This document shows, in pieces, positions 1-64,000 of a DNA stretch of 64,000 bases. Every line of letters starts with the position of its first letter. Within the stretch, counting starts at the first letter, position 1. The notes beneath the pieces were generated by a model. The model was given only the letters and a program-made list of their open reading frames with translations, was not told the origin of the DNA and searched no databases. Both the position numbers and the translations under genes were made by a program. The stretch comes from Anaerolineae bacterium (GTDB lineage: Bacteria; Chloroflexota; Anaerolineae; Aggregatilineales; Aggregatilineaceae), in contig JAHDLB010000013.1 of the NCBI GenBank assembly GCA_018432315.1, forward strand, positions 1 to 64,000, in the 5' to 3' direction.

Positions 1-141
1 TCGCTATCTTGCGCCGCATGGTGCTCAACCTACTCCGACGCCATCCAGCCAAGCTAAGCCTGAAACGCAAACGCTTCAAGGCAGCGCTCGATACCGACTT
101 CCTATTCGAGCTGCTCACTCAAGTTTGATGCGTTTGCCCTG
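1..141 (+). mobile_element. Right end of an ISAs1-family insertion sequence, cut by window edge
   Basis: The first 128 bases encode the C-terminus of an ISAs1-type transposase. Thirteen bases after its stop the sequence reads GATGCGTTTGCCCTG (127-141). Its reverse complement begins CAGGGCAAACGC, which fits the CAGGG-type terminal inverted repeat of this family. The left end and the target-site duplication lie outside the window, so completeness and activity cannot be judged. The native promoter of the next gene starts only about 20 bases beyond this end. Confidence 0.6.
3..128 (+). CDS. ISAs1-family transposase, C-terminal fragment
   Basis: The open frame enters from the left edge and gives 41 residues ending in TGA. 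Visible segments are LRRMVLNLLRRH, then a basic stretch KLSLKRKRFKAA, then DTDFLFELL. This matches the conserved tail of ISAs1 (DDE-type) transposases, which usually reads I/LRR-ALNLL, a Lys/Arg-rich stretch, then W/L-D-D-YLL. The DDE catalytic residues are upstream of the window. Composition is more AT-rich than the neighbouring genes, consistent with mobile origin. Confidence 0.7.
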   Translation, partial: AILRRMVLNLLRRHPAKLSLKRKRFKAALDTDFLFELLTQV

Positions 142-160
142 AGCCCCCTACGCGGGGGGA

Positions 161-189
161 TTGGCTTGCTGAGTGAAATAAGATACAAT
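161..189 (+). promoter_or_regulatory. Promoter of spoVS
   Basis: TTGGCT (161-166) and TACAAT (184-189) are separated by 17 bases, a good sigma70-type pair. A transcript would start near 196 and leave about 60 bases of leader before the spoVS ATG. It lies 20 bases outside the IS end. Confidence 0.6.
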
Positions 190-256
190 AAGGGTGCTAA
201 GCGGTTTGGGACCACAACAATTCGCGTATCACTTTTTTAGTTCAGGGGGCTATCTG

Positions 257-580
257 ATGCAACCATCTCATCCACCTCAACTGGCTCCTGACGATCTGGA
301 TTCCGAACACTTTGAAACGGTAGACATCATCAAAGTTTCGGCTCGATCTCGATCTACGGCTGTTGCTGGGGCGATTGCCGGGGTTGTGCGCGAGCACAAC
401 CGAGCAGAAGTGCAGGCCATCGGGGCTGGGGCAGTCAACCAGGCAATCAAGGCTGTCGCTATCGCTCGCGGCTACTTGAGCGAAGATCAGATTGACGTGA
501 TTGTGATTCCGTTTTTCACTGAAGTCATGATCGAAGACCAAGAGCGCACCGCGGTTCGTATGGTGGTCGAACCGCGCTAA
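257..580 (+). CDS. spoVS: SpoVS-family protein
   Basis: A 107-residue protein of the stage V sporulation protein S family, small nucleic-acid-binding-like proteins (Alba-like fold) found in Bacillota, Deinococcota and Chloroflexota. Characteristic segments are IIKVSARSRSTAVAGAIAG near residue 30, then AIGAGAVNQAIKAVAIARGYL, a C-terminal strand IDVIVIPFF, and a final TAVRMVVEPR. The ATG at 257 is preferred over an upstream GTG at 194 because the family begins near here, a GGGGGC stretch sits upstream, and 194 would coincide with the predicted transcription start. In Bacillus SpoVS affects septation and sporulation. Its role in non-sporulating phyla is unknown. Confidence 0.9.
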   Translation: MQPSHPPQLAPDDLDSEHFETVDIIKVSARSRSTAVAGAIAGVVREHNRAEVQAIGAGAVNQAIKAVAIARGYLSEDQIDVIVIPFFTEVMIEDQERTAVRMVVEPR

Positions 581-652
581 GAACTGCGCTGGCAGCCAAT
601 TAGTTTTTTTATTTCTCTGAATCGCCGTCAAAATTCGCTCGTTTTTTGCCTG

Positions 653-700
653 GCACGACCTTTGATTCCGGTTTCGGCAAAGGTCGTGCGTTCTTTTCCC
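653..700 (+). terminator. Intrinsic terminator after spoVS
   Basis: A perfect 12-bp inverted repeat, GCACGACCTTTG (653-664) and CAAAGGTCGTGC (678-689), with a 13-base loop, followed by GTTCTTTTCCC. It separates spoVS from the convergent Crp/Fnr-type gene ending at 706. Confidence 0.7.
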
Positions 701-705
701 GCGCC

Positions 706-1401
706 CTAGCGCCGCCCCCGGACGCTGAGGGCGCGCACGGCGTCCACGTCGTGCAGCAAAAGCCGCCGCCCGCCGGTGATGCCGATGATGCCGTCCCGCG
801 ACCAGTCGGAAAGCGTGCGGTTCACCCATTCTTCGCTGGTGCCAATCGTGGCCGCGAGGTCCTTTTTGTTCAGGATAGACGTCGCCAACCCCGGCGACAC
901 CTCGCCATCGCGCTCGGCCAGGAACAGGATCGCCTGGGCCAGCCGGGCCTGGCTGTCGCTGACGGCCAGCGTCTCGGTCTGGAGCATGGTCTGGCGCAGG
1001 CGCGTGCCCAGATTCGCCATCAACCGGATCGCCGTTTCCGGGTGCTGGCGCAGGTGATCGAGAAACGGCGTCCGGTCCAGCGCCATCAACACGCAGTCGG
1101 TCAGGGCGCGCGCGTAGGCCGAGCGGGCTTTGCCATCCAGCAGCGATAGCTCGCCCAGCACGTCATGCACGCCCAGGATATCGAGCACGACCTCGCGCCC
1201 GCCCACGCCCAGCGTGAACACCTTCAGCTCTCCCTCGGCGATCACGTACATCGTGTCGCCGGGCTGGCCCTGCTCGAACAACATCTCGTTCTCGCGCAGC
1301 GTGACCTGGTGCATGTCAGCGCTCAGCGCCGCGAGTTCGTCGAGATCCACCCCGGCAAACAGGGGAATCCCGGCCAGTGCCTGTACAACGTCATCCGACA
1401 T
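706..1401 (-). CDS. Crp/Fnr-family transcriptional regulator
   Basis: A 231-residue one-component regulator. The N-terminal cyclic-nucleotide-binding fold spans about residues 10-130 (IPLFAGVDLDEL, then FEQGQPGDTMYVIAEGELKV, then DVLGELSLLDG). A C-terminal Crp winged helix spans about 145-225, with recognition helix TSEEWVNRTL. No N-terminal cysteine cluster is present, so it is not an Fe-S Fnr sensor. The family residues for cAMP contact are not clearly conserved, so the ligand is unknown. The ATG at 1401 follows an AAGGAGG ribosome-binding site. It is divergent from the DUF2723 gene and may act on the shared intergenic region (1402-1507), though no clear palindrome was found there. Confidence 0.88.
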   Translation of the reverse strand: MSDDVVQALAGIPLFAGVDLDELAALSADMHQVTLRENEMLFEQGQPGDTMYVIAEGELKVFTLGVGGREVVLDILGVHDVLGELSLLDGKARSAYARALTDCVLMALDRTPFLDHLRQHPETAIRLMANLGTRLRQTMLQTETLAVSDSQARLAQAILFLAERDGEVSPGLATSILNKKDLAATIGTSEEWVNRTLSDWSRDGIIGITGGRRLLLHDVDAVRALSVRGRR

Positions 1402-1455
1402 GAAACGGTGAACCCTCCTTACGATCGACCCAACCGTACAAGTATATAGGAATCT

Positions 1456-1484
1456 CTGCCAGGGTCCAACGCCTGCGGTATAAT
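1456..1484 (+). promoter_or_regulatory. Candidate promoter of the DUF2723 gene
   Basis: TATAAT at 1479-1484 is a consensus -10 box. CTGCCA at 1456-1461 is an acceptable -35 at 17 bases. A GGAGAG ribosome-binding site (1496-1501) follows before the ATG at 1508. Confidence 0.45.
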
Positions 1485-1507
1485 TCGCCGCTCCTGGAGA
1501 GATGTGA

Positions 1508-3487
1508 ATGCCACACGCGCAATCGATTCCCCCCCACCCACCGGCCCGCCGCTCGCCCTGGCGCCGGCTGCCGGGACTGCTGGCGCTGGCGGCCCTGGCG
1601 CTCCTGGCGGCGAGCACTGCCCGGACCCTGCAAACCCACATCGCCGGCAGTTTCGTCGAGGACGGCGCGGCCAGCGTCCTGAAGAACGAATATATCAAGG
1701 ATGTGAGCGAAATACAGGTGGCGCTGAACGTCTGGGGGACCATCCACCACACCGGCTATCCCCTGTTCGCCATTCTGGGCAACGTGTTCACGCTGCCGCT
1801 GCGCGCGGTGGGGATCGAGCCAGCCGCCGCCGCCAGTCTATACGCGCTGGCGTGGGGAGCGGTTGCGCTGGCGGGGATGGCCGCGCTGATCTGGGCGCTG
1901 ACCGGGCGCCCGGCGCTAGCCGCGCTGGCCGCCGTGGTGGCCGGGCTGGCGCGGTCAATCTGGATTCACAACGTGGTGGCCGAAGTGTACAGTATGAGCC
2001 TGGCGATCAGCGTGGTGATGCTGGCGATCGCGCTGTGGCCCGCGCCGTGGGCCGGCGCCTGGGAGGTCCGCCGCCGGGTGTGGTGGCTGGCCCTGCTGGG
2101 CGGGATCGGCGTGGCGCACCACCGGGCGGTGGCGTTCATCGCGCCGGGACTGCTGCTGGCAATCGGGCCGCACCTGTGGGCGGCGCGCGACCGCTGGCGG
2201 TCGATCCTGTTCCCGGCGCTGGGGCTGGCGCTGGTGGGGTTCGTGCCGTATCTCTACCTGCCGCTGCGGGCGTGGCAGGATGGCGCGTGGGTGTACGGCG
2301 ATCCCGGCAACCTGAACGGCCTCTGGATCGAGTTCACCGGGCGCGAGGCGGACCGGCTCGTCACGCTGCCGGGCAGCGTAGCCGGGCTGGCGGACAACGT
2401 CGAGAGCGTGGCCCGGATTCTGATCGCGGAGCTGACGCTGCCGGGGCTGTTGATCGGCGTCACCGGGTTGGGCGCGGCCATGCTTGGCGGGCCGCAGCGC
2501 CGCGCCGCCCGCGCGATTGGCCTCAGCGCCGCCGGGCCGCTGCTGTTCGCGATGCTGTACCACACTGCCGTGCTGCCCGAAGCGATCCTGATGCCGGTCG
2601 TCGCGGCCCTGGTCCTGGGCACGGCGCTGGCTGTCGATGGGCTGCTGGCACGGCGCCCCGCGCTGGCCCCGGCCCTGGCCACCGGGCTGCTCGCCTGGGC
2701 GATCGCGCTGGCGGCGACGCACACCGCCTATATCCGCGAGCTGGTCACCGAGCCGACCGGCCTGCACACCATCGAGCGGCTGCGGTTCGTCCCGCGCGAG
2801 GGCAAACCGGCGCTGATGCTGCCCTGGGGGCCGCGCTACGCGGCAGCGTCCTATGCGCGGCTGGTGACCGGCGAGCACGCGGATATTCTGATGGTCGATC
2901 ACAAGGCCGATTATCCGGACCTGCTGGCGCGTGACTACCGGCTCTACACACTGCCGGAGACGTTCTACACCTACCGCCCGCCGTGGCCCACGCCCTACGG
3001 CCCGCCCGCGGACTGGTGGCGCGAGCGCCTGGGGCCGCTGCACCTGACCTCGGCGGCGCCGGGCATCGTGCAGATTCTGAGCGCGCCCCCGCTGGCCGAA
3101 ACAACCGATCCCCCCGGCGAGGCGCTGGCATACGGCATCGTGCAGCGGGCGGCGTGGCTGACGTGCGATGCCGAGTCGATCTTCCTGCACGTGATCTGGG
3201 GGGCGGACCGGCAACCCGACGGCGACCCGAGCATTTTCGTCCACCTGACCGGCGACGCGCCCGCGCCCGACCCGCCCAACGCCGACAGCCGCCACCCGGT
3301 CTATGGGCTGGTCCCATTCGCGCGGCTGTCGCCCGGCGAAGCGGTGCGCGACGACTTCACCCTGCCGCGCCTGCCGGACAAGACGCAGGTCCGCTTCGGG
3401 CTGTACGAGCAGGCGGCGGATGGGTCGTTCGTCAATTACGGCGAGACGGTCCTGCCGGTGGCGGGGTGCGAGGAAGGGGGGCGTTAG
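1508..3487 (+). CDS. DUF2723 family membrane glycosyltransferase-like protein
   Basis: A 659-residue polytopic membrane protein. A first hydrophobic helix near residues 20-38 is followed by a short loop with FVEDGAASV and a conserved HHTGYPLFAILGNVF segment (residues 80-95). That segment corresponds to the GYPL motif of DUF2723, a family in the GT-C superfamily related to protein O-mannosyltransferases. About ten further helices follow to residue 420. The C-terminal 200 residues are a soluble, presumably extracytoplasmic beta-rich domain with DPSIFVHLTGD. The expected role is transfer of a lipid-linked sugar to an acceptor outside the membrane; the substrate is unknown. The last 12 codons recur as a remnant at 5002-5038. 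Confidence 0.75.
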   Translation: MPHAQSIPPHPPARRSPWRRLPGLLALAALALLAASTARTLQTHIAGSFVEDGAASVLKNEYIKDVSEIQVALNVWGTIHHTGYPLFAILGNVFTLPLRAVGIEPAAAASLYALAWGAVALAGMAALIWALTGRPALAALAAVVAGLARSIWIHNVVAEVYSMSLAISVVMLAIALWPAPWAGAWEVRRRVWWLALLGGIGVAHHRAVAFIAPGLLLAIGPHLWAARDRWRSILFPALGLALVGFVPYLYLPLRAWQDGAWVYGDPGNLNGLWIEFTGREADRLVTLPGSVAGLADNVESVARILIAELTLPGLLIGVTGLGAAMLGGPQRRAARAIGLSAAGPLLFAMLYHTAVLPEAILMPVVAALVLGTALAVDGLLARRPALAPALATGLLAWAIALAATHTAYIRELVTEPTGLHTIERLRFVPREGKPALMLPWGPRYAAASYARLVTGEHADILMVDHKADYPDLLARDYRLYTLPETFYTYRPPWPTPYGPPADWWRERLGPLHLTSAAPGIVQILSAPPLAETTDPPGEALAYGIVQRAAWLTCDAESIFLHVIWGADRQPDGDPSIFVHLTGDAPAPDPPNADSRHPVYGLVPFARLSPGEAVRDDFTLPRLPDKTQVRFGLYEQAADGSFVNYGETVLPVAGCEEGGR

Positions 3488-3549
3488 CCGGATCAACCTC
3501 GACACGTCCCGCGCACCTCACTTTGTTCGATCCTCGAACAACCAGCCAC

Positions 3550-3578
3550 TTGACAGTTTAGAGCAATTGCTCTAAACT
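3550..3578 (+). promoter_or_regulatory. Promoter of the TetR-DUF4386 operon
   Basis: A consensus TTGACA (3550-3555) is followed after exactly 17 bases by TAAACT (3573-3578). The spacer is filled by the first operator palindrome, so a bound repressor would block RNA polymerase. Confidence 0.75.
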
Positions 3579-3600
3579 TTTAGAGTAAAAACTCTAAAAG
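3557..3600 (+). promoter_or_regulatory. Tandem TetR operators
   Basis: Two perfect palindromes sit side by side. Operator 1 (3557-3576) is TTTAGAGCAA joined to its exact complement, with no spacer. Operator 2 (3577-3600) is CTTTTAGAGT, spacer AAAA, then ACTCTAAAAG. Both carry the half-site TTTAGAG in inverted orientation. They lie over the -35/-10 region and just downstream of it, eight bases before the TetR start codon, which is the usual layout of autoregulation by a TetR dimer. Confidence 0.8.
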
Positions 3601-3608
3601 AGGCTGGC

Positions 3609-4202
3609 ATGAGCACCCGAGACGACATCCTCACTACGGCCCTGGCCCTGTTCAACCAGCGTGGGACCGCCCCCGTGTCCACGAACCACATCGCCGAGGC
3701 CGCCGGGATCAGCCCCGGCAATCTCTACTACTACTTCCGCAACAAGGAGGCGATCATCCGCGCGATATGCGAGCGGCTGTTCGCCACCTGGGATGCGGTA
3801 TTCGCGCTTCCCGACGACCGCCCGCCCCGCCTCGCTGACATCCAGCGACTCGTGCGGGCCAACTTCGAAATCGCGTGGGAATACGCCTTCGTCTACCGGG
3901 AAATTCTGGCGCTGCTGCGCCACGATCCCATCCTGCGCGAACGCTACCTCGACGTCAGGCAGCGGGGCTACGCGGGGTTCCGCGACCTGATCGAGGTGTT
4001 CGGAGCGGCGGGCGTGCTGCAGCCCGATCTCGACCCCGACACGATCACCGCGCTGGCCGATCTGTGCTGGCTGATCAGCGAGTCGTGGCTGACGGCGCTG
4101 GAACTGCGCGATCGCCCGGCTGACGACGACCACATGCAGCGCGGCATCGACCTGATGCTGTTCACCCTCCGCCCGTATCTTGCCGATCCCTCGGACCACT
4201 AA
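3609..4202 (+). CDS. TetR/AcrR-family transcriptional repressor
   Basis: A 197-residue regulator. The N-terminal TetR helix-turn-helix is clear at residues 5-50 (ILTTALALFNQRG, then STNHIAEAAGISPGNLYYYFRNKEAI). The rest is a helical ligand-binding and dimerisation domain with many aromatic residues (NFEIAWEYAFVYREILALL), resembling regulators that carry a TetR_C_33/DUF-type sensor domain. The ligand is unknown. The start at 3609 lies eight bases after the twin operators. The downstream DUF4386 gene begins 13 bases after the stop behind an AAGGAGA site, so the two form one operon, and autoregulation of both is likely. Confidence 0.93.
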   Translation: MSTRDDILTTALALFNQRGTAPVSTNHIAEAAGISPGNLYYYFRNKEAIIRAICERLFATWDAVFALPDDRPPRLADIQRLVRANFEIAWEYAFVYREILALLRHDPILRERYLDVRQRGYAGFRDLIEVFGAAGVLQPDLDPDTITALADLCWLISESWLTALELRDRPADDDHMQRGIDLMLFTLRPYLADPSDH

Positions 4203-4215
4203 GGAGACACAACGC

Positions 4216-4935
4216 ATGGGAACCCGTACCACCGGCATCGCGATGATTCTCGTCCCGATCGCATTCAACCTGATCTTCTTCGCCCTGGGCAGCGCGTTCG
4301 ACTACCCGGACATTCTCCGCGAGCCAGCCGGCACCATCCTCCAGCGCTTCGACGACGGCGGCGCGGAACTGGTGGCGCTCTGGTACGCCTTCGCCTTCAC
4401 GGCACTGCTGGCCGCTCCGCTCGCCCTCCTGTTGTACGGCATCTTCGCCCGCGAACAGCCCCGGCTGGCGCTGGCGGCTGCGATTGCCGGGATCCTCAGC
4501 GCCCTGGTGCAGGCCCTGGGCCTGTTCCGCTGGGCCTTCCTCGTGCCGTTTCTGGCCGACAGCTACACGAGCGCGGATGCAGCCCCAGCAGCGCGTGAGT
4601 CGGCGGTCCTGGTATTCGAAGCGGCTCACCGCTATCTCGGCGTTGCGGTGGGCGAACACCTGGGATACCTGTTCACGGCGAGCTGGACGATCCTGCTCGG
4701 CGCCCTGTTGATCCGCTCGGGTCGTTTCAACCGCTGGCTGGGGCCGCTCGGGCTTGTCCCGGCGGCGGGCATCCTGATCGGCCTGCTGGAACCCGCCGGT
4801 TGGGATGTCGCGGGCGCGATCAACGCGATCGGCTACGTCGCGTGGTCGGTATGGCTGATCCTGCTGGGAGTAGCCCTGATCGCCGCCTCACCGCGCCAGG
4901 CAAGCCGCGCTGAGCACCGGAACGCCGGCGCCTGA
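4216..4935 (+). CDS. DUF4386 family membrane protein
   Basis: A 239-residue integral membrane protein with six predicted helices (about residues 5-24, 53-75, 86-106, 148-170, 178-196 and 207-228). The pattern matches the DUF4386 family of unknown function, often found beside TetR or ECF regulators. The ATG at 4216 is chosen because AAGGAGA (4201-4207) precedes it at good spacing and the sequence before it is the intercistronic gap. It is co-transcribed with the TetR gene and probably is its main target. Confidence 0.75.
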   Translation: MGTRTTGIAMILVPIAFNLIFFALGSAFDYPDILREPAGTILQRFDDGGAELVALWYAFAFTALLAAPLALLLYGIFAREQPRLALAAAIAGILSALVQALGLFRWAFLVPFLADSYTSADAAPAARESAVLVFEAAHRYLGVAVGEHLGYLFTASWTILLGALLIRSGRFNRWLGPLGLVPAAGILIGLLEPAGWDVAGAINAIGYVAWSVWLILLGVALIAASPRQASRAEHRNAGA

Positions 4936-5001
4936 GAGGCGCAGGGGGCGTCCCGCGCGGGCATCCTGGCCGGGGGCCCGCCGGGAGCCCGGTGACGCGG
5001 C

Positions 5002-5038
5002 CCTGCCGGTGGCGGGGTGCGAGGATGGCGGGAGCTAG
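5002..5038 (+). repeat. Remnant copy of the DUF2723 gene end
   Basis: Bases 5002-5038 match 3451-3487 at 33 of 37 positions. The first 24 bases are identical and both copies end in an in-frame TAG at the same offset. Read in the DUF2723 frame this copy gives LPVAGCEDGGS-stop, against LPVAGCEEGGR-stop in the intact gene. Similarity fades upstream of 4990. The TetR-DUF4386 pair lies between the two copies. The TAG overlaps the antisense stop of hepT. Confidence 0.7.
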
Positions 5039-5382
5039 CTGCCCTCCGTATCGGGCGGGACAAGGGGCTCAATTTTGGCGATCAATCGCGGCACGTGGTG
5101 TTCGATCACATCCCACACGATATCGAGATCGACTTCATCGTAATTATGAATCAGTTGATTGCGCATCCCTGCCATTTCTCTCCACGGTATTTCGGGATGT
5201 TTATTCCGAAATGTCTCTGAAATGCGACGCGTGGCCTCACCGATAATCTCAAGGCGCCGGATTATCGCATCCAGGCGCATTTGATCAGCTTCTAAAGATT
5301 CCTGGTTGATTTCCTGTGCATAGGCCAGAGTCAAACGGGCTGCCTCAAGAATATCGAGAAGATAAGCTTCGTCACGCGACAT
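5035..5382 (-). CDS. hepT: HepT-like ribonuclease toxin
   Basis: A 115-residue all-helical HEPN protein (DUF86/HepT). The catalytic Rx4H motif is present as RNQLIH followed directly by NY, so the tyrosine that MntA-type antitoxins AMPylate is retained. In characterised systems (type VII, Shewanella and Aphanizomenon) HepT is an RNase neutralised by AMP transfer onto that tyrosine. The gene overlaps the upstream mntA by 11 bases and the two are surely translated together. Length is typical for the family. Confidence 0.9.
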   Translation of the reverse strand: MSRDEAYLLDILEAARLTLAYAQEINQESLEADQMRLDAIIRRLEIIGEATRRISETFRNKHPEIPWREMAGMRNQLIHNYDEVDLDIVWDVIEHHVPRLIAKIEPLVPPDTEGS

Positions 5383-5683
5383 AGATCGTCCTCGCCGATC
5401 CTAGAATCTCGCGGCGTCGAATGTAGTTACTGCTCCGCTCAATAGTACGCCGGTTGATCAAATCCACGCGCCGGCCAAAAAGCTGCTCAAGTTCCTCCTG
5501 CATGGTTACCATGTCAGACAGTGTCCGCCGGCTGTCCGGCGAGAATGTGACCAGCACATCAATATCACTATCGGGGCCAAAGTCGTGGCGAAGGACCGAG
5601 CCGAACAACGCGAGATGGGTAATATTCCAACGCTGGCAGAACGCAGCGATCTGTTCATTTGGAATGCTGATCCCAGCCGCCAT
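5372..5683 (-). CDS. mntA: MntA-like nucleotidyltransferase antitoxin
   Basis: A 103-residue minimal nucleotidyltransferase. The signature GS-x10-DxD is intact: GSVLRHDFGPDS then DID at about residues 28-42, and a third acidic residue is probably in RRVDLI. It should transfer AMP from ATP to the HepT toxin. An AAGGAG site lies just before the ATG, and a TACAAT -10 box occurs on this strand at 5720-5715. Composition here (4 kb flank aside) is slightly less GC-rich than the neighbours, as is common for transferred toxin-antitoxin cassettes. Confidence 0.9.
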   Translation of the reverse strand: MAAGISIPNEQIAAFCQRWNITHLALFGSVLRHDFGPDSDIDVLVTFSPDSRRTLSDMVTMQEELEQLFGRRVDLINRRTIERSSNYIRRREILGSARTIYVA

Positions 5684-5833
5684 ATTCTTCTCCTTCCAGA
5701 GAACAACTTAACCTATTGTACCCACGGGAATCCAATCCAGTCCAACGGGCGTCACCCGCGCGGCAAAACCCTGCTATACTGTAAAAGCATCATCTCACTC
5801 CTCTCTTATAATGTCTTGTTTCAGGAGAAGCCT

Positions 5834-6997
5834 ATGCGTGAGTTTGTTTCGCAGCGCGTACTGAACGTCCCTCCATCCGGCATCCGGAAATTCTTCGACA
5901 TCAGCGCCACCATGGACAACGTGATCTCGTTGGGCATCGGTGAGCCGGATTTTGTCACTCCCCAGGCCATTGTTCAGGCCGGTATCCGTTCATTGGAGCA
6001 GGGGCACACCCACTACACCAGCAACAGCGGCACGCTCGAACTGCGCCAGGCGATTTCGACCTACCTCAACCGGCTGTACGGCATCGAATACGACCCGGCG
6101 GGCGAAATCCTGATCACGGTCGGCGTCAGCGAGGCGCTGTACCTGGTGCTGGCCGCCGTCATCGATCCCGGCGACGAGGTGATCATCCCGCAGCCGAGCT
6201 TCGTGTCGTACGCCCCCGAGGTCGTGTTCGCGGGCGGCGTCACGGTGCCGATCCCCACCTACGTCGAGAACGATTTTCAGGTCACCGCCGCCGAGGTCGA
6301 GGCCGCGATCACGCCCCGGACCAAGGCCCTGTTGATCGGCTATCCGAACAACCCCACCGGCGCCGTCATGACGCGCGAGCGGCTGGCCGAGCTGGGCGCC
6401 GTGGCCGAGAAACACGACCTGCTGATCATCTCGGACGAGATCTACGACCGGCTGGTGTATGGCGATTTCCAGCACACGCACTTCGCCACCCTGCCCAACA
6501 TGCGCCCGCGCACCGTCGTGCTGGGCGGTTTCAGCAAGAGCCACGCCATGACCGGCTGGCGGCTGGGCTACGCCGTTGGGCCGGAAGCGATCATCGCCGC
6601 CATGCGCAAAGTCCACCAGTATACGATCATGTCCGCGCCGAGCATCGCCCAGCTCGCGGTCGCGGACACGCTGGATCACGTCGAGGACGACGTGCAGCAG
6701 ATGCGCGCCGAATACGACCGCCGGCGCCGCCTGATCGTGGACGGCTTCAACGAGCTGGGCCTGGACTGCTTCGAGCCGTTGGGCGCGTTTTACGCCTTCC
6801 CCAATATCACCGCCTCGGGCATGGACGACACGGTTTTCTCCGAGCGGCTGCTGGAGGAAGAACGCGTCGCGATGGTCCCCGGCTCGGCGTTTGGCGACTC
6901 GGGCGCGGGGTTCGTACGGGCCAGCTACGCGACGGCCTACGAGAAAATCGAGGAGGCGCTCGAGCGGCTTCACCGCTTCATGCAGCGCTACGGGTGA
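5834..6997 (+). CDS. Pyridoxal-phosphate aminotransferase, class I/II
   Basis: A 387-residue fold-type I aminotransferase. Visible landmarks are GIGEPDFVTP near residue 37, YPNNPTGA near 175, SDEIYDRLVY near 202, and the cofactor lysine in GGFSKSHAMTGWRLGY at about residue 236. It is most like the PatA/AspC-type branch that works on aspartate, aromatic or N-acetyl-diaminopimelate substrates; the exact substrate cannot be set from sequence. The ATG at 5834 is preceded by AGGAG. Two -10-like boxes, TATACT (5775-5780) and TATAAT (5807-5812), lie upstream. A strong terminator follows directly. Confidence 0.88.
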   Translation: MREFVSQRVLNVPPSGIRKFFDISATMDNVISLGIGEPDFVTPQAIVQAGIRSLEQGHTHYTSNSGTLELRQAISTYLNRLYGIEYDPAGEILITVGVSEALYLVLAAVIDPGDEVIIPQPSFVSYAPEVVFAGGVTVPIPTYVENDFQVTAAEVEAAITPRTKALLIGYPNNPTGAVMTRERLAELGAVAEKHDLLIISDEIYDRLVYGDFQHTHFATLPNMRPRTVVLGGFSKSHAMTGWRLGYAVGPEAIIAAMRKVHQYTIMSAPSIAQLAVADTLDHVEDDVQQMRAEYDRRRRLIVDGFNELGLDCFEPLGAFYAFPNITASGMDDTVFSERLLEEERVAMVPGSAFGDSGAGFVRASYATAYEKIEEALERLHRFMQRYG

Positions 6998-7002
6998 AAA
7001 CG

Positions 7003-7036
7003 AAGCCCCTCGCCGGCGGATCGGTGAGGGGCTTTT
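7003..7036 (+). terminator. Bidirectional intrinsic terminator
   Basis: AAGCCCCTC (7003-7011) pairs with GAGGGGCTT (7026-7034), extended by GCC/GGT. It is followed by TTTTT on the plus strand and TTCGTTTT on the minus strand. It ends both the aminotransferase and the convergent SIMPL-domain gene. Confidence 0.85.
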
Positions 7037-7068
7037 TCGTCAGTTCGGATTCGTCAGGCCAGCGGGCC

Positions 7069-7836
7069 CTAGCCAGCGGGCAGCAGTTCGTAGGTGATCG
7101 TCACGGACATATTGACGCTGAGCGTGCCCTGGCTGATGGGCGGGGCCGAAGCGGCCATATCCATGCCACCGCCGCCGCCATAGCCCAACGGGCTGTACTC
7201 GCTGCCGCCCTCGACGACGCGCACCGGGTCGCCCACGGACAGCCCCAACTGCTCAGCGAGCTGTTCGGCGCGGTCGTGCGCATCATCCACGGCCAGCGAC
7301 CGGGCTTCTGATTCCAGCGCGGCGCGGTCGTTGATGTCGAACTGCAGGTAGTTGACCATGTTCGCGCCCGCCGACACTGCCGCGGCCAGCAGCTCGCCCA
7401 CCCGGTCAGGGTTGCGCACGGTGACGTTCACGCCGATCGACACGCGGTAAGTCGGGGCGGGCTGGTCGCCCATCTCCATCGGGCCGGGACCATACGAATA
7501 GTCCTGGTAGATCGAGTAGTTCTCGGTGCGGATGTCCTCCGCGGCCACGCCGTTGGATTCCAGCGCCTGGATCACGGCGTTCATGCGCGCGTTGGTGTCT
7601 TCCATCGCGGCGAGAATGTCCTGGTTGGACGCTTCCACGCCCAGGCCCACGCGCACGATATCCGGCGCGCCGTAGGCCGTGCCCTTGCCGGTGACGGTGA
7701 TCGTGTTGGCGGGGAGATTGTCCTGGCCCGGCGGCGCCGCTTCGGCGGGCTGGCCGTCGAGCGCGGCGCTCCACACGACCGGAGTCGCCAGCAGCGCCAG
7801 GGCAATCGCGAACATCAGAACCTTCTTCATCCTCAT
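7069..7836 (-). CDS. SIMPL-domain (DUF541) secreted protein
   Basis: A 255-residue exported protein. The signal peptide is a Met-Lys-rich start, a hydrophobic core ALALLATPVVWSA and a likely cleavage after AAA near residue 30. The mature part is a SIMPL/DUF541 domain: ITVTGKGTAYGAPDIVRVGLGVEA, then the conserved SIYQDYSY and VSIGVNVTVRNPDRVGELL segments, and a helix with EARSLAVDDAHDRAEQLAEQLGL. A Gly-rich loop (GYGGGGGMDM) precedes the last strand. The family includes mouse SIMPL and bacterial BP26 and YggE, implicated in oxidative stress. The molecular function is unknown. It is a single-gene unit. Confidence 0.88.
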   Translation of the reverse strand: MRMKKVLMFAIALALLATPVVWSAALDGQPAEAAPPGQDNLPANTITVTGKGTAYGAPDIVRVGLGVEASNQDILAAMEDTNARMNAVIQALESNGVAAEDIRTENYSIYQDYSYGPGPMEMGDQPAPTYRVSIGVNVTVRNPDRVGELLAAAVSAGANMVNYLQFDINDRAALESEARSLAVDDAHDRAEQLAEQLGLSVGDPVRVVEGGSEYSPLGYGGGGGMDMAASAPPISQGTLSVNMSVTITYELLPAG

Positions 7837-8003
7837 GTCTCATCCTCTCCTGTGCCTGCATCGGCACGCTAACGATGGTGAACAGATCCTAGCAGGGCCG
7901 GGGCCGGCCTGCATGGGCCGTACCCGCCGCCTGCTGGATGACTGCCATTCGCTCTATAGACGTTGGGAAGATGGAAAAGGTTCCCGATTCGGGAAAAATT
8001 CGA

Positions 8004-8810
8004 TCACATTCCGAAGACGAAGCCCGCCGCCGCCAGGATCACGGTCAGCAGGCCATAGCCCATCTCCAGGAAACCAATCGTCTGGGGGCGGCTCCCGGTG
8101 CGGTACGGCGAGAGGCCGTGCGCCGCGCGGATCGCCAGCACGAGCATCGCCGCCAGCGCCAGCACGGGCGCCGCACCGGCCAGCACCAGCGCCAGGATCG
8201 CCGCCACGGCCAGCCCGTTGGACGCCCACACCACACCCGGCGCGTGCGGCTTGCCGCGCTCCAGCCGCAGCCGCGAGCGCACGTAGAGGATCGAAGGAAC
8301 GTCGCGCGCCGCCAGAATGGCCCACAGCGCCAGCGCCACCGCCAGCGATTCGCCGCCGGCCAGGGCGATGCTCGCCGCGCTGACGGCCAGGGCGACCGCC
8401 CCCGCCAGCTCCGGCAGCAGGTCGCGCGCGCGGTTGGAGAGCGCCCCCGCGAACAGGACGAGCGCCAGCGGCGCGGCCAGCACCAGCGGGACCAGCATCC
8501 CGAACCCGGCCAGCGCCACCGCCCCGGCGAACCCGGTCGCGCCCAACGCGCAGTAGACCGCGGCCACGCGCTCGGCAGCGGCGGTGCGGGCGTAGCGCTT
8601 GCCTTTGACGCGGTCGGTGAGGGCGATCTTCAGCGGGTGGCGCGCCAGGAACGCCCCGACCACGCCCAGCGCCAGGCTCAGCCCGGCCCACGACGGCGCG
8701 ATCAGCAGCCCGGCGAGCAGCGGCTCTAGCAGAAAGCCCCACGCGCCATGTTCGGGCGGCAGGGCGATAGATTTCAGACGCACGCGCTGAGAGGCGGCGG
8801 TTGCGCTCAT
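8004..8810 (-). CDS. YwiC-like membrane protein
   Basis: A 268-residue, seven- to eight-helix membrane protein. The N-terminus holds ALPPEHGAWGFLLEPLLAGLL, matching the LPxEHGAWxxxLxP signature of the YwiC-like family. In some Bacillales this gene neighbours fnr and nitrate respiration genes. A basic loop RVKGKRYAR follows helix 2. Function is unknown. The gene is 78 bases downstream of phaC on the other side of a small gap and could belong to the same transcript, though no terminator or promoter is clear between them. Confidence 0.75.
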   Translation of the reverse strand: MSATAASQRVRLKSIALPPEHGAWGFLLEPLLAGLLIAPSWAGLSLALGVVGAFLARHPLKIALTDRVKGKRYARTAAAERVAAVYCALGATGFAGAVALAGFGMLVPLVLAAPLALVLFAGALSNRARDLLPELAGAVALAVSAASIALAGGESLAVALALWAILAARDVPSILYVRSRLRLERGKPHAPGVVWASNGLAVAAILALVLAGAAPVLALAAMLVLAIRAAHGLSPYRTGSRPQTIGFLEMGYGLLTVILAAAGFVFGM

Positions 8811-8888
8811 AGCTCCCCCGTGAATCGCACTTTACATAGATTATTGTAGATTTTAGACGCAGAATTGCCAAGATTCCCTTGATCTGGA

Positions 8889-9986
8889 TCAAGTTGGCGG
8901 GGCGGAAGAGTCCCCGCCGGACCGGGCCGCCAGCCACCCCGCCAGCCGCGGCCACAGCTTGGCGTGCGCGTCGGAGCCGACCACCATGCCGATGTGCCCG
9001 CTCTCCAGCACGATCAGCGCTTTGTCCTGGCTGGCGATCATCTCGTGGAGCACGGCCACCGACTCCCAGGGGGCGATGTGGTCGCGCCGGGCGGCGATAG
9101 TCAGCGACGGCGCGGCGATGGTCCCCAGGTCGATGCGCCGCCCGTGAACGGTGAACTGGCCGAGGATCAGCCGGTTCTGCTGGTAGAGGTCCTTGACGTA
9201 CTTGCGGAAGATCTCGCCGGGGAACGGCGTCGGGTCGTTGAGCCACAGGTGCAGCGCCGCGAAGGCGCGCAGAAAAGCCGGATCGTCGCGGCGCTCCCAG
9301 TAGTTGAGCGCCTGGATCAACTGGTCGGTGGGGCGGACGAGGTGAAAGGTCGTGTTCAGCACGTTGGCCGGGATGTTGCCCAGCGTATCGACCAGCCGGT
9401 CGGCGTCGAACCATTCCGGGCGCGTCCACACGCTGTAGATGCCGTCGTCGTGATAGTTGACCGGCCCGGCCAGGTTGACCAGCGCCGCGACGTCCTGGGG
9501 GAACAGGACGGTATACACCGCGGCCATCATCCCGCCCATGCAATAGCCGAGCAGCGACACCGCCGGCTGGCCCGACGCGCGCCGGATGGCCCCCACCACG
9601 CGGCGCAGCACCCCGGCGATGGACTCGTCCAGCGTGCGGTAGCGGTCGGGGGGCGTGGCGGTGCCCCAGTCGAGCATGTACACGTCGATGCCCTGCCGCA
9701 GCAAAAACCGGACCAGCGACCGCTCCGGCGTCAGGTCCATCACGTAATAGCGGTTGATCATCGACGGGATGCACAACAGCGGGACGGAGCGCGGCGTCTC
9801 GACCAGCGGATGATAGCGCAGCACGCGCGCCCGGCCTTCGGTGTAGACGACGCTGGCGGGAGTCTGCCCGGCCAGCGCGCGGCCCTGCTCGCGCAGCGAT
9901 TCCCCGGCGGCGGCGTACTGCTGCCAGATGGCGCGCAGCCCGGCGTCCCACAGGCCGGCCCAGCGTTCGAGCAGCTCAGGGTCCAT
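8889..9986 (-). CDS. phaC: Class III-type poly(3-hydroxyalkanoate) synthase, PhaC subunit
   Basis: A 365-residue alpha/beta-hydrolase that polymerises hydroxyacyl-CoA into polyester granules. The lipase-like box GYCMGG puts the nucleophile at Cys149. The general acid-base residues fall at Asp302 (RRDHIAPWES) and His331 (ESGHIGM). These are the catalytic numbers of the Allochromatium vinosum class III enzyme. Length also fits class III (about 355) rather than class I (about 590). It overlaps the upstream small gene by 11 bases. Class III synthases need a PhaE partner and class IV a PhaR partner; the two small upstream genes are the obvious candidates here. Confidence 0.93.
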   Translation of the reverse strand: MDPELLERWAGLWDAGLRAIWQQYAAAGESLREQGRALAGQTPASVVYTEGRARVLRYHPLVETPRSVPLLCIPSMINRYYVMDLTPERSLVRFLLRQGIDVYMLDWGTATPPDRYRTLDESIAGVLRRVVGAIRRASGQPAVSLLGYCMGGMMAAVYTVLFPQDVAALVNLAGPVNYHDDGIYSVWTRPEWFDADRLVDTLGNIPANVLNTTFHLVRPTDQLIQALNYWERRDDPAFLRAFAALHLWLNDPTPFPGEIFRKYVKDLYQQNRLILGQFTVHGRRIDLGTIAAPSLTIAARRDHIAPWESVAVLHEMIASQDKALIVLESGHIGMVVGSDAHAKLWPRLAGWLAARSGGDSSAPPT

Positions 9987-10278
9987 CCAGCCGCGACTCC
10001 AGGTCCGCGATCCGCGCCGCCAGATCGTCGAGCTGGTGCGCGATGCGTTCCAGCAGGTACAGCTCGCGGGCGGCGCCCTCGTGCCAGGCGGGGGCGGGCA
10101 GGCCCGCGCGCTCCAGCGTCTGGGTGACGCGGCGGTAGGTATCGAGCGTCAGGTTCGCCTGGCGGCTGATGCGCCGCAGCACGTCGGGCGAGCGGATCAG
10201 GCTGTCCCAATAGGCGGCGGCCTGCCGCTCCCAGGCTTCCAGGCTGGCCCGCAGCGACGCGGCGAACGGATCATTCAT
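9976..10278 (-). CDS. Small helical protein of the PHA operon, possible PhaE/PhaR-like subunit
   Basis: A 100-residue, wholly helical protein. The N-terminal half has AYWDSLIRSPDVL then RQANLTLDTYRRVTQTLERAGLPA, resembling the region in PhaE-type subunits and phasins that precedes the C-terminal helix. The last 30 residues form a leucine-heptad coiled coil (LERIAHQLDDLAARIADLESRL). It overlaps phaC by 11 bases and the preceding gene by 8, so translation is coupled. The assignment is by operon position and helical character, not by a decisive motif. Confidence 0.55.
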   Translation of the reverse strand: MNDPFAASLRASLEAWERQAAAYWDSLIRSPDVLRRISRQANLTLDTYRRVTQTLERAGLPAPAWHEGAARELYLLERIAHQLDDLAARIADLESRLDGP

Positions 10279-10750
10279 CGCGCAGCCGGGCCTCCAGGTC
10301 GTCGACTTTGGCCGCCAGCGTTTCGACCTGCGCCGCCAGCCGCTCGATCACGTCGAGCAACTGGCCCTGCTGATCCTGGGTCGTCTGCTGGGCGGTCTGG
10401 CTCCAGTTCGCCATGCTCTCGGCAAACGACTCGCCCACGCGCCGCCCCTGTTCGAGCATGACTTCCATCGACTGGAGCATGATGTCGGTGTAGCGCGGCG
10501 CCATCTCGCCCCACAGGCGCGCCGTCTCGGCGAACAGGGCCTCCGGCGCGACCGGGTCGGGACCGGCGAACGCCTGCCGGATGGCGTCGTCCACGTGGTT
10601 TTGCATGAACAGGAGCGCATCGCCGAACCGGGCGAAGTCGGCGGTGTGATCGCTCTGCACGTGTTTGATCACGCCCCGCCAGCGCGCGGGCTGTCCGCCG
10701 CTCTCTTCGCGGACGAAACGCAGTACGAATGACACTACCTCTTGCGTCAT
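10271..10750 (-). CDS. Phasin/PhaE-like coiled-coil protein, first gene of the PHA operon
   Basis: A 159-residue, mostly helical protein. An N-terminal globular segment (residues 1-60) contains FVLRFVREES and DFARFGDALLFMQNHVDDAI. A central amphipathic region includes LWGEMAPRYTDIMLQSMEVMLEQGRRVGESFAESMANWSQ, and the C-terminus is a coiled coil (LDVIERLAAQVETLAAKVDDLEARL). This layout is seen in phasins and synthase partners. Together with the next gene it is far shorter than a normal PhaE (about 350 residues). It could act as a phasin on the granule surface or as a synthase activator. Confidence 0.55.
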   Translation of the reverse strand: MTQEVVSFVLRFVREESGGQPARWRGVIKHVQSDHTADFARFGDALLFMQNHVDDAIRQAFAGPDPVAPEALFAETARLWGEMAPRYTDIMLQSMEVMLEQGRRVGESFAESMANWSQTAQQTTQDQQGQLLDVIERLAAQVETLAAKVDDLEARLRDE

Positions 10751-10827
10751 GTTGTTCTCCGGTCTTGTCCTCGCTTTTTCCTGATCCTACACGGGCCGGG
10801 TCACACGCGGGTTGCAGCCGGCGCCGC

Positions 10828-11634
10828 TCATGGCGGCGTCACCGGCTCACCGCGCACGATGCGCGTGTAGATGGCGGTCGTCTCGGCCATCGGCAGCAGG
10901 TCCAGCCCGTCGTCGAGCGCGTCGCGGCACTGCTCGTAGGCGCGGATCGCCAGCGGGCGATTGCCGCGCAGGGCGTGCGCGATCATCATCACGCGATAGG
11001 CTTCTTCCCAATAGCGGTCGATGACCAGCACCGACTGACACAGGTGGATCGATTCCTGGTACCCCTGGCGGTGCAGCAGCAGCGCGGCCAGCCGCATCGC
11101 GCCGGACAGGTAGAGCGTTTGCAGGCGCTCGCGCTCCAGGCTGGCCCAGTCTTCGTACAGTGCGTCGGGCAGGTAGTCGCCGGCGTAGCGGTCGATGGCG
11201 TCGCGGTAGGCGTCGATGGCGGCGTCCAGGTCGTCGCGTTCCAGGCGGGCGGCGGCCTTGAGGCCCTCGCGGAATTCGTCGGCGTCGATCCGGATGTCCG
11301 CTTCCGGGTCCAGCCCGTAGGCCAGGCCGTGGCGCACGATGAACGACGACAGCGAGCGGGCGGCGCGATCCGGCTCCAGCGCGTCGTTGAGCGCGTTGAG
11401 CGCCACCTTGAAGTCCCGGTCGGCGCGCGGGTGATCGAGCGTGGGCCACAGCTCGGCCACGATGCGCTCTTTGGGCAGCACGTGATGCCGGTTGTTGAGC
11501 ATGACCGTGATCAGGAACTGGAACAGCCGCTGGGCCTTTTCGCGCTTCCAGGCGACGTTGGGCAGCAGCGCACCGTCGAGCCAGGTGCGGAACATGCCTA
11601 ATGTCTGAACGCGCAGCGAACCCGCCATAAACAT
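10828..11634 (-). CDS. BTAD (SARP/AfsR-like) transcriptional regulator
   Basis: A 268-residue protein with the two-domain layout of SARP-type activators but no ATPase part. Residues 7-100 form an OmpR-like winged helix (LRVQTLGMFRTWLDG, KREKAQRLFQFL, KERIVAELWP, FKVALNALNDALEP). Residues 115-262 form a bacterial transcriptional activation domain of TPR-like repeats (AAIDAYRDAIDRYAGDYLPDALYEDW, LAALLLHRQGYQESI, AYRVMMIAHALRGNRPLAIRAYEQC). Targets are unknown; the neighbouring PHA operon and the divergent ornithine aminotransferase are candidates. A second in-frame ATG two codons in (11628) is equally possible as the start. Confidence 0.85.
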   Translation of the reverse strand: MFMAGSLRVQTLGMFRTWLDGALLPNVAWKREKAQRLFQFLITVMLNNRHHVLPKERIVAELWPTLDHPRADRDFKVALNALNDALEPDRAARSLSSFIVRHGLAYGLDPEADIRIDADEFREGLKAAARLERDDLDAAIDAYRDAIDRYAGDYLPDALYEDWASLERERLQTLYLSGAMRLAALLLHRQGYQESIHLCQSVLVIDRYWEEAYRVMMIAHALRGNRPLAIRAYEQCRDALDDGLDLLPMAETTAIYTRIVRGEPVTPP

Positions 11635-11830
11635 CTACGTCATCTGAGTGTACCCGCCAGTGCGGCCCAATCATACCACGGATCGGCGGAATCCTCTTTC
11701 TTGGCTGATGGTTACGGCTGGCTCTACATGGTTTGCGGAGGGACCGGCTCTATCGCGTATAATCAGTATATCGGTACGGCTGTTCCCGATTGTCGAACGA
11801 GCAGCCCACCATTTTCGAGGAACGTTCGAC

Positions 11831-13048
11831 ATGGAGACGTTTAGAACGGTAACGGAAGAACTTATTGCTTTGGAGGACCGGTACGGCGCGCACAATTACC
11901 ACCCGCTGGACGTGGTCCTGACTCGGGGCGAAGGCATCTGGGTGTGGGATGTCGATGGCAATCGCTATATGGACTGCCTGAGCGCCTACAGCGCCGTCAA
12001 CCAGGGCCACGCCCACCCGCGCATCCGCCAGGCGCTGATCGACCAGGCGAGCCGACTGCCGCTGACCAGCCGGGCGTTTCGCAACGACCAGCTTGGCCGG
12101 TTCTACCAGCAGGTCTGCGAGCTGACCGGCTACGAGATGGTCCTGCCCATGAACACGGGCGCGGAAGCGGTCGAGACGGCGATCAAGGCCGCGCGCAAGT
12201 GGGGCTACACGGTCAAGGGCGTGCCGGACGGGCAGGCGGAGATCATCGCCTGCGCGGGCAACTTCGCCGGGCGCACAGTGACGATCATCGGCTTCAGCAC
12301 CGAGGCGCAGTACCGCGACGGGTTCGGCCCGTTCACGCCCGGCTTCAAGGTGGTGCCCTACGGCGACGCGAAAGCGCTCGAAGCGGCCATCACGCCCAAC
12401 ACGGTCGCCTTCCTCGTCGAGCCGATCCAGGGCGAGGGCGGCGTGATCGTGCCGCCGGCGGGCTACCTGCGGCAGGTGCGCGAGATCTGCACCCGGCACA
12501 ACGTGCTGATGATCGCCGACGAGATCCAGACCGGGCTGGGCCGCACGGGCAAGCTGTTCGCGTGCGATCACGAGGACGTCCGACCCGACGCGGTGACGAT
12601 CGGCAAGGCGCTGTCGGGCGGGTTCTACCCGGTGTCGGCAGTGCTCGCCAACCGCGAGGTGCTGGGCGTGTTCCGCCCCGGCGACCACGGCAGCACGTTC
12701 GGCGGCAACCCGCTGGGCGCGGCGGTGGGCCAGGCGGCGCTGAGCGTCCTGGTCGAGGAGAACATGATCGAGAACGCGGCGGCGATGGGGGAATACTTCC
12801 AGGACATGCTGGCCGAGATCAACAGCCCGCACGTCAAGGAGGTGCGCGGCAAGGGGTTGATGATCGGCGTGGAGCTCAAGCCGGAGGCCGGGGGCGCGCG
12901 CCGCTTCTGTGAGGCGCTGCAGCATAACGGCATCCTAGCGAAAGAAACCCACCGCGACATCATCCGCTTCGCGCCGCCGCTGGTCATCACCCAGGCGGAC
13001 ATCGACTGGGCGATCGAGCGCATTCGCCCGGTGCTGTTGATGGACTGA
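11831..13048 (+). CDS. rocD: Ornithine--oxo-acid aminotransferase
   Basis: A 405-residue class III PLP aminotransferase that converts ornithine and 2-oxoglutarate to glutamate semialdehyde and glutamate in arginine breakdown. Hallmarks are [13 protein letters not shown] at the N-terminus, [52 protein letters not shown], and the cofactor lysine in [28 protein letters not shown] follows. Length equals that of characterised RocD enzymes. The start is the ATG at 11831 with a GAGGAACG site before it. TATAAT at 11758-11763 is a possible -10. Confidence 0.93.
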
Positions 13049-13077
13049 TCCCCACGCGGGGAGATGTGTTTTCGAGG

Positions 13078-13113
13078 CAAGGCGGTCGCCGGGCGCTGCT
13101 GACGACCGCCTTG
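13078..13113 (+). terminator. Intrinsic terminator after rocD
   Basis: CAAGGCGGTCG (13078-13088) and CGACCGCCTTG (13103-13113) form a perfect 11-bp stem, followed by TTGTTTCCC. It isolates rocD from the next gene at 13146. Confidence 0.85.
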
Positions 13114-13145
13114 TTGTTTCCCAATCCGGAGCGAGGAGTTCCCTC

Positions 13146-13973
13146 ATGCACGACACCGCATTCGACCCCGATTTCGACGACCGCGAATTGACGCCGGACT
13201 GGATGGCCGTGCCCATCGCGCCCGTCCCGGTGATGGAGCACCCCTCCGGCTACCGCGTGGTGCGGCGGATCGTGCAGGAAACCGAGATCTTCGGCCAGAC
13301 CTACCGCCTGACGGTGCCGTTCGAGTGCCGCCTGCTGTTCGACCCGGCGGGGCGGCTGTGGATGTCCGACACGCCCCAGGAGCGGATCATGATGGCGAAC
13401 AACGCGCGCCGCTCGCACGGGCACGTGCTGGTCGGCGGGCTGGGCCTGGGGCTGTACCCGCAGCTCGCCGCGGCGCTGGGCCGCGTGACGCGCTTCAGCG
13501 TGATCGAGCAAAGCCGGGTCGTGCAGGCGATCGTCGAGCCGGCCCTGGCCGGCGTGCTGGGCGTCCCACTGGCGACGCAGATCGGGGACGTGGGGGCGCT
13601 GCTGGCCGGGCCGGTGGGCGACGTCTACGACACGATCTTCCTCGACACGTGGCCCGCCCTGGACGCGGCATACCTGCCCGCCGTCAACCGCCTGCGCGAG
13701 CTGGCGCGGGCGCACCTGGCGCCGGGCGGGACGATCCTGCTGTGGGGCTATCGCTGGATGGTGGCGCTGTTCGAGGAGGCGTGCCGCGCCCTGCTGGCGG
13801 TGAAGCCGGGCGAGCGCCGGGCGTGGCTCGACGCACACCGGGCAGGCTCTCCGGCGGGCGTGGCGCTGTTGGGGCGGGTCGCCGACCGTTTCGACGGCGC
13901 GGCCATCGACGATTGGGACTCGGCGCTGGCGTGGTGCCGCGCCTACGCGGTCGACGTCGTCGCCGCGGGATGA
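13146..13973 (+). CDS. Methyltransferase-fold protein (spermidine-synthase-like)
   Basis: A 275-residue protein. A beta-strand-rich N-terminus (residues 30-85) is followed by a Rossmann-like nucleotide-binding core: HVLVGGLGLGLYPQLAAALG at about 97-116, an acidic end of the second strand VIEQSRVVQAIVEPAL, then YDTIFLDTWP at about 161-170 and an APGGTILLWGYRWM strand. This is the class I S-adenosylmethionine fold in the order used by spermidine synthases, but no polyamine-binding motif is evident. An AGGAG site precedes the ATG. The real substrate is unknown. Confidence 0.55.
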   Translation: MHDTAFDPDFDDRELTPDWMAVPIAPVPVMEHPSGYRVVRRIVQETEIFGQTYRLTVPFECRLLFDPAGRLWMSDTPQERIMMANNARRSHGHVLVGGLGLGLYPQLAAALGRVTRFSVIEQSRVVQAIVEPALAGVLGVPLATQIGDVGALLAGPVGDVYDTIFLDTWPALDAAYLPAVNRLRELARAHLAPGGTILLWGYRWMVALFEEACRALLAVKPGERRAWLDAHRAGSPAGVALLGRVADRFDGAAIDDWDSALAWCRAYAVDVVAAG

Positions 13974-14020
13974 GAGGCCCACCCGCAGCCGCCACAACCG
14001 GTGGACCGATACTCCCCGGC

Positions 14021-14049
14021 TTGCATAATCGGGGGCGCACGTCTACACT
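14021..14049 (+). promoter_or_regulatory. Promoter of the foldase/stalk-protein cluster
   Basis: TTGCAT (14021-14026) and TACACT (14044-14049) lie 17 bases apart. Transcription would start near 14056, about 35 bases before the GTG start of the lipoprotein foldase. The following genes up to 17779 are all on this strand with gaps of 21-40 bases, so this may drive the whole cluster. Confidence 0.65.
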
Positions 14050-14089
14050 AAGCGGGCATTTACACACCGGGAGTTGTGAAGGAGCTATC

Positions 14090-15073
14090 GTGCGCGTGTT
14101 TCAATTCCGTCTTTCTCGCTGGATAACGACGATCGTCCTGGCGCTGGTGTTGGGCGGCGTGCTGGTAGCCTGCGCCGACGACGGTTCTTCGGCTAACTCC
14201 GGATCGAACCCAGAGGGCGACGCCAACGCGGCGCCGGCAGCCCAGACCAACCCGACCACGATCCCCGCCGCGGCCCAGGTGCAGCCCACCCAGACGCCCG
14301 AAGAGGCGCTCGCCGCGCGGGTGAACGGCCACCCGATCCCGCTGGCGGAATTCGAGCGCGAGCGCGAGCGGCGCTCGCTGGGCCTGGCCATCGAGCCGGC
14401 CACCGCCGCCGCCTTCGACGCCGACGTGCTCCAGACGATGATCGACCAGGTGCTGATCGAGCAGGCCGCCGAGCGCGAAGGCATCACCGTCACGGATGAG
14501 GAAGTCGAGGCGGAGCTCGACCTCCAGCGGTCGATTGCCGAGCAAAACGAGATGGCGCTCGACGAGATTCTCGCGGATCAACTGTACACGGTCGATGAGT
14601 ACCGCGCGGCGCTGCACGACATGCTGCTGGCGCAAAAGGTCAGCGAAGTGATCGCGCCGGTGTCGCCCATGGCCGAACAGGTCCATTCGCGGCATATCCT
14701 GGTGGCCGACGAGGCGACCGCCCGGATGCTGCTCGACCAGCTCAACCAGGGCGCGGACTTCGCCCAGCTCGCCATGCAGTACTCGCTCGACGGCTCGACC
14801 GCCCACACCGGCGGCGACCTGGACTGGGTGAGCGAGGGCGACCTGCTCCAACCGGAAGTCGAGGCGGCGATCTTCGCGCTCCAGCCGGGCCAGCGCGCCT
14901 CGGAGCCGGTTCGCAGCAGCCTGGGCTATCACATCGTCGAGACGCTGGAGCGCGTCGAGGATCGCCCGCTGAGCCAGGCGGCGCTGGCCGAGAAGAAGCA
15001 GAAAGCCTTTCTCGACTGGCTGGAAAACGAGCGCGCGGCAGCGACCATCGAGCGGTTTGTCGGCACCCCTTAA
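14090..15073 (+). CDS. Lipoprotein peptidyl-prolyl isomerase (SurA/PrsA-like, PpiC domain)
   Basis: A 327-residue extracytoplasmic foldase. The N-terminus is a lipoprotein signal: basic start, hydrophobic core TTIVLALVLGG and lipobox LVAC at about residues 22-25. A Thr/Pro/Ala-rich linker follows. A SurA_N-like helical region occupies residues 80-200 (VNGHPIPLAEFERERE, LQTMIDQVLIEQAAEREGI). The PpiC rotamase domain is at 210-310 (HSRHILV, DFAQLAMQYS, GGDLDWVSEGD, SSLGYHIVETLE). GTG at 14090 is chosen because AAGGAGC lies five bases upstream; a GTG at 14096 is possible. It probably folds secreted or anchored proteins, perhaps those encoded next. Confidence 0.87.
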   Translation: MRVFQFRLSRWITTIVLALVLGGVLVACADDGSSANSGSNPEGDANAAPAAQTNPTTIPAAAQVQPTQTPEEALAARVNGHPIPLAEFERERERRSLGLAIEPATAAAFDADVLQTMIDQVLIEQAAEREGITVTDEEVEAELDLQRSIAEQNEMALDEILADQLYTVDEYRAALHDMLLAQKVSEVIAPVSPMAEQVHSRHILVADEATARMLLDQLNQGADFAQLAMQYSLDGSTAHTGGDLDWVSEGDLLQPEVEAAIFALQPGQRASEPVRSSLGYHIVETLERVEDRPLSQAALAEKKQKAFLDWLENERAAATIERFVGTP

Positions 15074-15094
15074 CGATCCAACAGGAGGCGCAAG

Positions 15095-15331
15095 ATGAGT
15101 CGGGGGACGAGTTGCCTGTTCAATCTGATCACGCTGGTGTTCGTGGTGCTGACGGTGGTGGTGATCGCGGGCGCGGTGGCAATCGCGACCGATGCCATGG
15201 AGCCGCCTTTCCTGGCCCCCGATCCAACGCTGGTGCCGCCGACCGCCGCCGTGATCCCGACCTTGACGCCGTCGACCGTCCCCGGCGCCGAGGAAACGCT
15301 CACCCTGACCCCCGAAGCTCCCGCCCAGTAA
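15095..15331 (+). CDS. Short membrane-anchored Thr/Pro-rich protein
   Basis: A 78-residue protein. After MSRGTSCLFN comes one hydrophobic helix (residues 10-33, LITLVFVVLTVVVIAGAVAIA), then an acidic, Pro/Thr-rich tail with repeated LTPS/TPE motifs. The N-terminus, helix and first stalk residues resemble the two larger downstream proteins (15354 and 16198), but the C-terminal domain is absent. An AGGAGG site precedes the ATG. It is either a reduced paralogue or a small partner of them. No known family was recognised. Confidence 0.6.
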   Translation: MSRGTSCLFNLITLVFVVLTVVVIAGAVAIATDAMEPPFLAPDPTLVPPTAAVIPTLTPSTVPGAEETLTLTPEAPAQ

Positions 15332-15353
15332 CGCCGGGGGCGGGCATCAGCTT

Positions 15354-16157
15354 ATGCGTTCGAACACGGTTTATAATGCCGTGACGCTGATTTTCGTGGG
15401 GTTGGCCGTGGGCGCCGGCGTGGTGACGGCGGCGATTGCGGCGGACATCTGGCGCCCGCCGATCCTGGCGCCGGACGAGGATACGGCCCTCCCACCGACG
15501 AGGGCCGCGCTGGTGTCGCCCACGCCCGGCCCCTCGTGGACGCCCTCGCCCACGCGCGAATCCTCGGCCACGCTCCCGCCCACCGCGACGCCCAGCCTGA
15601 CGATCACCGCCCCGCCCACCACGACGGACACGCCCGGCCCCACGGCCACCGGCACGGCATCGCCCACGGCCTCGCGCGCCCAACCGACGGCCACCGTGAC
15701 GCCCACCGCCACCTGGACGCCCTCGGCGACGATGCCGCTTTCGCCATCACCGCCGGGGCCGCCGGGCACGCCCACGCCGACGCTCTCGCCGTACCCGTTC
15801 ATCGTGCAGCCCGGCACGCCGCTCCTGCGCGAGAATTTCGCCTACACGGAGGTGGGCTGTGACTGGCAGGGCATCGCGGGGCAGGCCGTCACGGCGCGCG
15901 GCGAGCCGGTGATCGACGTCGAAGTGCGCGTCGTGGGCGACGATTTTCCCGACACGGCGACGACTACCGGCGCTAATACGACCTATGGCCCGGCGGGGTG
16001 GGAGCTGGTGCTGAGTGACGCGCCCAACGACGATCGCTATGCGGTGGCACTGTGGGCCGGTGACCGGCAGATCTCGCCCACAGTGGAAGTTGCTTTTCCC
16101 GGAACGTGCCAGCAGAATCTGGCTATCGTAAATTTCGTCCAGACTCGCCCGTTCTAG
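15354..16157 (+). CDS. Membrane-anchored stalk protein with C-terminal beta domain, paralogue 1
   Basis: A 267-residue protein with three parts: a transmembrane anchor (residues 8-30), a stalk of about 110 residues rich in Thr, Pro, Ser and Ala (TPSPTRES, TATPS, TATVTPTATWTP), and a C-terminal domain of about 110 residues. The last domain has GCDWQGIAGQAV (Cys169), DVEVRVVGDDF, a Gly-rich turn and TCQQNLAIVNFVQ at the end (Cys252). The next gene has the same three parts and the same 83-residue Cys-Cys spacing. The domain resembles carboxypeptidase-regulatory or Cna-B-like beta sandwiches, with the cysteines likely disulphide-bonded. The protein probably stands on the outer face of the membrane. 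Function is unknown. Confidence 0.65.
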   Translation: MRSNTVYNAVTLIFVGLAVGAGVVTAAIAADIWRPPILAPDEDTALPPTRAALVSPTPGPSWTPSPTRESSATLPPTATPSLTITAPPTTTDTPGPTATGTASPTASRAQPTATVTPTATWTPSATMPLSPSPPGPPGTPTPTLSPYPFIVQPGTPLLRENFAYTEVGCDWQGIAGQAVTARGEPVIDVEVRVVGDDFPDTATTTGANTTYGPAGWELVLSDAPNDDRYAVALWAGDRQISPTVEVAFPGTCQQNLAIVNFVQTRPF

Positions 16158-16197
16158 GCCAGGGCCGCGCCGGAGAAGAAGAGACGAGGCACGTGCT

Positions 16198-17004
16198 ATG
16201 GCGCGTCAATCGCGCTCGACGATCATATACGACCTGGTGACCGTGGCGTTCCTGGCGCTGACCGTGGTGCTGATCGGGGCGGTTGTGCTGATCATCAACG
16301 ATCCGAACTCGCCGATCAACCCGCTGCCGCCGCCGACCATCCCGCCGACGGCGATCGTGCCCACGCTGACGCCGTCGTCCACGCCGACCAACACGCCGAC
16401 CGCCACCGACACGCCGACCGATACGCCGACGCCCACCGCCACGGCGACTCACACGCCGACCGCCACGCCGACGGACACACCCACGCCCACCGCCACGCCG
16501 ACCAGCGTGATCTCCGGCCTGGAACCGGCCACGACCGCCGCGCCGACCGCGCCGACCGCGCTGCCCCCGCTCGACGACGGCAGCGGAAACGACGTGAGCG
16601 GCGGAGAGGTGCCGGACGCGACCGCCACGCCCGCGCCGACGCGTTCCGCGTTCCCGTTCACGGCGTCCGCGGTGCGCTACCAGGCCAACGACAACGCCCA
16701 GGGCTGCCAGTGGCTGAGCATCGCGGGGACGGTCACCGGGCTGGACGGCGACCCGCTGCCGGGCATCGCCATCGAGGTCGAGGGCGAGAACTACCGCAGC
16801 GTGGCCTTTTCCGGCTCGGCGCCAGGCTGGGGCAAGGCCGGCTTCGAGTTCGAGCTGGGATCGGCGCCGCGGGCGGGCACCTACCGGCTGCGCGCGCTGG
16901 GGCCGACCGGCGGGCCGGTGTCCGACGACGTGTTCGTCGAGACGGGGAGCACTTGCCAGCGCAACGTTGCGGTAGTAGAGTTTGTCCAGAATCACGCCTA
17001 TTGA
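16198..17004 (+). CDS. Membrane-anchored stalk protein with C-terminal beta domain, paralogue 2
   Basis: A 268-residue protein. A membrane helix (residues 11-33) is followed by a stalk made of near-repeats of Thr-Pro-Thr (residues 45-105, encoded by ACGCCGACC-like units), an acidic linker, and a C-terminal beta domain. That domain opens with GCQWLSIAGTVTGLDGDPLPGIAIEVEG (shortened here; Cys170) and ends with TCQRNVAVVEFVQ (Cys253). Domain borders and the Cys spacing agree with the preceding gene, so the two are tandem paralogues. GDPLPGIAIEV recalls carboxypeptidase-regulatory-like folds. Location is probably the outer face of the membrane. No enzyme motif is visible. Confidence 0.65.
   Translation: MARQSRSTIIYDLVTVAFLALTVVLIGAVVLIINDPNSPINPLPPPTIPPTAIVPTLTPSSTPTNTPTATDTPTDTPTPTATATHTPTATPTDTPTPTATPTSVISGLEPATTAAPTAPTALPPLDDGSGNDVSGGEVPDATATPAPTRSAFPFTASAVRYQANDNAQGCQWLSIAGTVTGLDGDPLPGIAIEVEGENYRSVAFSGSAPGWGKAGFEFELGSAPRAGTYRLRALGPTGGPVSDDVFVETGSTCQRNVAVVEFVQNHAY
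16378..16502 (+). repeat. Degenerate tandem repeat coding for the Thr-Pro stalk
   Basis: The segment is built from 6- to 18-base units around ACGCCGACC and CCCACCGCC, all in frame and all coding Thr-Pro, Thr-Ala or Asp-Thr pairs. Such coding repeats tend to vary in copy number between strains, so stalk length may be variable. Confidence 0.7.
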
Positions 17005-17029
17005 GCCGACTGCTGCCGAGGAGCGCACC

Positions 17030-17779
17030 ATGTCAAAGCCGGGCCGCGTGACGAGTGGCATTCCCCGCCTGGATGACCTGTTAGGCGGGGGCTTCATCGA
17101 GGAATCGGCGATCCTGGTGCGCGGCGCGCCCGGCACTGGCAAGACGACGCTGGGCCTGCAATTCCTGCTGGAAGGCGCCCGCCGGGGCGAGCCGGGGCTG
17201 TTCATCTCGTTCGAGGAATTTCCCCAGTCGCTGTACCGCGACGCGCTCAGCGTGGGCTGGAACCTGCCCGACTTCGAGCAGGCGGGCGGACTGCAACTGC
17301 TGTTCACGTCGCCGCAGGTGCTGCTGCAAAGCCTGAGCACGCCCCACAGCAACCTGCTCACCACCATCCAGGCGATCGGCACACGGCGCGTCGTGTTGGA
17401 CAGCCTGACCCACTACACCCAGGTGATCTCCGACGGCCACGAGCTGCGCCGCGCCTACCACCAGGTGATCAGCGCCTTCCGCCGCGAGGGCGTCACCGCC
17501 ATCTACCTGGGCGAGGACATGCGCTCGGACTACACCAACCGCGAAAAGGGCCGCGTGTCGTTCATCGTGGACTGCCTCGTGCTGCTGCGCTACCTGGAGA
17601 TCGACAGCGCCATCCAGCGCGCGCTGCTGGTGCTCAAGATGCGGTCCTCGGCGCACAGCACCACCATCCACAACTACACCATCGGCCAGGGCGGGCTGGC
17701 GGTCGGCGCGCCGATCGAAGGCAAGACCGGCCTGCTGAGCGGGCTGGTAAAATCCACGATCATCAGCAACGTGCAGTGA
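17030..17779 (+). CDS. KaiC-like RecA-superfamily ATPase, single domain
   Basis: A 249-residue single KaiC/RadA-type domain. It begins with the typical TSGIPRLDDLLGGGF segment, has Walker A GAPGTGKTTL (residues 31-40), the catalytic glutamate pair in FISFEEFPQ, and Walker B RRVVLDSLTHY. The second KaiC domain and its phosphorylation sites are absent, so a clock role is not supported. The ATG at 17030 is preferred over an upstream ATG at 16982 because GAGGAGCG precedes it and the family starts here. Such solo proteins are common in archaea and Chloroflexota, probably as regulatory ATPases. It ends the stalk-protein cluster. Confidence 0.85.
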   Translation: MSKPGRVTSGIPRLDDLLGGGFIEESAILVRGAPGTGKTTLGLQFLLEGARRGEPGLFISFEEFPQSLYRDALSVGWNLPDFEQAGGLQLLFTSPQVLLQSLSTPHSNLLTTIQAIGTRRVVLDSLTHYTQVISDGHELRRAYHQVISAFRREGVTAIYLGEDMRSDYTNREKGRVSFIVDCLVLLRYLEIDSAIQRALLVLKMRSSAHSTTIHNYTIGQGGLAVGAPIEGKTGLLSGLVKSTIISNVQ

Positions 17780-17790
17780 GCGGAATCAAA

Positions 17791-17814
17791 AACAGCGCCG
17801 CTGGGGGCGCTGTT
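17791..17814 (-). terminator. Intrinsic terminator of the BNR-repeat gene
   Basis: AACAGCGCC (17791-17799) pairs with GGCGCTGTT (17806-17814). On the minus strand it is followed by TTTTTGATT, so it ends the gene at 17823. The plus side lacks a clear T-run, though the hairpin may still help end the KaiC-like gene. Confidence 0.7.
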
Positions 17815-17822
17815 GGGTTGGC

Positions 17823-18839
17823 TCACAGGACGACCATCGAACGATGAATTCCGCCGAGATTGACGGGTAGCTGCGCCCACGAATCGCCGTGGTCGGCGGA
17901 ATGCCACACGTCGCCATTGCTCAGCCCGGCATAGACGTGCCCTGGCGCAGCGGGATCGGTGAGCAGCGCGTATGGCATATAGTCGATGGGCTGCGGCAGC
18001 CCGCCCCCCAGGTTGATCCAGCCCACATCGCCTGTTTTACGGAAGATGCCCGCGTGGGCGTACCCGTCATAATGGGCGATGGGATACTTGCCGAAGTGAG
18101 GGAAGACAAACGTCGGGGCGAGAGAAGCATACCATACTTCGGGGCGGGCGGGATCGGCGGCACACGCCCACCCGTAATGCCGGTCCAGCCCCGCTTTTGG
18201 CTGCATCCAGGTGATCCCGCCGTCCCGGCTGAACGCGACGCCGCCGCCGGTCCCGCCAGCTTCATAGACCCAGTCCCCGTCACGCGGGTGGAAAAACAGC
18301 CCGTGGCAGTCGCGGAGCGCGCCTTTCATGTGGCCCCGCCAGGTCTGCCCGCCGTCGGCGCTGCGCAGCACCGCGCCAAACTCGATCCCGGCGACGATCA
18401 CGCCCGGATCGGTTGGGGAGAGCGCGATCGACTGGACGTAGGGCGCGCCCGGTTCCGCCGGCGTGAACCAGTACGGGCGCCGCATGCCGCGGAACGCGTC
18501 CAGTTCCGTCCAGCTTGCGCCGCCGTCCCGCGAGACGAAGAGCATCGGCGGTTTGGTCCCGGCATAGATCACGCCTTGCTCAAGCGGGCTGACGGCCAGC
18601 GCCTTGACCACCTGCTCCCCCAGCCCGGCGGGGCGCCAGGACTCGCCGCGATCGTCCGAGCGCAGCACGCCGCCGCCCCGCGTCCCGGCATACACCACGT
18701 CGGGGTTCAGGGGGTCCGTCGCCAGGCACAGCAGTTGTTGATCCGGGAGCAGAAACTCAACCGGCCATTCCCCATTGGCGCTTCGCGCAGCCCGGGCCAA
18801 ACCTCGCTCCAGGGTCGAAAGGAACACAGTCCGATCCAT
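17823..18839 (-). CDS. BNR/sialidase-type beta-propeller protein
   Basis: A 338-residue protein without a signal peptide. It contains at least four Asp-box (BNR) repeats of the form S-x-D-x-G-x-[ST]-W: SDDRGESW near residue 60, SRDGGASW near 103, SADGGQTW near 165, SRDGGITW near 205 and SADHGDSW near 320. Each is preceded by strands such as VVYAGT or HVYAGL. This is the fold of sialidase-like and sortilin/VPS10-like propellers. No sialidase catalytic Arg triad or FRIP motif is evident, so it is more likely a non-enzymatic propeller. It is a single gene with its own terminator. Confidence 0.7.
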   Translation of the reverse strand: MDRTVFLSTLERGLARAARSANGEWPVEFLLPDQQLLCLATDPLNPDVVYAGTRGGGVLRSDDRGESWRPAGLGEQVVKALAVSPLEQGVIYAGTKPPMLFVSRDGGASWTELDAFRGMRRPYWFTPAEPGAPYVQSIALSPTDPGVIVAGIEFGAVLRSADGGQTWRGHMKGALRDCHGLFFHPRDGDWVYEAGGTGGGVAFSRDGGITWMQPKAGLDRHYGWACAADPARPEVWYASLAPTFVFPHFGKYPIAHYDGYAHAGIFRKTGDVGWINLGGGLPQPIDYMPYALLTDPAAPGHVYAGLSNGDVWHSADHGDSWAQLPVNLGGIHRSMVVL

Positions 18840-19006
18840 GATGATTCTCCGCTGCTAGACTGAGTTTTCTATAGCGGCTGTCACGCCGTCCGTAGATCGA
18901 CGTGCCCCAGTTACGCGGTACTCTAATCGTTCGGTCGACTGGCGCGGGCCGCGCACCGGATTGTGCCCCAAACCTTGCCTGCCCTTCGCCGGGCCGCCTC
19001 GCTCAG

Positions 19007-19615
19007 CTAGTCGGCCACGGCCAGCACGGCCAGCACGATGATCGCGAACGGCAGCGAGAACGCGAAGATCCACGAATACCACCGACTGTCGTAGCGCAGG
19101 TGCATGAAGAACAGCACCACCAGCATCACTTTGGCCGCCGAGAGGATGCTCAGCGGGATCGCCAGGTTGAACGGCGCGCCCTCCCAGAACGAGATCGCCA
19201 CCTCGATCGCCGTGATGACGGCCAGCGCGACGAACACGCCGACGTACGTCCCCCGGTGCGAGTGCTCGCGGTCGGCGCGCGCGGCGGGCCAGAAATTCTC
19301 GCGCAGCATGACGGCCAGCGTCTGCATCTGCTCGCCCGCCGTGACGCCAGTGGGGGCCGCGCCCTGGCGCACGCCCTCCAGCGTGATCGCGTCGCGCTGC
19401 CACGCCGGGCGGCGATCGTCGAGCGCCGGCGCGCGCGACAGGCCGAGCCACACCGGCACCAGCAGCACCACGTTGCCGACCATGCCGACGAGCGTCCCGC
19501 CGAGCATCGCCAGCCAGCCGTTGACCGCTTTGTTGGCGGCCAACACGGGCGTCACCACGCCGCCGATGAGGGCGCCGGTCATCAACCAGATTGTTATCAG
19601 CATCGTACTATCCAT
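19007..19615 (-). CDS. Cytochrome c oxidase subunit IV-like protein with N-terminal extension
   Basis: A 202-residue membrane protein, last gene of the oxidase operon. The C-terminal half (residues 115-200) has three helices with YVGVFVALAVITAIEVAISF and KVMLVVLFFMHLRYDSRWY, the signature of prokaryotic cytochrome oxidase subunit IV (PF03626, usually about 100 residues). The N-terminal half adds two helices (LITIWLMTGALIGGVV, GTLVGMVGNVVLLVPVWLGL) and an approximately 55-residue soluble loop, not usual for this family. It starts 8 bases after ctaE. Confidence 0.75.
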   Translation of the reverse strand: MDSTMLITIWLMTGALIGGVVTPVLAANKAVNGWLAMLGGTLVGMVGNVVLLVPVWLGLSRAPALDDRRPAWQRDAITLEGVRQGAAPTGVTAGEQMQTLAVMLRENFWPAARADREHSHRGTYVGVFVALAVITAIEVAISFWEGAPFNLAIPLSILSAAKVMLVVLFFMHLRYDSRWYSWIFAFSLPFAIIVLAVLAVAD

Positions 19616-19623
19616 CGTTCCCC

Positions 19624-20424
19624 CTAGTGAATCAGGTAGATGACCGTGAACAACACGATCCAGACGACATCGACGAAGTGCCAGTACAGGCCGAACAGCT
19701 CGACGCCAAGGTTATTCTGCGCCGAATATTCCCCGCGCCGCGCCTTGAGCAGCAGCAGCGCCAGCCAGCCCACGCCGCCCAGCACGTGCAGCCCGTGGAA
19801 GCCGGTCGTGACGTAGAACGCGGTGCCGAACAGCGTCGTCTCGTCGATGCCGTGATCGAACAGCTCGTACCACTCGATGGCCTGGATGCTCACGAACGTC
19901 AGGCCCAGGACCAGCGTCACCAGCATCCAGTTGCGGAACACGCGCCGGTCATCCGACTGGATCGCCTCCAGGCCCATCACCACCGCGAACGAGCTGACGA
20001 TCAGCACCGTCGTGCCGACCGTCGCCAGCGGCAGGTTGAGCACCTCGTGGGCCTCTTCGAAGCCCTCCTGAATCTTGAAGGCGATGAACGCGCCGACCAG
20101 GGCCGAGAAGAACATGACCTCCGACGCGAGGAAGACCCACATGCCCAGCTTGCGGTCGTTGAGGAAGGTCAGCCAGTTGGGATGGAGGTCTACCTCCGGG
20201 AAGTGCGCCATCTTCCAGATGCCGCCCACCGTCACCACCAGCCCCACGACGAGCAGGGGCGGGAAGATGATGCCCAGCAGGAACAGCGCCGCGCCGAACC
20301 CCAGGATGATCGGGGCGATGCTGGGCGGCGGCATATGGATCTCGTCCGGCTCCGCCTCGTGCGGCTCGACGTCGTGCATGTGTTCGTGCATGTCGTCCGC
20401 TACAAGCTCCATGTCGATGCTCAT
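19624..20424 (-). CDS. ctaE: Cytochrome c oxidase subunit III
   Basis: A 266-residue subunit III of the haem-copper oxidase. An extra N-terminal segment of about 30 residues with a His/Asp/Glu-rich stretch (DMHEHMHDVEPHEAEPDEIHM) may bind metal. Seven helices follow, with conserved GMWVFLASEVMFFSALVGAFI, then GFHGLHVLGGVGWL and a terminal HFVDVVWIVLFTVIYL. The start overlaps the ctaD stop by four bases, so the two are translationally coupled. Confidence 0.95.
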   Translation of the reverse strand: MSIDMELVADDMHEHMHDVEPHEAEPDEIHMPPPSIAPIILGFGAALFLLGIIFPPLLVVGLVVTVGGIWKMAHFPEVDLHPNWLTFLNDRKLGMWVFLASEVMFFSALVGAFIAFKIQEGFEEAHEVLNLPLATVGTTVLIVSSFAVVMGLEAIQSDDRRVFRNWMLVTLVLGLTFVSIQAIEWYELFDHGIDETTLFGTAFYVTTGFHGLHVLGGVGWLALLLLKARRGEYSAQNNLGVELFGLYWHFVDVVWIVLFTVIYLIH

Positions 20425-22064
20425 GCCTTCTCCCCCTCTGGAGTGATGCCTAACCGCAGGTCACGCGCCGGGCGCCGGCTGTGCACGGTGATCGTCCGGT
20501 CGAAATTGTGCGGGGGCGGCGGCGACGTCGTCGCCCATTCCAGCGTGTCGCCCTCCCACGGATCGTCCCCGGCGGGCTCGTGATTCAGGGCGCTGCGGAT
20601 CATGTTGTAGACCAGGATGATCACCGAGATCCCCATGATGATCCCGCCGACGGTCGAGAGCTGGTTCAGGCTCGTCCAGCCGCGGTCCTCGCCATAGTCG
20701 AAGATGCGGCGCGGCATGCCCCACAGGCCCAGGATGTGCAGCGGGAAATACGTGATGTGGAAGCCGATGAACAGCGTCCAGAACTGGATTTTGCCGAGCC
20801 GCTCGTTGAGCTTGTAGCCGAACATCTTCGGCCACCAGTAGTACATCGCCGCGAACGCGCCGAACCCGCCGCCGCCGAACACCGTGTAGTGCAGGTGGGC
20901 GACGATCCACTGCGAGTCGTGCACCTGCTCGTCGATGGGCAGGATCGCCTGGAACACGCCGGTGATGCCGCCGATCAGGAACGTGGTCAGGAACCCGATG
21001 GCGTACAGCATGGGCGTGTCGAAGCGCAGCGACCCGCCGATGAGCGTGAACACCCAGTTGAACACCTTCACGCCCGTCGGGACGGCGATGAGCATGGTCG
21101 AGAAGACGAAGATCGCCTCGATCGTCGGGGGCAGGCCCACCGTGAACATGTGGTGCGTCCAGGTGGTGAAACCCAGCACGCCGATCGCGATCGTCGAGTA
21201 GACCAGCGCCGGATAGCCGAAGACGGGGCGGCGCGAGAACACGGGCAGCACCTCGGAGACGATGCCCATCGCCGGCAGCACGATGATGTACACCGCGGGG
21301 TGCGAGTAGAACCAGAAGAAATGCTGCCACAGCACGGGATCGCCGCCGCCATCGACCCGGAAGAACTGCGTGCCCAGGTTGCGGTCGGCCAGCAGCATCG
21401 CCATGCCGCCCGTCAGGATGGGCGTCGCCAGCAGGATCATGAAGGCCATCGTCAGGACCGTCCAGGTGAACAGCGGCATCTTCATCCACGTCATGCCCGG
21501 CGCGCGCAGGCGCAGGATGGTGACGATGAAGTTGATCGAGCCGATCAACGAGGAAGTGCCGCCCAGCGCCAGCCCGACCAACCAGAGATCGGTGCCGCGC
21601 CCCGGCGAGAATTCCTTGCCGCTCAGCGGCGGGTAGCTCGTCCAGCCGTTGGCCGCCGCCCCGCCAGGGGCCAGCCAGCCCATGTAGACGATGATGCCGC
21701 CGAACAGCAGCAGCCAGAAGCTGAGCGCGTTGAGGCGCGGAAAGGCCATGTCGCGCGCGCCGATCTGCAGCGGCACGGCGTAGTTCGCCAGCCCCGCCAG
21801 GATCGGGATGATGAACAGGAAGATCATCGTCGTGCCGTGCATCGAGAAGATCTGGTTGTACTGCTCGGCATCGACGATCTGCTGGCCGGGATTCGCCAGC
21901 TCCAGGCGCATGATCTGGGCCAGCGCCACGCCGATCACGAAGAAGGTGAACGTGGTGAGCACGTACATGATGCCGATCTTCTTGTGATCGACGGTCGTGA
22001 TCCACGCCATGATCCCGGTCGGTTCGCGGTAGGACGGTGCGTGTGTCGTCGCTACAGTTGCCAT
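20421..22064 (-). CDS. ctaD: Cytochrome c oxidase subunit I (A2-type haem-copper oxidase)
   Basis: A 547-residue catalytic subunit that reduces O2 to water and pumps protons. Conserved metal ligands are visible: MHGTTMIFLF (low-spin haem His), FYSHPAVYIIVLP (CuB His and the covalently linked Tyr region), THHMF (CuB His pair) and VAHLHYTVFGG (haem a3 and low-spin haem His). The motif YSHPAVY replaces the usual GHPEVY, so the glutamate at the end of the D-channel is missing. This is the mark of A2-type enzymes such as the Rhodothermus caa3 oxidase, which use a Tyr-Ser pair instead. Confidence 0.97.
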   Translation of the reverse strand: MATVATTHAPSYREPTGIMAWITTVDHKKIGIMYVLTTFTFFVIGVALAQIMRLELANPGQQIVDAEQYNQIFSMHGTTMIFLFIIPILAGLANYAVPLQIGARDMAFPRLNALSFWLLLFGGIIVYMGWLAPGGAAANGWTSYPPLSGKEFSPGRGTDLWLVGLALGGTSSLIGSINFIVTILRLRAPGMTWMKMPLFTWTVLTMAFMILLATPILTGGMAMLLADRNLGTQFFRVDGGGDPVLWQHFFWFYSHPAVYIIVLPAMGIVSEVLPVFSRRPVFGYPALVYSTIAIGVLGFTTWTHHMFTVGLPPTIEAIFVFSTMLIAVPTGVKVFNWVFTLIGGSLRFDTPMLYAIGFLTTFLIGGITGVFQAILPIDEQVHDSQWIVAHLHYTVFGGGGFGAFAAMYYWWPKMFGYKLNERLGKIQFWTLFIGFHITYFPLHILGLWGMPRRIFDYGEDRGWTSLNQLSTVGGIIMGISVIILVYNMIRSALNHEPAGDDPWEGDTLEWATTSPPPPHNFDRTITVHSRRPARDLRLGITPEGEKA

Positions 22065-22118
22065 AAGAAGCTTACTCCACTCGGACTACTTGGTCATCTG
22101 GCCGCACGGACACGGCGG

Positions 22119-23192
22119 CTAGTACGTTTTCAGATATTCGATCAGGTCGGCCAGGCCCTGCGCATCGAGCCGGTCGCCGTAGTCTTGCGGCATGATGCAC
22201 TGCGTGAAGCCTTCGGCCAACACGGCGCAGGGCTGCACGATCGACTCGTGCAGGTATTCGTCCGCCGTATACCCGTCCTGGGTAGCCGCGTCGCGCATCA
22301 TCCTGGCAATCGACGGGCCGGATGGCTGGTCGGCTTCCGGCAGGTGGCACGCGTTGCAGGCCAGGTCGGCGAAGACCTGTTCGCCGCGCGCGGCGTCGCC
22401 CTCCGGCAGCGGCGTGTCGAGATCGGTCCCGACCGGCACGAATTCATTCGCCGTCGCCATCTGGCCGGCCAGCCAGGCGTCGAACGCCGCCGGCTCGACC
22501 ACCTCGACCTCGATCAGCATGTTGTAATGGTTCAGGCCGCAGTATTCGGCGCAGTTGCCCGTATACAATCCCGGCTCGTCGACCTGGAGCCACATGGTGT
22601 TGGTGTAGCCGGGAACGGCGTCCACCTTGCCGCCCAGGTCGGGCACCCAAAAGCTGTGCTGCACGTCCCGCGAGGTGATCTCCAGCAGCACGGCCTTGCC
22701 GGCGGGGATCGTCAGTTTCTTGGTCGTCTTCACGCCGGTCGGCTCGCCGTCATCCAGAAAGTACGTGTAATCCCAGTTGAACAGGTAGCCGTTGACGTGG
22801 ACGGTCAGGTCGGGGACGTTCTCGCCGCGCTCGGCCTCGACCGTGTAATCGGTCTGCAAGGCGCGCAGCGTCAGGACGAACAGCACGGCTACGATGGCGA
22901 AGGCCAGCACCGTCCACGCGATTTCGAGCATGTGGTTGCCTTCGACCTGCTCCGGCACTTCGTCGGCGTGGCGCCGCCGGTAGCGGATGATCGCGAAAAC
23001 GATCAGCCCTTCGACCAGCAAGAAAACCGGAATGGCGATCGCCAGCGTAATATTGAATAGACGTTGAATGTCGCTCGCGCTGGCGCCCCCCGCGGACGGA
23101 CCGTGAGCCAGGGCCGGCGCGGGGAATAGCATAGCTGCCAGCAGGACCAATCCGCCCATCGCGATCAAATAGCGGTTGAGAGCGTGTTTCAT
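22119..23192 (-). CDS. ctaC: Cytochrome c oxidase subunit II fused to cytochrome c (caa3 type)
   Basis: A 357-residue subunit. Signal peptide (PAPALAHGPSA), two transmembrane helices (residues 45-70 and 90-112), then the periplasmic CuA domain with the ligand set CAEYCGLNHYNM near residue 205-216 and HSFWVPDLGGKVDAVPG. The C-terminal 80 residues are a class I cytochrome c with CNACH near residue 280 and a methionine ligand likely in QCIMPQDY. The fusion makes the enzyme caa3-type. It is the first gene of the operon, 54 bases before ctaD, with a roughly 200-base leader. Confidence 0.97.
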   Translation of the reverse strand: MKHALNRYLIAMGGLVLLAAMLFPAPALAHGPSAGGASASDIQRLFNITLAIAIPVFLLVEGLIVFAIIRYRRRHADEVPEQVEGNHMLEIAWTVLAFAIVAVLFVLTLRALQTDYTVEAERGENVPDLTVHVNGYLFNWDYTYFLDDGEPTGVKTTKKLTIPAGKAVLLEITSRDVQHSFWVPDLGGKVDAVPGYTNTMWLQVDEPGLYTGNCAEYCGLNHYNMLIEVEVVEPAAFDAWLAGQMATANEFVPVGTDLDTPLPEGDAARGEQVFADLACNACHLPEADQPSGPSIARMMRDAATQDGYTADEYLHESIVQPCAVLAEGFTQCIMPQDYGDRLDAQGLADLIEYLKTY

Positions 23193-23613
23193 CGTGGACC
23201 CCGTCTGTTGTGAATATGCGCGCGTGTAGCCAACACAAATGCCCCCTTGGTTCGTGCCTTTGCCTGTCGTTGTTATGTGAAGGTGTCTCGGATGGTGGAT
23301 GCGTTCCGTGCCCGCCGGGCCGCCCGGCAGGGTGGTGAGTGCGATGGATTCGACAATGTTGACATAAGCGTACCGGCACCCATCGTCCTACGCAGGATTA
23401 TAACCGATTTTAAAATTAAAAAACAAACCTAACTTCAAAAAACCCGCAAAAAAGGCATGAGCGGCTGCTCCACACCCGTTATGCGCTCGCCGGATCGCGC
23501 CGGGTACATGGTGGAAATTTGAGAATATTATTGAATTTTCGAAACCCCTTGCATTTTTTGTCGTATAATGTCAATATACTGGTTGATTTTTTTAAGGCTG
23601 AGGATCAACTCTC
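23193..23613. other. 421-base divergent intergenic region between ctaC and an MFS gene
   Basis: No gene is supported here. The ctaC side (23193-23390) is GC-rich leader. Bases 23395-23456 form a strongly AT-rich island with runs of A (AAAATTAAAAAAC, CAAAAAACCC, CAAAAAAGG). The MFS side has another AT-rich block (23517-23610) with TATAAT at 23564-23569. A small plus-strand ORF of 61 codons (23247) has no ribosome-binding site and is rejected. Confidence 0.6.
23397..23426 (-). promoter_or_regulatory. Promoter of the cytochrome oxidase operon
   Basis: On the minus strand TTGTTT (23426-23421) and TATAAT (23402-23397) are separated by 18 bases within an AT-rich island. Transcription would start near 23390, giving a 200-base leader before ctaC. 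Confidence 0.6.
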
Positions 23614-24966
23614 ATGAAACGATCGCTCCGGACCTTCTACATCCTGATCGCCACCCAGATGTTTTCGCTGATCGGCAGCGAGATGACCGCGCTGGCGGTG
23701 GGCATTCGCGTGTTCAAAGACAGCGGCAGCGCCACCCCCCTGGCAATGGCCGCCTTTTTCGCCGCCGTGCCGCGCATCATCACCACCAGTTTCGCCGGTG
23801 TGCTGGCCGACCGCTGGGACCGGCGCTACGTCATGGTGATCGCCGACGCGGGCCAGGCGGTGGGCACGCTGCTGCTGTTGGTCAGCTTTGCGTCGGGCCA
23901 CTTCCAGGTCTGGCACCTGTACGTCGTCTCGCTGATCCAGGCCGCGTTCGGCACGTTCCAGGGGCCGGCCTTCCAGGCATCGATCACGATGCTGGTGCCC
24001 GACGACCAGCGCGACCGGGCCAACGCCATCCTTCAGATGCGCTCGCCCGCGGCGGGCCTCGTCGCGCCGGCGCTGGCGGGCGTCCTGTTCGCGCTGGTGG
24101 ACGCGACCGGCGTCATGGTGATCGACCTGCTGACCTTCGGCGTGGCGGTGATCGTGGTGATCCTGGTGCACATCCCCCGCCCGGAGCAAACCGACGAAGG
24201 CCGCGCCATGCAGGGCTCCTTCTGGCAGGAAACGCTGGTGGGGTTCCGGGTCCTGTGGGCGCGCCGCCCGTTGTTGATCATGTTACTGGCAGCGACGCTG
24301 GTCAATTTCTTCTTCAACATGGTGGGCGTGCTGTTCACCCCGTACATCCTGAGCTTGACCGGCAGCGAGACGACGCTCGGCATGTTGATGAGCGTCACCA
24401 GCGCGGGAGCCATCGTCGGCGGGATCGTGATGAGCATCTGGGGCGGCACGCGCCCACGCGTTCACACCGCGCTGCCGGGCATCGTCGTCACGGGGGTGTT
24501 CTTCGCGCTGTTCGGCGTCACGCGGTCACCGCTGGCGATGGGCGTGGTCCTGTTCGGCCTGATGTTCCCGATCCCGATCGTCAACGCCGCGTTCGACTCG
24601 ATCCTGCAAGCCAAGACGCCCCCGGACCTGCAAGGGCGCGTGTTCGCGGCGGTGATGCAGGTGGCGCTGCTGGCCTCGCCCATCGCCTATTTGCTGGCCG
24701 GGCCGCTGGCGGATCACGTCTTCGAGCCGGCGGTCGGCGGGGCGACCTGGGACCTGTTCGCGCCGCTGGTCGGCAGCCAGGCCGGGTCCGGCATGGGCCT
24801 GATGGCCGTGATTGGGGGGACGCTCGTCATGCTGACGGCGGCGGCCTTCTACGCCATGCCGACCGTCCGCCACATGGAAGCGACCCTGCCGGACTACAAG
24901 CCGCAGACCGCGGATGAGGAATCGGGCGCCGAGATGCGCGGCCCCGCCGAGCCCGCGACGGCGTAA
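23614..24966 (+). CDS. MFS transporter (macrolide-efflux/enterobactin-exporter-like)
   Basis: A 450-residue major facilitator with about 12 helices. The N-terminus FYILIATQMFSLIGSEMTALAVGIRVF and the cytoplasmic loop GVLADRWDRRYVMVIAD (MFS motif A region, residues 62-78) match the MFS_3/MefA-like branch. A second half begins after a basic loop near residue 205. The C-terminal 40 residues are a charged cytoplasmic tail. Substrate is unknown; relatives export macrolides or siderophores. TATAAT at 23564-23569 lies about 45 bases before the ATG. Confidence 0.85.
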   Translation: MKRSLRTFYILIATQMFSLIGSEMTALAVGIRVFKDSGSATPLAMAAFFAAVPRIITTSFAGVLADRWDRRYVMVIADAGQAVGTLLLLVSFASGHFQVWHLYVVSLIQAAFGTFQGPAFQASITMLVPDDQRDRANAILQMRSPAAGLVAPALAGVLFALVDATGVMVIDLLTFGVAVIVVILVHIPRPEQTDEGRAMQGSFWQETLVGFRVLWARRPLLIMLLAATLVNFFFNMVGVLFTPYILSLTGSETTLGMLMSVTSAGAIVGGIVMSIWGGTRPRVHTALPGIVVTGVFFALFGVTRSPLAMGVVLFGLMFPIPIVNAAFDSILQAKTPPDLQGRVFAAVMQVALLASPIAYLLAGPLADHVFEPAVGGATWDLFAPLVGSQAGSGMGLMAVIGGTLVMLTAAAFYAMPTVRHMEATLPDYKPQTADEESGAEMRGPAEPATA

Positions 24967-25003
24967 GGCACGGCGAATCGCCGGGCGGCGGCGGGGAGCA
25001 AAC

Positions 25004-26329
25004 TCAATCGTCGCCGCCGTGCGCAGCTTCGGCAGCAGCCGCGGCGGGGTGGTCGATGAACCGCAGCGACACCGCCAGCGCGCCGAGCATCATCGCCAGG
25101 GCGGCGATGAAGACGGCTTCGTAGTCCAGCGTCTCGACGATCAGCCCGCCCAGCAGCGGCGCGGAGAGCAGACCGACCGCCGACACCGAGTTGAACAGGC
25201 CCGAATAGACCGGGCGCAGCTCCGGCGTCGCGTAGATCAGCACCCAGTTGATGAAGCTGAAGCCCAACGTCGCCGTCAGCACGCCCGCCACCAGGAAGGC
25301 CACGTACAACGGCGCCGGGCCCACGGCGACGGCCAGCAGCGCCAGCGCGGGCTGCGTGACTCCGGCCAGCAGCACCAGCCGGATGAAGCGCAGCGGGCGC
25401 CGGTCGCCCCACCACGAGAAACCGAGCGCCCCGCCCACCGTGCCGATGGTTTGCATCAGCAGCAGGTGGCTCACGGCTACGTCGCTCTCCATGCCCAGGC
25501 GCTCGGTGCCCAGCCCGATGTAGAACGGCCCGGCCAGCGTGAAGAGCGTTGCCAGCACGCGCGCGGTGATCATGGCGCGGAAGGGGCGGTCGTAGCGCAG
25601 CACGCGCCCCAGGTCGGGCAGGTATTCGCGCAGCGGCGGCGCGGTTTCCTGCACTTTGCCGCCCGGCAGCTCGCGGATGAAGATCACCAACGGGACGGTG
25701 ACCAGAAACAGCAGCCCGGCCAGCACGAACAGCAGGCCGTAATTGTTCGGAAAGGCGGGTCCGTTGTCGCCCAGGATGTGGCGGATGACCGGCGTCAGGC
25801 CCAGGATCGCAACGCCGACCAGCGCGTTCCCATAGCCGAACATGCGCGCCCGGCGGCGGTTGTCCAAGCTGCTGGCGGCCAGGTCCAGCCAGGGCACGCC
25901 GACGACGCCATCGCCCAGCGCCGCCAGCCCGTAGAACAGCATGAACAGCCCCAGCAGCAGCGCCGGGTGATCGGCGCCCAGCGCGAACACGATCCCGCCG
26001 AAGATCAGCATGAAGGTGCGAACCGGGATGTTCGGCCCGACGAACCACCATTTCTTGTTGTGCACGCGCACCAGGCTGCGGGCGATGAGCAACTGCGGCA
26101 GCAGCCAGCCGACCTCGAACATCTGGCTCGACAACGCGATCAGGATCTCCGAGTCGGTCAGTTGGCGCACGAAGTCGGGAATGACGGTCGTGGGGCCGAT
26201 CAGGTTGAAGCCGATGCTGAACAGCACGAAGTCGGCCAGGAACAGCACGAAGTTGCGCCGGTAGACGCTCTCGCGCTCGACGGCGGACAGGGGGGCCGGG
26301 GTAGCGGGTTGATCGGACATCGCGCGCAC
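25004..26329 (-). CDS. MFS transporter
   Basis: A 441-residue transporter with about 12 helices, unrelated in detail to the neighbour at 23614 and convergent with it. The first helix region reads NFVLFLADFVLFSIGFNLIGPTTVIPDFVRQL and a basic loop LIARSLVRVHNKKWWFVG follows helix 2. In the second half GGALGFSWWGDRRPLRFIRL corresponds to the repeated motif A. A His/Asp/Ala-rich tail ends the protein. This pattern is common in Chloroflexota MFS proteins of unknown substrate. Confidence 0.85.
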   Translation of the reverse strand: MRAMSDQPATPAPLSAVERESVYRRNFVLFLADFVLFSIGFNLIGPTTVIPDFVRQLTDSEILIALSSQMFEVGWLLPQLLIARSLVRVHNKKWWFVGPNIPVRTFMLIFGGIVFALGADHPALLLGLFMLFYGLAALGDGVVGVPWLDLAASSLDNRRRARMFGYGNALVGVAILGLTPVIRHILGDNGPAFPNNYGLLFVLAGLLFLVTVPLVIFIRELPGGKVQETAPPLREYLPDLGRVLRYDRPFRAMITARVLATLFTLAGPFYIGLGTERLGMESDVAVSHLLLMQTIGTVGGALGFSWWGDRRPLRFIRLVLLAGVTQPALALLAVAVGPAPLYVAFLVAGVLTATLGFSFINWVLIYATPELRPVYSGLFNSVSAVGLLSAPLLGGLIVETLDYEAVFIAALAMMLGALAVSLRFIDHPAAAAAEAAHGGDD

Positions 26330-26392
26330 TTTCGGGCGAAATGGCTCGTCCGGCCTATTCTACGCCCCGGCGGGCGTTCCGTCTAGAGCGCG

Positions 26393-26424
26393 GTTGGCGA
26401 ACATCTTAGCGCCAACTCTATAAT
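26393..26424 (+). promoter_or_regulatory. Promoter and possible operator of the 2-oxoacid dehydrogenase operon
   Basis: TATAAT (26419-26424) is a consensus -10; TTGGCG (26394-26399) is a plausible -35 at 19 bases. An inverted repeat GTTGGCG (26393-26399) and CGCCAAC (26410-26416) with a 10-base spacer covers the -35 and spacer, a placement suited to repression. The ATG of the first gene follows 44 bases downstream behind AGGGAG. Confidence 0.5.
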
Positions 26425-26467
26425 CTCTGATATTCGCCACACTAAAGATAGTTTTAGGGAGATTTGT

Positions 26468-27496
26468 ATGGCAACGGATGTACAGATCGCGCACCAGATC
26501 GACGACACGGGTGTCGACCTGGATGCCAAGCTGCTGTTGGAGCTGTACTGGCAGATGGTCCGCGCGCGGCGCACAGACGAGCGCACGTGGGTGCTGCACC
26601 GCCAGGGCAAAATCGCGTTTCACATCTCCGGCATCGGCCACGAAGGGATCCAGATAGGGGCGGCCTACGCCATGCGGCGCGGCTACGACTACGCCCAGCT
26701 TTACTACCGCGACCTGGCGTTTGCGATGGCGATGGGCTACACGCCCCACGATTTCATGCTGTCGATCTTCGGCAAGGCCGGCGAGCCGACCAGCGGCGCG
26801 CGCCAGATGCCGTCCCACTTCAGCAGCCGGGCGCTCGGGATGCTGTCGTCGTCCAGCCCGGTCGCGACGCAGGTGCCCCAGGCGGCGGGCGCGGCGCTGG
26901 CGTGCAAGCTGCGCGGCGAGGACCGGGTCACGGTCGTCACGCTCGGCGAGGGGTCCACCAGCGAGGGCGACTTCTACGAGGGACTCAACTGGGCGGGCGT
27001 GCACAAGCTGCCGCTGGTGTGCATCGTCCAGAACAACATCTACGCGATCTCGGTGCCGGTTCACCTGCAGATGGCCGTGCCCAACGTGGCCGACCGTGCG
27101 CCGATGTTCGGCATCGCGGGGGCCATCGTCGATGGCAACGACGTGCTGGCCTCGTACCGCGTGATGTCCGAGGCCATCCAGCGGGCGCGCGAGGGCGGCG
27201 GGGCCACCCTGGTCGAAGCCAAGACTTACCGCCCCGTGCCCCATTCGTCCGACGACGACGACCGCACCTACCGCACCCGCGACGAGGTCGAAACCTGGAA
27301 GCAGCGCGATCCGATCCTGCGCTTTCAGGCGTATCTGCGCGAGCGCGGGCTGCTCGACGACGAGGCCATCGACGAGATCGAGCAGCGCGTCCGCCAGGAA
27401 GTGGACGAGGCCCAGGCCGCCGCCGAGGCCGCGCCCTATCCACCCGCCGAGGATGCGCTCTACCCGCTGTTCAAGCCGCTGGACGAGACGGACTGA
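26468..27496 (+). CDS. bkdA1: Branched-chain 2-oxoacid dehydrogenase E1, alpha subunit
   Basis: A 342-residue thiamine-diphosphate-dependent E1 alpha subunit that decarboxylates a 2-oxoacid. The ThDP motif is seen as GEGSTSEGDFYEGLNWA followed by QNNIYAISVP (residues 158-195). The preceding segment SGARQMPSHFSSRALG and SSSPVATQVPQAAGAALA follows the branched-chain enzyme (BCKDHA-like) rather than pyruvate dehydrogenase pattern. The phosphorylation-loop equivalent is HSSDDDDRTYR. It leads an operon with E1 beta and E2. Pyruvate or acetoin as substrate cannot be fully excluded. Confidence 0.88.
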   Translation: MATDVQIAHQIDDTGVDLDAKLLLELYWQMVRARRTDERTWVLHRQGKIAFHISGIGHEGIQIGAAYAMRRGYDYAQLYYRDLAFAMAMGYTPHDFMLSIFGKAGEPTSGARQMPSHFSSRALGMLSSSSPVATQVPQAAGAALACKLRGEDRVTVVTLGEGSTSEGDFYEGLNWAGVHKLPLVCIVQNNIYAISVPVHLQMAVPNVADRAPMFGIAGAIVDGNDVLASYRVMSEAIQRAREGGGATLVEAKTYRPVPHSSDDDDRTYRTRDEVETWKQRDPILRFQAYLRERGLLDDEAIDEIEQRVRQEVDEAQAAAEAAPYPPAEDALYPLFKPLDETD

Positions 27497-27544
27497 GTCT
27501 CGCCCGGCCTGCCATACTAATTTTTTCCAGGAGCCACAACAGCT

Positions 27545-28534
27545 ATGCCCGAAATCACCCTCATCGAAGGACTGCGCCAGGCGATGGACGAGGAGATGGC
27601 GCGCGACGATCGCGTCTTCATCACCGGCGAGGACGTCGGCCCGCGCGGCGGCGTCTTTCGCGCGACCGTCGGCCTGTTCGACAAATACGGCGCGGACCGC
27701 GTGATCGACTCCCCGCTGGCCGAGCTGAGCATCGTCGCGATCGGGATCGGCGCGGCGATGGCCGGGATGCACCCGATCTGCGAAATCCAGTTCGCGGATT
27801 ACATCTTCCCCGCCTTCAACCAGATCGTGAACGAGGCGGCGCTGATCCACTACCGCACCGGCGGCGACTGGCACTGCCCGATGGTCATCCGCGCGCCCTA
27901 CGGCGGCGGCATCGGCGGCGGGCTGTACCACTCGCAGAGCGTCGAGGCGTTCTTCGCCCACGCGCCCGGCCTGAAGGTAGTGATCCCCAGCACGGCCTAC
28001 GACGCCAAAGGGCTGCTCAAAGCCGCCATCCGCGATCCCAACCCAGTGATGTTCTTCGAGCCGAAGAAAGGCTACCGGCTGATCCGGGGCGAGGTGCCCG
28101 ATGGCGAGGATGTGCTGGTCCCGATCGGCCCGGCCAACGTCACGCGCCAGGGGACGGACGTCACCGTCTACGCCTACGGCATGATGCACCACTACGCGCT
28201 CCAGGCCGCGCAGACGGTCGCCGCGCAGGACGGGATCGAGTGCGAGGTGGTCGACATCCGCACGCTGGTCCCGCTGGACAAGGAGACGGTGATCGCGTCG
28301 TTCAAGAAGACCGGCAAGGCATTGATCGTATACGAGGACAACCGCTTCCTGGGCTACGGCGCGGAGATCGCGGCCATCCTGAGCGATGAGGCGTTCGAGT
28401 ACATGGACGGCCCGATCCGGCGGCTGGCCGGGCTGGACGTGCCGGGCGTGCCGTTCGCGCACACCATGCAGGACCTGTTCATGCCCAGCCCGGAGAAGAT
28501 CGCCAGCGCCATCCGCGATCTGGCCGCGTATTAA
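27545..28534 (+). CDS. bkdA2: Branched-chain 2-oxoacid dehydrogenase E1, beta subunit
   Basis: A 329-residue E1 beta subunit that pairs with the preceding alpha subunit. It starts with ITLIEGLRQAMDEEMARDDRVFITGEDVG, the standard opening of the family. It also has EIQFADYIFPAFNQIVNEAA, the APYGGGIGGGLYHSQSVEAFFAH region and the C-terminal transketolase domain (EVVDIRTLVPLDKETV, YEDNRFLGYGAEIAA). An AGGAGC site lies 10 bases before the ATG. The 48-base gap to the upstream gene contains no terminator. Confidence 0.92.
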   Translation: MPEITLIEGLRQAMDEEMARDDRVFITGEDVGPRGGVFRATVGLFDKYGADRVIDSPLAELSIVAIGIGAAMAGMHPICEIQFADYIFPAFNQIVNEAALIHYRTGGDWHCPMVIRAPYGGGIGGGLYHSQSVEAFFAHAPGLKVVIPSTAYDAKGLLKAAIRDPNPVMFFEPKKGYRLIRGEVPDGEDVLVPIGPANVTRQGTDVTVYAYGMMHHYALQAAQTVAAQDGIECEVVDIRTLVPLDKETVIASFKKTGKALIVYEDNRFLGYGAEIAAILSDEAFEYMDGPIRRLAGLDVPGVPFAHTMQDLFMPSPEKIASAIRDLAAY

Positions 28535-28558
28535 GTTAATCTTTAGGGGAACGAACTG

Positions 28559-29860
28559 ATGCCAACGAAAGTCATTATGCCCCAGATGGGCGAGAGCGTG
28601 GTCGAAGGTACCGTCGGCAAGTGGCTGAAGCATGAAGGCGACGCCGTCGAGCAGTACGAGCCGATCGTCGAGGTCGAAACCGACAAGGTCACGTCCGAAG
28701 TCACCGCCGTGACGGGCGGCACGCTGCTCAAGATTTACGTGGACGAGGGCCGGACCGTCGACGCGGGGACCGTGCTGGCGATGATCGGCGAGCCGGGCGA
28801 AGCGGTGCCCGACATCGTGGAGTCCGAGGTCGTGGCGGCGCTCGGCCACGCCGCTCGCGGGAGCGAAACGCCAGCCCCAGCGGCGGCTTCCTCTCCCGCG
28901 CCGGAACCCGCCCCGCCCCGCGCCAGCACGACGCACGTCACGCCGGTCGTGGCGCGCATCGCTGCCGAGCACAACGTCGACGTCAGCCGGATTCAAGGCA
29001 CCGGCCACGGTGGGCGCGTCACCAAAAAGGACATCATGGCCTACATCGAGTCGCAGCCGGCGGAAGCCGATCTGCCGCCCTGGGAGCGCCCCGGCAGCGG
29101 CGACCTGTTCAAGATCGAGGACGCGGAGGCCGCCGCGCCGCCGGATCACGTCCACGCGCCGCCGCCCGCGCCGGGGAGGCCGGGCGACCTGGTGCCGCAC
29201 AGCACCATGCGCAAGCGCATCGCCGAGCACATGGTCCTCAGCAAGCTGCATACCGCGCCCCACGTCACGACCGTGTTCGAGGCCAACATGAGCGCCGTGA
29301 TGGCTCACCGCGCCGCGCACAAGGCCGACTTCGCCCGGCGCGGGATCAACCTGACGTTCACGGCCTATTTCGCCGCCGCCACCGCCGAGGCGCTGCGCCG
29401 CCATCCGCACGTCAACAGCCAGTGGCGCGACGATGGCGTGCTGCTCAAGCCGGAGATCAACATCGGCATGGCGGTGGCGCTGGACGAAGGGTTGATCGTC
29501 CCGGTGATCAAGCGCGCCGATGAGCTGTCGCTCGCCGGGCTGGCGCGGCTGGTGAACGATCTCGCGGCGCGGGCGCGGTCCAACGCACTGGCGCCGGACG
29601 AGGTCCAGGGCGGCACGTTCACCATCACCAATCACGGCGTCGCGGGCAGCCTGTTCGCCACGCCGATCATCAACCAGCCGCAGACGGGCATCCTGGGCGT
29701 GGGCGCGATCAAGAAGCGCGTCGTCGTGCTGGACAACGACGCGATCGCCGTCCGCCCGATGGTCTACCTGTCGTTCACGTTCGACCATCGCGTGCTGGAT
29801 GGCGCGTCGGCGGACTGGTTCGTCGCGGAGATCGTCAAGCTGCTGGAGGGGTGGGGGTAG
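28559..29860 (+). CDS. bkdB: Branched-chain 2-oxoacid dehydrogenase E2, dihydrolipoyl acyltransferase
   Basis: A 433-residue E2 core protein. Residues 1-77 form one lipoyl domain with the modified lysine in VETDKVTSEV (about residue 43). After an Ala/Pro linker, residues 122-160 form the peripheral-subunit-binding domain (VTPVVARIAAEHNVDVSRIQGTG, GGRVTKKDI). After a second linker the catalytic domain (210-433) ends with FDHRVLDGASADWF, carrying the HxxxDG active site. No E3 (lipoamide dehydrogenase) gene follows, so E3 must be shared and encoded elsewhere. A hairpin terminator lies after the stop. Confidence 0.93.
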   Translation: MPTKVIMPQMGESVVEGTVGKWLKHEGDAVEQYEPIVEVETDKVTSEVTAVTGGTLLKIYVDEGRTVDAGTVLAMIGEPGEAVPDIVESEVVAALGHAARGSETPAPAAASSPAPEPAPPRASTTHVTPVVARIAAEHNVDVSRIQGTGHGGRVTKKDIMAYIESQPAEADLPPWERPGSGDLFKIEDAEAAAPPDHVHAPPPAPGRPGDLVPHSTMRKRIAEHMVLSKLHTAPHVTTVFEANMSAVMAHRAAHKADFARRGINLTFTAYFAAATAEALRRHPHVNSQWRDDGVLLKPEINIGMAVALDEGLIVPVIKRADELSLAGLARLVNDLAARARSNALAPDEVQGGTFTITNHGVAGSLFATPIINQPQTGILGVGAIKKRVVVLDNDAIAVRPMVYLSFTFDHRVLDGASADWFVAEIVKLLEGWG

Positions 29861-29890
29861 GAACGGCAGCGGAAAACAGCGGGAAATTCC

Positions 29891-29918
29891 ATCAGGGGGC
29901 GGTAGTTCGCCCCCTGAT
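29891..29918 (+). terminator. Hairpin between convergent bkdB and GNAT genes
   Basis: ATCAGGGGGCG (29891-29901) and CGCCCCCTGAT (29908-29918) form a perfect 11-bp stem with a 6-base loop, followed by CGTTGTG. The T-tract is weak on both sides, but the stem is very stable and lies midway between convergent genes. Confidence 0.6.
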
Positions 29919-29929
29919 CGTTGTGCGGC

Positions 29930-30847
29930 TCACCACACCTTGCGCCAGGCGTGATCGATATCCACGTCGGTGAAACCGAGCGACTCGTACAGGCGGTTCG
30001 CCGCGACCATGTCGCCCGTGCCCACCTCGGCCATGACCGCGCCCTGCGCCGCCAGCCGCCGCAGCCCCGCGACCATCGCCGCCTGGGCGAGCTTGCGGCG
30101 CAGGTGGTCCGGATGCGTGCAGACCGGCTCGAACGTGCCTACCCGGTTGGCCGCGTCGTAGGTCACGCCCGCGGTCGCGGCCAGCGCCCCGTCCGGCGCC
30201 TCGATCACGATGTCGAGGTCGGACCGGTACGACGGCGATTGATGAAACTGGCGCAGTTCCTCGCCGGTGTGGACAGTGCGCCCGAACGCCGCGTTGAGCA
30301 GGTCCGCCATGCGCTGGCAGTCCGCGTCATCGTCGCGCAGCGTGCGAACCGTGTACCCGTCCGGAACCGCGATCGCCGGGATCGGCCCGTCCATCCAGCG
30401 GCGGCGGTAGGTGCCGTAGCCGGGAAGCTGCTCGTACCCGCGCCGGGCCAGCAGTGACTGGCGGGGCGTGTCGTACTCGTACACGTCCAGGAGCACCTGC
30501 CGGCGGCCATCCGGCCCCGGCACGGCGAGGTATTCCTCGCCCCAGGCGATCATCTCGTCTTCCAGGTGGCGGAAGTCCGGGTGAATCTCCAGGAAGACCC
30601 AGCCCGGCCCCTCTGGGTGAACCGCGCCCACCAGGTCGCCCGCCGCCGTCTCCCAGACGCGCACGGTCGTCTGCCAGGGGCGGTCCCCGATCAGCATGTC
30701 GTCGGCGGCGCGGTGCGAGCACCAGCCCTCCCAGCGCCGGATCTCCCAGTTGTGCCGGTTCTGGTTGCGCGGATAGGTCGCGATCAACAGGTCGCGGATG
30801 CGCCAGAAATCGGCGTCGTGTTGGTACGGTCGTGAATGGATTTGCAT
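29930..30847 (-). CDS. Double GNAT-domain acetyltransferase
   Basis: A 305-residue protein with two acetyltransferase halves. The N-terminal half (residues 1-150) holds GDLVGAVHPEG and EIHPDFRHLEDEMIAWGEEYL, a degenerate GNAT core. The C-terminal half (160-305) has the full pattern YTVRTLRDDDADCQRMADLLNAAFG (shortened) and the acetyl-CoA region VCTHPDHLRRKLAQAAMVAGLRRLAAQGA, where the usual RxxGxG/A is RRKLAQA, then NRLYESLGF. Substrate unknown. It lies 29 bases downstream of the ABC-F gene in the same direction and may share its transcript. Confidence 0.8.
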   Translation of the reverse strand: MQIHSRPYQHDADFWRIRDLLIATYPRNQNRHNWEIRRWEGWCSHRAADDMLIGDRPWQTTVRVWETAAGDLVGAVHPEGPGWVFLEIHPDFRHLEDEMIAWGEEYLAVPGPDGRRQVLLDVYEYDTPRQSLLARRGYEQLPGYGTYRRRWMDGPIPAIAVPDGYTVRTLRDDDADCQRMADLLNAAFGRTVHTGEELRQFHQSPSYRSDLDIVIEAPDGALAATAGVTYDAANRVGTFEPVCTHPDHLRRKLAQAAMVAGLRRLAAQGAVMAEVGTGDMVAANRLYESLGFTDVDIDHAWRKVW

Positions 30848-30876
30848 GATGCAAACGCCTCCTCAAGCGTGAAACG

Positions 30877-32532
30877 TCATGCCAGCAGCGGTTCGCGGAC
30901 CTGCACGGCCAGCGCGCCGTTTTCGATGTACCAGACGGTGGTGGCGAACTTGTCCACGAAATAGCGATCGTGAACCACCGCCAGCACGCTGCCCTGGAAG
31001 GCCGCCAGCGCTTCCTCGAACTTCTCGCGCGAGGGCACGTCCAGGTGATTGATCGGCTCGTCGAGCACCAGCAGGTTCGCGCCGCGCGCCACCAGTACGG
31101 CCAGCATCAGCCGCGCCCGCTCGCCGTAGCTCAGGCTGGCGACCGGCGTGAAGACGTCGTCCCCGGCGAACAGGAAGTAGTGCAGGAACGAGCGCGCGTC
31201 GGTGTGGCTCAGCGGCGCTTCGGTCTGGATGATCGCCAGCGCGCTGCCCGCCGGATCGAGGATTTCCTGCTCCTGGGCCAGGTAGCCGATCCGGACGCTG
31301 GCTCCGATCCGGGCGCGCCCGCCCAGCGGCGGCACCTCGCCGATGATGGTCTTGAGCAGCGTGCTCTTGCCGTGGCCGTTCGGCCCCAGCACGGCCACCC
31401 GCTCCCCGGCGCGCAGCGTCAGGTTCAGGTCGCGCAGCAGCGGCGCCGCCGGGTCGTAGCCCACGGTCAGCCCTTCCAGGGAGACGACGTCCTGCCCGGT
31501 CGCCGGCAGATCGCCGAAGTCCAGCTTGAGGCTCCACGTCTGGCGGGGCTTCTCGACGCGTTCCGCCGCGTCGAGATACTTCCTGAGACGTGTCGCTTTG
31601 GCCTGGGCGCGCGCGGCGACCTTCTTTGCGTAGCGCCGCTGGTGGTCGTTGATGGTCGCGTTTTCCTTGCGGACGGCGCGGGCCATCGTCTGGCGGACGT
31701 CGGACTGCAGGCGCGCGATCTCGACCTGCTGATCGCGCCATTGGGCCCACTGCCGGTCCAGCTCCGAGCGGATCGTCGCGACGTAGGCGCTGTAGTTGCC
31801 CTCCACCACGCGGGCGGTGTGCGTCTGGCCGTCGATGGCGACGACGCGCGTCACGGTTTCGTCGAGAAACGTGCGGTCGTGCGAGACGATCAGCGCGCCG
31901 CCGGGAAAGGTCTTCAGCCAGCCTTCCAGCCATTCGAGCGCCGTCACGTCGAGGTGGTTGGTCGGCTCGTCCAGGATCAGGAGCTGCGGATCGTTGACCA
32001 GCAGCGCGGCCAGCCCCAGCCGGGTTTTCTGCCCGCCGGACAGCGTGCCGACCGGCGTGCCCAGCGGGACGTCGCCCAGGCCCAGCCCGGCCAGGATGCG
32101 CTCGCTCTCGCCGGAATCCACCTGGCGGCTGAGCGTCTCCAGCCGGTCGAGCGCTTCGGCATAGGCGGCCATGTGCGCGTCCTGCTCGGACCCCGCCGCC
32201 GCGGCCACCGACGCCGCCCGCCGTTCGACCTCGGCCTCGGCTTCGCGCAACGCCGCCGCCAGCGGGTACAGCGCGTCGCGCAGCGGAGTCTCGTCCGGCA
32301 CGTCGAGCCCTTGCGGCAGATAGCCCACCCGCAGATCGGACGGCGAGAACTGCACGCCGCCGCCGTCCGGCGACAGCTCGCCCATGACGATCCTCAGCAG
32401 CGTGGTTTTGCCGCTGCCGTTGGGGCCGATCAGCGCCACGCGCTCGCCGGGGTTGACGGTGAACGATACGTTGTGGAGCACCGGGGCATCCGCGCCCGGA
32501 AAGCGTTTCGAGAGATTGGAGACGGTTAACAT
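30877..32532 (-). CDS. ABC-F family ATPase (ribosome-associated, possible antibiotic-resistance factor)
   Basis: A 551-residue soluble protein with two ABC domains and no membrane part. Domain 1 has Walker A GPNGSGKTT (residues 36-44), signature LSGGQ and Walker B LLILDEPTNHLD. Domain 2 has Walker A GPNGHGKST, signature LSYGE and Walker B LLVLDEPINHLD. The interdomain linker (about residues 245-330) is a long basic helical hairpin (ENATINDHQRRYAKKVAARAQ) as expected for an ABC-F that reaches into the ribosomal exit site. The gene is preceded by a regulatory leader (32533-32820) of the kind used by drug-inducible resistance genes. Drug specificity cannot be told. Confidence 0.9.
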   Translation of the reverse strand: MLTVSNLSKRFPGADAPVLHNVSFTVNPGERVALIGPNGSGKTTLLRIVMGELSPDGGGVQFSPSDLRVGYLPQGLDVPDETPLRDALYPLAAALREAEAEVERRAASVAAAAGSEQDAHMAAYAEALDRLETLSRQVDSGESERILAGLGLGDVPLGTPVGTLSGGQKTRLGLAALLVNDPQLLILDEPTNHLDVTALEWLEGWLKTFPGGALIVSHDRTFLDETVTRVVAIDGQTHTARVVEGNYSAYVATIRSELDRQWAQWRDQQVEIARLQSDVRQTMARAVRKENATINDHQRRYAKKVAARAQAKATRLRKYLDAAERVEKPRQTWSLKLDFGDLPATGQDVVSLEGLTVGYDPAAPLLRDLNLTLRAGERVAVLGPNGHGKSTLLKTIIGEVPPLGGRARIGASVRIGYLAQEQEILDPAGSALAIIQTEAPLSHTDARSFLHYFLFAGDDVFTPVASLSYGERARLMLAVLVARGANLLVLDEPINHLDVPSREKFEEALAAFQGSVLAVVHDRYFVDKFATTVWYIENGALAVQVREPLLA

Positions 32533-32583
32533 GGTCCAGGTCCTTCCTGCGCCAGCGGGGCGGGCGGCCCGGCTGGTGGCCGA

Positions 32584-32685
32584 TCAACGCGAGTCGGGGA
32601 TACAACACAAAACGCCGCCAGGAATGCCCGTGCGGCGTAAGTTGACTCGATGAGGTGGCAGGGTGAATCGGTTGTCAGCCATCAT
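32584..32685 (-). CDS. Leader ORF 2 upstream of the ABC-F gene
   Basis: A 33-codon frame, ATG ATG at 32685-32680 to TGA at 32586-32584, coding MMADNRFTLPPHRVN, then LRRTGIPGGVLCC, then IPDSR. It lacks a good ribosome-binding site. The terminator-like hairpin (32638-32612) lies inside it, so ribosome position on this frame could set whether the hairpin forms. No homologue was recognised with certainty. It may be a translated sensor peptide or a fortuitous frame. Confidence 0.4.
   Translation of the reverse strand: MMADNRFTLPPHRVNLRRTGIPGGVLCCIPDSR
32612..32638 (-). terminator. Attenuator-like intrinsic terminator in the ABC-F leader
   Basis: Read on the minus strand: ACGCCGC (32638-32632), a 13-base loop, GCGGCGT (32618-32612), then TTTGTGTT. 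It lies about 180 bases after the promoter and 80 bases before the ABC-F start, so it can stop transcription before the gene. Confidence 0.65.
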
Positions 32686-32723
32686 GCGACAAGGTCACAG
32701 CACACAAGCAGTCCCGCGGAGGG

Positions 32724-32750
32724 CTAGCTGTTGGCGAACCTCGTCACCAT
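32724..32750 (-). CDS. Leader peptide of the ABC-F gene, 8 codons
   Basis: ATG at 32750-32748 to TAG at 32726-32724, coding MVTRFANS. A GGAAAGG ribosome-binding site precedes it at suitable spacing, which is better than that of the main gene. It lies about 65 bases after the predicted transcription start and 85 bases before the terminator hairpin. Short, well-initiated leader ORFs of this kind sense stalled ribosomes in erm and ABC-F regulation. Confidence 0.5.
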   Translation of the reverse strand: MVTRFANS

Positions 32751-32823
32751 GAAGGACCTTTCCACTCGACACGACGATGGACGGAGAGAAAACCGGCGCG
32801 CGGTTCCCGCCCCGACGTCTGGT

Positions 32824-32853
32824 ATTGTACTGGTTTCGGCGGGCGGCTGTCAA
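32824..32853 (-). promoter_or_regulatory. Promoter of the ABC-F leader transcript
   Basis: On the minus strand TTGACA (32853-32848) and TACAAT (32829-32824) with 18 bases between. Near-consensus, so transcription initiation is probably constitutive and control lies in the 285-base leader. Confidence 0.75.
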
Positions 32854-32869
32854 GCTTTTTCGCGTCCGG

Positions 32870-32898
32870 TTGACAACTGAGAATATACGTTCTATCTT
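32870..32898 (+). promoter_or_regulatory. Promoter of the NTF2-like gene
   Basis: TTGACA (32870-32875), 17 bases, TATCTT (32893-32898). It is divergent from the ABC-F promoter; their -35 boxes are only 16 bases apart, so the two may share a regulator or DNA-supercoiling effects. Confidence 0.6.
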
Positions 32899-32957
32899 TT
32901 TCACCGGTATTCGCTCTCCGAAACCCCTTCGTCCAGGCCCAGTGAGGGAGGCACACC

Positions 32958-33356
32958 ATGGTAAAAGTCATTGCAAGCCCCGATTGCGGCAACTCGCCCA
33001 AAAAACTGTTCCTGCAGCAGTTCAACATCGCACAGGCCGAAGGCAATATCGACCGGGTCGCGGCCAGCGTTCGCGACGACATCACGTGGGACGTCGTCGG
33101 CAACACGCGCATTGAGGGGAAAGCAGCTTATATCGAAGCGGTGGAGCAGATGAAAAGCCAGGCGAAAGACGAGTTAATCATCCACGCCATCATCACCCAC
33201 GGCAAGGAGGGTGCCGTGCACGGCGAATTCAGAATGAGCAGCGGCGCGCGGTATGCCTTCTGTGACGTCTACACGTTCGGCGGCGCGAAAGGGGACAGCC
33301 TGGCGTCCATCGTGTCGTACCTGATCGACATCAGCGAGGAAAGCGCACCCGCCTAG
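32958..33356 (+). CDS. SnoaL/NTF2-like protein
   Basis: A 132-residue single-domain protein with the alpha+beta cone fold of the NTF2 superfamily: helix KKLFLQQFNIAQAEGNIDRVAASVRDDITWDVVG (shortened), then RIEGKAAYIEAVEQM and strands HGEFRMSSGARYAFCDVYTFGG. This resembles SnoaL-type nuclear transport factor 2 proteins used as cyclases, isomerases or stress proteins. No catalytic residue can be assigned. AGGGAGG precedes the ATG by six bases. Divergent from the ABC-F gene. Confidence 0.75.
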   Translation: MVKVIASPDCGNSPKKLFLQQFNIAQAEGNIDRVAASVRDDITWDVVGNTRIEGKAAYIEAVEQMKSQAKDELIIHAIITHGKEGAVHGEFRMSSGARYAFCDVYTFGGAKGDSLASIVSYLIDISEESAPA

Positions 33357-33363
33357 CGCCGGA

Positions 33364-33828
33364 TCACTCCCCCAGCAGGGACGGCAGCAGCCGCGCCACG
33401 TCGTCGCGCCCGGCGAGGTTCATCACGAAGACGGTCCGGGGATACAGCGTTTCGAGCCGCGACGCGCCGGGATCGGGCGCGGCCCCCGGCGCGATGAAGA
33501 TCACCCGCGCGCCGCGCTCCACCATGAGCGACACGATCCCGACCGGTGACTCGGCGGACGCGTCACCGGCGAACACCAGGACGCGATGCGCCCCGATCTG
33601 CGCGCTGGCATACCCCGCGCGGTCCGGCGCGAGACCGCCCCAGCCGGACGCGCCCGGGGCCCCGGCCAGGATCACGCCCGCCGCGATCTGCTCCGGCGCG
33701 GAGGTGGCGCGGGGCGTGGGCGTCGCGGCGGCGGGCTCGTCGTCCGGGGCGGGCAGCGCCAGCAGCAGCACGACCAGCGGCAGGACGATCAGCGCCCCAA
33801 GGAGCGCGCGTTGGGCCAGTTTGCTCAC
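33364..33828 (-). CDS. Secreted protein of unknown function
   Basis: A 154-residue protein. A basic N-terminus and hydrophobic helix (residues 8-27, LLGALIVLPLVVLLLALPAP) suggest a signal anchor, then a Thr/Pro/Ala linker. The remaining 105 residues look like a small alpha/beta domain with alternating strands and helices (GVILAGAPG, HRVLVFAGDAS, RGARVIFIAPGA, RTVFVMNLAG). That layout recalls one lobe of a periplasmic-binding-protein fold, but it is too short for a full one. No family recognised. It convergently meets the NTF2-like gene with an 7-base gap. Confidence 0.55.
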   Translation of the reverse strand: MSKLAQRALLGALIVLPLVVLLLALPAPDDEPAAATPTPRATSAPEQIAAGVILAGAPGASGWGGLAPDRAGYASAQIGAHRVLVFAGDASAESPVGIVSLMVERGARVIFIAPGAAPDPGASRLETLYPRTVFVMNLAGRDDVARLLPSLLGE

Positions 33829-33934
33829 GGCGGCAGTTTTCCCCCACGCTCACGACGCTCACCCCGGTAAGATCGCAAAGGACACAGAGCTTTTCTTTTC
33901 GTCTCTCTCCGTGCTCCCTGTGGTGAAAAGGTCC

Positions 33935-36900
33935 TTAGAACCCGGCCAGCTCGCTCAGGTCGGCGCGCCCGCGCGCCAGCCCGGCGATGGCCTGCAGCAG
34001 GCCCAGGCGATTCTCGCGCACCTGGGGATCGTCGGCGTTGACCAGCACGGCCTCGAAAAAGCGCTGGATGACCGGCACCACCGGCTCGAACGCCGCCAGG
34101 AAGGCGTCGACGTTGCCGTCGCCGTCCAGGTGCGCGGCGGCGGCCTGGTAGGCGGCGTACAGCTCGCGCTCGGCCTCTTCGACGAACTTCGCGCTATCGA
34201 CCGGGTAGACGGTCGCCTCGGGCCGGGTGATGCGCACGCAGCGCGCGTAGTTGTCCAGGATCAGCGGCCAGTCCTCGCGCCGGACCCACGTCGCCAGCTC
34301 GGTCACGCCGCGCAGCGCCCGCAGCGGGCGGTCGCCCTGCTCGGCCAGCACGGCGGCGATCACGTCGTGCGGCCAGCCCTGCTCGTGCAGCCACACGTCC
34401 AGCCGCCCGACGATGAACGCAACCACGTCCCGCTGGACGTCCTCGCTCACCGGGACCGGCTGCGCCCCGGCCACGCAGGCCACCGCGCGCCCCAGGTCGA
34501 GATCGACCTCGCGCTCCAGCGCGATCTGGATCACGCCCAGCGCGGCGCGCCGCAGCGCGAACGGATCGGCGCTGGCAGTGGGCGCCAGCCCGGCGGCGAA
34601 CAGCCCAACGAGGCTGTCGAGCCGGTCGGTCAGCGCCAGCAGGATGCCGGGCCGCGACTCCGGCAGGCGGTCGCCCGCGCCACGCGGCAGCCAGTGCTCG
34701 AAGATCGCGTCGGCCACGGCGGGCGGCTCGCCCTGGTGCAGCGCGTAATAGCGTCCCATGACGCCTTGCAGCGAGGTCATTTCGACGACCATCTGCGTGG
34801 CGAGATCGGCCTTCGCCAGCGCGGCGGCGCGGCGGGCGGTCGCCGCATCCTCGCCGGACACGCCGAGCAGCGCGGCCATCTGGGGCACCAGCCCGGCGAC
34901 GCGCTCGTTTTTCTCGAGCATGGAGCCGAGCTTCTCCTGAAAGGTGAGCGTGCCCAGGCGCGGCAGGTAGCTTTCGAGCGGCTGCTGGATGTCCGCCTGG
35001 TAGAAATAGTCGGCGTCGGCAAAGCGGGCGCGGATCACGTGCTCGTTGCCGCCGATCACGACGTCGAGGTGCTCGGCGTCGCCATTGCGCACGGCGATGA
35101 AATACGGCAGCAGGTCGCCCGCGGTATCCTCGACCGGGAAATAACGCTGGTGCTTGCGCATCACGCCGATCAGCACTTCGCGCGGCAGCGACAGGTACTT
35201 GTCCTCGAACGCGCCGCGCAGGGCGGTCGGGCGCTCGACCAGGTTCGCCACCTCGTCCAACAGGTCGGGATCGTCGGGAATGCGCCCGCCGACCTCGTTC
35301 GCCAGGGCCATCGCTTCCTCGCGGATGGCGGCGCGGCGCGCGTCCACGTCCAGGATCACGCCCTGGCGGTCCATCTCCGCGAAGTACGACGCCGCGTCGC
35401 TGAGGGCGATCTCCGGCGAGCCGTAGGGCCGGATGCCGCGCGTGACGTTGCTGCTCTCCACGCCCGCGTAGGCGAAGGGGATCACGTAGTCGCCGATCAG
35501 CGCGACGATCCAGCGCAGCGGGCGCGAGAAGCTGGCGCCGCTGGCGTTCCAGCGCATCGACTTGCCGAACCTGATCGCGCCGACCAGATCGGGCAGCGCC
35601 TCGGCCAGCACGTCCGCGGTGGGGCGGCCTTCCTCGCGGACCCGCGCGACGACGTATTCGCCGCCATCCATCGCGCGCACGTCGAGATCGTCCACGCTGA
35701 CGCCCTTGCCGCGGGCGAAGCCTTCGGCGGCTTTGGTCGGCTTGCCGTCCGCGTCGAAGGCGCGCGCGGCGGGCGGCCCCTTGACCAGGGACTCCTGGTC
35801 GCGCTGGCGGGGCGCGGCGTCCTTGATGTGCGCCACCAACCGGCGCGGCGTGCCCATGATCGCGATCCCGGCGTGGTCGATGCGCAGATCGTCGCACAGG
35901 GCCGGGACCAAGTCGCCAAGCTGGGCGAGCGCGGCGGACAGGTCACCCGCGGGCAGTTCCTCGGTGCCCAGCTCGATCACGATGTCGGCGGGGCCCTCCG
36001 GCGCGCTTGCCGCCGGGCGGCGCGGGGCGGGCGCGGGCTGTGCCGCCCACCGGTCGAGGGCGTGCATCAGCGGATATTCCAGGTGTTCGCGCTGCTCGGA
36101 GTAGGCCAGCGCGATGCTGCGCGTCATGTCGCGCATCCGGCGGAAGTAGCCCGCGCGCTCGGTGACGCCGATCGCGCCGCGCGTGTCGAGCACGTTGAAC
36201 AAGTGGCTGCACTTGAGCACGTAATCGTAGGCCGGAGTGACGGCGCCCGCCGCCAGCGCGCGCTGGTATTCGCGCTCGTAGACGTCGAACGTCTGCCGGA
36301 GGCCGTCGACGTCCGCGATCTCGAAGTAGTAGCGGCAGTGCTCGATCTCCGGCTGGAGGCGCACGTCGCCGTAGGTGATCGCCTCATTCCAGTCGATGTC
36401 CCACACCGCGTTCTTGCCTTGCAGCGCCAGCACGATGCGCTCCAGCCCGTAGGTGATCTCGACGCTTACCGGGTCGAGCGTGATACCGCCGGCCTGCTGG
36501 AAGTAGGTGTACTGCGTGATCTCCTGCCCGTCGAGCCACACTTCCCAGCCCAGGCCCCACGCGCCCAGCGCCGGGGATTCCCAGTTGTCTTCCACGAAGC
36601 GGATGTCGTGCTCGCGCGGGTCGATGCCCAGCGCCTCCAGGCTCGCCAGGTAGATCTCCTGGGGATCGCCCGGATCGGGCTTGAGGATGACCTGGTACTG
36701 GTAAAAGTACTGCATCCGGTTGGGGTTCTCGCCGTAGCGGCCATCGTCGGGGCGGATGCTCGGCTCGACGTAGGCCACGCGCCACGGCTCCGGCCCCAGC
36801 ACGGAGAGCAGCGTGGCCGGGTTGCCGGTCCCGGCGCCGACCTGGACGTTGTGCGGCTGCCACATCACGCAGCCCTGGTCGATCCAGAACTGGTGGAGTT

Positions 36901-36937
36901 TCATGATCACGTCTTGAAAGGACAACGGTTTGGTCAT
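33935..36937 (-). CDS. glyQS: Glycyl-tRNA synthetase, fused alpha and beta subunits
   Basis: A 1000-residue single-chain enzyme that charges tRNA-Gly. Residues 1-300 are the catalytic alpha part ([25 protein letters not shown] shortened, [45 protein letters not shown] shortened). A Pro/Ala-rich joint near residues 310-325 leads to the beta part ([13 protein letters not shown], then [16 protein letters not shown], and the C-terminal anticodon-binding region with [12 protein letters not shown]). Most bacteria make these as two chains; the fused form is known in several phyla including Chlamydiae. TATAAT on this strand (36986-36981) leaves a leader of about 40 bases, too short for a T-box. Confidence 0.96.
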
Positions 36938-37115
36938 CGGTCAGACCTCGGTTGAGTGCGTGTCGATTGGAAACGGGCGCATTATAACACAGGCGGCGGG
37001 GCGCGGTCGATTGGCAGCGTGCCCAAAACGCCCGGCCAAAAGGCGCGCGTTCCGCGGTTGTTTGCTATACTTGGCGATCCGTTTCGGCTTTTCGAGGATG
37101 ATCGCGACAGGACTC

Positions 37116-37559
37116 ATGATGACGACCGCAACCCCACTCTCCGACGAACAACGGCGCGCCCTGGTGATCGCCGCCCAGGCGGCCCGCGCGCAGGCATACG
37201 TCCCCTATTCGGAATACCCGGTCGGCGCGGCGCTGCTGACGGCGTCCGGCCAGGTGTTCACTGGCTGCAACATCGAGATCGCGTCCTTCGGCGCGACGTG
37301 CTGCGGCGAGCGCACCGCGGCCTTCAAGGCCGTCAGCGAGGGCGAGCGCGACTTCCGCGCGGTGGCCGTCGTCACCAGCAACGCCGCCGCCCCGTGCGGG
37401 ATCTGCCGGCAGGTGCTGTACGAATTCGGCCCCGACATGACCGTAATCCTGGCCGGCGACGACGGCGCGATCGCCTGGGAGGGCTCGCTGGCGGACCTGC
37501 TGCCGCTGGGGTTCGGCCCCAAGAAACTGGCCGAAGGACAGCGCGCCGCCCAAACCTGA
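37116..37559 (+). CDS. cdd: Cytidine deaminase
   Basis: A 147-residue zinc enzyme that deaminates cytidine and deoxycytidine. The substrate motif YVPYSEYPVGAALL, FTGCNIEIASFG, the zinc ligand and catalytic Glu in CCGERTAAFKA and the second ligand pair in PCGICRQVLYEF are all present. The first ligand site is C-G-E in place of the usual C-A-E. Length fits the homotetrameric short form. The ATG at 37116 is chosen; an in-frame ATG at 37098 has its GAGG directly adjacent. The stop overlaps the recO start. Confidence 0.93.
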   Translation: MMTTATPLSDEQRRALVIAAQAARAQAYVPYSEYPVGAALLTASGQVFTGCNIEIASFGATCCGERTAAFKAVSEGERDFRAVAVVTSNAAAPCGICRQVLYEFGPDMTVILAGDDGAIAWEGSLADLLPLGFGPKKLAEGQRAAQT

Positions 37560-38326
37560 TGCCCTCCCACGAACGCTCGTTTCGCACCCCCGCGGTGATC
37601 CTGCGCCGCCAGGACTTCGGCGAGGCCGACCGCCTGCTGGTCGTGCTCACGCCGGGGCATGGCAAGCTGCGCGCCATCGCCAAAGGCGCGCGCAAGCCCG
37701 CCGCCCGCAAGACCGGCCACGTGGAGCTGTTCGCCCTGGTGGATATGCTCATCTCGCGCGGGCGCGAGCTGCACATCGTGGCCCAGGCCGAAACCCGCGA
37801 GCCGTTCCTGCCGCTGCGCGAGGACCTGGTCCGCGGGACCTACGCCAACCACCTCGTCGAGCTGCTCGACCGCTTCACCGCCGACCAGGACACCGGGCGC
37901 GCCGAATTCGACCTGCTGGTGAGCGCGCTCGGCTGGCTGTGCACCGATGCCGATCCCCGGCTGGTCGCGCGCTATTACGAACTGGCGCTGCTGGCGCTGG
38001 CGGGATTCGCGCCCTCGCTGCACCAGTGCGCGGTCGGCCAGGAATCGCTCGAACCGCAGGACCAGTTCTTCAGCCCGCCCGACGGCGGCGCGATCTGCCC
38101 CGAGCACCGCGCCGGGCTGGAGCGCGGCACGCCGCTGAGCCTGAACGCGCTCAAGGCGCTGCGCTACATGCAAACGCGCCCGTGGGAAGCGGCCCGCGTG
38201 CTGAACCTGAACGGCCCGCTGCACCTGGAGCTGGAGCGCGTAATGCTGGCCTACATCACCTACATCCTCGAGCAGCGGCTGCAAAGCGTGGAATTCCTCA
38301 AGCGCCTGCGCCGCGAGGAACGCTAA
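37559..38326 (+). CDS. recO: DNA repair protein RecO
   Basis: A 255-residue recombination mediator that helps load RecA at gaps. The N-terminal OB fold opens with RTPAVILRRQDFGEADRLLVVLTPGHGKL (shortened) and KGARKPAARKTGHVELFALVDM. The C-terminal helical domain follows. The family zinc-finger region reads CAVGQESLE and ICPEH, so two of the four usual cysteines are replaced by Gly and His. The ATG overlaps the cdd stop (ATGA), so the genes are coupled. Confidence 0.93.
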   Translation: MPSHERSFRTPAVILRRQDFGEADRLLVVLTPGHGKLRAIAKGARKPAARKTGHVELFALVDMLISRGRELHIVAQAETREPFLPLREDLVRGTYANHLVELLDRFTADQDTGRAEFDLLVSALGWLCTDADPRLVARYYELALLALAGFAPSLHQCAVGQESLEPQDQFFSPPDGGAICPEHRAGLERGTPLSLNALKALRYMQTRPWEAARVLNLNGPLHLELERVMLAYITYILEQRLQSVEFLKRLRREER

Positions 38327-38342
38327 CCGGGGGATTCGCCCT

Positions 38343-38894
38343 ATGCCCACCATCGACACCGCGCGGCTGCGGCTGCGCCCCTTTTCGCCGGACGACGCGC
38401 CGGCCTACCACGCCGCGATCCTGAGCGACGCCGACGTGATGCGCTACCTGCCCGCGGGCGAGCCGCTGCCCGCCGCGCACACCGGCCCGGTCCTCGACCG
38501 CATTCGCGATCACTGGGCGCGGCACAACTTCGGCCTGTGGGCGGTGATCCACCGGGCGGACGACCGGCTGATCGGTCACTGCGGCCTGAACACGCTCCCC
38601 GAAGGGACCGCCGTCGAGGTCGGCTACGCGCTGGCGAAACCGTACTGGGGCCAGGGGCTGGCCGCCGAAGCGGCCCATGCCAGCCTGCGCTACGGGTTCG
38701 AAACGCTGGGGCTGGCGCGGATCATCGCGGTGGCGGTGCCCGCCAACACGGCCTCGCTGCGCGTCATGGAGAAGATCGGCATGGCGTACCAGGGGATCAT
38801 CCCCGCCTACGGGACCGAACTGCCGTGTTACGCGCTGGCGCGGGCGGCGTTCCGGCCCGGCGAGGCGCCGTACACCCTGCGCGACGAGGCATAG
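38343..38894 (+). CDS. RimJ/RimL-type GNAT acetyltransferase
   Basis: A 183-residue N-acetyltransferase. It starts with IDTARLRLRPFSPDDAPAYHAAI, the usual opening of RimJ/RimL-like enzymes, and has VEVGYALAKPYWGQGLAAEAAHASLRYGFE (shortened), in which the acetyl-CoA loop is WGQGLA. VPANTASLRVMEKIGM follows. Substrate may be a protein N-terminus or a small molecule. It is 16 bases after recO in the same direction. Confidence 0.88.
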   Translation: MPTIDTARLRLRPFSPDDAPAYHAAILSDADVMRYLPAGEPLPAAHTGPVLDRIRDHWARHNFGLWAVIHRADDRLIGHCGLNTLPEGTAVEVGYALAKPYWGQGLAAEAAHASLRYGFETLGLARIIAVAVPANTASLRVMEKIGMAYQGIIPAYGTELPCYALARAAFRPGEAPYTLRDEA

Positions 38895-38948
38895 ACCGCT
38901 GCTATAATCAATCGCAGAGCGCGGCGTTTAGTCACCGAGGGGAAGGCT

Positions 38949-39293
38949 ATGGAAATCCTGGAGATTCTACAGATCGCGGTCCTGGTCATCACGGCGGGCA
39001 TTGGCCTGATCGGCCTGACCGTGCCGGGATCGATCACTGGCTTCACCGGCCTGATGCCGGACGGCGTGCGGGGCGTGTCGGAGCTGCGGGGCATCTTCGG
39101 CGGGCTGTTCATCGGGCTGGGCGTGGCGCCGCTGGTGCTCGGCACTACGGAGGCGTACCAGGTCGTCGGGATCGGCTACCTGGCGATTGCCGCCGCCCGC
39201 GCCTTCTCGATCGTGTACGACCAGTCCTACGCCCGGTCGAACATCCTGAGCGTGATCTCGGAGATCGTCTTCGGGATCATTCTGATCGTGTGA
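38949..39293 (+). CDS. DUF4345-like small membrane protein
   Basis: A 114-residue protein with four hydrophobic helices (about residues 8-25, 47-64, 70-88, 97-113). Between helix 1 and 2 is the polar loop PDGVRGVSELRGIFGGLFIGLG, typical of DUF4345. Function is unknown. GAGGGGAAGG precedes the ATG, and a CTATAAT box (38901-38907) lies 40 bases upstream, so it may have its own promoter. Its 3' end overlaps the convergent nitrilase gene by 17 bases. Confidence 0.7.
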   Translation: MEILEILQIAVLVITAGIGLIGLTVPGSITGFTGLMPDGVRGVSELRGIFGGLFIGLGVAPLVLGTTEAYQVVGIGYLAIAAARAFSIVYDQSYARSNILSVISEIVFGIILIV

Positions 39294-40233
39294 CGGGCGG
39301 CGCGGGTTGCTCGTTGACCGTCAGCCGGAACACGTCGGGCCGCGCGTAGTGCCCGGCCACGTCGAAATCGAACCGGGCGCGCACGATCTCGCCCAGGTCC
39401 AGGTCGGCCAGCAGCATCCCTTCCTCGTCGTAGAGCGGCCCGGCCAGCACGTCGCCCATCGGTGAGACGATCGCGCTCCCGCCCCGGCACAGGATCTCCG
39501 GCTGATCGACCAGTTCCTCGATGCCCGGCAGGTCCGCCGGGACCATGCTCTTCGTCACGAACTGGTTGCAGCCCAGCACGAAACAGCGCCCCTCGCACGC
39601 GATATGGCGCAGCGTGGCCTGCCAGGAATCGCGCGAGTCCGCCGTGGGCGCGAGGTAGATCTCGACGCCCTTCGCGTACAGCGCCATGCGCGCCAGCGGC
39701 ATGTAGTTCTCCCAGCAGATCAGGCCGCCGATCGCGCCCAGCGGCGTGTCGAGCACGGTCAGTGTGCTGCCGTCGCCCTCGCCCCAGATCAGGCGCTCGC
39801 TGGCAGTCGGCTTGAGCTTGCGGTGCTTGCCCAACAGCCGCCCGTCCGGCCCAAAATACAGCAGCGTGCAGTAGAGCGTGCCCCGGCTGAACTGCGTATC
39901 GCGCTCGATCACGCCGGCGCACAGGGTGGCGTTCGCCGCGCGCGCCGCCTCGCCGAGCGCCTCGGTCGCCGGGCCGGGCACGTCCACCGCGTTGGCCCAG
40001 TACCGCTCCCACAGGCGGCGGCCCTCCGGGCGGCGGCTGCCCACCACAGCGCCAAAGCTGAACCCGCGCGGGTAGGCGGGGATGAACGCCTCCGGAAACA
40101 GGATCACCTGCGCGCCTTCGGCGGCGGCTTCTGCCGTCAGTCGGCACGTTTTCGCGACGGTCGCTTCGCGGTCGAACAGGACCGGGGCCGCCTGGACGAC
40201 GGCGACTTTGACGTGGGGCCGCGTATCAGTCAT
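39277..40233 (-). CDS. Nitrilase-family carbon-nitrogen hydrolase
   Basis: A 318-residue hydrolase. The Glu-Lys-Cys catalytic triad is visible in FPEAFIPAYPRG (Glu near 50), KHRKLKPTASER (Lys near 133) and GGLICWENYMPLARM (Cys near 168). These surroundings match branch 1 true nitrilases (R-C-O nitrile to acid and ammonia) better than amidases or N-carbamoylases. An ATG at 40233 with AGGCAATCC before it is chosen; the long frame upstream of it is a shadow of gatA. It is 17 bases downstream of gatA and likely co-transcribed. Confidence 0.88.
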   Translation of the reverse strand: MTDTRPHVKVAVVQAAPVLFDREATVAKTCRLTAEAAAEGAQVILFPEAFIPAYPRGFSFGAVVGSRRPEGRRLWERYWANAVDVPGPATEALGEAARAANATLCAGVIERDTQFSRGTLYCTLLYFGPDGRLLGKHRKLKPTASERLIWGEGDGSTLTVLDTPLGAIGGLICWENYMPLARMALYAKGVEIYLAPTADSRDSWQATLRHIACEGRCFVLGCNQFVTKSMVPADLPGIEELVDQPEILCRGGSAIVSPMGDVLAGPLYDEEGMLLADLDLGEIVRARFDFDVAGHYARPDVFRLTVNEQPAPPVTRSE

Positions 40234-40250
40234 AGGATTGCCTCCAACGG

Positions 40251-41702
40251 TCACAGCGCCGGGGCGCGGCGGTGCCAGCCGGTGACCTGCTGGTAGGCGT
40301 GCGCGGCGCGGAGCACGGTCGGCTCGTCGAAGGCCGCGCCGAGAAGCTGCATCCCCACCGGCAGGCCGGCCTCGTCCACGCCGCACGGGATGCTCGCCCC
40401 GGCGATGCCCGCCAAACTGGCCGGGAGCGTGAACACGTCCGACAGGTACATCTGCATCGGGTCGCCGGCCTTCTCGCCGATGCGGAAGGCGGTCGTCGGC
40501 GTGGTGGGCGCGACGATGACGTCCACGTCGCCAAACGCCCGGTCGAAATCCTGCTTGATCAGCGTGCGGACCTTCTGCGCCTTGAGGTAGTACGCGTCGT
40601 AGTAGCCCGCCGAGAGCGCGTACGTGCCGAGCATGATCCGCCGCTTGACCTCCGCGCCGAAGCCCTGGCCGCGCGTGGCCTTGTACGTCGGCCACAGGGC
40701 GCCCTGAGCGTGGCGCGGGCCGTAGCGCACGCCGTCGAAGCGGGCCAGGTTGGCCGACGCCTCCGCCGGGGCGATGATGTAATACACCGGCAGGCCGTAT
40801 TCCGTGTGCGGCAGGCTGATCTCGCGGATGTCCGCGCCCAGCGCCGCGAACTGGTCGATGGCGGCGCGGATCGCCTGCTCGACCGCCGGCTGCATCCCGT
40901 CGATGAAGACCTCGCGCGGGACGCCGATCCGCAGCCCGGCCACGTCCCCGGTGAGCGCGGCGGTGTAGTCCGGCACGGGCAGGTCCATGCTGGTGCTGTC
41001 GCGCGGATCGTGCCCGGCGATGACGCTCAGCAGCGCGGCCAAATCCTCCGCGCAGCGCCCGAATACGCCGATCTGGTCCAGCGACGAGGCGAACGCGATC
41101 AGCCCGTAGCGCGACACGCGCCCGTAGGACGGCTTGAGCGCGCACGTCCCGCAGAAGGCCGCCGGCTGGCGCACGCTGCCGCCGGTGTCGGTGCCCAGCG
41201 CGCCCAACGCCATCCGCGCGGCGACGGCGGCGGCGCTCCCGCCGCTGCTGCCCCCCGGCACGCGGTCGAGATCCCACGGGTTGTGAGTCACGCCGTAGCC
41301 GGAATTCTCGGTCGAGGAGCCCATCGCGAACTCGTCGGTGTTCGTCTTGCCGAGCATGACCGCCCCCGCGTCGAACAGCTTCTGCACGGCGGTGCCGGTA
41401 TACGGCGGCAGGAAACCTTCGAGGATGCGCGAGCCGCACGTGGTCGGGACGCCCTCGGTCGCCAGCACATCCTTGATCGCCAGCGGGATGCCCAGCAGCG
41501 GCGAGTCCTTCCCGGCGGCGCGGCGGCGATCGGCTCCCGCGGCGGCGTCCAGCGCCCGCTCCGCCGTCACGGTCAGGAAGGCGTGCAGGGCCGGCTCCAA
41601 CGCCCGGATGCGATCGAGGTGGGCCTGGGTCAGCTCGACGGCGGTGATCTCCCCGGCGCGGAGCTTGCGCTGGGCTTCGGTCAGCGTCAGATCGGTGAGC
41701 AT
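40251..41702 (-). CDS. gatA: Aspartyl/glutamyl-tRNA amidotransferase subunit A
   Basis: A 483-residue amidase-signature enzyme. The Ser-cisSer-Lys triad is present: Lys in PLAIKDVL, Ser-Ser in [13 protein letters not shown], catalytic Ser in [15 protein letters not shown]. The adjoining [23 protein letters not shown] (shortened) and [16 protein letters not shown] segments are typical of true GatA, which releases ammonia from glutamine for Gln-tRNA or Asn-tRNA formation. gatB and gatC are not adjacent. It leads an operon with the nitrilase gene, so a role in amide metabolism is an alternative. Confidence 0.9.
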
Positions 41703-41794
41703 CGGGCAGTTTTCCCCCTGTGATTGTCGCGGGTAGACCGGGGGCGAGTATACCACACGCGGCGGGATTCACACCGGGCGGTGCGCCGAATCAA

Positions 41795-41821
41795 AAGACC
41801 TCCCGGCGTGCGGGAGGTCTT
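41795..41821 (-). terminator. Intrinsic terminator after osmC
   Basis: AAGACCTCCCG (41795-41805) and CGGGAGGTCTT (41811-41821), an 11-bp perfect stem with a 5-base loop. On the minus strand it is followed by TTGATTCG after a TTTT overlap. It ends the osmC transcript before gatA. Confidence 0.85.
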
Positions 41822-41850
41822 CGCGGTGAGCCCGAACCGGGCGCGACCGG

Positions 41851-42246
41851 CTAGTTGTAAAACTGGCCTTCCATCACCGACGTGTGCACGTCGAAGGTGG
41901 GCGGATTCTCCAGGTGTTTCTTGACCGCGCACAGCTCCGCCGAGCGGATGACGGCGGCCTTGTACTGCTCCGGGAAATCGGGCGGCAGTTGGATGTCCAG
42001 CTCGATGTGATCGATCATGCGCGTCAGCGGGTTGACGTCCATGCGCTGCTTGATGCGAATGTTGTCGGTCGGGATGCCGCGTTGCTGGCAGAAGCTGGCG
42101 ACGTAAATCCCCGCACAGGTGCCGATCGAGGCCAGGAAGAGGCCAAACGGCGCCGGGGCCGAGCCGTCTTGATGGGTGGTGATGACCATGCCGTTGGTGA
42201 CCGCGTCGACGCGCGCGCCGCCGGGGAAGACAATATCCATTTCCAT
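41851..42246 (-). CDS. OsmC-family protein
   Basis: A 131-residue OsmC/Ohr-type protein, a fold with thiol peroxidase activity. Two conserved cysteines are in place: SIGTCAGIYV (about residue 43) and AELCAVKKHL (about residue 106). The sequence is closer to the YhfA-like branch than to Ohr. Substrate unknown. Monocistronic, with a terminator after it. An unusual feature just upstream (42263-42280) is a triple TGTGTC repeat. Confidence 0.85.
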   Translation of the reverse strand: MEMDIVFPGGARVDAVTNGMVITTHQDGSAPAPFGLFLASIGTCAGIYVASFCQQRGIPTDNIRIKQRMDVNPLTRMIDHIELDIQLPPDFPEQYKAAVIRSAELCAVKKHLENPPTFDVHTSVMEGQFYN

Positions 42247-42262
42247 GAGTCGTTCTATCCTT

Positions 42263-42280
42263 TGTGTCTGTGTCTGTGTC
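42263..42280. repeat. Triple hexamer repeat TGTGTC
   Basis: Three perfect tandem copies of TGTGTC lie 17 bases upstream of the osmC start codon (divergent side), in its leader. Such short repeats can slip and might change the spacing of transcription or translation signals. Confidence 0.6.
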
Positions 42281-42417
42281 TGGTGCTAAGGCTTCGGATT
42301 GGCTTCAAAAAGGTTAGATGCACGATCCCGCCAAAAGATTCATCGAAATCGCGTTAGAATGCGGCCCGCCCCGGCGCAGTGCGGATTCTCGACCGCCGCC
42401 GTGTATGGTTAAGTGGT

Positions 42418-42446
42418 TTGACAACACGACACGAATAAGCGACAAT
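42418..42446 (+). promoter_or_regulatory. Promoter of the frr-uppS-cdsA operon
   Basis: TTGACA (42418-42423), 17 bases, GACAAT (42441-42446). Start near 42453 leaves a 43-base leader before the frr ATG. Confidence 0.65.
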
Positions 42447-42495
42447 TTTGTGTCAGCCGCAATCCCCCTACACCTTCTGATCTGGAGTGTGATAG

Positions 42496-43053
42496 ATGAT
42501 AAAAGATGTTTTGAAAGACGCGGAAGAACGCATGAAAAGCGCGCTGGCGGTGCTCGAAGAAGACCTGCAGGGCATGCGCACAGGCCGCGCCTCGACGGGG
42601 TTGGTCGAGCGGTTGACTGTCGAATATTACGGTACGCCCACGCCGCTGTTCCAACTCGCCACGATCACCGTGCCCGAGCCGCAGTTGATCGCCATCCGGC
42701 CCTTCGACAAAGGCTCGCTCAAGATCATCGAGAAGGCGATCCTCGCGTCCGAGCTGGGGCTGACCCCCAACAACGACGGCACGATCATCCGCCTGAGCAT
42801 CCCGCCGCTGACGCAAGAGCGCCGCATGGAGCTGCAAAAGCTCGTCAACCGGCGGGTCGAAGAGGCGCGGGTCGCGGTCCGCAACGTGCGCCGCAGCGCC
42901 ATCGACGACCTGCGCGAGTTCGAAAAAGAGAAGATGATCTCCGAGGACGAGAGCAAGCGCGGGCAAGAGGACGTCCAGAAGCTGACGGACAAATACATCC
43001 ACCAGATCGAAGAGGCGGGCAAGCGCAAAGACGCCGAGATCATGGAAGTGTGA
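42496..43053 (+). CDS. frr: Ribosome recycling factor
   Basis: A 185-residue protein that splits post-termination ribosomes with EF-G. The two-domain pattern is complete: helix [21 protein letters not shown], hinge domain [22 protein letters not shown] (shortened), [35 protein letters not shown] and the C-terminal helices ending in KDAEIMEV. Standard length. It leads an operon with uppS and cdsA; the classical pyrH-frr-uppS-cdsA order is kept here without pyrH. Confidence 0.97.
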
Positions 43054-43105
43054 GGCGGTCTTTGGCGGGTAGCTTTGCAAAACATGAGGTTGGAGCAGCA
43101 GCGTA

Positions 43106-43828
43106 ATGGTTGACGAGGCGACAGCACTCCCCGAGCGCATCCCGTACCACGTCGCGATCATCATGGATGGCAACGGGCGCTGGGCGAAGGCCCGCGGCCT
43201 GCCCCGGCTGGCCGGGCACCGCGCCGGGGTCGAGAACCTGCGCCGCATTCTGCGGGCGTGCAGCGAGTTCGGCATCAAAATCCTGACGATCTACGCTTTC
43301 TCCACCGAAAACTGGGGCCGGCCCGAGGCCGAAGTTCGCGGCCTGATGAACATCCTCGAATCGGTGATCGACCGCGAGCTGGCGCAGCTTCACGCCAACG
43401 GCGTCCAACTGCGCCACATCGGCGAGATCGAGGGCCTCTCGCCCATGCTCCAGCGCAAGGTGCGCAAGGCGGTCGACCTGACGCGCAACAACGACCAGTT
43501 GATCCTCAACATCGCATTCAACTATGGCGGGCGGCAGGAGCTGATCCGCGCGTTCCGGCGCATCATCGAGGACGGCATCCCGCCCGAAGACATCGACGAA
43601 ACGCTGATCGACTATTACCTGTACACCGCCGGACAGCCCGATCCCGACCTGGTGATCCGGACCGGCGGCGAGATGCGGCTGAGCAACTTTTTGCTGTGGC
43701 AGGCGTCGTATGCCGAATACTATTCGACGCCCGCCTTCTGGCCGGATTTCGACCGTGACGAGCTGCTCAAGGCGCTCGATCATTTTGCCCGGCGCGAACG
43801 CCGGTTTGGACTGGTGCCCCAGCCGTGA
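43106..43828 (+). CDS. uppS: Isoprenyl transferase (undecaprenyl diphosphate synthase)
   Basis: A 240-residue cis-prenyltransferase that makes the lipid carrier for cell-wall and glycan precursors. The active site [21 protein letters not shown] (shortened), [21 protein letters not shown] and the C-terminal [20 protein letters not shown] and YAEYY motifs are intact. It lies 52 bases after frr with no terminator. Confidence 0.97.
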
Positions 43829-43890
43829 GCGCGCCGCCCGGACTCTGCCCGGTTTGCCGGCGGCTCATGGCCTAATCAACGGATGACACA

Positions 43891-44694
43891 ATGCTGAAAA
43901 CGCGCGCCCTCGTGGCGGCTGTGGCCCTGCCGATCCTGGTAGTGGTGATCGTGCTGGGAGGTTGGTGGTTTGCGCTGGTGGTGCTGGCGGCGCTGCTGCT
44001 GGCCGGGGACGAATACGTGCGGCTGCTGCGCCACGGGGATCACCGCCCGCCGGGATGGCTGGTGCTGGGGCTGATCGCGCTGGCGTGGGGCGCGGTATGG
44101 TTCGAGCACCCGGACTGGCGCGAGCCGGGCCTGATGGGCCTGCTGATCCTGGGCATGTTCGCGGCGATCTGGGGCATGGAACACGGCGAAACGCAGCCGA
44201 TCCACAACCTGGCGCTGGCCGCGTTCGGCGGGGTGTACCTGGGATGGCTGGGCAGCACGCTGGTCGCCGTGCGGATGCTGGACGACGGGGCGATCCTCAC
44301 GATGGTGCTCTACGGCTGCGTGATCGTCTCGGACAGCGGCGCCTATTTCGTCGGGCGCCAGTGGGGGCGGCACCGGCTCTCGCCGCGCGTCAGCCCGAAG
44401 AAAAGCTGGGAAGGGTACGCCGGCGGCATCGTGTCGGGCATTGCCTTTGGGGCGCTGGCCGCCGCCGTCGCCGGGATCGACGCGCTCAGCGTGGCGCACG
44501 GCGCGGCGATTGGCCTGTTGATCGGCGTGCTGGGCACGGTGGGCGACCTGGGGATCTCGGCCATCAAGCGTCAGGTCGGCGCCAAAGATTCCAGCCACCT
44601 GATCCCCGGCCACGGCGGGATCCTGGACCGCACGGACTCGGTGCTGGTGTCCGCCGCCATCGGGTACTACTATCTGATTTGGTTTGTCGTGTAA
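43891..44694 (+). CDS. cdsA: Phosphatidate cytidylyltransferase
   Basis: A 267-residue membrane enzyme that makes CDP-diacylglycerol from phosphatidate and CTP. Eight hydrophobic helices are visible. The signature SxxKRxxxxKDxxxxxPGHGGxxDRxD is found at the C-terminus (ISAIKRQVGAKD, HLIPGHGGILDRTD, residues 225-252). VSPKKSWEG lies in the central cytoplasmic loop. Third gene of the frr operon. Confidence 0.95.
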   Translation: MLKTRALVAAVALPILVVVIVLGGWWFALVVLAALLLAGDEYVRLLRHGDHRPPGWLVLGLIALAWGAVWFEHPDWREPGLMGLLILGMFAAIWGMEHGETQPIHNLALAAFGGVYLGWLGSTLVAVRMLDDGAILTMVLYGCVIVSDSGAYFVGRQWGRHRLSPRVSPKKSWEGYAGGIVSGIAFGALAAAVAGIDALSVAHGAAIGLLIGVLGTVGDLGISAIKRQVGAKDSSHLIPGHGGILDRTDSVLVSAAIGYYYLIWFVV

Positions 44695-44717
44695 TGTGTG
44701 TCATAATTGAATTACCG

Positions 44718-44746
44718 TTGACCGACCGGATGCACTGTGCTATAGT
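44718..44746 (+). promoter_or_regulatory. Promoter of rho
   Basis: TTGACC (44718-44723), 17 bases, TATAGT (44741-44746). Start near 44753 gives a 235-base leader before the rho ATG at 44988, long enough for autoregulation, as is known for rho genes in other bacteria. Confidence 0.7.
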
Positions 44747-44753
44747 GTCCATA

Positions 44754-44774
44754 AGTCAATTGATCAGTCAATTG
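44754..44774 (+). repeat. Direct repeat at the 5' end of the rho leader
   Basis: AGTCAATTG occurs at 44754-44762 and again at 44766-44774, a 12-base period, each including the palindrome CAATTG. The repeats start at the predicted transcription start point. They could be a tandem protein-binding site on one face of the helix or part of the nascent leader RNA. Confidence 0.55.
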
Positions 44775-44987
44775 TCCTTTGCGCACTTTACTCCAATTTG
44801 CGTGTCCACAACTTGACAACGTTCCAGATACCAACAGGGCATCTTATATGGCCTCAGGCGCATGGTGTGAATCGCTGGTGCGATATCCTCCCGGTTGCCA
44901 ACCGTTAGCAAAATCGTGATCGATCTGTTTTATGTACACAGATAGTGAGGGTACTGGTTTACCCCTGCCTCGCTCGGAGTTTCCAAG

Positions 44988-46256
<1,269 letters not shown>

Positions 46257-46300
46257 CGCCTCGCGTCGACGGCTCAGGACTCCGCCCCATAGGACGAACA

Positions 46301-46331
46301 ACAGCCCCGCTGGCGTGCCAACCGGGGCTGT
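46301..46331. terminator. Hairpin between convergent rho and M20 peptidase genes
   Basis: ACAGCCCCG (46301-46309) and CGGGGCTGT (46323-46331) form a 9-bp stem with a 13-base loop. On the minus strand TGTTCGTCC follows; the plus strand has no T-run. A likely shared, moderate terminator. Confidence 0.55.
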
Positions 46332-46366
46332 ATGGATCGCGGCATGCGCCTCAGAGCACGGGCGCG

Positions 46367-47575
46367 CTACTCGCGCAGCAGGAGCGCCGCCGCCAGCCCT
46401 GCATAGACGTGCGCGGCAGTCTTGAGGTCCTCCAGCCGGACGTATTCCTGGCTGGTGTGCGCCAGGTTCGGATCGCCCGGCCCAAAGCCCACCGTCGGGA
46501 TGTTCGCCTCGCCCATCGTGTAGACGCCGTCCGTCGAAAACGGCCAGTGCACGATCTCCGGCCCGGTCCCGCGCACGGCGTGGATCGTCTGGTAGAGCGC
46601 CGCCACCAGCGGGTGAGCGCGATCCAGCACCCAGGCCGGGTGTGCCTCGCGCGCGACGCGCACCAGCCCGGTATACGACGGCTCGCGGTAGGTCGTGATC
46701 TGGACGGTGGCCGGGATCGACTCGCGGCGGATCAGGCTCTCGAGCTGGCCCTCTGCGGCGGCGACCGTCTCGCCCAGCGTCAGGCGCCGGTCGACGTACA
46801 CCTTGCACAGATCGGGGATGGCGTTGAGGCTGGGGCCCTGGCTCTCGATCCGGGTCACGGCGATGGTGCCCGGCCCCAGGAACGGGTCTTTCGGCAGGTC
46901 GTCGGCCATGAGCTGGATCGCAAACACCAGCCGCGCCGCCGCGTAAATCGCGTTCTGGCCCAGGGCGGGCTGGCTGCCGTGCGATGACTTGCCCTCGACC
47001 GACACCTTGAACATCACGCGCCCGCGCTGGCCGCGGCTGATCTGCAGGTTGGTCGGCTCGCCCAACAACACGAAGTCGGGCCGGAGACCGTCTTCTTCCA
47101 CCAGGTAGCGGATCGCCAGCCCTTCGCAGGGCTCTTCCTGCACCACGAACGCCAGCACCAGCGTCCCGTTGAGCTGATCCTGGTAGGGCAGCAGTTCGCG
47201 CGCGCCGTAGACCATGCTCGCCAGCGAGCTTTTCATGTCGATCGCGCCCAGGCCGTACAGCACGCCGTCCTCGATCACGCCGCCGTGGGGCGGATACGCC
47301 CAGTGTTCGGGCGTGGCCGCCTCGACGGTGTCCATGTGCGCGTCGTACAACAGGGTGGGCCCGTTGCCGTTGCCCAGCGTGGCGATGACGCTGCCCATCG
47401 CGTTGACGCGCACATTCGGAAACCCCAGCGCTTTCAACTGCGCGACCAACAGCTCGGCCACCGGGCCTTCCTGCGTCGAGAGGCTGGGGGTCTGGATCAG
47501 GCGCTGCGTGAACTGGACCAGGTCTTGAGTCGTGGCCCATTCCGGCGCGAATTTCTGGATGAGATGGCTAGACAC
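46367..47575 (-). CDS. M20-family metallopeptidase (ArgE/DapE/YgeY-like)
   Basis: A di-zinc hydrolase of about 402 residues. Metal ligands are in LLYDAHMDTVEA (His, first Asp), GAIDMKSSLA (bridging Asp), the general base EE in VVQEEPCEG, LGEPT and the C-terminal LAHTSQEY (His). The dimerisation domain lies between (GRVMFKVSVEGKSSHGSQP shortened). Substrates may be N-acyl amino acids or dipeptides. GTG at 47575 is preferred because GGAG lies nine bases before it and it begins one base after the upstream stop; the longer ATG at 47590 would overlap that gene and lacks a site. Confidence 0.88.
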   Translation of the reverse strand: MSSHLIQKFAPEWATTQDLVQFTQRLIQTPSLSTQEGPVAELLVAQLKALGFPNVRVNAMGSVIATLGNGNGPTLLYDAHMDTVEAATPEHWAYPPHGGVIEDGVLYGLGAIDMKSSLASMVYGARELLPYQDQLNGTLVLAFVVQEEPCEGLAIRYLVEEDGLRPDFVLLGEPTNLQISRGQRGRVMFKVSVEGKSSHGSQPALGQNAIYAAARLVFAIQLMADDLPKDPFLGPGTIAVTRIESQGPSLNAIPDLCKVYVDRRLTLGETVAAAEGQLESLIRRESIPATVQITTYREPSYTGLVRVAREAHPAWVLDRAHPLVAALYQTIHAVRGTGPEIVHWPFSTDGVYTMGEANIPTVGFGPGDPNLAHTSQEYVRLEDLKTAAHVYAGLAAALLLRE

Positions 47576-47576
47576 G

Positions 47577-49007
47577 TTACGACGCTCCATGTGCTAAGAG
47601 AACGTGCGGCACAGTCCGCAGGATAATTTGCAGGTCGAGGCCAAGCGACCAGTTCTCGATATAGTAGATGTCCATCAGGCACATTTCCTCGAACGGCACC
47701 TCGTTGCGCCCGGACACCTGCCACAGCCCGGTGAGGCCGGGCAGCGTGCGCAGCCGCTGCAAATGCCACGGCTCGTACAGCTCGACTTCTTGCGGCACGG
47801 CGGGGCGCGGCCCGACCCAGCTCATCTCGCCGCGCAGAATGTTGTAAATCTGGGGCAGCTCGTCCAGGCTGAACCGGCGGATCCAGCGCCCGACGCGCGT
47901 GATGCGCGGGTCGTTGGCGACCTTCGGATGGCGCGGGTCCTCGCCCGTCTGGCGGATCAGGTCCTGGTGGTACTTCTCGGCGTCCACGATCATCGAGCGG
48001 AACTTGTAGACGGTGAAGCGCTTGCCATTATAACCGATGCGCTCCTGCGCGAAGAAGATCGGCCCTGGCGTGTCGAGCTTGATCGCGATGGCCGCGATCG
48101 CGACGATGACCAGGGCGAGCGGAAGCGCCAGCAGCGTCAGCGCGATGTCGAGAATCCGCTTGGCGACGAAACTGCCGGGCCGGAAGCGCGCCTCGCCGTT
48201 GATGCCCAGCAGCGGGATGCCGCCCAGCATCTCGACCTGGACCTGGCTCAGGCTCAGCTCGAACAGGTCCGGCACGGTCCGCACGCGGACGTGCTTGCGC
48301 TCGCACTCGCGCACGATGGACAGAATTTTGCGCTGGACCTGCCAGGGCAGGGTGATGATCACGGTATCGACCAACTGCTGATCGATGATCCGGGGCAGGT
48401 TGTCCACGCCGCCCAGCGCCGGGACGCGGCCCATGTCGCTCATGCCGCGCTCCGGATCGTCGTCCACGAAGCCGACCGCCTTCAGCCCCAGGTCGGGCCG
48501 CGCGACGATCGTCTGCAGCACGGACCGGCCCACCTCGCCCGCGCCAACCACCAGCACGCGCTCCACGCCGACGCCGCGCCGCCGAAGTTGGGCGCGCAGG
48601 GCGCGCAGCCCCAGCCGCCACGCCGCGATGATCACGACGACCAGCAGCGCCGCCTGCAAGATCAGCAGGCGCGAGAACACCAGCGGCTGGACGAGAAAGC
48701 TGATCGCCATGACGACGACGCCGGTGTTGGTGGCGCTGTTGCCGATGATGAAGACCTCGTCCCACCACGTCCGGCCCCGGCGCTCGCGGTAGAGCCCGCC
48801 GCTCTGGTTGAATCCCCACAACAGCCCGGCAAAGATCAGCGCATACGGGATATACGGCGTGAAGGGCGCGGCGTTCGCCTCGTCGACCGGATCCAAAAAC
48901 TGGACTTCATAGCGCAGGTAGTAGGACAGCAAAAACGCGATGAAGACCAGGGCCAGGTCAATGACCGGCAAAATCCATCGCGGCTGGTTGAACACGATTC
49001 TATGCAT
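47577..49007 (-). CDS. Undecaprenyl-phosphate sugar phosphotransferase, polyprenyl glycosylphosphotransferase family
   Basis: A 476-residue membrane protein that starts exopolysaccharide assembly by moving a sugar-phosphate to undecaprenyl-phosphate. Four or five N-terminal helices (residues 10-120) are followed by a CoA-binding-like Rossmann domain (VERVLVVGAGEVGRSVLQTIV shortened, residues 147-170). The catalytic bacterial sugar transferase domain comes last (RILDIALTLLALPL, YKFRSM, SLDELPQIYNILRGEMSWVGPRP shortened). The ATG at 49007 overlaps the previous gene by eight bases and has AGGA upstream. The longer upstream frame is a shadow of that gene. Confidence 0.92.
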   Translation of the reverse strand: MHRIVFNQPRWILPVIDLALVFIAFLLSYYLRYEVQFLDPVDEANAAPFTPYIPYALIFAGLLWGFNQSGGLYRERRGRTWWDEVFIIGNSATNTGVVVMAISFLVQPLVFSRLLILQAALLVVVIIAAWRLGLRALRAQLRRRGVGVERVLVVGAGEVGRSVLQTIVARPDLGLKAVGFVDDDPERGMSDMGRVPALGGVDNLPRIIDQQLVDTVIITLPWQVQRKILSIVRECERKHVRVRTVPDLFELSLSQVQVEMLGGIPLLGINGEARFRPGSFVAKRILDIALTLLALPLALVIVAIAAIAIKLDTPGPIFFAQERIGYNGKRFTVYKFRSMIVDAEKYHQDLIRQTGEDPRHPKVANDPRITRVGRWIRRFSLDELPQIYNILRGEMSWVGPRPAVPQEVELYEPWHLQRLRTLPGLTGLWQVSGRNEVPFEEMCLMDIYYIENWSLGLDLQIILRTVPHVLLAHGAS

Positions 49008-50163
49008 GACCCACATCCTGATACAGATTGAGCGCGCGCCGGTAGCTGGCGACCGTTTGCGCGGCGGTATTCGCCCAGGTGAAGCGGCCCGCATAGGCGC
49101 GCCCCCGCTCGCCGGCCCCGGCACGCCACGCCGGATCGTGCAGCGCGGTGTGCAGCGCGGCGCTCCAGGCGGCCACGTCGCCGGGCGGCAGGCACAGCCC
49201 GCCGTCGCCCACCGCTTCGGGCAGCGACGACGCATCCGACACCAGCGCGGACGTCCCACAGGCCAGCGCCTCGGTGACCGGCAGGCCGAACCCTTCGAAC
49301 ACGGACGGATAGACCAGCGTCTCGGCGGCATTGTACCACAGCGGCAGTTCTTCGGCGGGCACGTAGCCCGGCAGGTGAACCGTCCCGGCCAGATCGAGCT
49401 GCTCGATCGTCCGGAAAACCTCGTCCGCCATCCAGCCGACTCCCCCGGCCAGCACCAGATGCACCGCCGCGCGCTCGGCGGTCGGCAGGGCGGCATACGC
49501 GCGCAGCAGCACCGGCAGATTCTTGCGCGGCTCCAGCGTGCCGACGAACAGCAGGAACCGGTCGGGCAGGCCGCGCCGCCGCCGGAAGTCCGCCACCCGG
49601 TCGGGCGGCAGCGGGCGGAACTCGTCCCCGACGCCCGGCACCGCCACGTCGATCTTCTCCGGCGGAATGCCGAAAGTCGCCGTCAGGTCGCGCGCCGTGC
49701 TGTGCGAGATCGCGATCACGCGCCGCGCAGTGCGGCACGACCGCCGCGTGAACAGCCGCAGATACCACCGGCGCGCGGCGGGCAGGCGTCCGGGCTCGTG
49801 CACGAAGCTCAGATCGTACACGGTGACCACCGACGGAATGCGCGAGAGCACGGGCGTCACGAAGGCCAGCGCGTGGACCAGGTCCGGGCGGGTCCGCCAC
49901 AGCGCGGCGGGCTGGATGATCTGTTCCCAGGCGATGCGCCGCGCCGGGCGCTCGGTGCTCCACGGCGTCGCGCGGACCGCCAGCCGGGGATCGGCTACCC
50001 GGCCCTGGCGCCCGGTGAACACGGTGTACGAAAACGCCGGGTCGGCGCCGGGCAGCGCGTGGATCAGGTTATAGATATAGCCGTTGATGCCCGCGCTGCG
50101 ATAGCCCGCCTGGGCGGCCAACAGGTGCGCGTTGAGGCCGATGTGAACGCCTTGAGTGTGCAT
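49000..50163 (-). CDS. Glycosyltransferase family 4-like (GT-B)
   Basis: A 387-residue GT-B transferase. The N-terminal acceptor domain includes GLNAHLLAAQAGYRSAGINGYIYNLI (shortened) and TVYDLSFVHEPGRLP. The C-terminal donor domain has LLFVGTLEPRKNLPVLLRAYA (shortened) and the E-x7-E motif FEGFGLPVTEAL. The arrangement matches mannosyl- or related transferases of exopolysaccharide clusters. ATG 50163 is chosen. TATAAT on this strand (50176-50171) lies so close that transcription would start at about the ATG itself, so the mRNA may be leaderless; ATG 50172 lies inside the -10 box and is excluded. Confidence 0.9.
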   Translation of the reverse strand: MHTQGVHIGLNAHLLAAQAGYRSAGINGYIYNLIHALPGADPAFSYTVFTGRQGRVADPRLAVRATPWSTERPARRIAWEQIIQPAALWRTRPDLVHALAFVTPVLSRIPSVVTVYDLSFVHEPGRLPAARRWYLRLFTRRSCRTARRVIAISHSTARDLTATFGIPPEKIDVAVPGVGDEFRPLPPDRVADFRRRRGLPDRFLLFVGTLEPRKNLPVLLRAYAALPTAERAAVHLVLAGGVGWMADEVFRTIEQLDLAGTVHLPGYVPAEELPLWYNAAETLVYPSVFEGFGLPVTEALACGTSALVSDASSLPEAVGDGGLCLPPGDVAAWSAALHTALHDPAWRAGAGERGRAYAGRFTWANTAAQTVASYRRALNLYQDVGHA

Positions 50164-50237
50164 GGCGGGCATTATACCAAATCCCGGCGCAAACCTCGCC
50201 ACCGAAATCAGACGGCGCCCGTTGGCGGGCTGTCTCC

Positions 50238-50264
50238 TGAAAAAAGGCCCGCGCGGGGCGGGCC
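50238..50264 (-). terminator. Intrinsic terminator after the UPF0173 gene
   Basis: On the minus strand GGCCCG (50264-50259) pairs with CGGGCC (50251-50246) within a longer GC-rich stem and is followed by TTTTTTCAGG. It separates this gene from the glycosyltransferase downstream. Confidence 0.8.
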
Positions 50265-50279
50265 GGTTGGATGCTCAGG

Positions 50280-50969
50280 TCACAGCGAGAAGGTGCCCCC
50301 CGGTTCGAGCACGACGGGCCGAGCGGCGGTTTCTCTGGCGACGCGTTCGGCCCACGCCGCCGCGTCCTGAGTGATGGCGTCGAACGTGTTGTAGTGCATC
50401 GGTATGACGACTTTGGGCCGGAGCAGGTTGATCGCCCGCAGCGCCTTGGCGGGCCCCATCGTGTAGTGGTCGCCGATGGGCAGTATCGCCAGGTCGATCC
50501 CCTCGTCGCCGATCCATTCCATCTCGGCGAACACGGTCGTGTCGCCCGCGTGGTAGAGCGTCTGGCCCTCGTTGGTGAAGATCAGAATTCCGTTGGGCAT
50601 CCCGCCGTACGCCCCGTCGGGCAGGCCGGATGAATGGTGCGCGATGGTCAGCTCGACGCGCCCGAACGGCAGCCTGACGCCGCCCCCGGTGTTGATCCCG
50701 ATGACGTCCTCCAGCCCGTGCGTGTCCCGCAGCCAGTTGCTGATCTCGACGTTGGATACGACGGTCGCCCCGGTGCGTCTGGCGATGGCGGGCGTGTCGC
50801 CGATGTGGTCGCCGTGCCCGTGCGAGAGCAGAATGGTGCCGGCCTCTACCGCCTCCACGCCGAACGGCGCGAGCGCATTGCCCGACAGGAACGGATCGAT
50901 CAAAACCTTGTGACCGTCGATGGTGAGCGCAAACCCGGAGTGGCCTAACCATGTAAGCTCGATGGTCAT
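50280..50969 (-). CDS. Metal-dependent hydrolase, UPF0173 (metallo-beta-lactamase fold)
   Basis: A 229-residue protein. ELTWLGHSGFAL opens the fold, and the zinc motif is LSHGHGDHIGD (HxHxDH, residues 49-58). Other ligands are likely the His in IAHHSSG, the Asp in YHAGDTT and the His in IPMHYNTF. This pattern is that of UPF0173/YtkL, whose substrate is unknown. GGAGG precedes the ATG at 50969. It is divergent from lexA. Confidence 0.92.
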   Translation of the reverse strand: MTIELTWLGHSGFALTIDGHKVLIDPFLSGNALAPFGVEAVEAGTILLSHGHGDHIGDTPAIARRTGATVVSNVEISNWLRDTHGLEDVIGINTGGGVRLPFGRVELTIAHHSSGLPDGAYGGMPNGILIFTNEGQTLYHAGDTTVFAEMEWIGDEGIDLAILPIGDHYTMGPAKALRAINLLRPKVVIPMHYNTFDAITQDAAAWAERVARETAARPVVLEPGGTFSL

Positions 50970-51107
50970 GTCAAACCTCCTCTTTGCCTTTGCTGAGCCA
51001 GCCTTACCCTTTCGAGTATACGGTTTTGGTGGGGTTGTGCCAGCAAGCGGCAATACGAGCTCTGTAAGGTGTCCGCGTCGTTACCGGTAGGCCAACGGCT
51101 GGATAAC

Positions 51108-51137
51108 TTGACATCGAACATGAGTTCGGTTTATAAT
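51108..51137 (+). promoter_or_regulatory. lexA promoter with LexA operators
   Basis: TTGACA (51108-51113) and TATAAT (51132-51137, 18-base spacing) form a consensus promoter. Between them is CGAAC-ATGA-GTTCG (51115-51128), a perfect inverted repeat of the SOS-box half-site known from Gram-positives and Chloroflexi. A weaker second site, CGAAC-TATT-GTGCG, lies at 51151-51164 just after the expected start point. LexA bound at the first site would block the polymerase, giving autorepression. Confidence 0.9.
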
Positions 51138-51183
51138 GTGGGGCAAAATGCGAACTATTGTGCGAACCGCACGAGGTGTGAGT

Positions 51184-51870
51184 ATGGAATACAACAAGCT
51201 CTCTACACGGCAGAAAAAGATTCTGGACTTCATCGAAAGTTTTCTGCGCGACAACGGCTTCCCGCCGACCATCCGCGAAATCGGCGAGGCGGTCAATATC
51301 GCCTCGACGTCGGTGGTCAACTACAACCTGAACAAACTGGTGGAGCGGGGCTTCCTCGAGCGCGCGCCCGAGGTGTCGCGCGGGTTGCGCCTGATCAACC
51401 AGGAAGACCACCAGCCGAAGGAAATGGGCGTCGCCATCGCCGACATGACCCACCTGTTCCAGGTGCCGCTGGTTGGCAAGATCGCGGCGAGCGCGCCCGT
51501 GCCGCTGCCGGGTGAGGACTTCGGGTATTACTACGACAGCGACGACATGATCGACGTTCCGCAGGCCATGATCGGCCCGTCGCACCGGGACGAGTTGTTC
51601 GCGCTGCGCGTCACCGGGGACTCGATGATCGACGCGATGGTTGGCGACGGCGACATCGTGATCCTCAAGCGGCAGAACGTGGCGAAGAACGGCGACATGG
51701 TGGCCGTCTGGCTGCCCGAACGCGGCGAGACCACGCTGAAGAAGTATTATCTCGAAGGCAAGCGCGTCCGGCTCCAGCCCGCCAACCCGATGATGGACCC
51801 GATCTACGTGAATGCCGACCAGGTGAGCGTCCAGGGGCGCGTGCTGGCGATTCTGCGCACGCTGCACTAA
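51184..51870 (+). CDS. lexA: LexA repressor
   Basis: A 228-residue SOS repressor. The winged helix spans residues 1-68 (STRQKKILDFIESFLRDNGFPPTIREIG shortened; recognition helix STSVVNYNLNKL). The S24-type protease domain has catalytic Ser in VTGDSMIDAMVGDGDIV and Lys in TTLKKYYLEG. The self-cleavage site, normally Ala-Gly in VAAGxP, reads IAASAP, i.e. Ala-Ser. An insertion of about 12 residues (LPGEDFGYYYDSDDMID) follows the cleavage region. ATG 51184 has GAGGTGTG upstream; an ATG at 51136 lies in the promoter. Confidence 0.96.
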   Translation: MEYNKLSTRQKKILDFIESFLRDNGFPPTIREIGEAVNIASTSVVNYNLNKLVERGFLERAPEVSRGLRLINQEDHQPKEMGVAIADMTHLFQVPLVGKIAASAPVPLPGEDFGYYYDSDDMIDVPQAMIGPSHRDELFALRVTGDSMIDAMVGDGDIVILKRQNVAKNGDMVAVWLPERGETTLKKYYLEGKRVRLQPANPMMDPIYVNADQVSVQGRVLAILRTLH

Positions 51871-51908
51871 CCCGGACGCGGCCAATCGTATAGCACCGAC
51901 CGCCGATT

Positions 51909-51950
51909 CGCACGCCGGCGATCCTGCGCCGGTTTGGTGCGTGTTGTTCC
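51909..51950 (+). terminator. Intrinsic terminator after lexA
   Basis: CGCAC-GCCGGCG (51909-51920) pairs with CGCCGG-TTTG-GTGCG (51927-51941) through two stem blocks with one internal bulge, followed by TGTTGTTCC and further T-rich sequence. Confidence 0.65.
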
Positions 51951-52091
51951 GTCTGTTGTTCCCGCTCGCTGCCCCTCACTGATCGGTTGACGGTTTTTGG
52001 ATCCCCCTCGGCGCCCCTGGGCTGGCGCGGCCTCAGTGTGCTACATTCTCCTTGCAAACACTCGCACACGACCCAAGGAGGGTAGCAAGCC

Positions 52092-52550
52092 ATGCCACAG
52101 GTTGGAGCAAAAGCGCCCGATTTCGAGCTGAAGAACCAGGACAGCGAAACCGTGCGCCTGAGCGATTTTCGCGGCAAGAAGATCGTGTTGTTCGCCTTTC
52201 CGAAAGCGGGCACCAGCGGCTGCACCACCCAGGCGTGCGGCCTGCGCGACGAGTTCCCGCGGCTCGAAGGCGCCAACGCGATCGTGCTGGGCCTCAGCCC
52301 GGACCAGCCCGCCGATTTGTTGAAGTGGAAGCAGAAGGAAAACCTGCCCTACGATCTGCTCTCCGATCCCGATCACGCCGTGCTCGAGGCGTGGGGCGTG
52401 TGGGGCGAAAAGTCGATGTACGGCAAGACCTACATGGGTGTGATCCGTTCGCACTGGATCATCGACGAGGAAGGGACCGTGGTCGACGCCCAGGTCAAGG
52501 TCAGCCCGACGGAGAGCGTCGAGCGCGCGACTCGCTTCCTGGCCGGGTAA
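52092..52550 (+). CDS. bcp: Thioredoxin-dependent peroxiredoxin, Bcp/PrxQ type
   Basis: A 152-residue peroxidase that reduces H2O2 and organic peroxides with electrons from thioredoxin. APDFELKNQDSETVRLSDFRGKKIVLFAFP (shortened) opens the fold. The peroxidatic Cys lies in PKAGTSGCTTQACGLRD at about residue 42, fitting PxxxT-xxC, with the resolving Cys five residues on, as in PrxQ. The C-terminus RSHWIIDEEGTV is typical. AAGGAGG precedes the ATG by eight bases. Confidence 0.94.
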   Translation: MPQVGAKAPDFELKNQDSETVRLSDFRGKKIVLFAFPKAGTSGCTTQACGLRDEFPRLEGANAIVLGLSPDQPADLLKWKQKENLPYDLLSDPDHAVLEAWGVWGEKSMYGKTYMGVIRSHWIIDEEGTVVDAQVKVSPTESVERATRFLAG

Positions 52551-52557
52551 GGCGCGC

Positions 52558-53340
52558 TCAGGCCGTCACCGCGTAGACCAGGGCCGCCGCCAGCGCCAGG
52601 GCATACACCACCGACGCCATCGCCCAGTGTTGGAGCGGGTTCTGGTCTACGACCCGCAGCCCGGCTGCCGCCGCCGGGTCGGCCTGGATGTTGTAGCGCG
52701 GGCCGATGAACCAGGTCAGCACCAATCCCCCCACCAGCCCGCCGATGTGCCCGGCGTTGTCGATGCGAAAATCCGTCGCCGACGAAAAGACCCCCAGCGC
52801 GAGGTTGATCACCATCAGGATCACGAGCTGGTTGAGATGCTGGCGCCCCCGCTCGCCGTGCAGCGCGCGGTGCTGGTAGAAGTAGACCATTTCGGCGCCG
52901 AAGATCGCGAAGATGGCACCGGACGCCCCCACCGACGGCGCATCGGTGAAAATGAAGCTCGCCAGCGAGCCGGACAGCCCCCCCAGGAAGTAGATCACCG
53001 CAAACCGGGCGGTCCCGAACAGCGACTCGACGTCGCGGCCCAGCACGTACAGTGCATAGCCGTTGAACAGGATGTGCGTCAGGTTGAGGTGCAGAAACAT
53101 GGACGTGAACAGCCGGTAGTACTCGCCGTCCCGGATCGCGGGGTTGACCTTCGCCCAGTCCGAGAAGAACAGGTTGCGCTCCAGCGGCGTCAGGCTGAAC
53201 GTGTACAGGAAGATCAGGACGATCACCCCCAGCAGCGCGTACATCAGGCGCGGCTCGGCGATGGGCATCTGCACGGCGATGCGCCGAAAACCGCCGGGCG
53301 GCTGGTCTGGGGTTTGATCGGGGGGACGATTGGCAACCAT
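52558..53340 (-). CDS. Rhomboid-family intramembrane serine protease
   Basis: A 260-residue polytopic membrane protease with about six helices. The catalytic dyad is Ser140 in GASGAIFAIFG and His198 in NAGHIGGLVGG. The conserved LHLNLTHILFNGYALYVLGRDVE (shortened) loop and helix 2 of the family are present. An N-terminal cytoplasmic tail of 25 residues is Pro- and Gln-rich. Substrates unknown. Convergent with bcp, with a seven-base gap. Confidence 0.93.
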   Translation of the reverse strand: MVANRPPDQTPDQPPGGFRRIAVQMPIAEPRLMYALLGVIVLIFLYTFSLTPLERNLFFSDWAKVNPAIRDGEYYRLFTSMFLHLNLTHILFNGYALYVLGRDVESLFGTARFAVIYFLGGLSGSLASFIFTDAPSVGASGAIFAIFGAEMVYFYQHRALHGERGRQHLNQLVILMVINLALGVFSSATDFRIDNAGHIGGLVGGLVLTWFIGPRYNIQADPAAAAGLRVVDQNPLQHWAMASVVYALALAAALVYAVTA

Positions 53341-53548
53341 CCGGACAACCTCGATTCCGAAAACGATACGCGCGCGTGCGCGTCTACCATCAACCTACGC
53401 AGATTCTACCCAAACGTTCCGCGCTTCCCCACCGGGCCCGTTAGAAACCCATAAGTTCGGGCGCAAACCGTCGTTTTGCTTGCCAGAATGGCTGTACTTG
53501 ATATATTTCGTCTTCAGGCACCCGCCACTATAGCATCAGGAGAAGGTT

Positions 53549-53980
53549 ATGCCTACCTATGAGTTTCGCTGCAACGCCTGCCGCCGGAAGGTGACGGTCA
53601 CCACCAAGACCTACAGCGAATACGACGCGCTCACCCCGGCCTGCACCCACTGCGGCAGCACCGATCTCACCCGGCTGATCTCGCGCGTCGCGATCAAGAA
53701 GTCGCCGATCTCGCGCATGATGTCCGGCGGCTGGGAAGACGACGACGCCTTCGACGACCTGGAAGATGCCGATCCGCGCACGATGGCGCACGTGCTGCGC
53801 GAGATGAGCGCCGAGGTGGGGGAAGACATGGGGCCGGAGTTCGAAGAGGTGGTCGACCGGTTGGAGCGCGGCGAAAGCCCAGAGGAGATTGAAGCCACTA
53901 TGCCCGACCTGGCCGATGATGACGGGGGGGATTTTGGCGCCGCCGGTGCGGGCGCAGACGACAGCCTGCCCCCGGTCTAG
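53549..53980 (+). CDS. FmdB-family zinc-ribbon regulatory protein
   Basis: A 143-residue protein. MPTYEFRCNACRRKVTV and ACTHCGSTDLTRLIS form the FmdB/CxxC-CxxC zinc ribbon (Cys8, 11, 32, 35). The remainder is acidic: a helical region with AHVLREMSAEVGEDMGPEFEEVVDRLERGESPEEIEA (shortened) and a tail DDDGGDF. This longer, acidic form is common in Chloroflexota. Function is unknown; FmdB was linked to formamidase regulation. AGGAGAAGG precedes the ATG. It overlaps the convergent tmk by four bases. Confidence 0.88.
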   Translation: MPTYEFRCNACRRKVTVTTKTYSEYDALTPACTHCGSTDLTRLISRVAIKKSPISRMMSGGWEDDDAFDDLEDADPRTMAHVLREMSAEVGEDMGPEFEEVVDRLERGESPEEIEATMPDLADDDGGDFGAAGAGADDSLPPV

Positions 53981-54615
53981 GCGGTATCCGGCGCGGGAAG
54001 CCGCGTGTAGACGGCGTCCCGGATCTGGCCCTGGATCGACTCGCGGTCCCCAGCGCCCGACAGCGCGACCCAGCGATCCGGCGCTTCAGCGACGAGCGCG
54101 AGGTAGCCTTCGCGCACGCGTTGGTGAAAGGCCAGCGACTCGGCATCGAGCCGGTTCCACTCTGCGCCGTCCTGCGCGGCTTGCTGGCGGCGGCGCAGCC
54201 CCTCTTCGGCGGTGATGTCCAGGTAAATCGTCAGGTCCGGCTGCAGGCCGCCGGTGGCAAAGGCCAGGATGATCCGCAGTGTGGGCAGGTCCAGCCCGCG
54301 CCCATAGCCCTGGTAAGCGAGCGTGCTGTCGGCGTAGCGGTCGCACACCACGATCTGGCCCGCCGCCAGCCTGGGGCGGATCTCCTGGGCGACGAGCTGG
54401 GCGCGCGACGCGGCATACAGCAGGATCTCGGTGTGGGGATGCATCCCCTCGTTGCCCAGGTCGTGAACCACCGCGCGGATCTGGTCGCCGATGGGTGTCC
54501 CGCCCGGCTCGCGCGTCTGGTAGACGGCATAGCCCCGCGCGCGCAGGTCATCGACCAGCATCGCCACTTGGGTGGATTTGCCGCTGCCGTCCGGCCCTTC
54601 AAACGTGATGAACAT
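53977..54615 (-). CDS. tmk: Thymidylate kinase
   Basis: A 212-residue kinase that phosphorylates dTMP. P-loop FEGPDGSGKST (residues 5-15), TREPGGTPIGD, the DR motif CDRYADSTLAYQGYGRG (shortened) and the LID region RRRQQAAQDGAEWNRLD are all in place, indicating the type with LID arginines. ATG 54615 starts two bases after the upstream stop. The longer upstream reading is a shadow. Confidence 0.96.
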   Translation of the reverse strand: MFITFEGPDGSGKSTQVAMLVDDLRARGYAVYQTREPGGTPIGDQIRAVVHDLGNEGMHPHTEILLYAASRAQLVAQEIRPRLAAGQIVVCDRYADSTLAYQGYGRGLDLPTLRIILAFATGGLQPDLTIYLDITAEEGLRRRQQAAQDGAEWNRLDAESLAFHQRVREGYLALVAEAPDRWVALSGAGDRESIQGQIRDAVYTRLPAPDTA

Positions 54616-54617
54616 GG

Positions 54618-55169
54618 CTACTGCACTTGAATCTCCAGCGGCGCGCGGCGGGCCCGCGATACCGGGACGATCCCCAGGACGTCGTTCTCGATCCAAACCG
54701 TGACGTCGCCCTCGTACAGGCCGGGCTGGGTCGCGGTCAGGGTGAGGGTGAGCGTGAAGATGGTACCCTCCGCCATATCCTGGTCGAGGGAGAACTCGCT
54801 CCACGCCCCGTAGATCGGGTAGTCGCGCTCGGTGATGGAGCGGAACGGCGGATCGCTGCGGACGACCGACAGGCCATCCAGCAGGCTCTGGTCGAGCCCG
54901 ACGCCGTTCAGCGCGACCGGGTCCAGGCTCACGTTCTCGACGTTCACCGCGATGGTGAATTCCTCGTTGGCGGCGACCGTCCGGCGGTTGGTGTCGAGCT
55001 GGACACGGATGTCGTTCGGCTCGCCGGCCAGCGTGATCAGCAGGCCGGCCACAGCGCCCACGCAGATCACCAGCACAGTCAATATCCACAACAGCGGCCA
55101 ACAGCCACGCCGGCGGCGCGGACGATCTTCGACGCGTTCTCTCGGGCTCACGGGCTGCTCCTGAATCAA
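54618..55169 (-). CDS. Membrane-anchored protein of unknown function upstream of tmk
   Basis: A 183-residue protein. A basic tail (PRERVEDRPRRRRG) precedes one hydrophobic helix (residues 23-48, CWPLLWILTVLVICVGAVAGLLI). An extracytoplasmic beta-rich domain of about 130 residues follows, with alternating strands (IRVQLDTNRRTVAANEEFTIAVNVENVS shortened; FTLTLTLTATQPGLYEGDVTVWI), like an immunoglobulin-type or DUF11-like domain. It is two bases from tmk and surely co-transcribed. No known family was recognised. Confidence 0.65.
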   Translation of the reverse strand: MIQEQPVSPRERVEDRPRRRRGCWPLLWILTVLVICVGAVAGLLITLAGEPNDIRVQLDTNRRTVAANEEFTIAVNVENVSLDPVALNGVGLDQSLLDGLSVVRSDPPFRSITERDYPIYGAWSEFSLDQDMAEGTIFTLTLTLTATQPGLYEGDVTVWIENDVLGIVPVSRARRAPLEIQVQ

Positions 55170-55252
55170 AATCGCCGGTCGGGGGTGGCCGACCGGCGAC
55201 AGGTCCGACTGGGGGTGATTGTACCGGCAGGCAGCACGAACTGCCAGCCCGG

Positions 55253-56881
55253 TCAGGGCCGCGCCGGCTCGTCGCGGAAGATGCGCACGCGCCGCTGCGG
55301 CTCGTTGCCGTAGCTGTGCGATATCAGGTGCGCCGCGCGCGCCATTTCGTGCTGCTTGCGCCGAATGTACGCCGCCTGCGGAGACAGATCGATCGATCGC
55401 GCGCCGTTCTTGATCCGGCGGATCGCCTCTTCGGCCTCACGCATGGCGACCCCAAAAGGGTCGTGCTGTTCATCTCCGTACAACTGGAACACGTCCACCA
55501 GAAAATCTTCCATCTGGGTGACCGTGTTGGCGCGCAGCACGTAGATCGAGATGCCCATCCGCTCCGCGTCGACGATCAGGCGCGGGCGGCGGCGGTAGTA
55601 GTTCTTGAGCGTAACCAGCGCCTGGGCCGCTTCGAGATCGTCCACGATCTCGATCGGCACGCGAAGCTGCTTGGCGACCTGCGCCAGCCGGTTGCGCGCC
55701 ACGCCATACGGGAAGACGTGCAGCGTTTGCAGCCAGCGCCCGCCCGACGTCATGGCCGGTTCGAACGGCTCGGCGCGGTCGTACTGCCGCGAGCGATCCG
55801 GCTCGGGACGCGGCTCGCGCCCGTCCCGCGAGCGCGGGCCGTTGCGGCGGGAGCCGTTGCGCTGGCCGAAGGCGTGCTCGGGCTGCGCGCTCTCGATCTG
55901 GATCTCGCCGCTGCTGGCCCGGTGCCGGATCTCGACCGGCAGCGGGCGCCCGCGCAGGTTGGCATCGACCGCGGCGGCCACGTCCTCCAGCACCACCAGC
56001 CGGTGGCGCGTCTGAATCTCGATCAGCACATTGAAGGTCGGGGGCGCGCGCCGTTCCAGCACGGTTTTCTGCGTGCCGCGCCGCCGGGCTTCTTCGTCGG
56101 AGAGCGTGACCGATTCGATCCCGCCGACCAGGTCGGACAGGGTGGGATTCAGCAGCAGGTTATCCAGCGTCTGACCGTGCGCGGTGCCGATCAACTGCAC
56201 GCCGCGCTCGGCGATCGTGCGGGCGGCCTGCGCTTCCAGCTCGCGCCCGATCTCGTCGATCACGATCGTCTCGGGGTTGTGGTTCTCCACCGCCTCGATC
56301 ATCACCTCGTGCTGGAGCAGCGGCTTGGCAACCTGCATCCGGCGCGCCCGGCCCACCGCGGGGTGGGGCACGTCGCCGTCGCCGCCGATCTCGTTCGACG
56401 TATCGACGATCACCACGCGCCGCGACTCGGCCAGGACGCGCGCCGCTTCGCGCAGCAGCGTCGTCTTGCCCACGCCGGGTGGGCCCAGCAGCAGCACGTT
56501 GTTGCCGGCCTCGACGATATCCTGAATGATGTCGATGGTGCCGTAGACCGCGCGCCCGACGCGGCAGGTCAGCCCGACGATGTGGCCGCGCCGGTTGCGG
56601 ATCGCGCTGATGCGGTGCAGCGTGCGCTCGATCCCCGCGCGGTTGTCGTCGTCGAACTCGCCCACGCGCTGAGCCACGTAGTTGATCGTGTCGGCGGTGA
56701 CTTCGCCATCGTCGAGGACGATCTCATCCTCGACGAAACGTGCGGTCGGCACGCGTCCCAGGTCCAGAATTACCTCGAGCAGATCGTCTTCGTCGCGATC
56801 GAGCGCGTTCAGCGCTTTGACGAGGTAATCGGGCAGGACGGCTTTGAGTTGGTCAAGGTCATCTGTTATTCGACGTTCCAT
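55253..56881 (-). CDS. R3H-domain AAA ATPase, Ycf45/SpoIIIAA-like
   Basis: A 542-residue protein. Residues 1-90 are a helical N-terminus. Residues 100-300 are an ATPase core with Walker A LGPPGVGKTTLLREAAR (shortened; about 130-138), Walker B TIVIDEIG and arginine-rich ends, closely following Ycf45 and SpoIIIAA. A Ser/Arg-rich linker (residues 345-375) comes next. The last 60 residues hold an R3H single-stranded nucleic-acid-binding motif, RRKQHEMARAAHLISHSYG and RRVRIF. The role is unknown; ATP-dependent RNA or ssDNA handling is likely. It overlaps the upstream gene by 23 bases. Confidence 0.85.
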   Translation of the reverse strand: MERRITDDLDQLKAVLPDYLVKALNALDRDEDDLLEVILDLGRVPTARFVEDEIVLDDGEVTADTINYVAQRVGEFDDDNRAGIERTLHRISAIRNRRGHIVGLTCRVGRAVYGTIDIIQDIVEAGNNVLLLGPPGVGKTTLLREAARVLAESRRVVIVDTSNEIGGDGDVPHPAVGRARRMQVAKPLLQHEVMIEAVENHNPETIVIDEIGRELEAQAARTIAERGVQLIGTAHGQTLDNLLLNPTLSDLVGGIESVTLSDEEARRRGTQKTVLERRAPPTFNVLIEIQTRHRLVVLEDVAAAVDANLRGRPLPVEIRHRASSGEIQIESAQPEHAFGQRNGSRRNGPRSRDGREPRPEPDRSRQYDRAEPFEPAMTSGGRWLQTLHVFPYGVARNRLAQVAKQLRVPIEIVDDLEAAQALVTLKNYYRRRPRLIVDAERMGISIYVLRANTVTQMEDFLVDVFQLYGDEQHDPFGVAMREAEEAIRRIKNGARSIDLSPQAAYIRRKQHEMARAAHLISHSYGNEPQRRVRIFRDEPARP

Positions 56882-57917
56882 AGGGTTCGTGTTGTCTCAA
56901 TCTTCTGCTGGGACGCTTCCAGAGCGTCGCCCAGCCTGCTCGGTTTGGGTTGTGGCGCCCAGCGGCACGTTTGTGCATGGGCAGCGGTCGGTCGACGACC
57001 GGGGGCCGCAGGTGATTCGGCTCCAGGCCGGGCAGGGCCACCGGCTCGGTGCGCTCCACCCGTACAAGGGTGTACTTAACCATCAAGGCCTGATGTAACC
57101 ATGGCTCAAACTCCACTTGTTCTAACGCGCCTCGCAGCCAGTCCTGGTACGCTCGCGCGTACAGATAGACCGGCAGATGAGCCGCGCGCGGCAAAACCGC
57201 CAGGGCCGATGAGATGATCGCCGGGGCCTGCTCGTACACTTCGGGATGGAAGTACGGCTTGATCACGATCCCGGACTTCCCCTCGGTCACGGCGAGGTAT
57301 CCCGCCATGTGCCCGTCGCGCTCGTAAACCAGCCCGCTACCCTCGGCGCCCGGCAGCGGGTCCGCCTGTTGGAGCAGGCGCGGCACGGTGTTCGCGTGCA
57401 GCGTGCTGATCGCGAACGTGTCGTGCGGCGCTTCGGGCCGCAGCAGGTTGTGCGCCACGGCGGGCACCGGCGCGGGATGGCGCCGCATGATCACCTGCCG
57501 CGAGTAAACGGCAAACCCGGCCATCCGGAACGACACGAACACCGGGTGATCCTCGGCGACTTCCGCGTTGACCAGGTGCGCGCCGCGCTTGCCCGCCTCG
57601 AACGCGATCGCTTCGAGCAACCGCGTCCAGTCGTACATATCGCCCTCTTGCGGTTCGGGAGCCAGAAACGCGAGGTGCGCGACCGGGTCGCCCGCGCGGT
57701 GCCGGAACTGGCCGACATAGCCGCTGTCGCCGTTGCGCATGACCAGCGTCGGAGCGCCCAGGTCGGCGAGAGGCACGGAGAACAGCAGCGCATCTTCCAT
57801 GCCGTGAATGCCGCGCGTGAGCGCCGCCGACATGTCGAGCGGCAGGCGCTGTGGCATGACGCGCCGCACCAGCGGCAGGTCGAGCGGTGTTAGCGACCGT
57901 GGATCCGACTTAGGCAT
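56859..57917 (-). CDS. GNAT-like protein upstream of the R3H ATPase
   Basis: A 352-residue protein, opening with LTPLDLPLVRRVMPQRLPLDMSAALTRG (shortened). Two halves each recall an acetyltransferase fold: the first has LVMRNGDSGYVGQFRHRAGDPVAHLAFL (shortened), the second has FAISTLHANTVPRLLQQADPLPG and GLVYERDGHMAGYLAV. The acetyl-CoA loop is not well conserved, so activity is uncertain. The C-terminal 45 residues are Arg/Pro-rich and overlap the start of the R3H ATPase gene. A TTAAAA-17-TATACT promoter lies about 130 bases upstream (minus strand, 58072-58044). Confidence 0.55.
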   Translation of the reverse strand: MPKSDPRSLTPLDLPLVRRVMPQRLPLDMSAALTRGIHGMEDALLFSVPLADLGAPTLVMRNGDSGYVGQFRHRAGDPVAHLAFLAPEPQEGDMYDWTRLLEAIAFEAGKRGAHLVNAEVAEDHPVFVSFRMAGFAVYSRQVIMRRHPAPVPAVAHNLLRPEAPHDTFAISTLHANTVPRLLQQADPLPGAEGSGLVYERDGHMAGYLAVTEGKSGIVIKPYFHPEVYEQAPAIISSALAVLPRAAHLPVYLYARAYQDWLRGALEQVEFEPWLHQALMVKYTLVRVERTEPVALPGLEPNHLRPPVVDRPLPMHKRAAGRHNPNRAGWATLWKRPSRRLRQHEPYGTSNNR

Positions 57918-58268
57918 GTCACTCCATGCACACCCGGCAAGGACACGCCCGGAAGGCCAGGCGCATCATCTCAAACGTGACCGATTGCCAGGATACCTCG
58001 TCAGGAGCGTGTTCCGCACTTGAGCCGCGGACCGAATACGGGAAGTATACTCTCATCTCAGTATCATTTTAACATCAGGCGACAGGCGCTGACAATAGCC
58101 GGTTCGTTAAGGGGGGGGATTTCAAGGAAGTTTGCGAAAAAGGGAGTAGACTAAGGTTTGTCCGAGAAAGCAAGCGGCCCCGTGGCTTGAGGGTGAGCCC
58201 CTGAAACATCGTGCAGGGTGATATCTCAGTCGTCTGTGATTGCCACTATGAACAAGGAGTGATGTTTC
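57918..58268. other. 351-base intergenic region with a possible structured leader
   Basis: The left part holds the minus-strand promoter TTAAAA-17-TATACT (58072-58044) of the GNAT-like gene. The right part precedes the VOC gene. Bases 58140-58195 contain AAAGGGAGTAG and, 36 bases on, TGGCTTGAGGGTGAGCC, a hairpin. The pair AAGGGGAGUAG/CUUGAGG is the conserved core of yybP-ykoY (manganese) riboswitches, here with one base missing and compact spacing. GATTTCA (58118-58124) can pair with TGAAA (58202-58206) to close the region. This is weak evidence. A run of eight G (58111-58118) is also notable. No ORF is supported. Confidence 0.3.
58044..58072 (-). promoter_or_regulatory. Promoter of the GNAT-like/R3H operon
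   Basis: On the minus strand TTAAAA (58072-58067), 17 bases, TATACT (58049-58044). It would give a leader of about 120 bases before the start codon at 57917. Confidence 0.45.
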
Positions 58269-58712
58269 ATGACATCCCCCAAACCGTTGTTACGCAAGAT
58301 AGATTGCATTGAGTTTTATGTCTCTGATTTGGATGCTGGCATCCAGTTTTACTGCCATCACCTGGGTCTCGAACTTAACTGGCGGACTCCGACATCCGCA
58401 GGATTACGGCTTCCCGAAAACGATGCCGAAATTGTCCTGCAAACGGAACGACAACACCGTGATGTGGATATACTTGTCGATGCGGCGGACGAGGCCGCGC
58501 GCCGCTTTGTGCAGGCTGGGGGGACTATCCTTGTGCCACCCTTTGACATTCAAATTGGCAGGGGGGCTGTCGTGGCAGATCCATGGGGAAACCGATTTGT
58601 GCTCCTAGATCTATCGAAAGGTTTACTAAAGACTGACGAGCAGAAAAATGTAATCGGCAATGAGGATCCGGCTCAACCGTCATCATCCGGTTCAAAGTCC
58701 GCCGGACCATGA
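58269..58712 (+). CDS. VOC-family (glyoxalase/bleomycin-resistance fold) protein
   Basis: A 147-residue protein. The vicinal-oxygen-chelate fold is clear: LLRKIDCIEFYVSDLDAGIQFYCHHLGLELNWR (shortened), then GLRLPENDAEIVLQTE, VDILVDAADEAARRFVQAGG and VADPWGNRFVLLDLSKG. Two short repeats make one module; activity needs a dimer and a metal (a His/Glu set). Substrate unknown. AAGGAGTG precedes the ATG by eight bases. Its base composition is visibly lower in GC and its codon use is looser than that of its neighbours, which suggests recent acquisition. Confidence 0.85.
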   Translation: MTSPKPLLRKIDCIEFYVSDLDAGIQFYCHHLGLELNWRTPTSAGLRLPENDAEIVLQTERQHRDVDILVDAADEAARRFVQAGGTILVPPFDIQIGRGAVVADPWGNRFVLLDLSKGLLKTDEQKNVIGNEDPAQPSSSGSKSAGP

Positions 58713-58795
58713 CCTCAACTGACAAGCATCCGTTCAGACGAGGATCCCCGCTGCCCGTTGAGCCCGTTCCGCCCCCTGCGCCGCCGAGTCCACGG

Positions 58796-58824
58796 TTGAC
58801 AACGCGTGTCGAATCCGCTACTAT
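58796..58824 (+). promoter_or_regulatory. Promoter of the SRP RNA gene
   Basis: TTGACA (58796-58801), 17 bases, TACTAT (58819-58824). Start near 58831, about 55 bases before the core helix, so the RNA may be processed at its 5' end or have a longer leader. Confidence 0.75.
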
Positions 58825-58886
58825 CCTCGCATGACAGCCTGACTATGAGGCAACATGTACCACGCAGTGTTACGGTGGATTGTTGG

Positions 58887-59004
58887 CAGGTTGCTCGGAC
58901 TGGGTCCTGCGCGGCAGGGCGTCCGAACCGTGTCAGGGCCGGAAGGCAGCAGCACTAAGGATTTCACCCTGGGTGCCGCAGGAGCGCCTGGCCCGAGCAA
59001 CCTG
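58887..59004 (+). ncRNA. ffs: Signal recognition particle RNA, small bacterial type
   Basis: The terminal helix pairs CAGGTTGCTCGG (58887-58898) with CCGAGCAACCTG (58993-59004), a perfect 12-bp match. The apex carries the universally conserved core with the GGAA tetraloop (GTCAGGGCCGGAAGGCAG, 58932-58949) and CAGCACTAAGG after it. This is the 4.5S-like RNA that binds Ffh and targets membrane proteins. Size is about 118 bases. A TTTTT run follows at 59018-59022. Ends are estimated from the closing helix. Confidence 0.95.
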
Positions 59005-59057
59005 CTCGCAATCGCCGTTTTTGTTTGGTCCACAAGCTGACTGGGCTGACGTAACCG

Positions 59058-60119
59058 ATGTCCGATATACCTGAACATGCGCCGCGCCGGCGGCGACCAC
59101 GAGTCTGGCTGGTGCGGGGAGGGCTGGCCGTAGCCGCCCTGGCCGGGGCCGGGCTCTTCCTGACCTACACGACCCAATCCGCCATCACCATCCACGTCGA
59201 CGGCCAGGTGATCCATCACCGCACCTGGGCCGGGACGGTTGGCGGCGCGCTCGAAGAAGCGGGCGTGCGGCTGGCCCCCGAAGACGTCGTCGCGCCCGCG
59301 CTGGACGACTCTCTGAGCGGCGGCATGACGATCACCGTGACCAGGGCGCGCGCGGTCGCGCTGGAGGCCGATGGCCGGCTCCAGCAGATCCGCACCCAGG
59401 CGACTCACCCGCTCGACGTGCTGCACGAACGGTCGATCGCGCTCGATCCGCACGACGTCATCCAGGTCAATGGCCGCACCTATTCGCCCGACGCGCTGGA
59501 CGATCACCCCTGGGACACCGCCCCGGCGATCATTCGCGTCGTGCGCAGCGTGCGCCTGACGGTGGTCGACAATGGCCGCGCCCGCGAGGTCTACACCACG
59601 CGGCCCGACGTCGGCGGCGCGCTGGATGCCGCCGGGATCACGCTCTACCTGGCGGACCGGGTGACGCCCGGCTTCAGCACCCTGGTGGCCGAGGGCATGA
59701 CGATCCGGATAGAGCGGTCGGTCCCGGTGACGGTGCTGGTCGATGGCCGCCGGCTGGACACGCGCGCCCGCGGCGCCCAGGTGAGTGACGCGCTGGCGAG
59801 CATCGGGATCGCGCCGGTGGGCCTGGACTATACGATCCCCGACCTGGATGATCCGCTGGTGCCGGAGATGACGATCGAAGTGGTGCGTGTCAGCGAGGCA
59901 ATCGCTATCGAGCGCGAGCCGGTGCCCTTCGTGACGATCGAGCGACCCGACCCGGACCTGCCACGCGGCGAGCAGCGCGTGATCGAGGCGGGCGCCGAGG
60001 GCCTGCGCGAGCGGCGCGTGCGCGTGCGCACCGAAAACGGGCGTGAAGTCAGCCGCGAGGTCGAGAGTGAGACGATCATCCAGCCGCCCACCCCGCGCGT
60101 GATCGCCGTGGGAGGCTAA
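59058..60119 (+). CDS. DUF348 and G5 domain membrane-anchored protein (YabE-like, no lytic domain)
   Basis: A 353-residue protein. A basic tail (RRRRPRVW) and one helix (residues 20-40) anchor it. Four ubiquitin-like DUF348 repeats follow (SAITIHVDGQVIHHRTWAG near 44, VALEADGRLQQIRT near 96, SVRLTVVDNGRAREVYT near 160 and SVPVTVLVDGRRLDTRA near 220). A G5 domain (PVPFVTIERPDPDLPRGEQRVIEAG shortened; residues 285-345) is last. YabE/Rpf proteins add a C-terminal 3D or transglycosylase domain, which is absent here. It lies eight bases before rsmA, the order known from Bacillus (yabE-rnmV-ksgA). Confidence 0.88.
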   Translation: MSDIPEHAPRRRRPRVWLVRGGLAVAALAGAGLFLTYTTQSAITIHVDGQVIHHRTWAGTVGGALEEAGVRLAPEDVVAPALDDSLSGGMTITVTRARAVALEADGRLQQIRTQATHPLDVLHERSIALDPHDVIQVNGRTYSPDALDDHPWDTAPAIIRVVRSVRLTVVDNGRAREVYTTRPDVGGALDAAGITLYLADRVTPGFSTLVAEGMTIRIERSVPVTVLVDGRRLDTRARGAQVSDALASIGIAPVGLDYTIPDLDDPLVPEMTIEVVRVSEAIAIEREPVPFVTIERPDPDLPRGEQRVIEAGAEGLRERRVRVRTENGREVSREVESETIIQPPTPRVIAVGG

Positions 60120-60126
60120 CCCGACC

Positions 60127-60948
60127 GTGAACGACCGCCACCTGCTGGAACAGCACGCCATCACCCCGAAAAAGAGCCTGGGCCAGAACTTCCTGCACGA
60201 CCCCAACGCGCTGGAGAAGATCGTCGAGATCGCCGGGCTGGAGCCGGGCGCGACCGTGCTGGAGATCGGCCCCGGCACCGGCAACCTGACCCGCGTCCTG
60301 GCCGGGCGCGCTGCGCGCGTGATCGCCGTGGAGCTGGACACGCGCCTGATCCCGCTGCTGGAAGCGGCGACCGCCGATCTGCCGGGCGTCGAGATCGTTC
60401 ACGGCGACATCCTGGAAGTGGACATCGGCGCCCTCGTCGGGGGGACGCCGTACACCGTGGTCGCCAACCTGCCGTATTACATCACGAGCGCCATCCTGCG
60501 CCGCCTGCTCGAAACCGCGCCCCGCCCCCGGCGGCTGGTGCTGACCGTCCAGCGCGAGGTGGCCGAGCGGCTGGTCGCCGCGCCCGGCGACATGAGCCTG
60601 CTGGCGGTGAGCGTGCAGTTTTACGGCCAGCCGCAGATCGCCATGCGCCTGAACCCGGCGGCGTTCTGGCCGCGGCCCGACGTGGACTCGGCGGTGGTGC
60701 GCATCGACGTATTCGACGCGCCGCGCGTCGCCGTGCCGGACGAAAAGCTGTTTTTCCGCGTGGTGCGGGCCGGTTTTGGGCAAAAGCGCAAACAGCTTCG
60801 CAACTCGCTGAGCGCCGGGCTGGGGATACCCAAAGCCCAGGTGGGGGACCTGCTGGCGGGCGCGGGTATCGATCCGCAGCGCCGCGCCGAGACGTTGGGG
60901 CTGGAGGAGTGGGCCGCGCTGGCTTTCGCCGTGGCCCAGGCCGGTTAG
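60127..60948 (+). CDS. rsmA: 16S rRNA dimethyladenosine transferase
   Basis: A 273-residue methyltransferase (KsgA) that dimethylates A1518 and A1519 of 16S rRNA. PKKSLGQNFLHDPNAL is the N-terminal signature. EIGPGTGNLTRVL binds S-adenosylmethionine, and NLPYYITSAILRRLLE is the target-adenine motif. The C-terminal domain ends with DLLAGAGIDPQRRAETLGLEEW. The start is GTG at 60127, eight bases after the stop of the DUF348 gene, with ATCGCCGTGGGAGG upstream. Confidence 0.96.
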   Translation: MNDRHLLEQHAITPKKSLGQNFLHDPNALEKIVEIAGLEPGATVLEIGPGTGNLTRVLAGRAARVIAVELDTRLIPLLEAATADLPGVEIVHGDILEVDIGALVGGTPYTVVANLPYYITSAILRRLLETAPRPRRLVLTVQREVAERLVAAPGDMSLLAVSVQFYGQPQIAMRLNPAAFWPRPDVDSAVVRIDVFDAPRVAVPDEKLFFRVVRAGFGQKRKQLRNSLSAGLGIPKAQVGDLLAGAGIDPQRRAETLGLEEWAALAFAVAQAG

Positions 60949-61754
60949 TTGTTGCGCACCAGCCGGCCCTCGGCAAACGCGTCGAAGCCGACCGTGTTCG
61001 GCCCTTGTGGAATCACCTTCATCGTCAGCGCCAGCGATTCGCCCGGCTTGAGGCGCTGCCCCGCTTCCAGATAAACCTGGCGGAACCCGGTCACGTTGCC
61101 ATCGCGGTCGAGCAGCGTCATCGTCACCGAGACGTGCTCCACCGGGTAGCGGCTCTTGTTGACGACCGACAGCGCCACCTGGTACTGGTCCATGACGAAC
61201 GTGCCGGAGAGCTGGCGCAGCTCCAATTCGGCGTAGCGCACGCCGGCGTCCGTGGCGACCTGCCCCGACTTGACGAACCCATACGCCCCGGCGTAGCCTT
61301 CCGGAATGCGCTCGAACAGCACGCGATATGGCCCCACCAATCCCGCCGGCAGCACCACGCGCGACAGAAAGGTTTCGCCCTGGGCCAGCGGCGTGCCGTT
61401 GCGATCGAGAAGCTGCACGCCGACCGTCACGTGCTCGACCGGCACGCCCAGCGTGTTACGGACCTGTCCCAGGCAGATCAGGCTGCTGACCGGCGTCTCG
61501 TAGCACGTCGGGCCGATGACCGTCAGGTACAGGGCCGGCCCCAGGCCCGATCCCTCGGAGGTGAGCAGCGGCGTGGGCGTATAGACCGGCCACAGACTGG
61601 GCGTCAGCGACGGCGGGACCAGGGTATAACCGAGCAGGGGCAGGGTGGGCTGTCGCGTGGAGGGCGGGGTCCCGTTCGAGGACCACACCTGACCGCATCC
61701 AGCCACCAATACTCCCACCCAGAGCCACAACCATCGCCAACGTTGCCGGTGCAT
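60945..61754 (-). CDS. Lipoprotein of unknown function with paired FxLYD-like domains
   Basis: A 269-residue lipoprotein. The signal ends in lipobox LVAGC (residues 16-20) after a Trp/Arg-rich start. A Thr/Pro-rich linker is followed by two similar beta-sandwich halves: CLGQVRNTLGVPVEHVTVGVQLLDRNGTPLAQGE (shortened; residues 93-125) and LSVVNKSRYPVEHVSVTMTLLDRDGNVTGFRQVY (shortened; residues 193-230). Both carry the pattern P-V-E-H-V-x-V-x-L-L-D-R-[DN]-G, so the protein is an internal duplication similar to FxLYD domains. TATAAT on this strand (61811-61806) is its -10. It overlaps the convergent rsmA by four bases. Confidence 0.7.
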   Translation of the reverse strand: MHRQRWRWLWLWVGVLVAGCGQVWSSNGTPPSTRQPTLPLLGYTLVPPSLTPSLWPVYTPTPLLTSEGSGLGPALYLTVIGPTCYETPVSSLICLGQVRNTLGVPVEHVTVGVQLLDRNGTPLAQGETFLSRVVLPAGLVGPYRVLFERIPEGYAGAYGFVKSGQVATDAGVRYAELELRQLSGTFVMDQYQVALSVVNKSRYPVEHVSVTMTLLDRDGNVTGFRQVYLEAGQRLKPGESLALTMKVIPQGPNTVGFDAFAEGRLVRNN

Positions 61755-62273
61755 GGGACTCGAAAAAATCCCTCAATATCCAAAAAGGCAGGCGCAATAT
61801 CCCACATTATAGCGGATGTATCGACTCTGGACAGAGCCCAAATGGCCCATTTTCCGAAATTCGCGTGAGATCGGGGAGAGATTGCGGCGCGAGATCGTAT
61901 TCGAGGGGCGGATCGCCCGCATTTTGCCCGCTCGACCGGCGATCTGTCCTGCGGGGGCGCGCGCCTGTTTGGGCAAGTTGACCAAACCGGATCGCGGCGA
62001 TGAGGGGCGCCCCACGCGACGACATTTGACGCAACGGCCTTTTATGGTACAATGCCGCTTGACGGCGCCAACAGCCAGACTCGATGGCGCCGTACGCGAA
62101 AACTAGCCAGCAGTGAAATCTAGCGGTGCCTGAAGACTCTTCCGAACCACCCTCATCTATCTTCCGTGACACAATCCTGCCGTGTGACTCTCAGGAGCGT
62201 TGTGCATCCTGGCGGGGTCAGTTCGTCACGCCATGCCATCACACCCAACCATCAGCTTCAAAGGTAAACAACC
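61755..62273. other. 519-base intergenic region with divergent promoters and a structured leader
   Basis: The left side has the lipoprotein -10 box. The middle (61830-62020) shows no signal. TTGACG (62026-62031), 16 bases, TACAAT (62048-62053) is a plus-strand promoter. Immediately downstream ACGGCGCCA (62062-62070) and TGGCGCCGT (62085-62093) make a 9-bp stem at the 5' end of the transcript. The remaining 180 bases to the CorC GTG have no conserved riboswitch motif that I recognise. A 96-codon plus-strand ORF (61816) is not supported by codon pattern or a ribosome-binding site. Confidence 0.6.
62026..62053 (+). promoter_or_regulatory. Promoter of the CorC-family gene
   Basis: TTGACG (62026-62031), 16-base spacer, TACAAT (62048-62053). 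Start near 62060; leader about 215 bases. Confidence 0.65.
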
Positions 62274-63617
62274 GTGAATAATAGCCTCACCGGATTGCTG
62301 GTGTTGGGCGGGTTCATCCTGCTCAACGCGGCGCTCAAAATGGCCTACGTGGCGCTCGTCAACACCCACAAGGCCCGCCTGCGCGAGATGGCCGAAGAGG
62401 GCAACCAGCGAGCGGAAAGGGCGCTGGCGCTGGCCGGGGATGCCACGCGCCTGTTGGCCTCGCAGCAGTTAGTCGACCTGCTGCTGCGTTTCGCGATCGC
62501 GCTGGTGGCGTCGGTCGCGCTGGCGCCGCCGCTGCGCGATCTGCTCGTCGATCAGCAGGTGAGCACCGGCCTGGCCGATGTCCTGGCGTATGGCGGCGTG
62601 CTGCTGGTCATCGCGATCATCACGCTGATCTTCGGCGAGATGCTGCCGGCCAACATCGCGCTCGGCCACGCCGACCAGATCGCGATGTGGTCCGTCTCGG
62701 CGATCAACCTGCTGTCGCGCCTGCTGGCGCCCGCCCTGCGGCTGATGCAGTGGATCAGCGGGCAGTTCGCCGCGCCGTTCGTCGGGCGGGGCAGTTCGTC
62801 GCTGGTGACGGAAGAAGAAATCAAGATGATGGTCGATGCCGGGTCCGAGGGCGGCGCCATCGAGGACGAAGAAAAAGAGATGATCTATTCGATCTTCCAG
62901 TTCGGCGACACGCTGGCCCGCGAGGTGATGGTCCCGCGGATCGACATGGTGGCGCTGGAGATCGACACGCCGCTCGAAGAGGCGCTCAAGGTGATCGTCG
63001 AGGCGGGGCATTCGCGCATCCCGGTCTACGAAGAATCGATCGACCACCTGCGCGGATTGTTGTATGCCAAAGACCTGCTCATGACGTGGCGCGACGGCGA
63101 CACTCAGCGCCCGATTCGCGACCTGCTGCGCCCGGCCTACTTCGTGCCGGAGTCGAAGAAGGCGGTCGACCTGCTCGCCGAGCTTCAGCAGCGCAAAATC
63201 CACCTGGCGATCGTGGTCGACGAATACGGCGGTACGGCGGGCCTGGTGACGCTCGAAGACCTGATCGAAGAGATCGTCGGCGAGATCCGCGACGAATACG
63301 ACTTCAACGAAGAGGAAGTCTACCAGCAGGTTGACGAGAACGAGTACATCTTCGACGCCGGGATCGACCTGGACGACCTCAACCGCCTGCTGGACATCCA
63401 CCTGCCGACCGACGAAAGTGACACGCTGGGCGGGTTCGTGTTCAGCAAGCTGGGCAAGGTGCCGGACGAAGGCGAGCAGATCGAGACGGAGCACGTTCAC
63501 ATCGAAGTGCTGAATGTGGACGATCGCCGCATCCGCAAAATCCGCGTGGTGAAGGTCCCGCCCGCCGCCGAGCCGCTCGAAGATTCGCGCGAGGAGCCCG
63601 CCGCCGCCCCCGATTGA
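62274..63617 (+). CDS. CNNM/CorC-family transporter (DUF21, CBS pair, CorC_HlyC)
   Basis: A 447-residue membrane protein linked to Mg2+ or Co2+ transport. Residues 1-185 are the DUF21 transmembrane domain with four helices ([22 protein letters not shown] shortened; [20 protein letters not shown] shortened). Two CBS motifs follow at 205-330 ([46 protein letters not shown] shortened; then [31 protein letters not shown] shortened). A C-terminal CorC_HlyC domain ends near residue 425. GTG start with AAAGG before it. Codon use is ordinary. Confidence 0.92.
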
Positions 63618-63741
63618 AGAGCCGCGCGCGGGCCGCGCTGGCGAGCGCTGTGGCCCGGACGCGCCCCGGCCAACTCTTCCGAAACCGGGATCGCGGGCGA
63701 CGGTTCGCGGTGATCCCGGCATACACCAGTGAGGTCCGACC

Positions 63742-64000
63742 ATGCCTGACCCCACATCCATCCCGCTCGCGCAGTACCGCGAATATCCCGTGGACGAGAT
63801 GCAGCGGCGTGCAGCCGCGTTCTACGCCGAGATGAACCGGCGGCGCACCGTCCGCGATTTTGCCGACCGGCCCGTGCCGCGCGACGTGATCGAGAACTGC
63901 CTGCGTGCGGCCAATACGGCCCCCAGCGGCGCCAACAAGCAGCCGTGGCATTTCGTGGTGGTCAGCGATCCGGCGGTCAAGCGCCAGATCCGCGAGGCCG
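63742..64000 (+). CDS. Nitroreductase-family protein, N-terminal part
   Basis: The frame runs to the window edge (86 codons seen). [41 protein letters not shown] (shortened) holds the FMN-binding RRxVRxF and the [10 protein letters not shown] signature of nitroreductase and iodotyrosine-deiodinase-like enzymes. These reduce nitro groups, quinones or dehalogenate tyrosines with NAD(P)H. GAGGTCC lies 10 bases before the ATG. The gene is truncated by the end of the sequence, not by mutation. Confidence 0.88.

Follow-up and report, generated by a model that had tools for sequence, protein, structure and literature searches.

What governs the ABC-F ATPase gene on the minus strand of the 64,000-nucleotide stretch of Anaerolineae DNA analysed here (the window), and how could a stalled ribosome reach it? 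How drugs induce ABC-F genes is known from work on Firmicutes and Actinobacteria. A sequence-only reading of the window, a member of the Chloroflexota, had placed this gene behind a ribosome-stalling attenuator with two short upstream reading frames (uORFs), one of 8 and one of 33 codons. We found the promoter, the 8-codon uORF with its ribosome-binding site, the terminator and the ABC-F gene all at the places on the minus strand that this reading had given them, and consider it highly probable that the leader is a ribosome-mediated transcription attenuator of the ABC-F gene, worked by drug-stalled ribosomes at the uORF. The elements of the locus are as follows:

32824 to 32853, minus strand: sigma-70-type promoter TTGACA-18-TACAAT, from a consensus scan and the near-constant promoter-uORF distance in relatives.
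32780 to 32816, minus strand: 5' hairpin GUCGGGGCGGGA...CUCCGUC (DNA GTCGGGGCGGGA...CTCCGTC), from the MFE fold.
32757 to 32763, minus strand: uORF Shine-Dalgarno GGAAAGG, kept as GAAAGG or AAAGG in relatives.
32724 to 32750, minus strand: regulatory uORF MVTRFANS, the proposed sensor, from its translation (MVTRFANS*).
32725 to 32748, minus strand: 5' strand of the anti-antiterminator helix, made of the uORF codons (duplex coordinates; swap test z −8.7, 47 leaders).
32685 to 32715, minus strand: 3' strand of the anti-antiterminator, GGGACUGCUUGUGUGCUGUGACCUUGUCGCA, partner of the uORF (duplex and swap test).
32696 to 32711, minus strand: antiterminator segment CUGCUUGUGUGCUGUG, partner of the terminator 5' arm and loop at 32638-32624 (swap test z −7.1, 47 leaders).
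32612 to 32638, minus strand: intrinsic terminator ACGCCGCACGGG-CATT-CCTGGCGGCGT, then TTTGTGTTG (hairpin −17.8 kcal/mol).
32541 to 32548, minus strand: ABC-F Shine-Dalgarno AGGAAGGA, able to pair with the uORF Shine-Dalgarno region GGUCCUUC.
30877 to 32532, minus strand: ABC-F ATPase gene, 551 aa, ribosomal-protection-like (NF000355, 414.6 bits against a cut-off of 380).
29930 to 30847, minus strand: double-GNAT acetyltransferase gene, 29 nt after the ABC-F gene.

The promoter, with TTGACA at 32853-32848 and TACAAT at 32829-32824 across an 18 nt spacer, matches the consensus at 11 of 12 positions, and the scan returned 2 promoter-like sites where 0.3 were expected. GGAAAGG stands 6 nt upstream of the 8-codon uORF. 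The 51-nt segment holding the terminator scored z −3.17 against shuffles; its T tract is interrupted, which is why a simple consensus scan did not list it, and relatives have cleaner tracts, such as GGCGGCGTTTTTT. The 33-codon frame at 32685-32584 is present mechanically (MMADNRFTLPPHRVNLRRTGIPGGVLCCIPDSR*), yet it lacks a Shine-Dalgarno and has no counterpart among 30 relatives. Without a ribosome-binding site or conservation it is ruled out as a second sensor, so the two uORFs first proposed are reduced to one, and the hairpin lying inside the 33-codon frame is the real element there.

To see which parts of the leader are kept, ABC-F orthologues were gathered from relatives, their upstream DNA was read, and 31 leaders of the window's order were compared. 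A Shine-Dalgarno-led uORF of 6–10 codons was present in 29/31, where dinucleotide shuffles gave a mean of 3.2%. The spacing of promoter and uORF is nearly constant, and all 31 had a terminator hairpin (−15.7 to −25.6 kcal/mol) positioned 68–132 nt beyond the uORF stop. The expectation that orthologous leaders would conserve both reading frames and the hairpin thus held for the 8-codon-type uORF and the hairpin and failed for the 33-codon frame. The 5' hairpin at 32780-32816 is strongly conserved within the window's family and absent from f4 and f6 leaders. Within the window's own genome the leader is single copy, no second one having been found; the ABC-F paralogue in that genome, 40% identical, lacks a leader of this kind and is preceded by a TATAAT at a distance of about 40 nt. 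A GATTC motif (TTTTTGATTC) is conserved after the terminator T tract in L119-L124, L252-L274 and others, and TTTGATTC is found also in the mid-leader of several members.

The uORF peptides vary among these relatives (MVRNEVNNR, MTRTEVNH, MVRSEVPQR, MLVRIASH, MTRLTNR, MTDGYTNS, MRQVSAAR, MSTRIANR, MIRVTAR), and in the window's own lineage the peptide sequence is only loosely conserved. Two groups of leaders, whose members were picked for having MTTDS- or MTD-type peptides and which therefore show synonymous drift within groups, had multiple alleles at third positions: 3 and 4 alleles at those of the two Thr codons in the MTTDS group, with one allele elsewhere, while variation in the MTD group, with 4 and 2 alleles, was confined to third positions. 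This pattern suggests that MTTDS- and MTD-type uORFs are read as codons.

What connects the uORF to the terminator is a pair of helices that the sequence-only reading did not contain. All 31 leaders have MFE folds in which the codons of the uORF are base-paired to the stretch following its stop codon (11–28 pairs). The pairing sequences differ by family: the window has ACGAGGUU:GACCUUGU and a different family has CGUAACG:CGUUACG. The helix so formed is the anti-antiterminator, and the uORF lies within it as in vmlR-type leaders, with at least 9 uORF:downstream pairs in each of the 31 MFE folds. The competing antiterminator pairs the RNA just past the uORF stop with the 5' arm and loop of the terminator, for example GCUUGUG:CACGGGC, GAUUACC:GGUAAUC and GAUUAUCC:GGAUAAUC. 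RNAalifold on a MAFFT alignment recovered the terminator alone, since the positions of the other helices vary too much for alignment, and we therefore used swap tests, in which one strand of a helix was exchanged among 47 leaders, near-duplicates removed, over 20000 permutations. Native anti-antiterminator strands summed to −948.1 kcal/mol against −775.2 (sd 19.8) after exchange (z −8.7, 0/20000), and native antiterminator strands to −745.4 against −625.7 kcal/mol (sd 16.8; z −7.1, 0/20000), while two control pairings showed no comparable excess. The test should be conservative, since exchange between relatives keeps pairing. Both helices are thus held by compensatory change over the 47 leaders. 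Direct pairing of the uORF with the terminator (z +0.69) was rejected on this test, as was pairing between the distal leader and the terminator; neither was in excess.

Folding with a ribosome in place gave results in the same direction. Antiterminator pairing was computed on RNA made up to the terminator loop, with a ribosome mask over the uORF start, and its mean over the 31 leaders rose from 0.09 to 0.53. The gain exceeded 0.1 in 24 leaders and was small or nil in the other 7, and in none was there a fall of more than 0.1; when the post-stop RNA was shuffled, masked pairing reached only 0.22 (Wilcoxon p 4.6e-6). In the window leader a ribosome at the AUG raised antiterminator pairing from 0.07 to 0.78, a gain equalled by 2 of 12 post-stop shuffles, and in the complete leader the mask lowered the terminator from 0.89 to 0.05. 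Across the set the mean for the terminator went from 0.92 to 0.80 under the mask; it remains the equilibrium fold in most relatives, and the switch there must therefore act kinetically, during transcription. Swap tests with their controls and ribosome-mask folding together show mutually exclusive helices linking the uORF to the terminator.

The mechanism we propose would run as follows. When no drug is present, ribosomes would complete and leave the 8-codon uORF, and the vacated RNA would pair with the adjacent downstream segment as the anti-antiterminator, hiding the antiterminator strand; the intrinsic terminator would then form and transcription would end ahead of the ABC-F gene. A drug that stalls the ribosome at or near the uORF start would keep the uORF covered and block the anti-antiterminator, and the freed post-stop strand would capture the emerging terminator 5' arm, letting polymerase run on into the ABC-F gene and, probably, the GNAT gene as well. 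Comparison and computation support the parts of this scheme, their conservation and the pair of competing helices. With promoter, uORF, terminator and both helices conserved, the earlier proposal that a ribosome-stalling attenuator with an ORF for a leader peptide precedes the ABC-F gene gains strong comparative support. Induction of the window's ABC-F gene by ribosome stalling is, on this comparative evidence, very likely; that a drug does the stalling, and which drug, we infer.

The product of the gene has two ABC_tran stretches and scores above the cut-off of the ribosomal-protection-like profile (NCBIfam NF000355). All named ARE profiles (Vga, Msr, Lsa, OptrA, Sal and others) were far below their curated cut-offs, and the best solved-structure match by sequence score was EttA, a housekeeping ABC-F. 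Patchy presence among close relatives is a criterion used for ARE ABC-F proteins (PMC6723617), and at E≤1e-150 we found the ABC-F in 37/154 genomes of the order and 2/5 of genus g5, counts in which many assemblies are incomplete. We take it as a protein that would protect ribosomes, with a putative role in resistance. The GNAT gene is probably co-transcribed with it; GNAT homologues elsewhere either adjoin the ABC-F gene (L023, L024, L125, L134) or have a leader of their own (L265/L291, L266, L273).

Could the same parts serve something other than drug sensing by attenuation? The three-helix logic would serve amino-acid attenuation equally, since a slowed ribosome suffices, and the uORF might then report slow translation in general, such as scarcity of one charged tRNA, rather than drugs. 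The uORFs, however, have no run of one codon and encode peptides as diverse as MVRNEVNNR, MTDGYTNS and MRQVSAAR, and the genes downstream are ABC-F, GNAT and MFS genes rather than amino-acid enzymes, so we regard a general translation-rate or amino-acid sensor as unlikely. Slightly less probable still is a mainly translational attenuator, in which the uORF region would sequester the ABC-F Shine-Dalgarno and the hairpin would terminate little. The window's GGUCCUUC, ahead of the uORF, is indeed complementary to GAAGGACC ahead of the ABC-F gene, and another family, f42 (described below), does show pairing between the uORF stop region and the Shine-Dalgarno of the gene. In the swap test, though, Shine-Dalgarno pairing was non-significant both across the order (z −1.4) and in the window's own family (z −1.6), whereas every order-level leader retains the terminator and the antiterminator. 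Pairing between the two Shine-Dalgarno regions was likewise rejected as a general second layer of control on that order-wide score, striking as it is in the window, L011, L015 and L031.

The leader is also structured, with a conserved 5' hairpin as well as the terminator, as might be expected of a riboswitch-like element that binds a metabolite or protein and for which the uORF is incidental. Against this, no Rfam family matches the leader and it has no conserved pocket-like sequence; what is kept while the sequence drifts is the Shine-Dalgarno, start, stop and length of the uORF, which is itself one strand of the switch, and we hold such a riboswitch to be improbable. Finally, GC-rich DNA yields short ORFs and GC-rich hairpins by chance, and the locus could in principle be an unregulated leader made of an ordinary promoter, a chance ORF and a terminator belonging to nothing. 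The conservation and compensatory change described above refute this computationally and leave it a negligible chance.

With drug-responsive attenuation as the preferred reading, the closest known counterpart by layout is the vmlR leader of Bacillus subtilis, in which a uORF in an anti-antiterminator, an antiterminator and a terminator are arranged so that lincosamide or pleuromutilin stalling near initiation induces the gene (PMC9226507). Here too the uORF lies inside the anti-antiterminator, the antiterminator captures the terminator, and an intrinsic terminator precedes an ABC-F gene; the differences are a uORF of 6–10 codons rather than the 3 of vmlR (MIN), another bacterial group, and occurrence also before GNAT and MFS genes. 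Very short uORFs are likewise found in the cplR leader of Clostridioides difficile, vmlR2 and lsaA (MRI, MK[L/Q], MAGN; PMC10201436). The window leader resembles cplR in having a very short uORF sequestered in a hairpin and a terminator before an ABC-F gene. In cplR, transcription and translation attenuation are combined and the terminator stem hides the gene's Shine-Dalgarno (PMC10201436), whereas in the window terminator and gene are 79 nt apart. By its predicted architecture, the leader is of the vmlR/cplR type of drug-responsive attenuation. The streptococcal msrD leader also sets a leader-peptide ORF before an ABC-F gene under drug stalling (here presumed), but its peptide sensing is macrolide-specific (PMC10314930), while the peptide is loosely conserved in the window's lineage. 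The small size and loose conservation of the uORF, by analogy with these systems, suggest that the inducers are inhibitors of initiation or of the earliest peptide bonds (lincosamide, pleuromutilin, streptogramin A) rather than macrolides sensed through a long peptide. The bmrC/bmrD attenuator of B. subtilis puts a drug pump under ribosome-mediated transcription attenuation (as described in PMC9226507), the type predicted here before pump genes, but it stands as a single gene, with no demonstrated leader family in common with ABC-F and GNAT genes. For the present bacterial group the literature, in the incomplete library searched, held no report of such a leader.

How far the leader reaches was surveyed with a covariance model, dominated by leader sequence and terminator, that was run over the order blind to the downstream gene; partial, mainly-terminator matches (G034, G039, G085, G086, G092) are left out of the survey of downstream genes. 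Besides the orthologues, the same leader stood before other ABC-F lineages at about 22 loci, before GNAT acetyltransferases (L254, L265/L291, L266, L271, L273, L290) and before MFS transporters (L256, L268). Nearly all model-found leaders had a short uORF of their own, such as MTTDSSSK, MRRTSNNR, MEIASNNR or MAGTTVNP; that of L296 is degenerate. The recurrence of this layout in related bacteria, with pump and acetyltransferase genes among those it precedes, makes it probable that antibiotics are sensed through the ribosome in this little-studied group. Logic like that of vmlR and cplR would thus be at work in a mostly uncultured group, in leaders outside Rfam that are reused before ABC-F, GNAT and MFS genes. 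Such leaders offer a route to new resistance genes that is independent of the genes' own sequence. They also provide a large number of very short natural uORFs with which to relate peptide sequence to the inducing drug.

Beyond the order, the leader's sequence family can hardly be recognised. ABC-F genes belonging to this clade in other parts of the class have even shorter uORFs (MTDNL, MTDSK, MTD*, MID*), and other families in the class have uORFs of 3–5 codons, some with apparent translational output. In family f42 (L144, L213, L215, L188, L131, L132, L182), uORFs of 3–4 codons (MTD, MTE, MID, MIR, MTN, MIIS) precede ABC-F genes, and the Shine-Dalgarno of the ABC-F gene finds a pairing partner in the uORF stop region (GUUCAC:GUGAAC, GUUUAC:GUAAAC or GAUAAC:GUUAUC), with compensatory changes that only 3 of 5040 permutations equalled. 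The f42 leader is thus an apparent translational attenuator. It is about an even bet, in our judgement, that the window's leader belongs to a modular family of antibiotic-sensing attenuators making up an RNA-based resistance regulon in the class, with interchangeable very short uORFs before several ABC-F lineages, acetyltransferases and efflux pumps and an output that moves between terminator and Shine-Dalgarno sequestration across families. The peptide types that recur (MTTDS..., ...NNR*, MTD*) could be stalling motifs, each suited to its own drug.

Some further layouts and neighbours were seen along the way. Family f34 (L148, L150, L152, L155-L158, L160, L162, L163) has 5–6-codon uORFs, mostly MTD.., plus a terminator, and the CCUGUAG that ends its uORF seems able to pair with a CUACAGG close to the start of the gene; f34 may combine a terminator with Shine-Dalgarno sequestration. 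Another layout of the same idea occurs in L126, L127, L129, L130 and L198 (f55/f59 and others), where uORFs of about 6–21 codons have their start codon within a CAGGGATG...CATCCCTG hairpin, before a terminator. Elsewhere in the window are a bacterial small SRP RNA at 58898-58996 on the plus strand (RF00169, 65.7 bits) and, at 33935-36937 on the minus strand, a glycyl-tRNA synthetase whose alpha and beta parts are fused in one 1000-aa protein.
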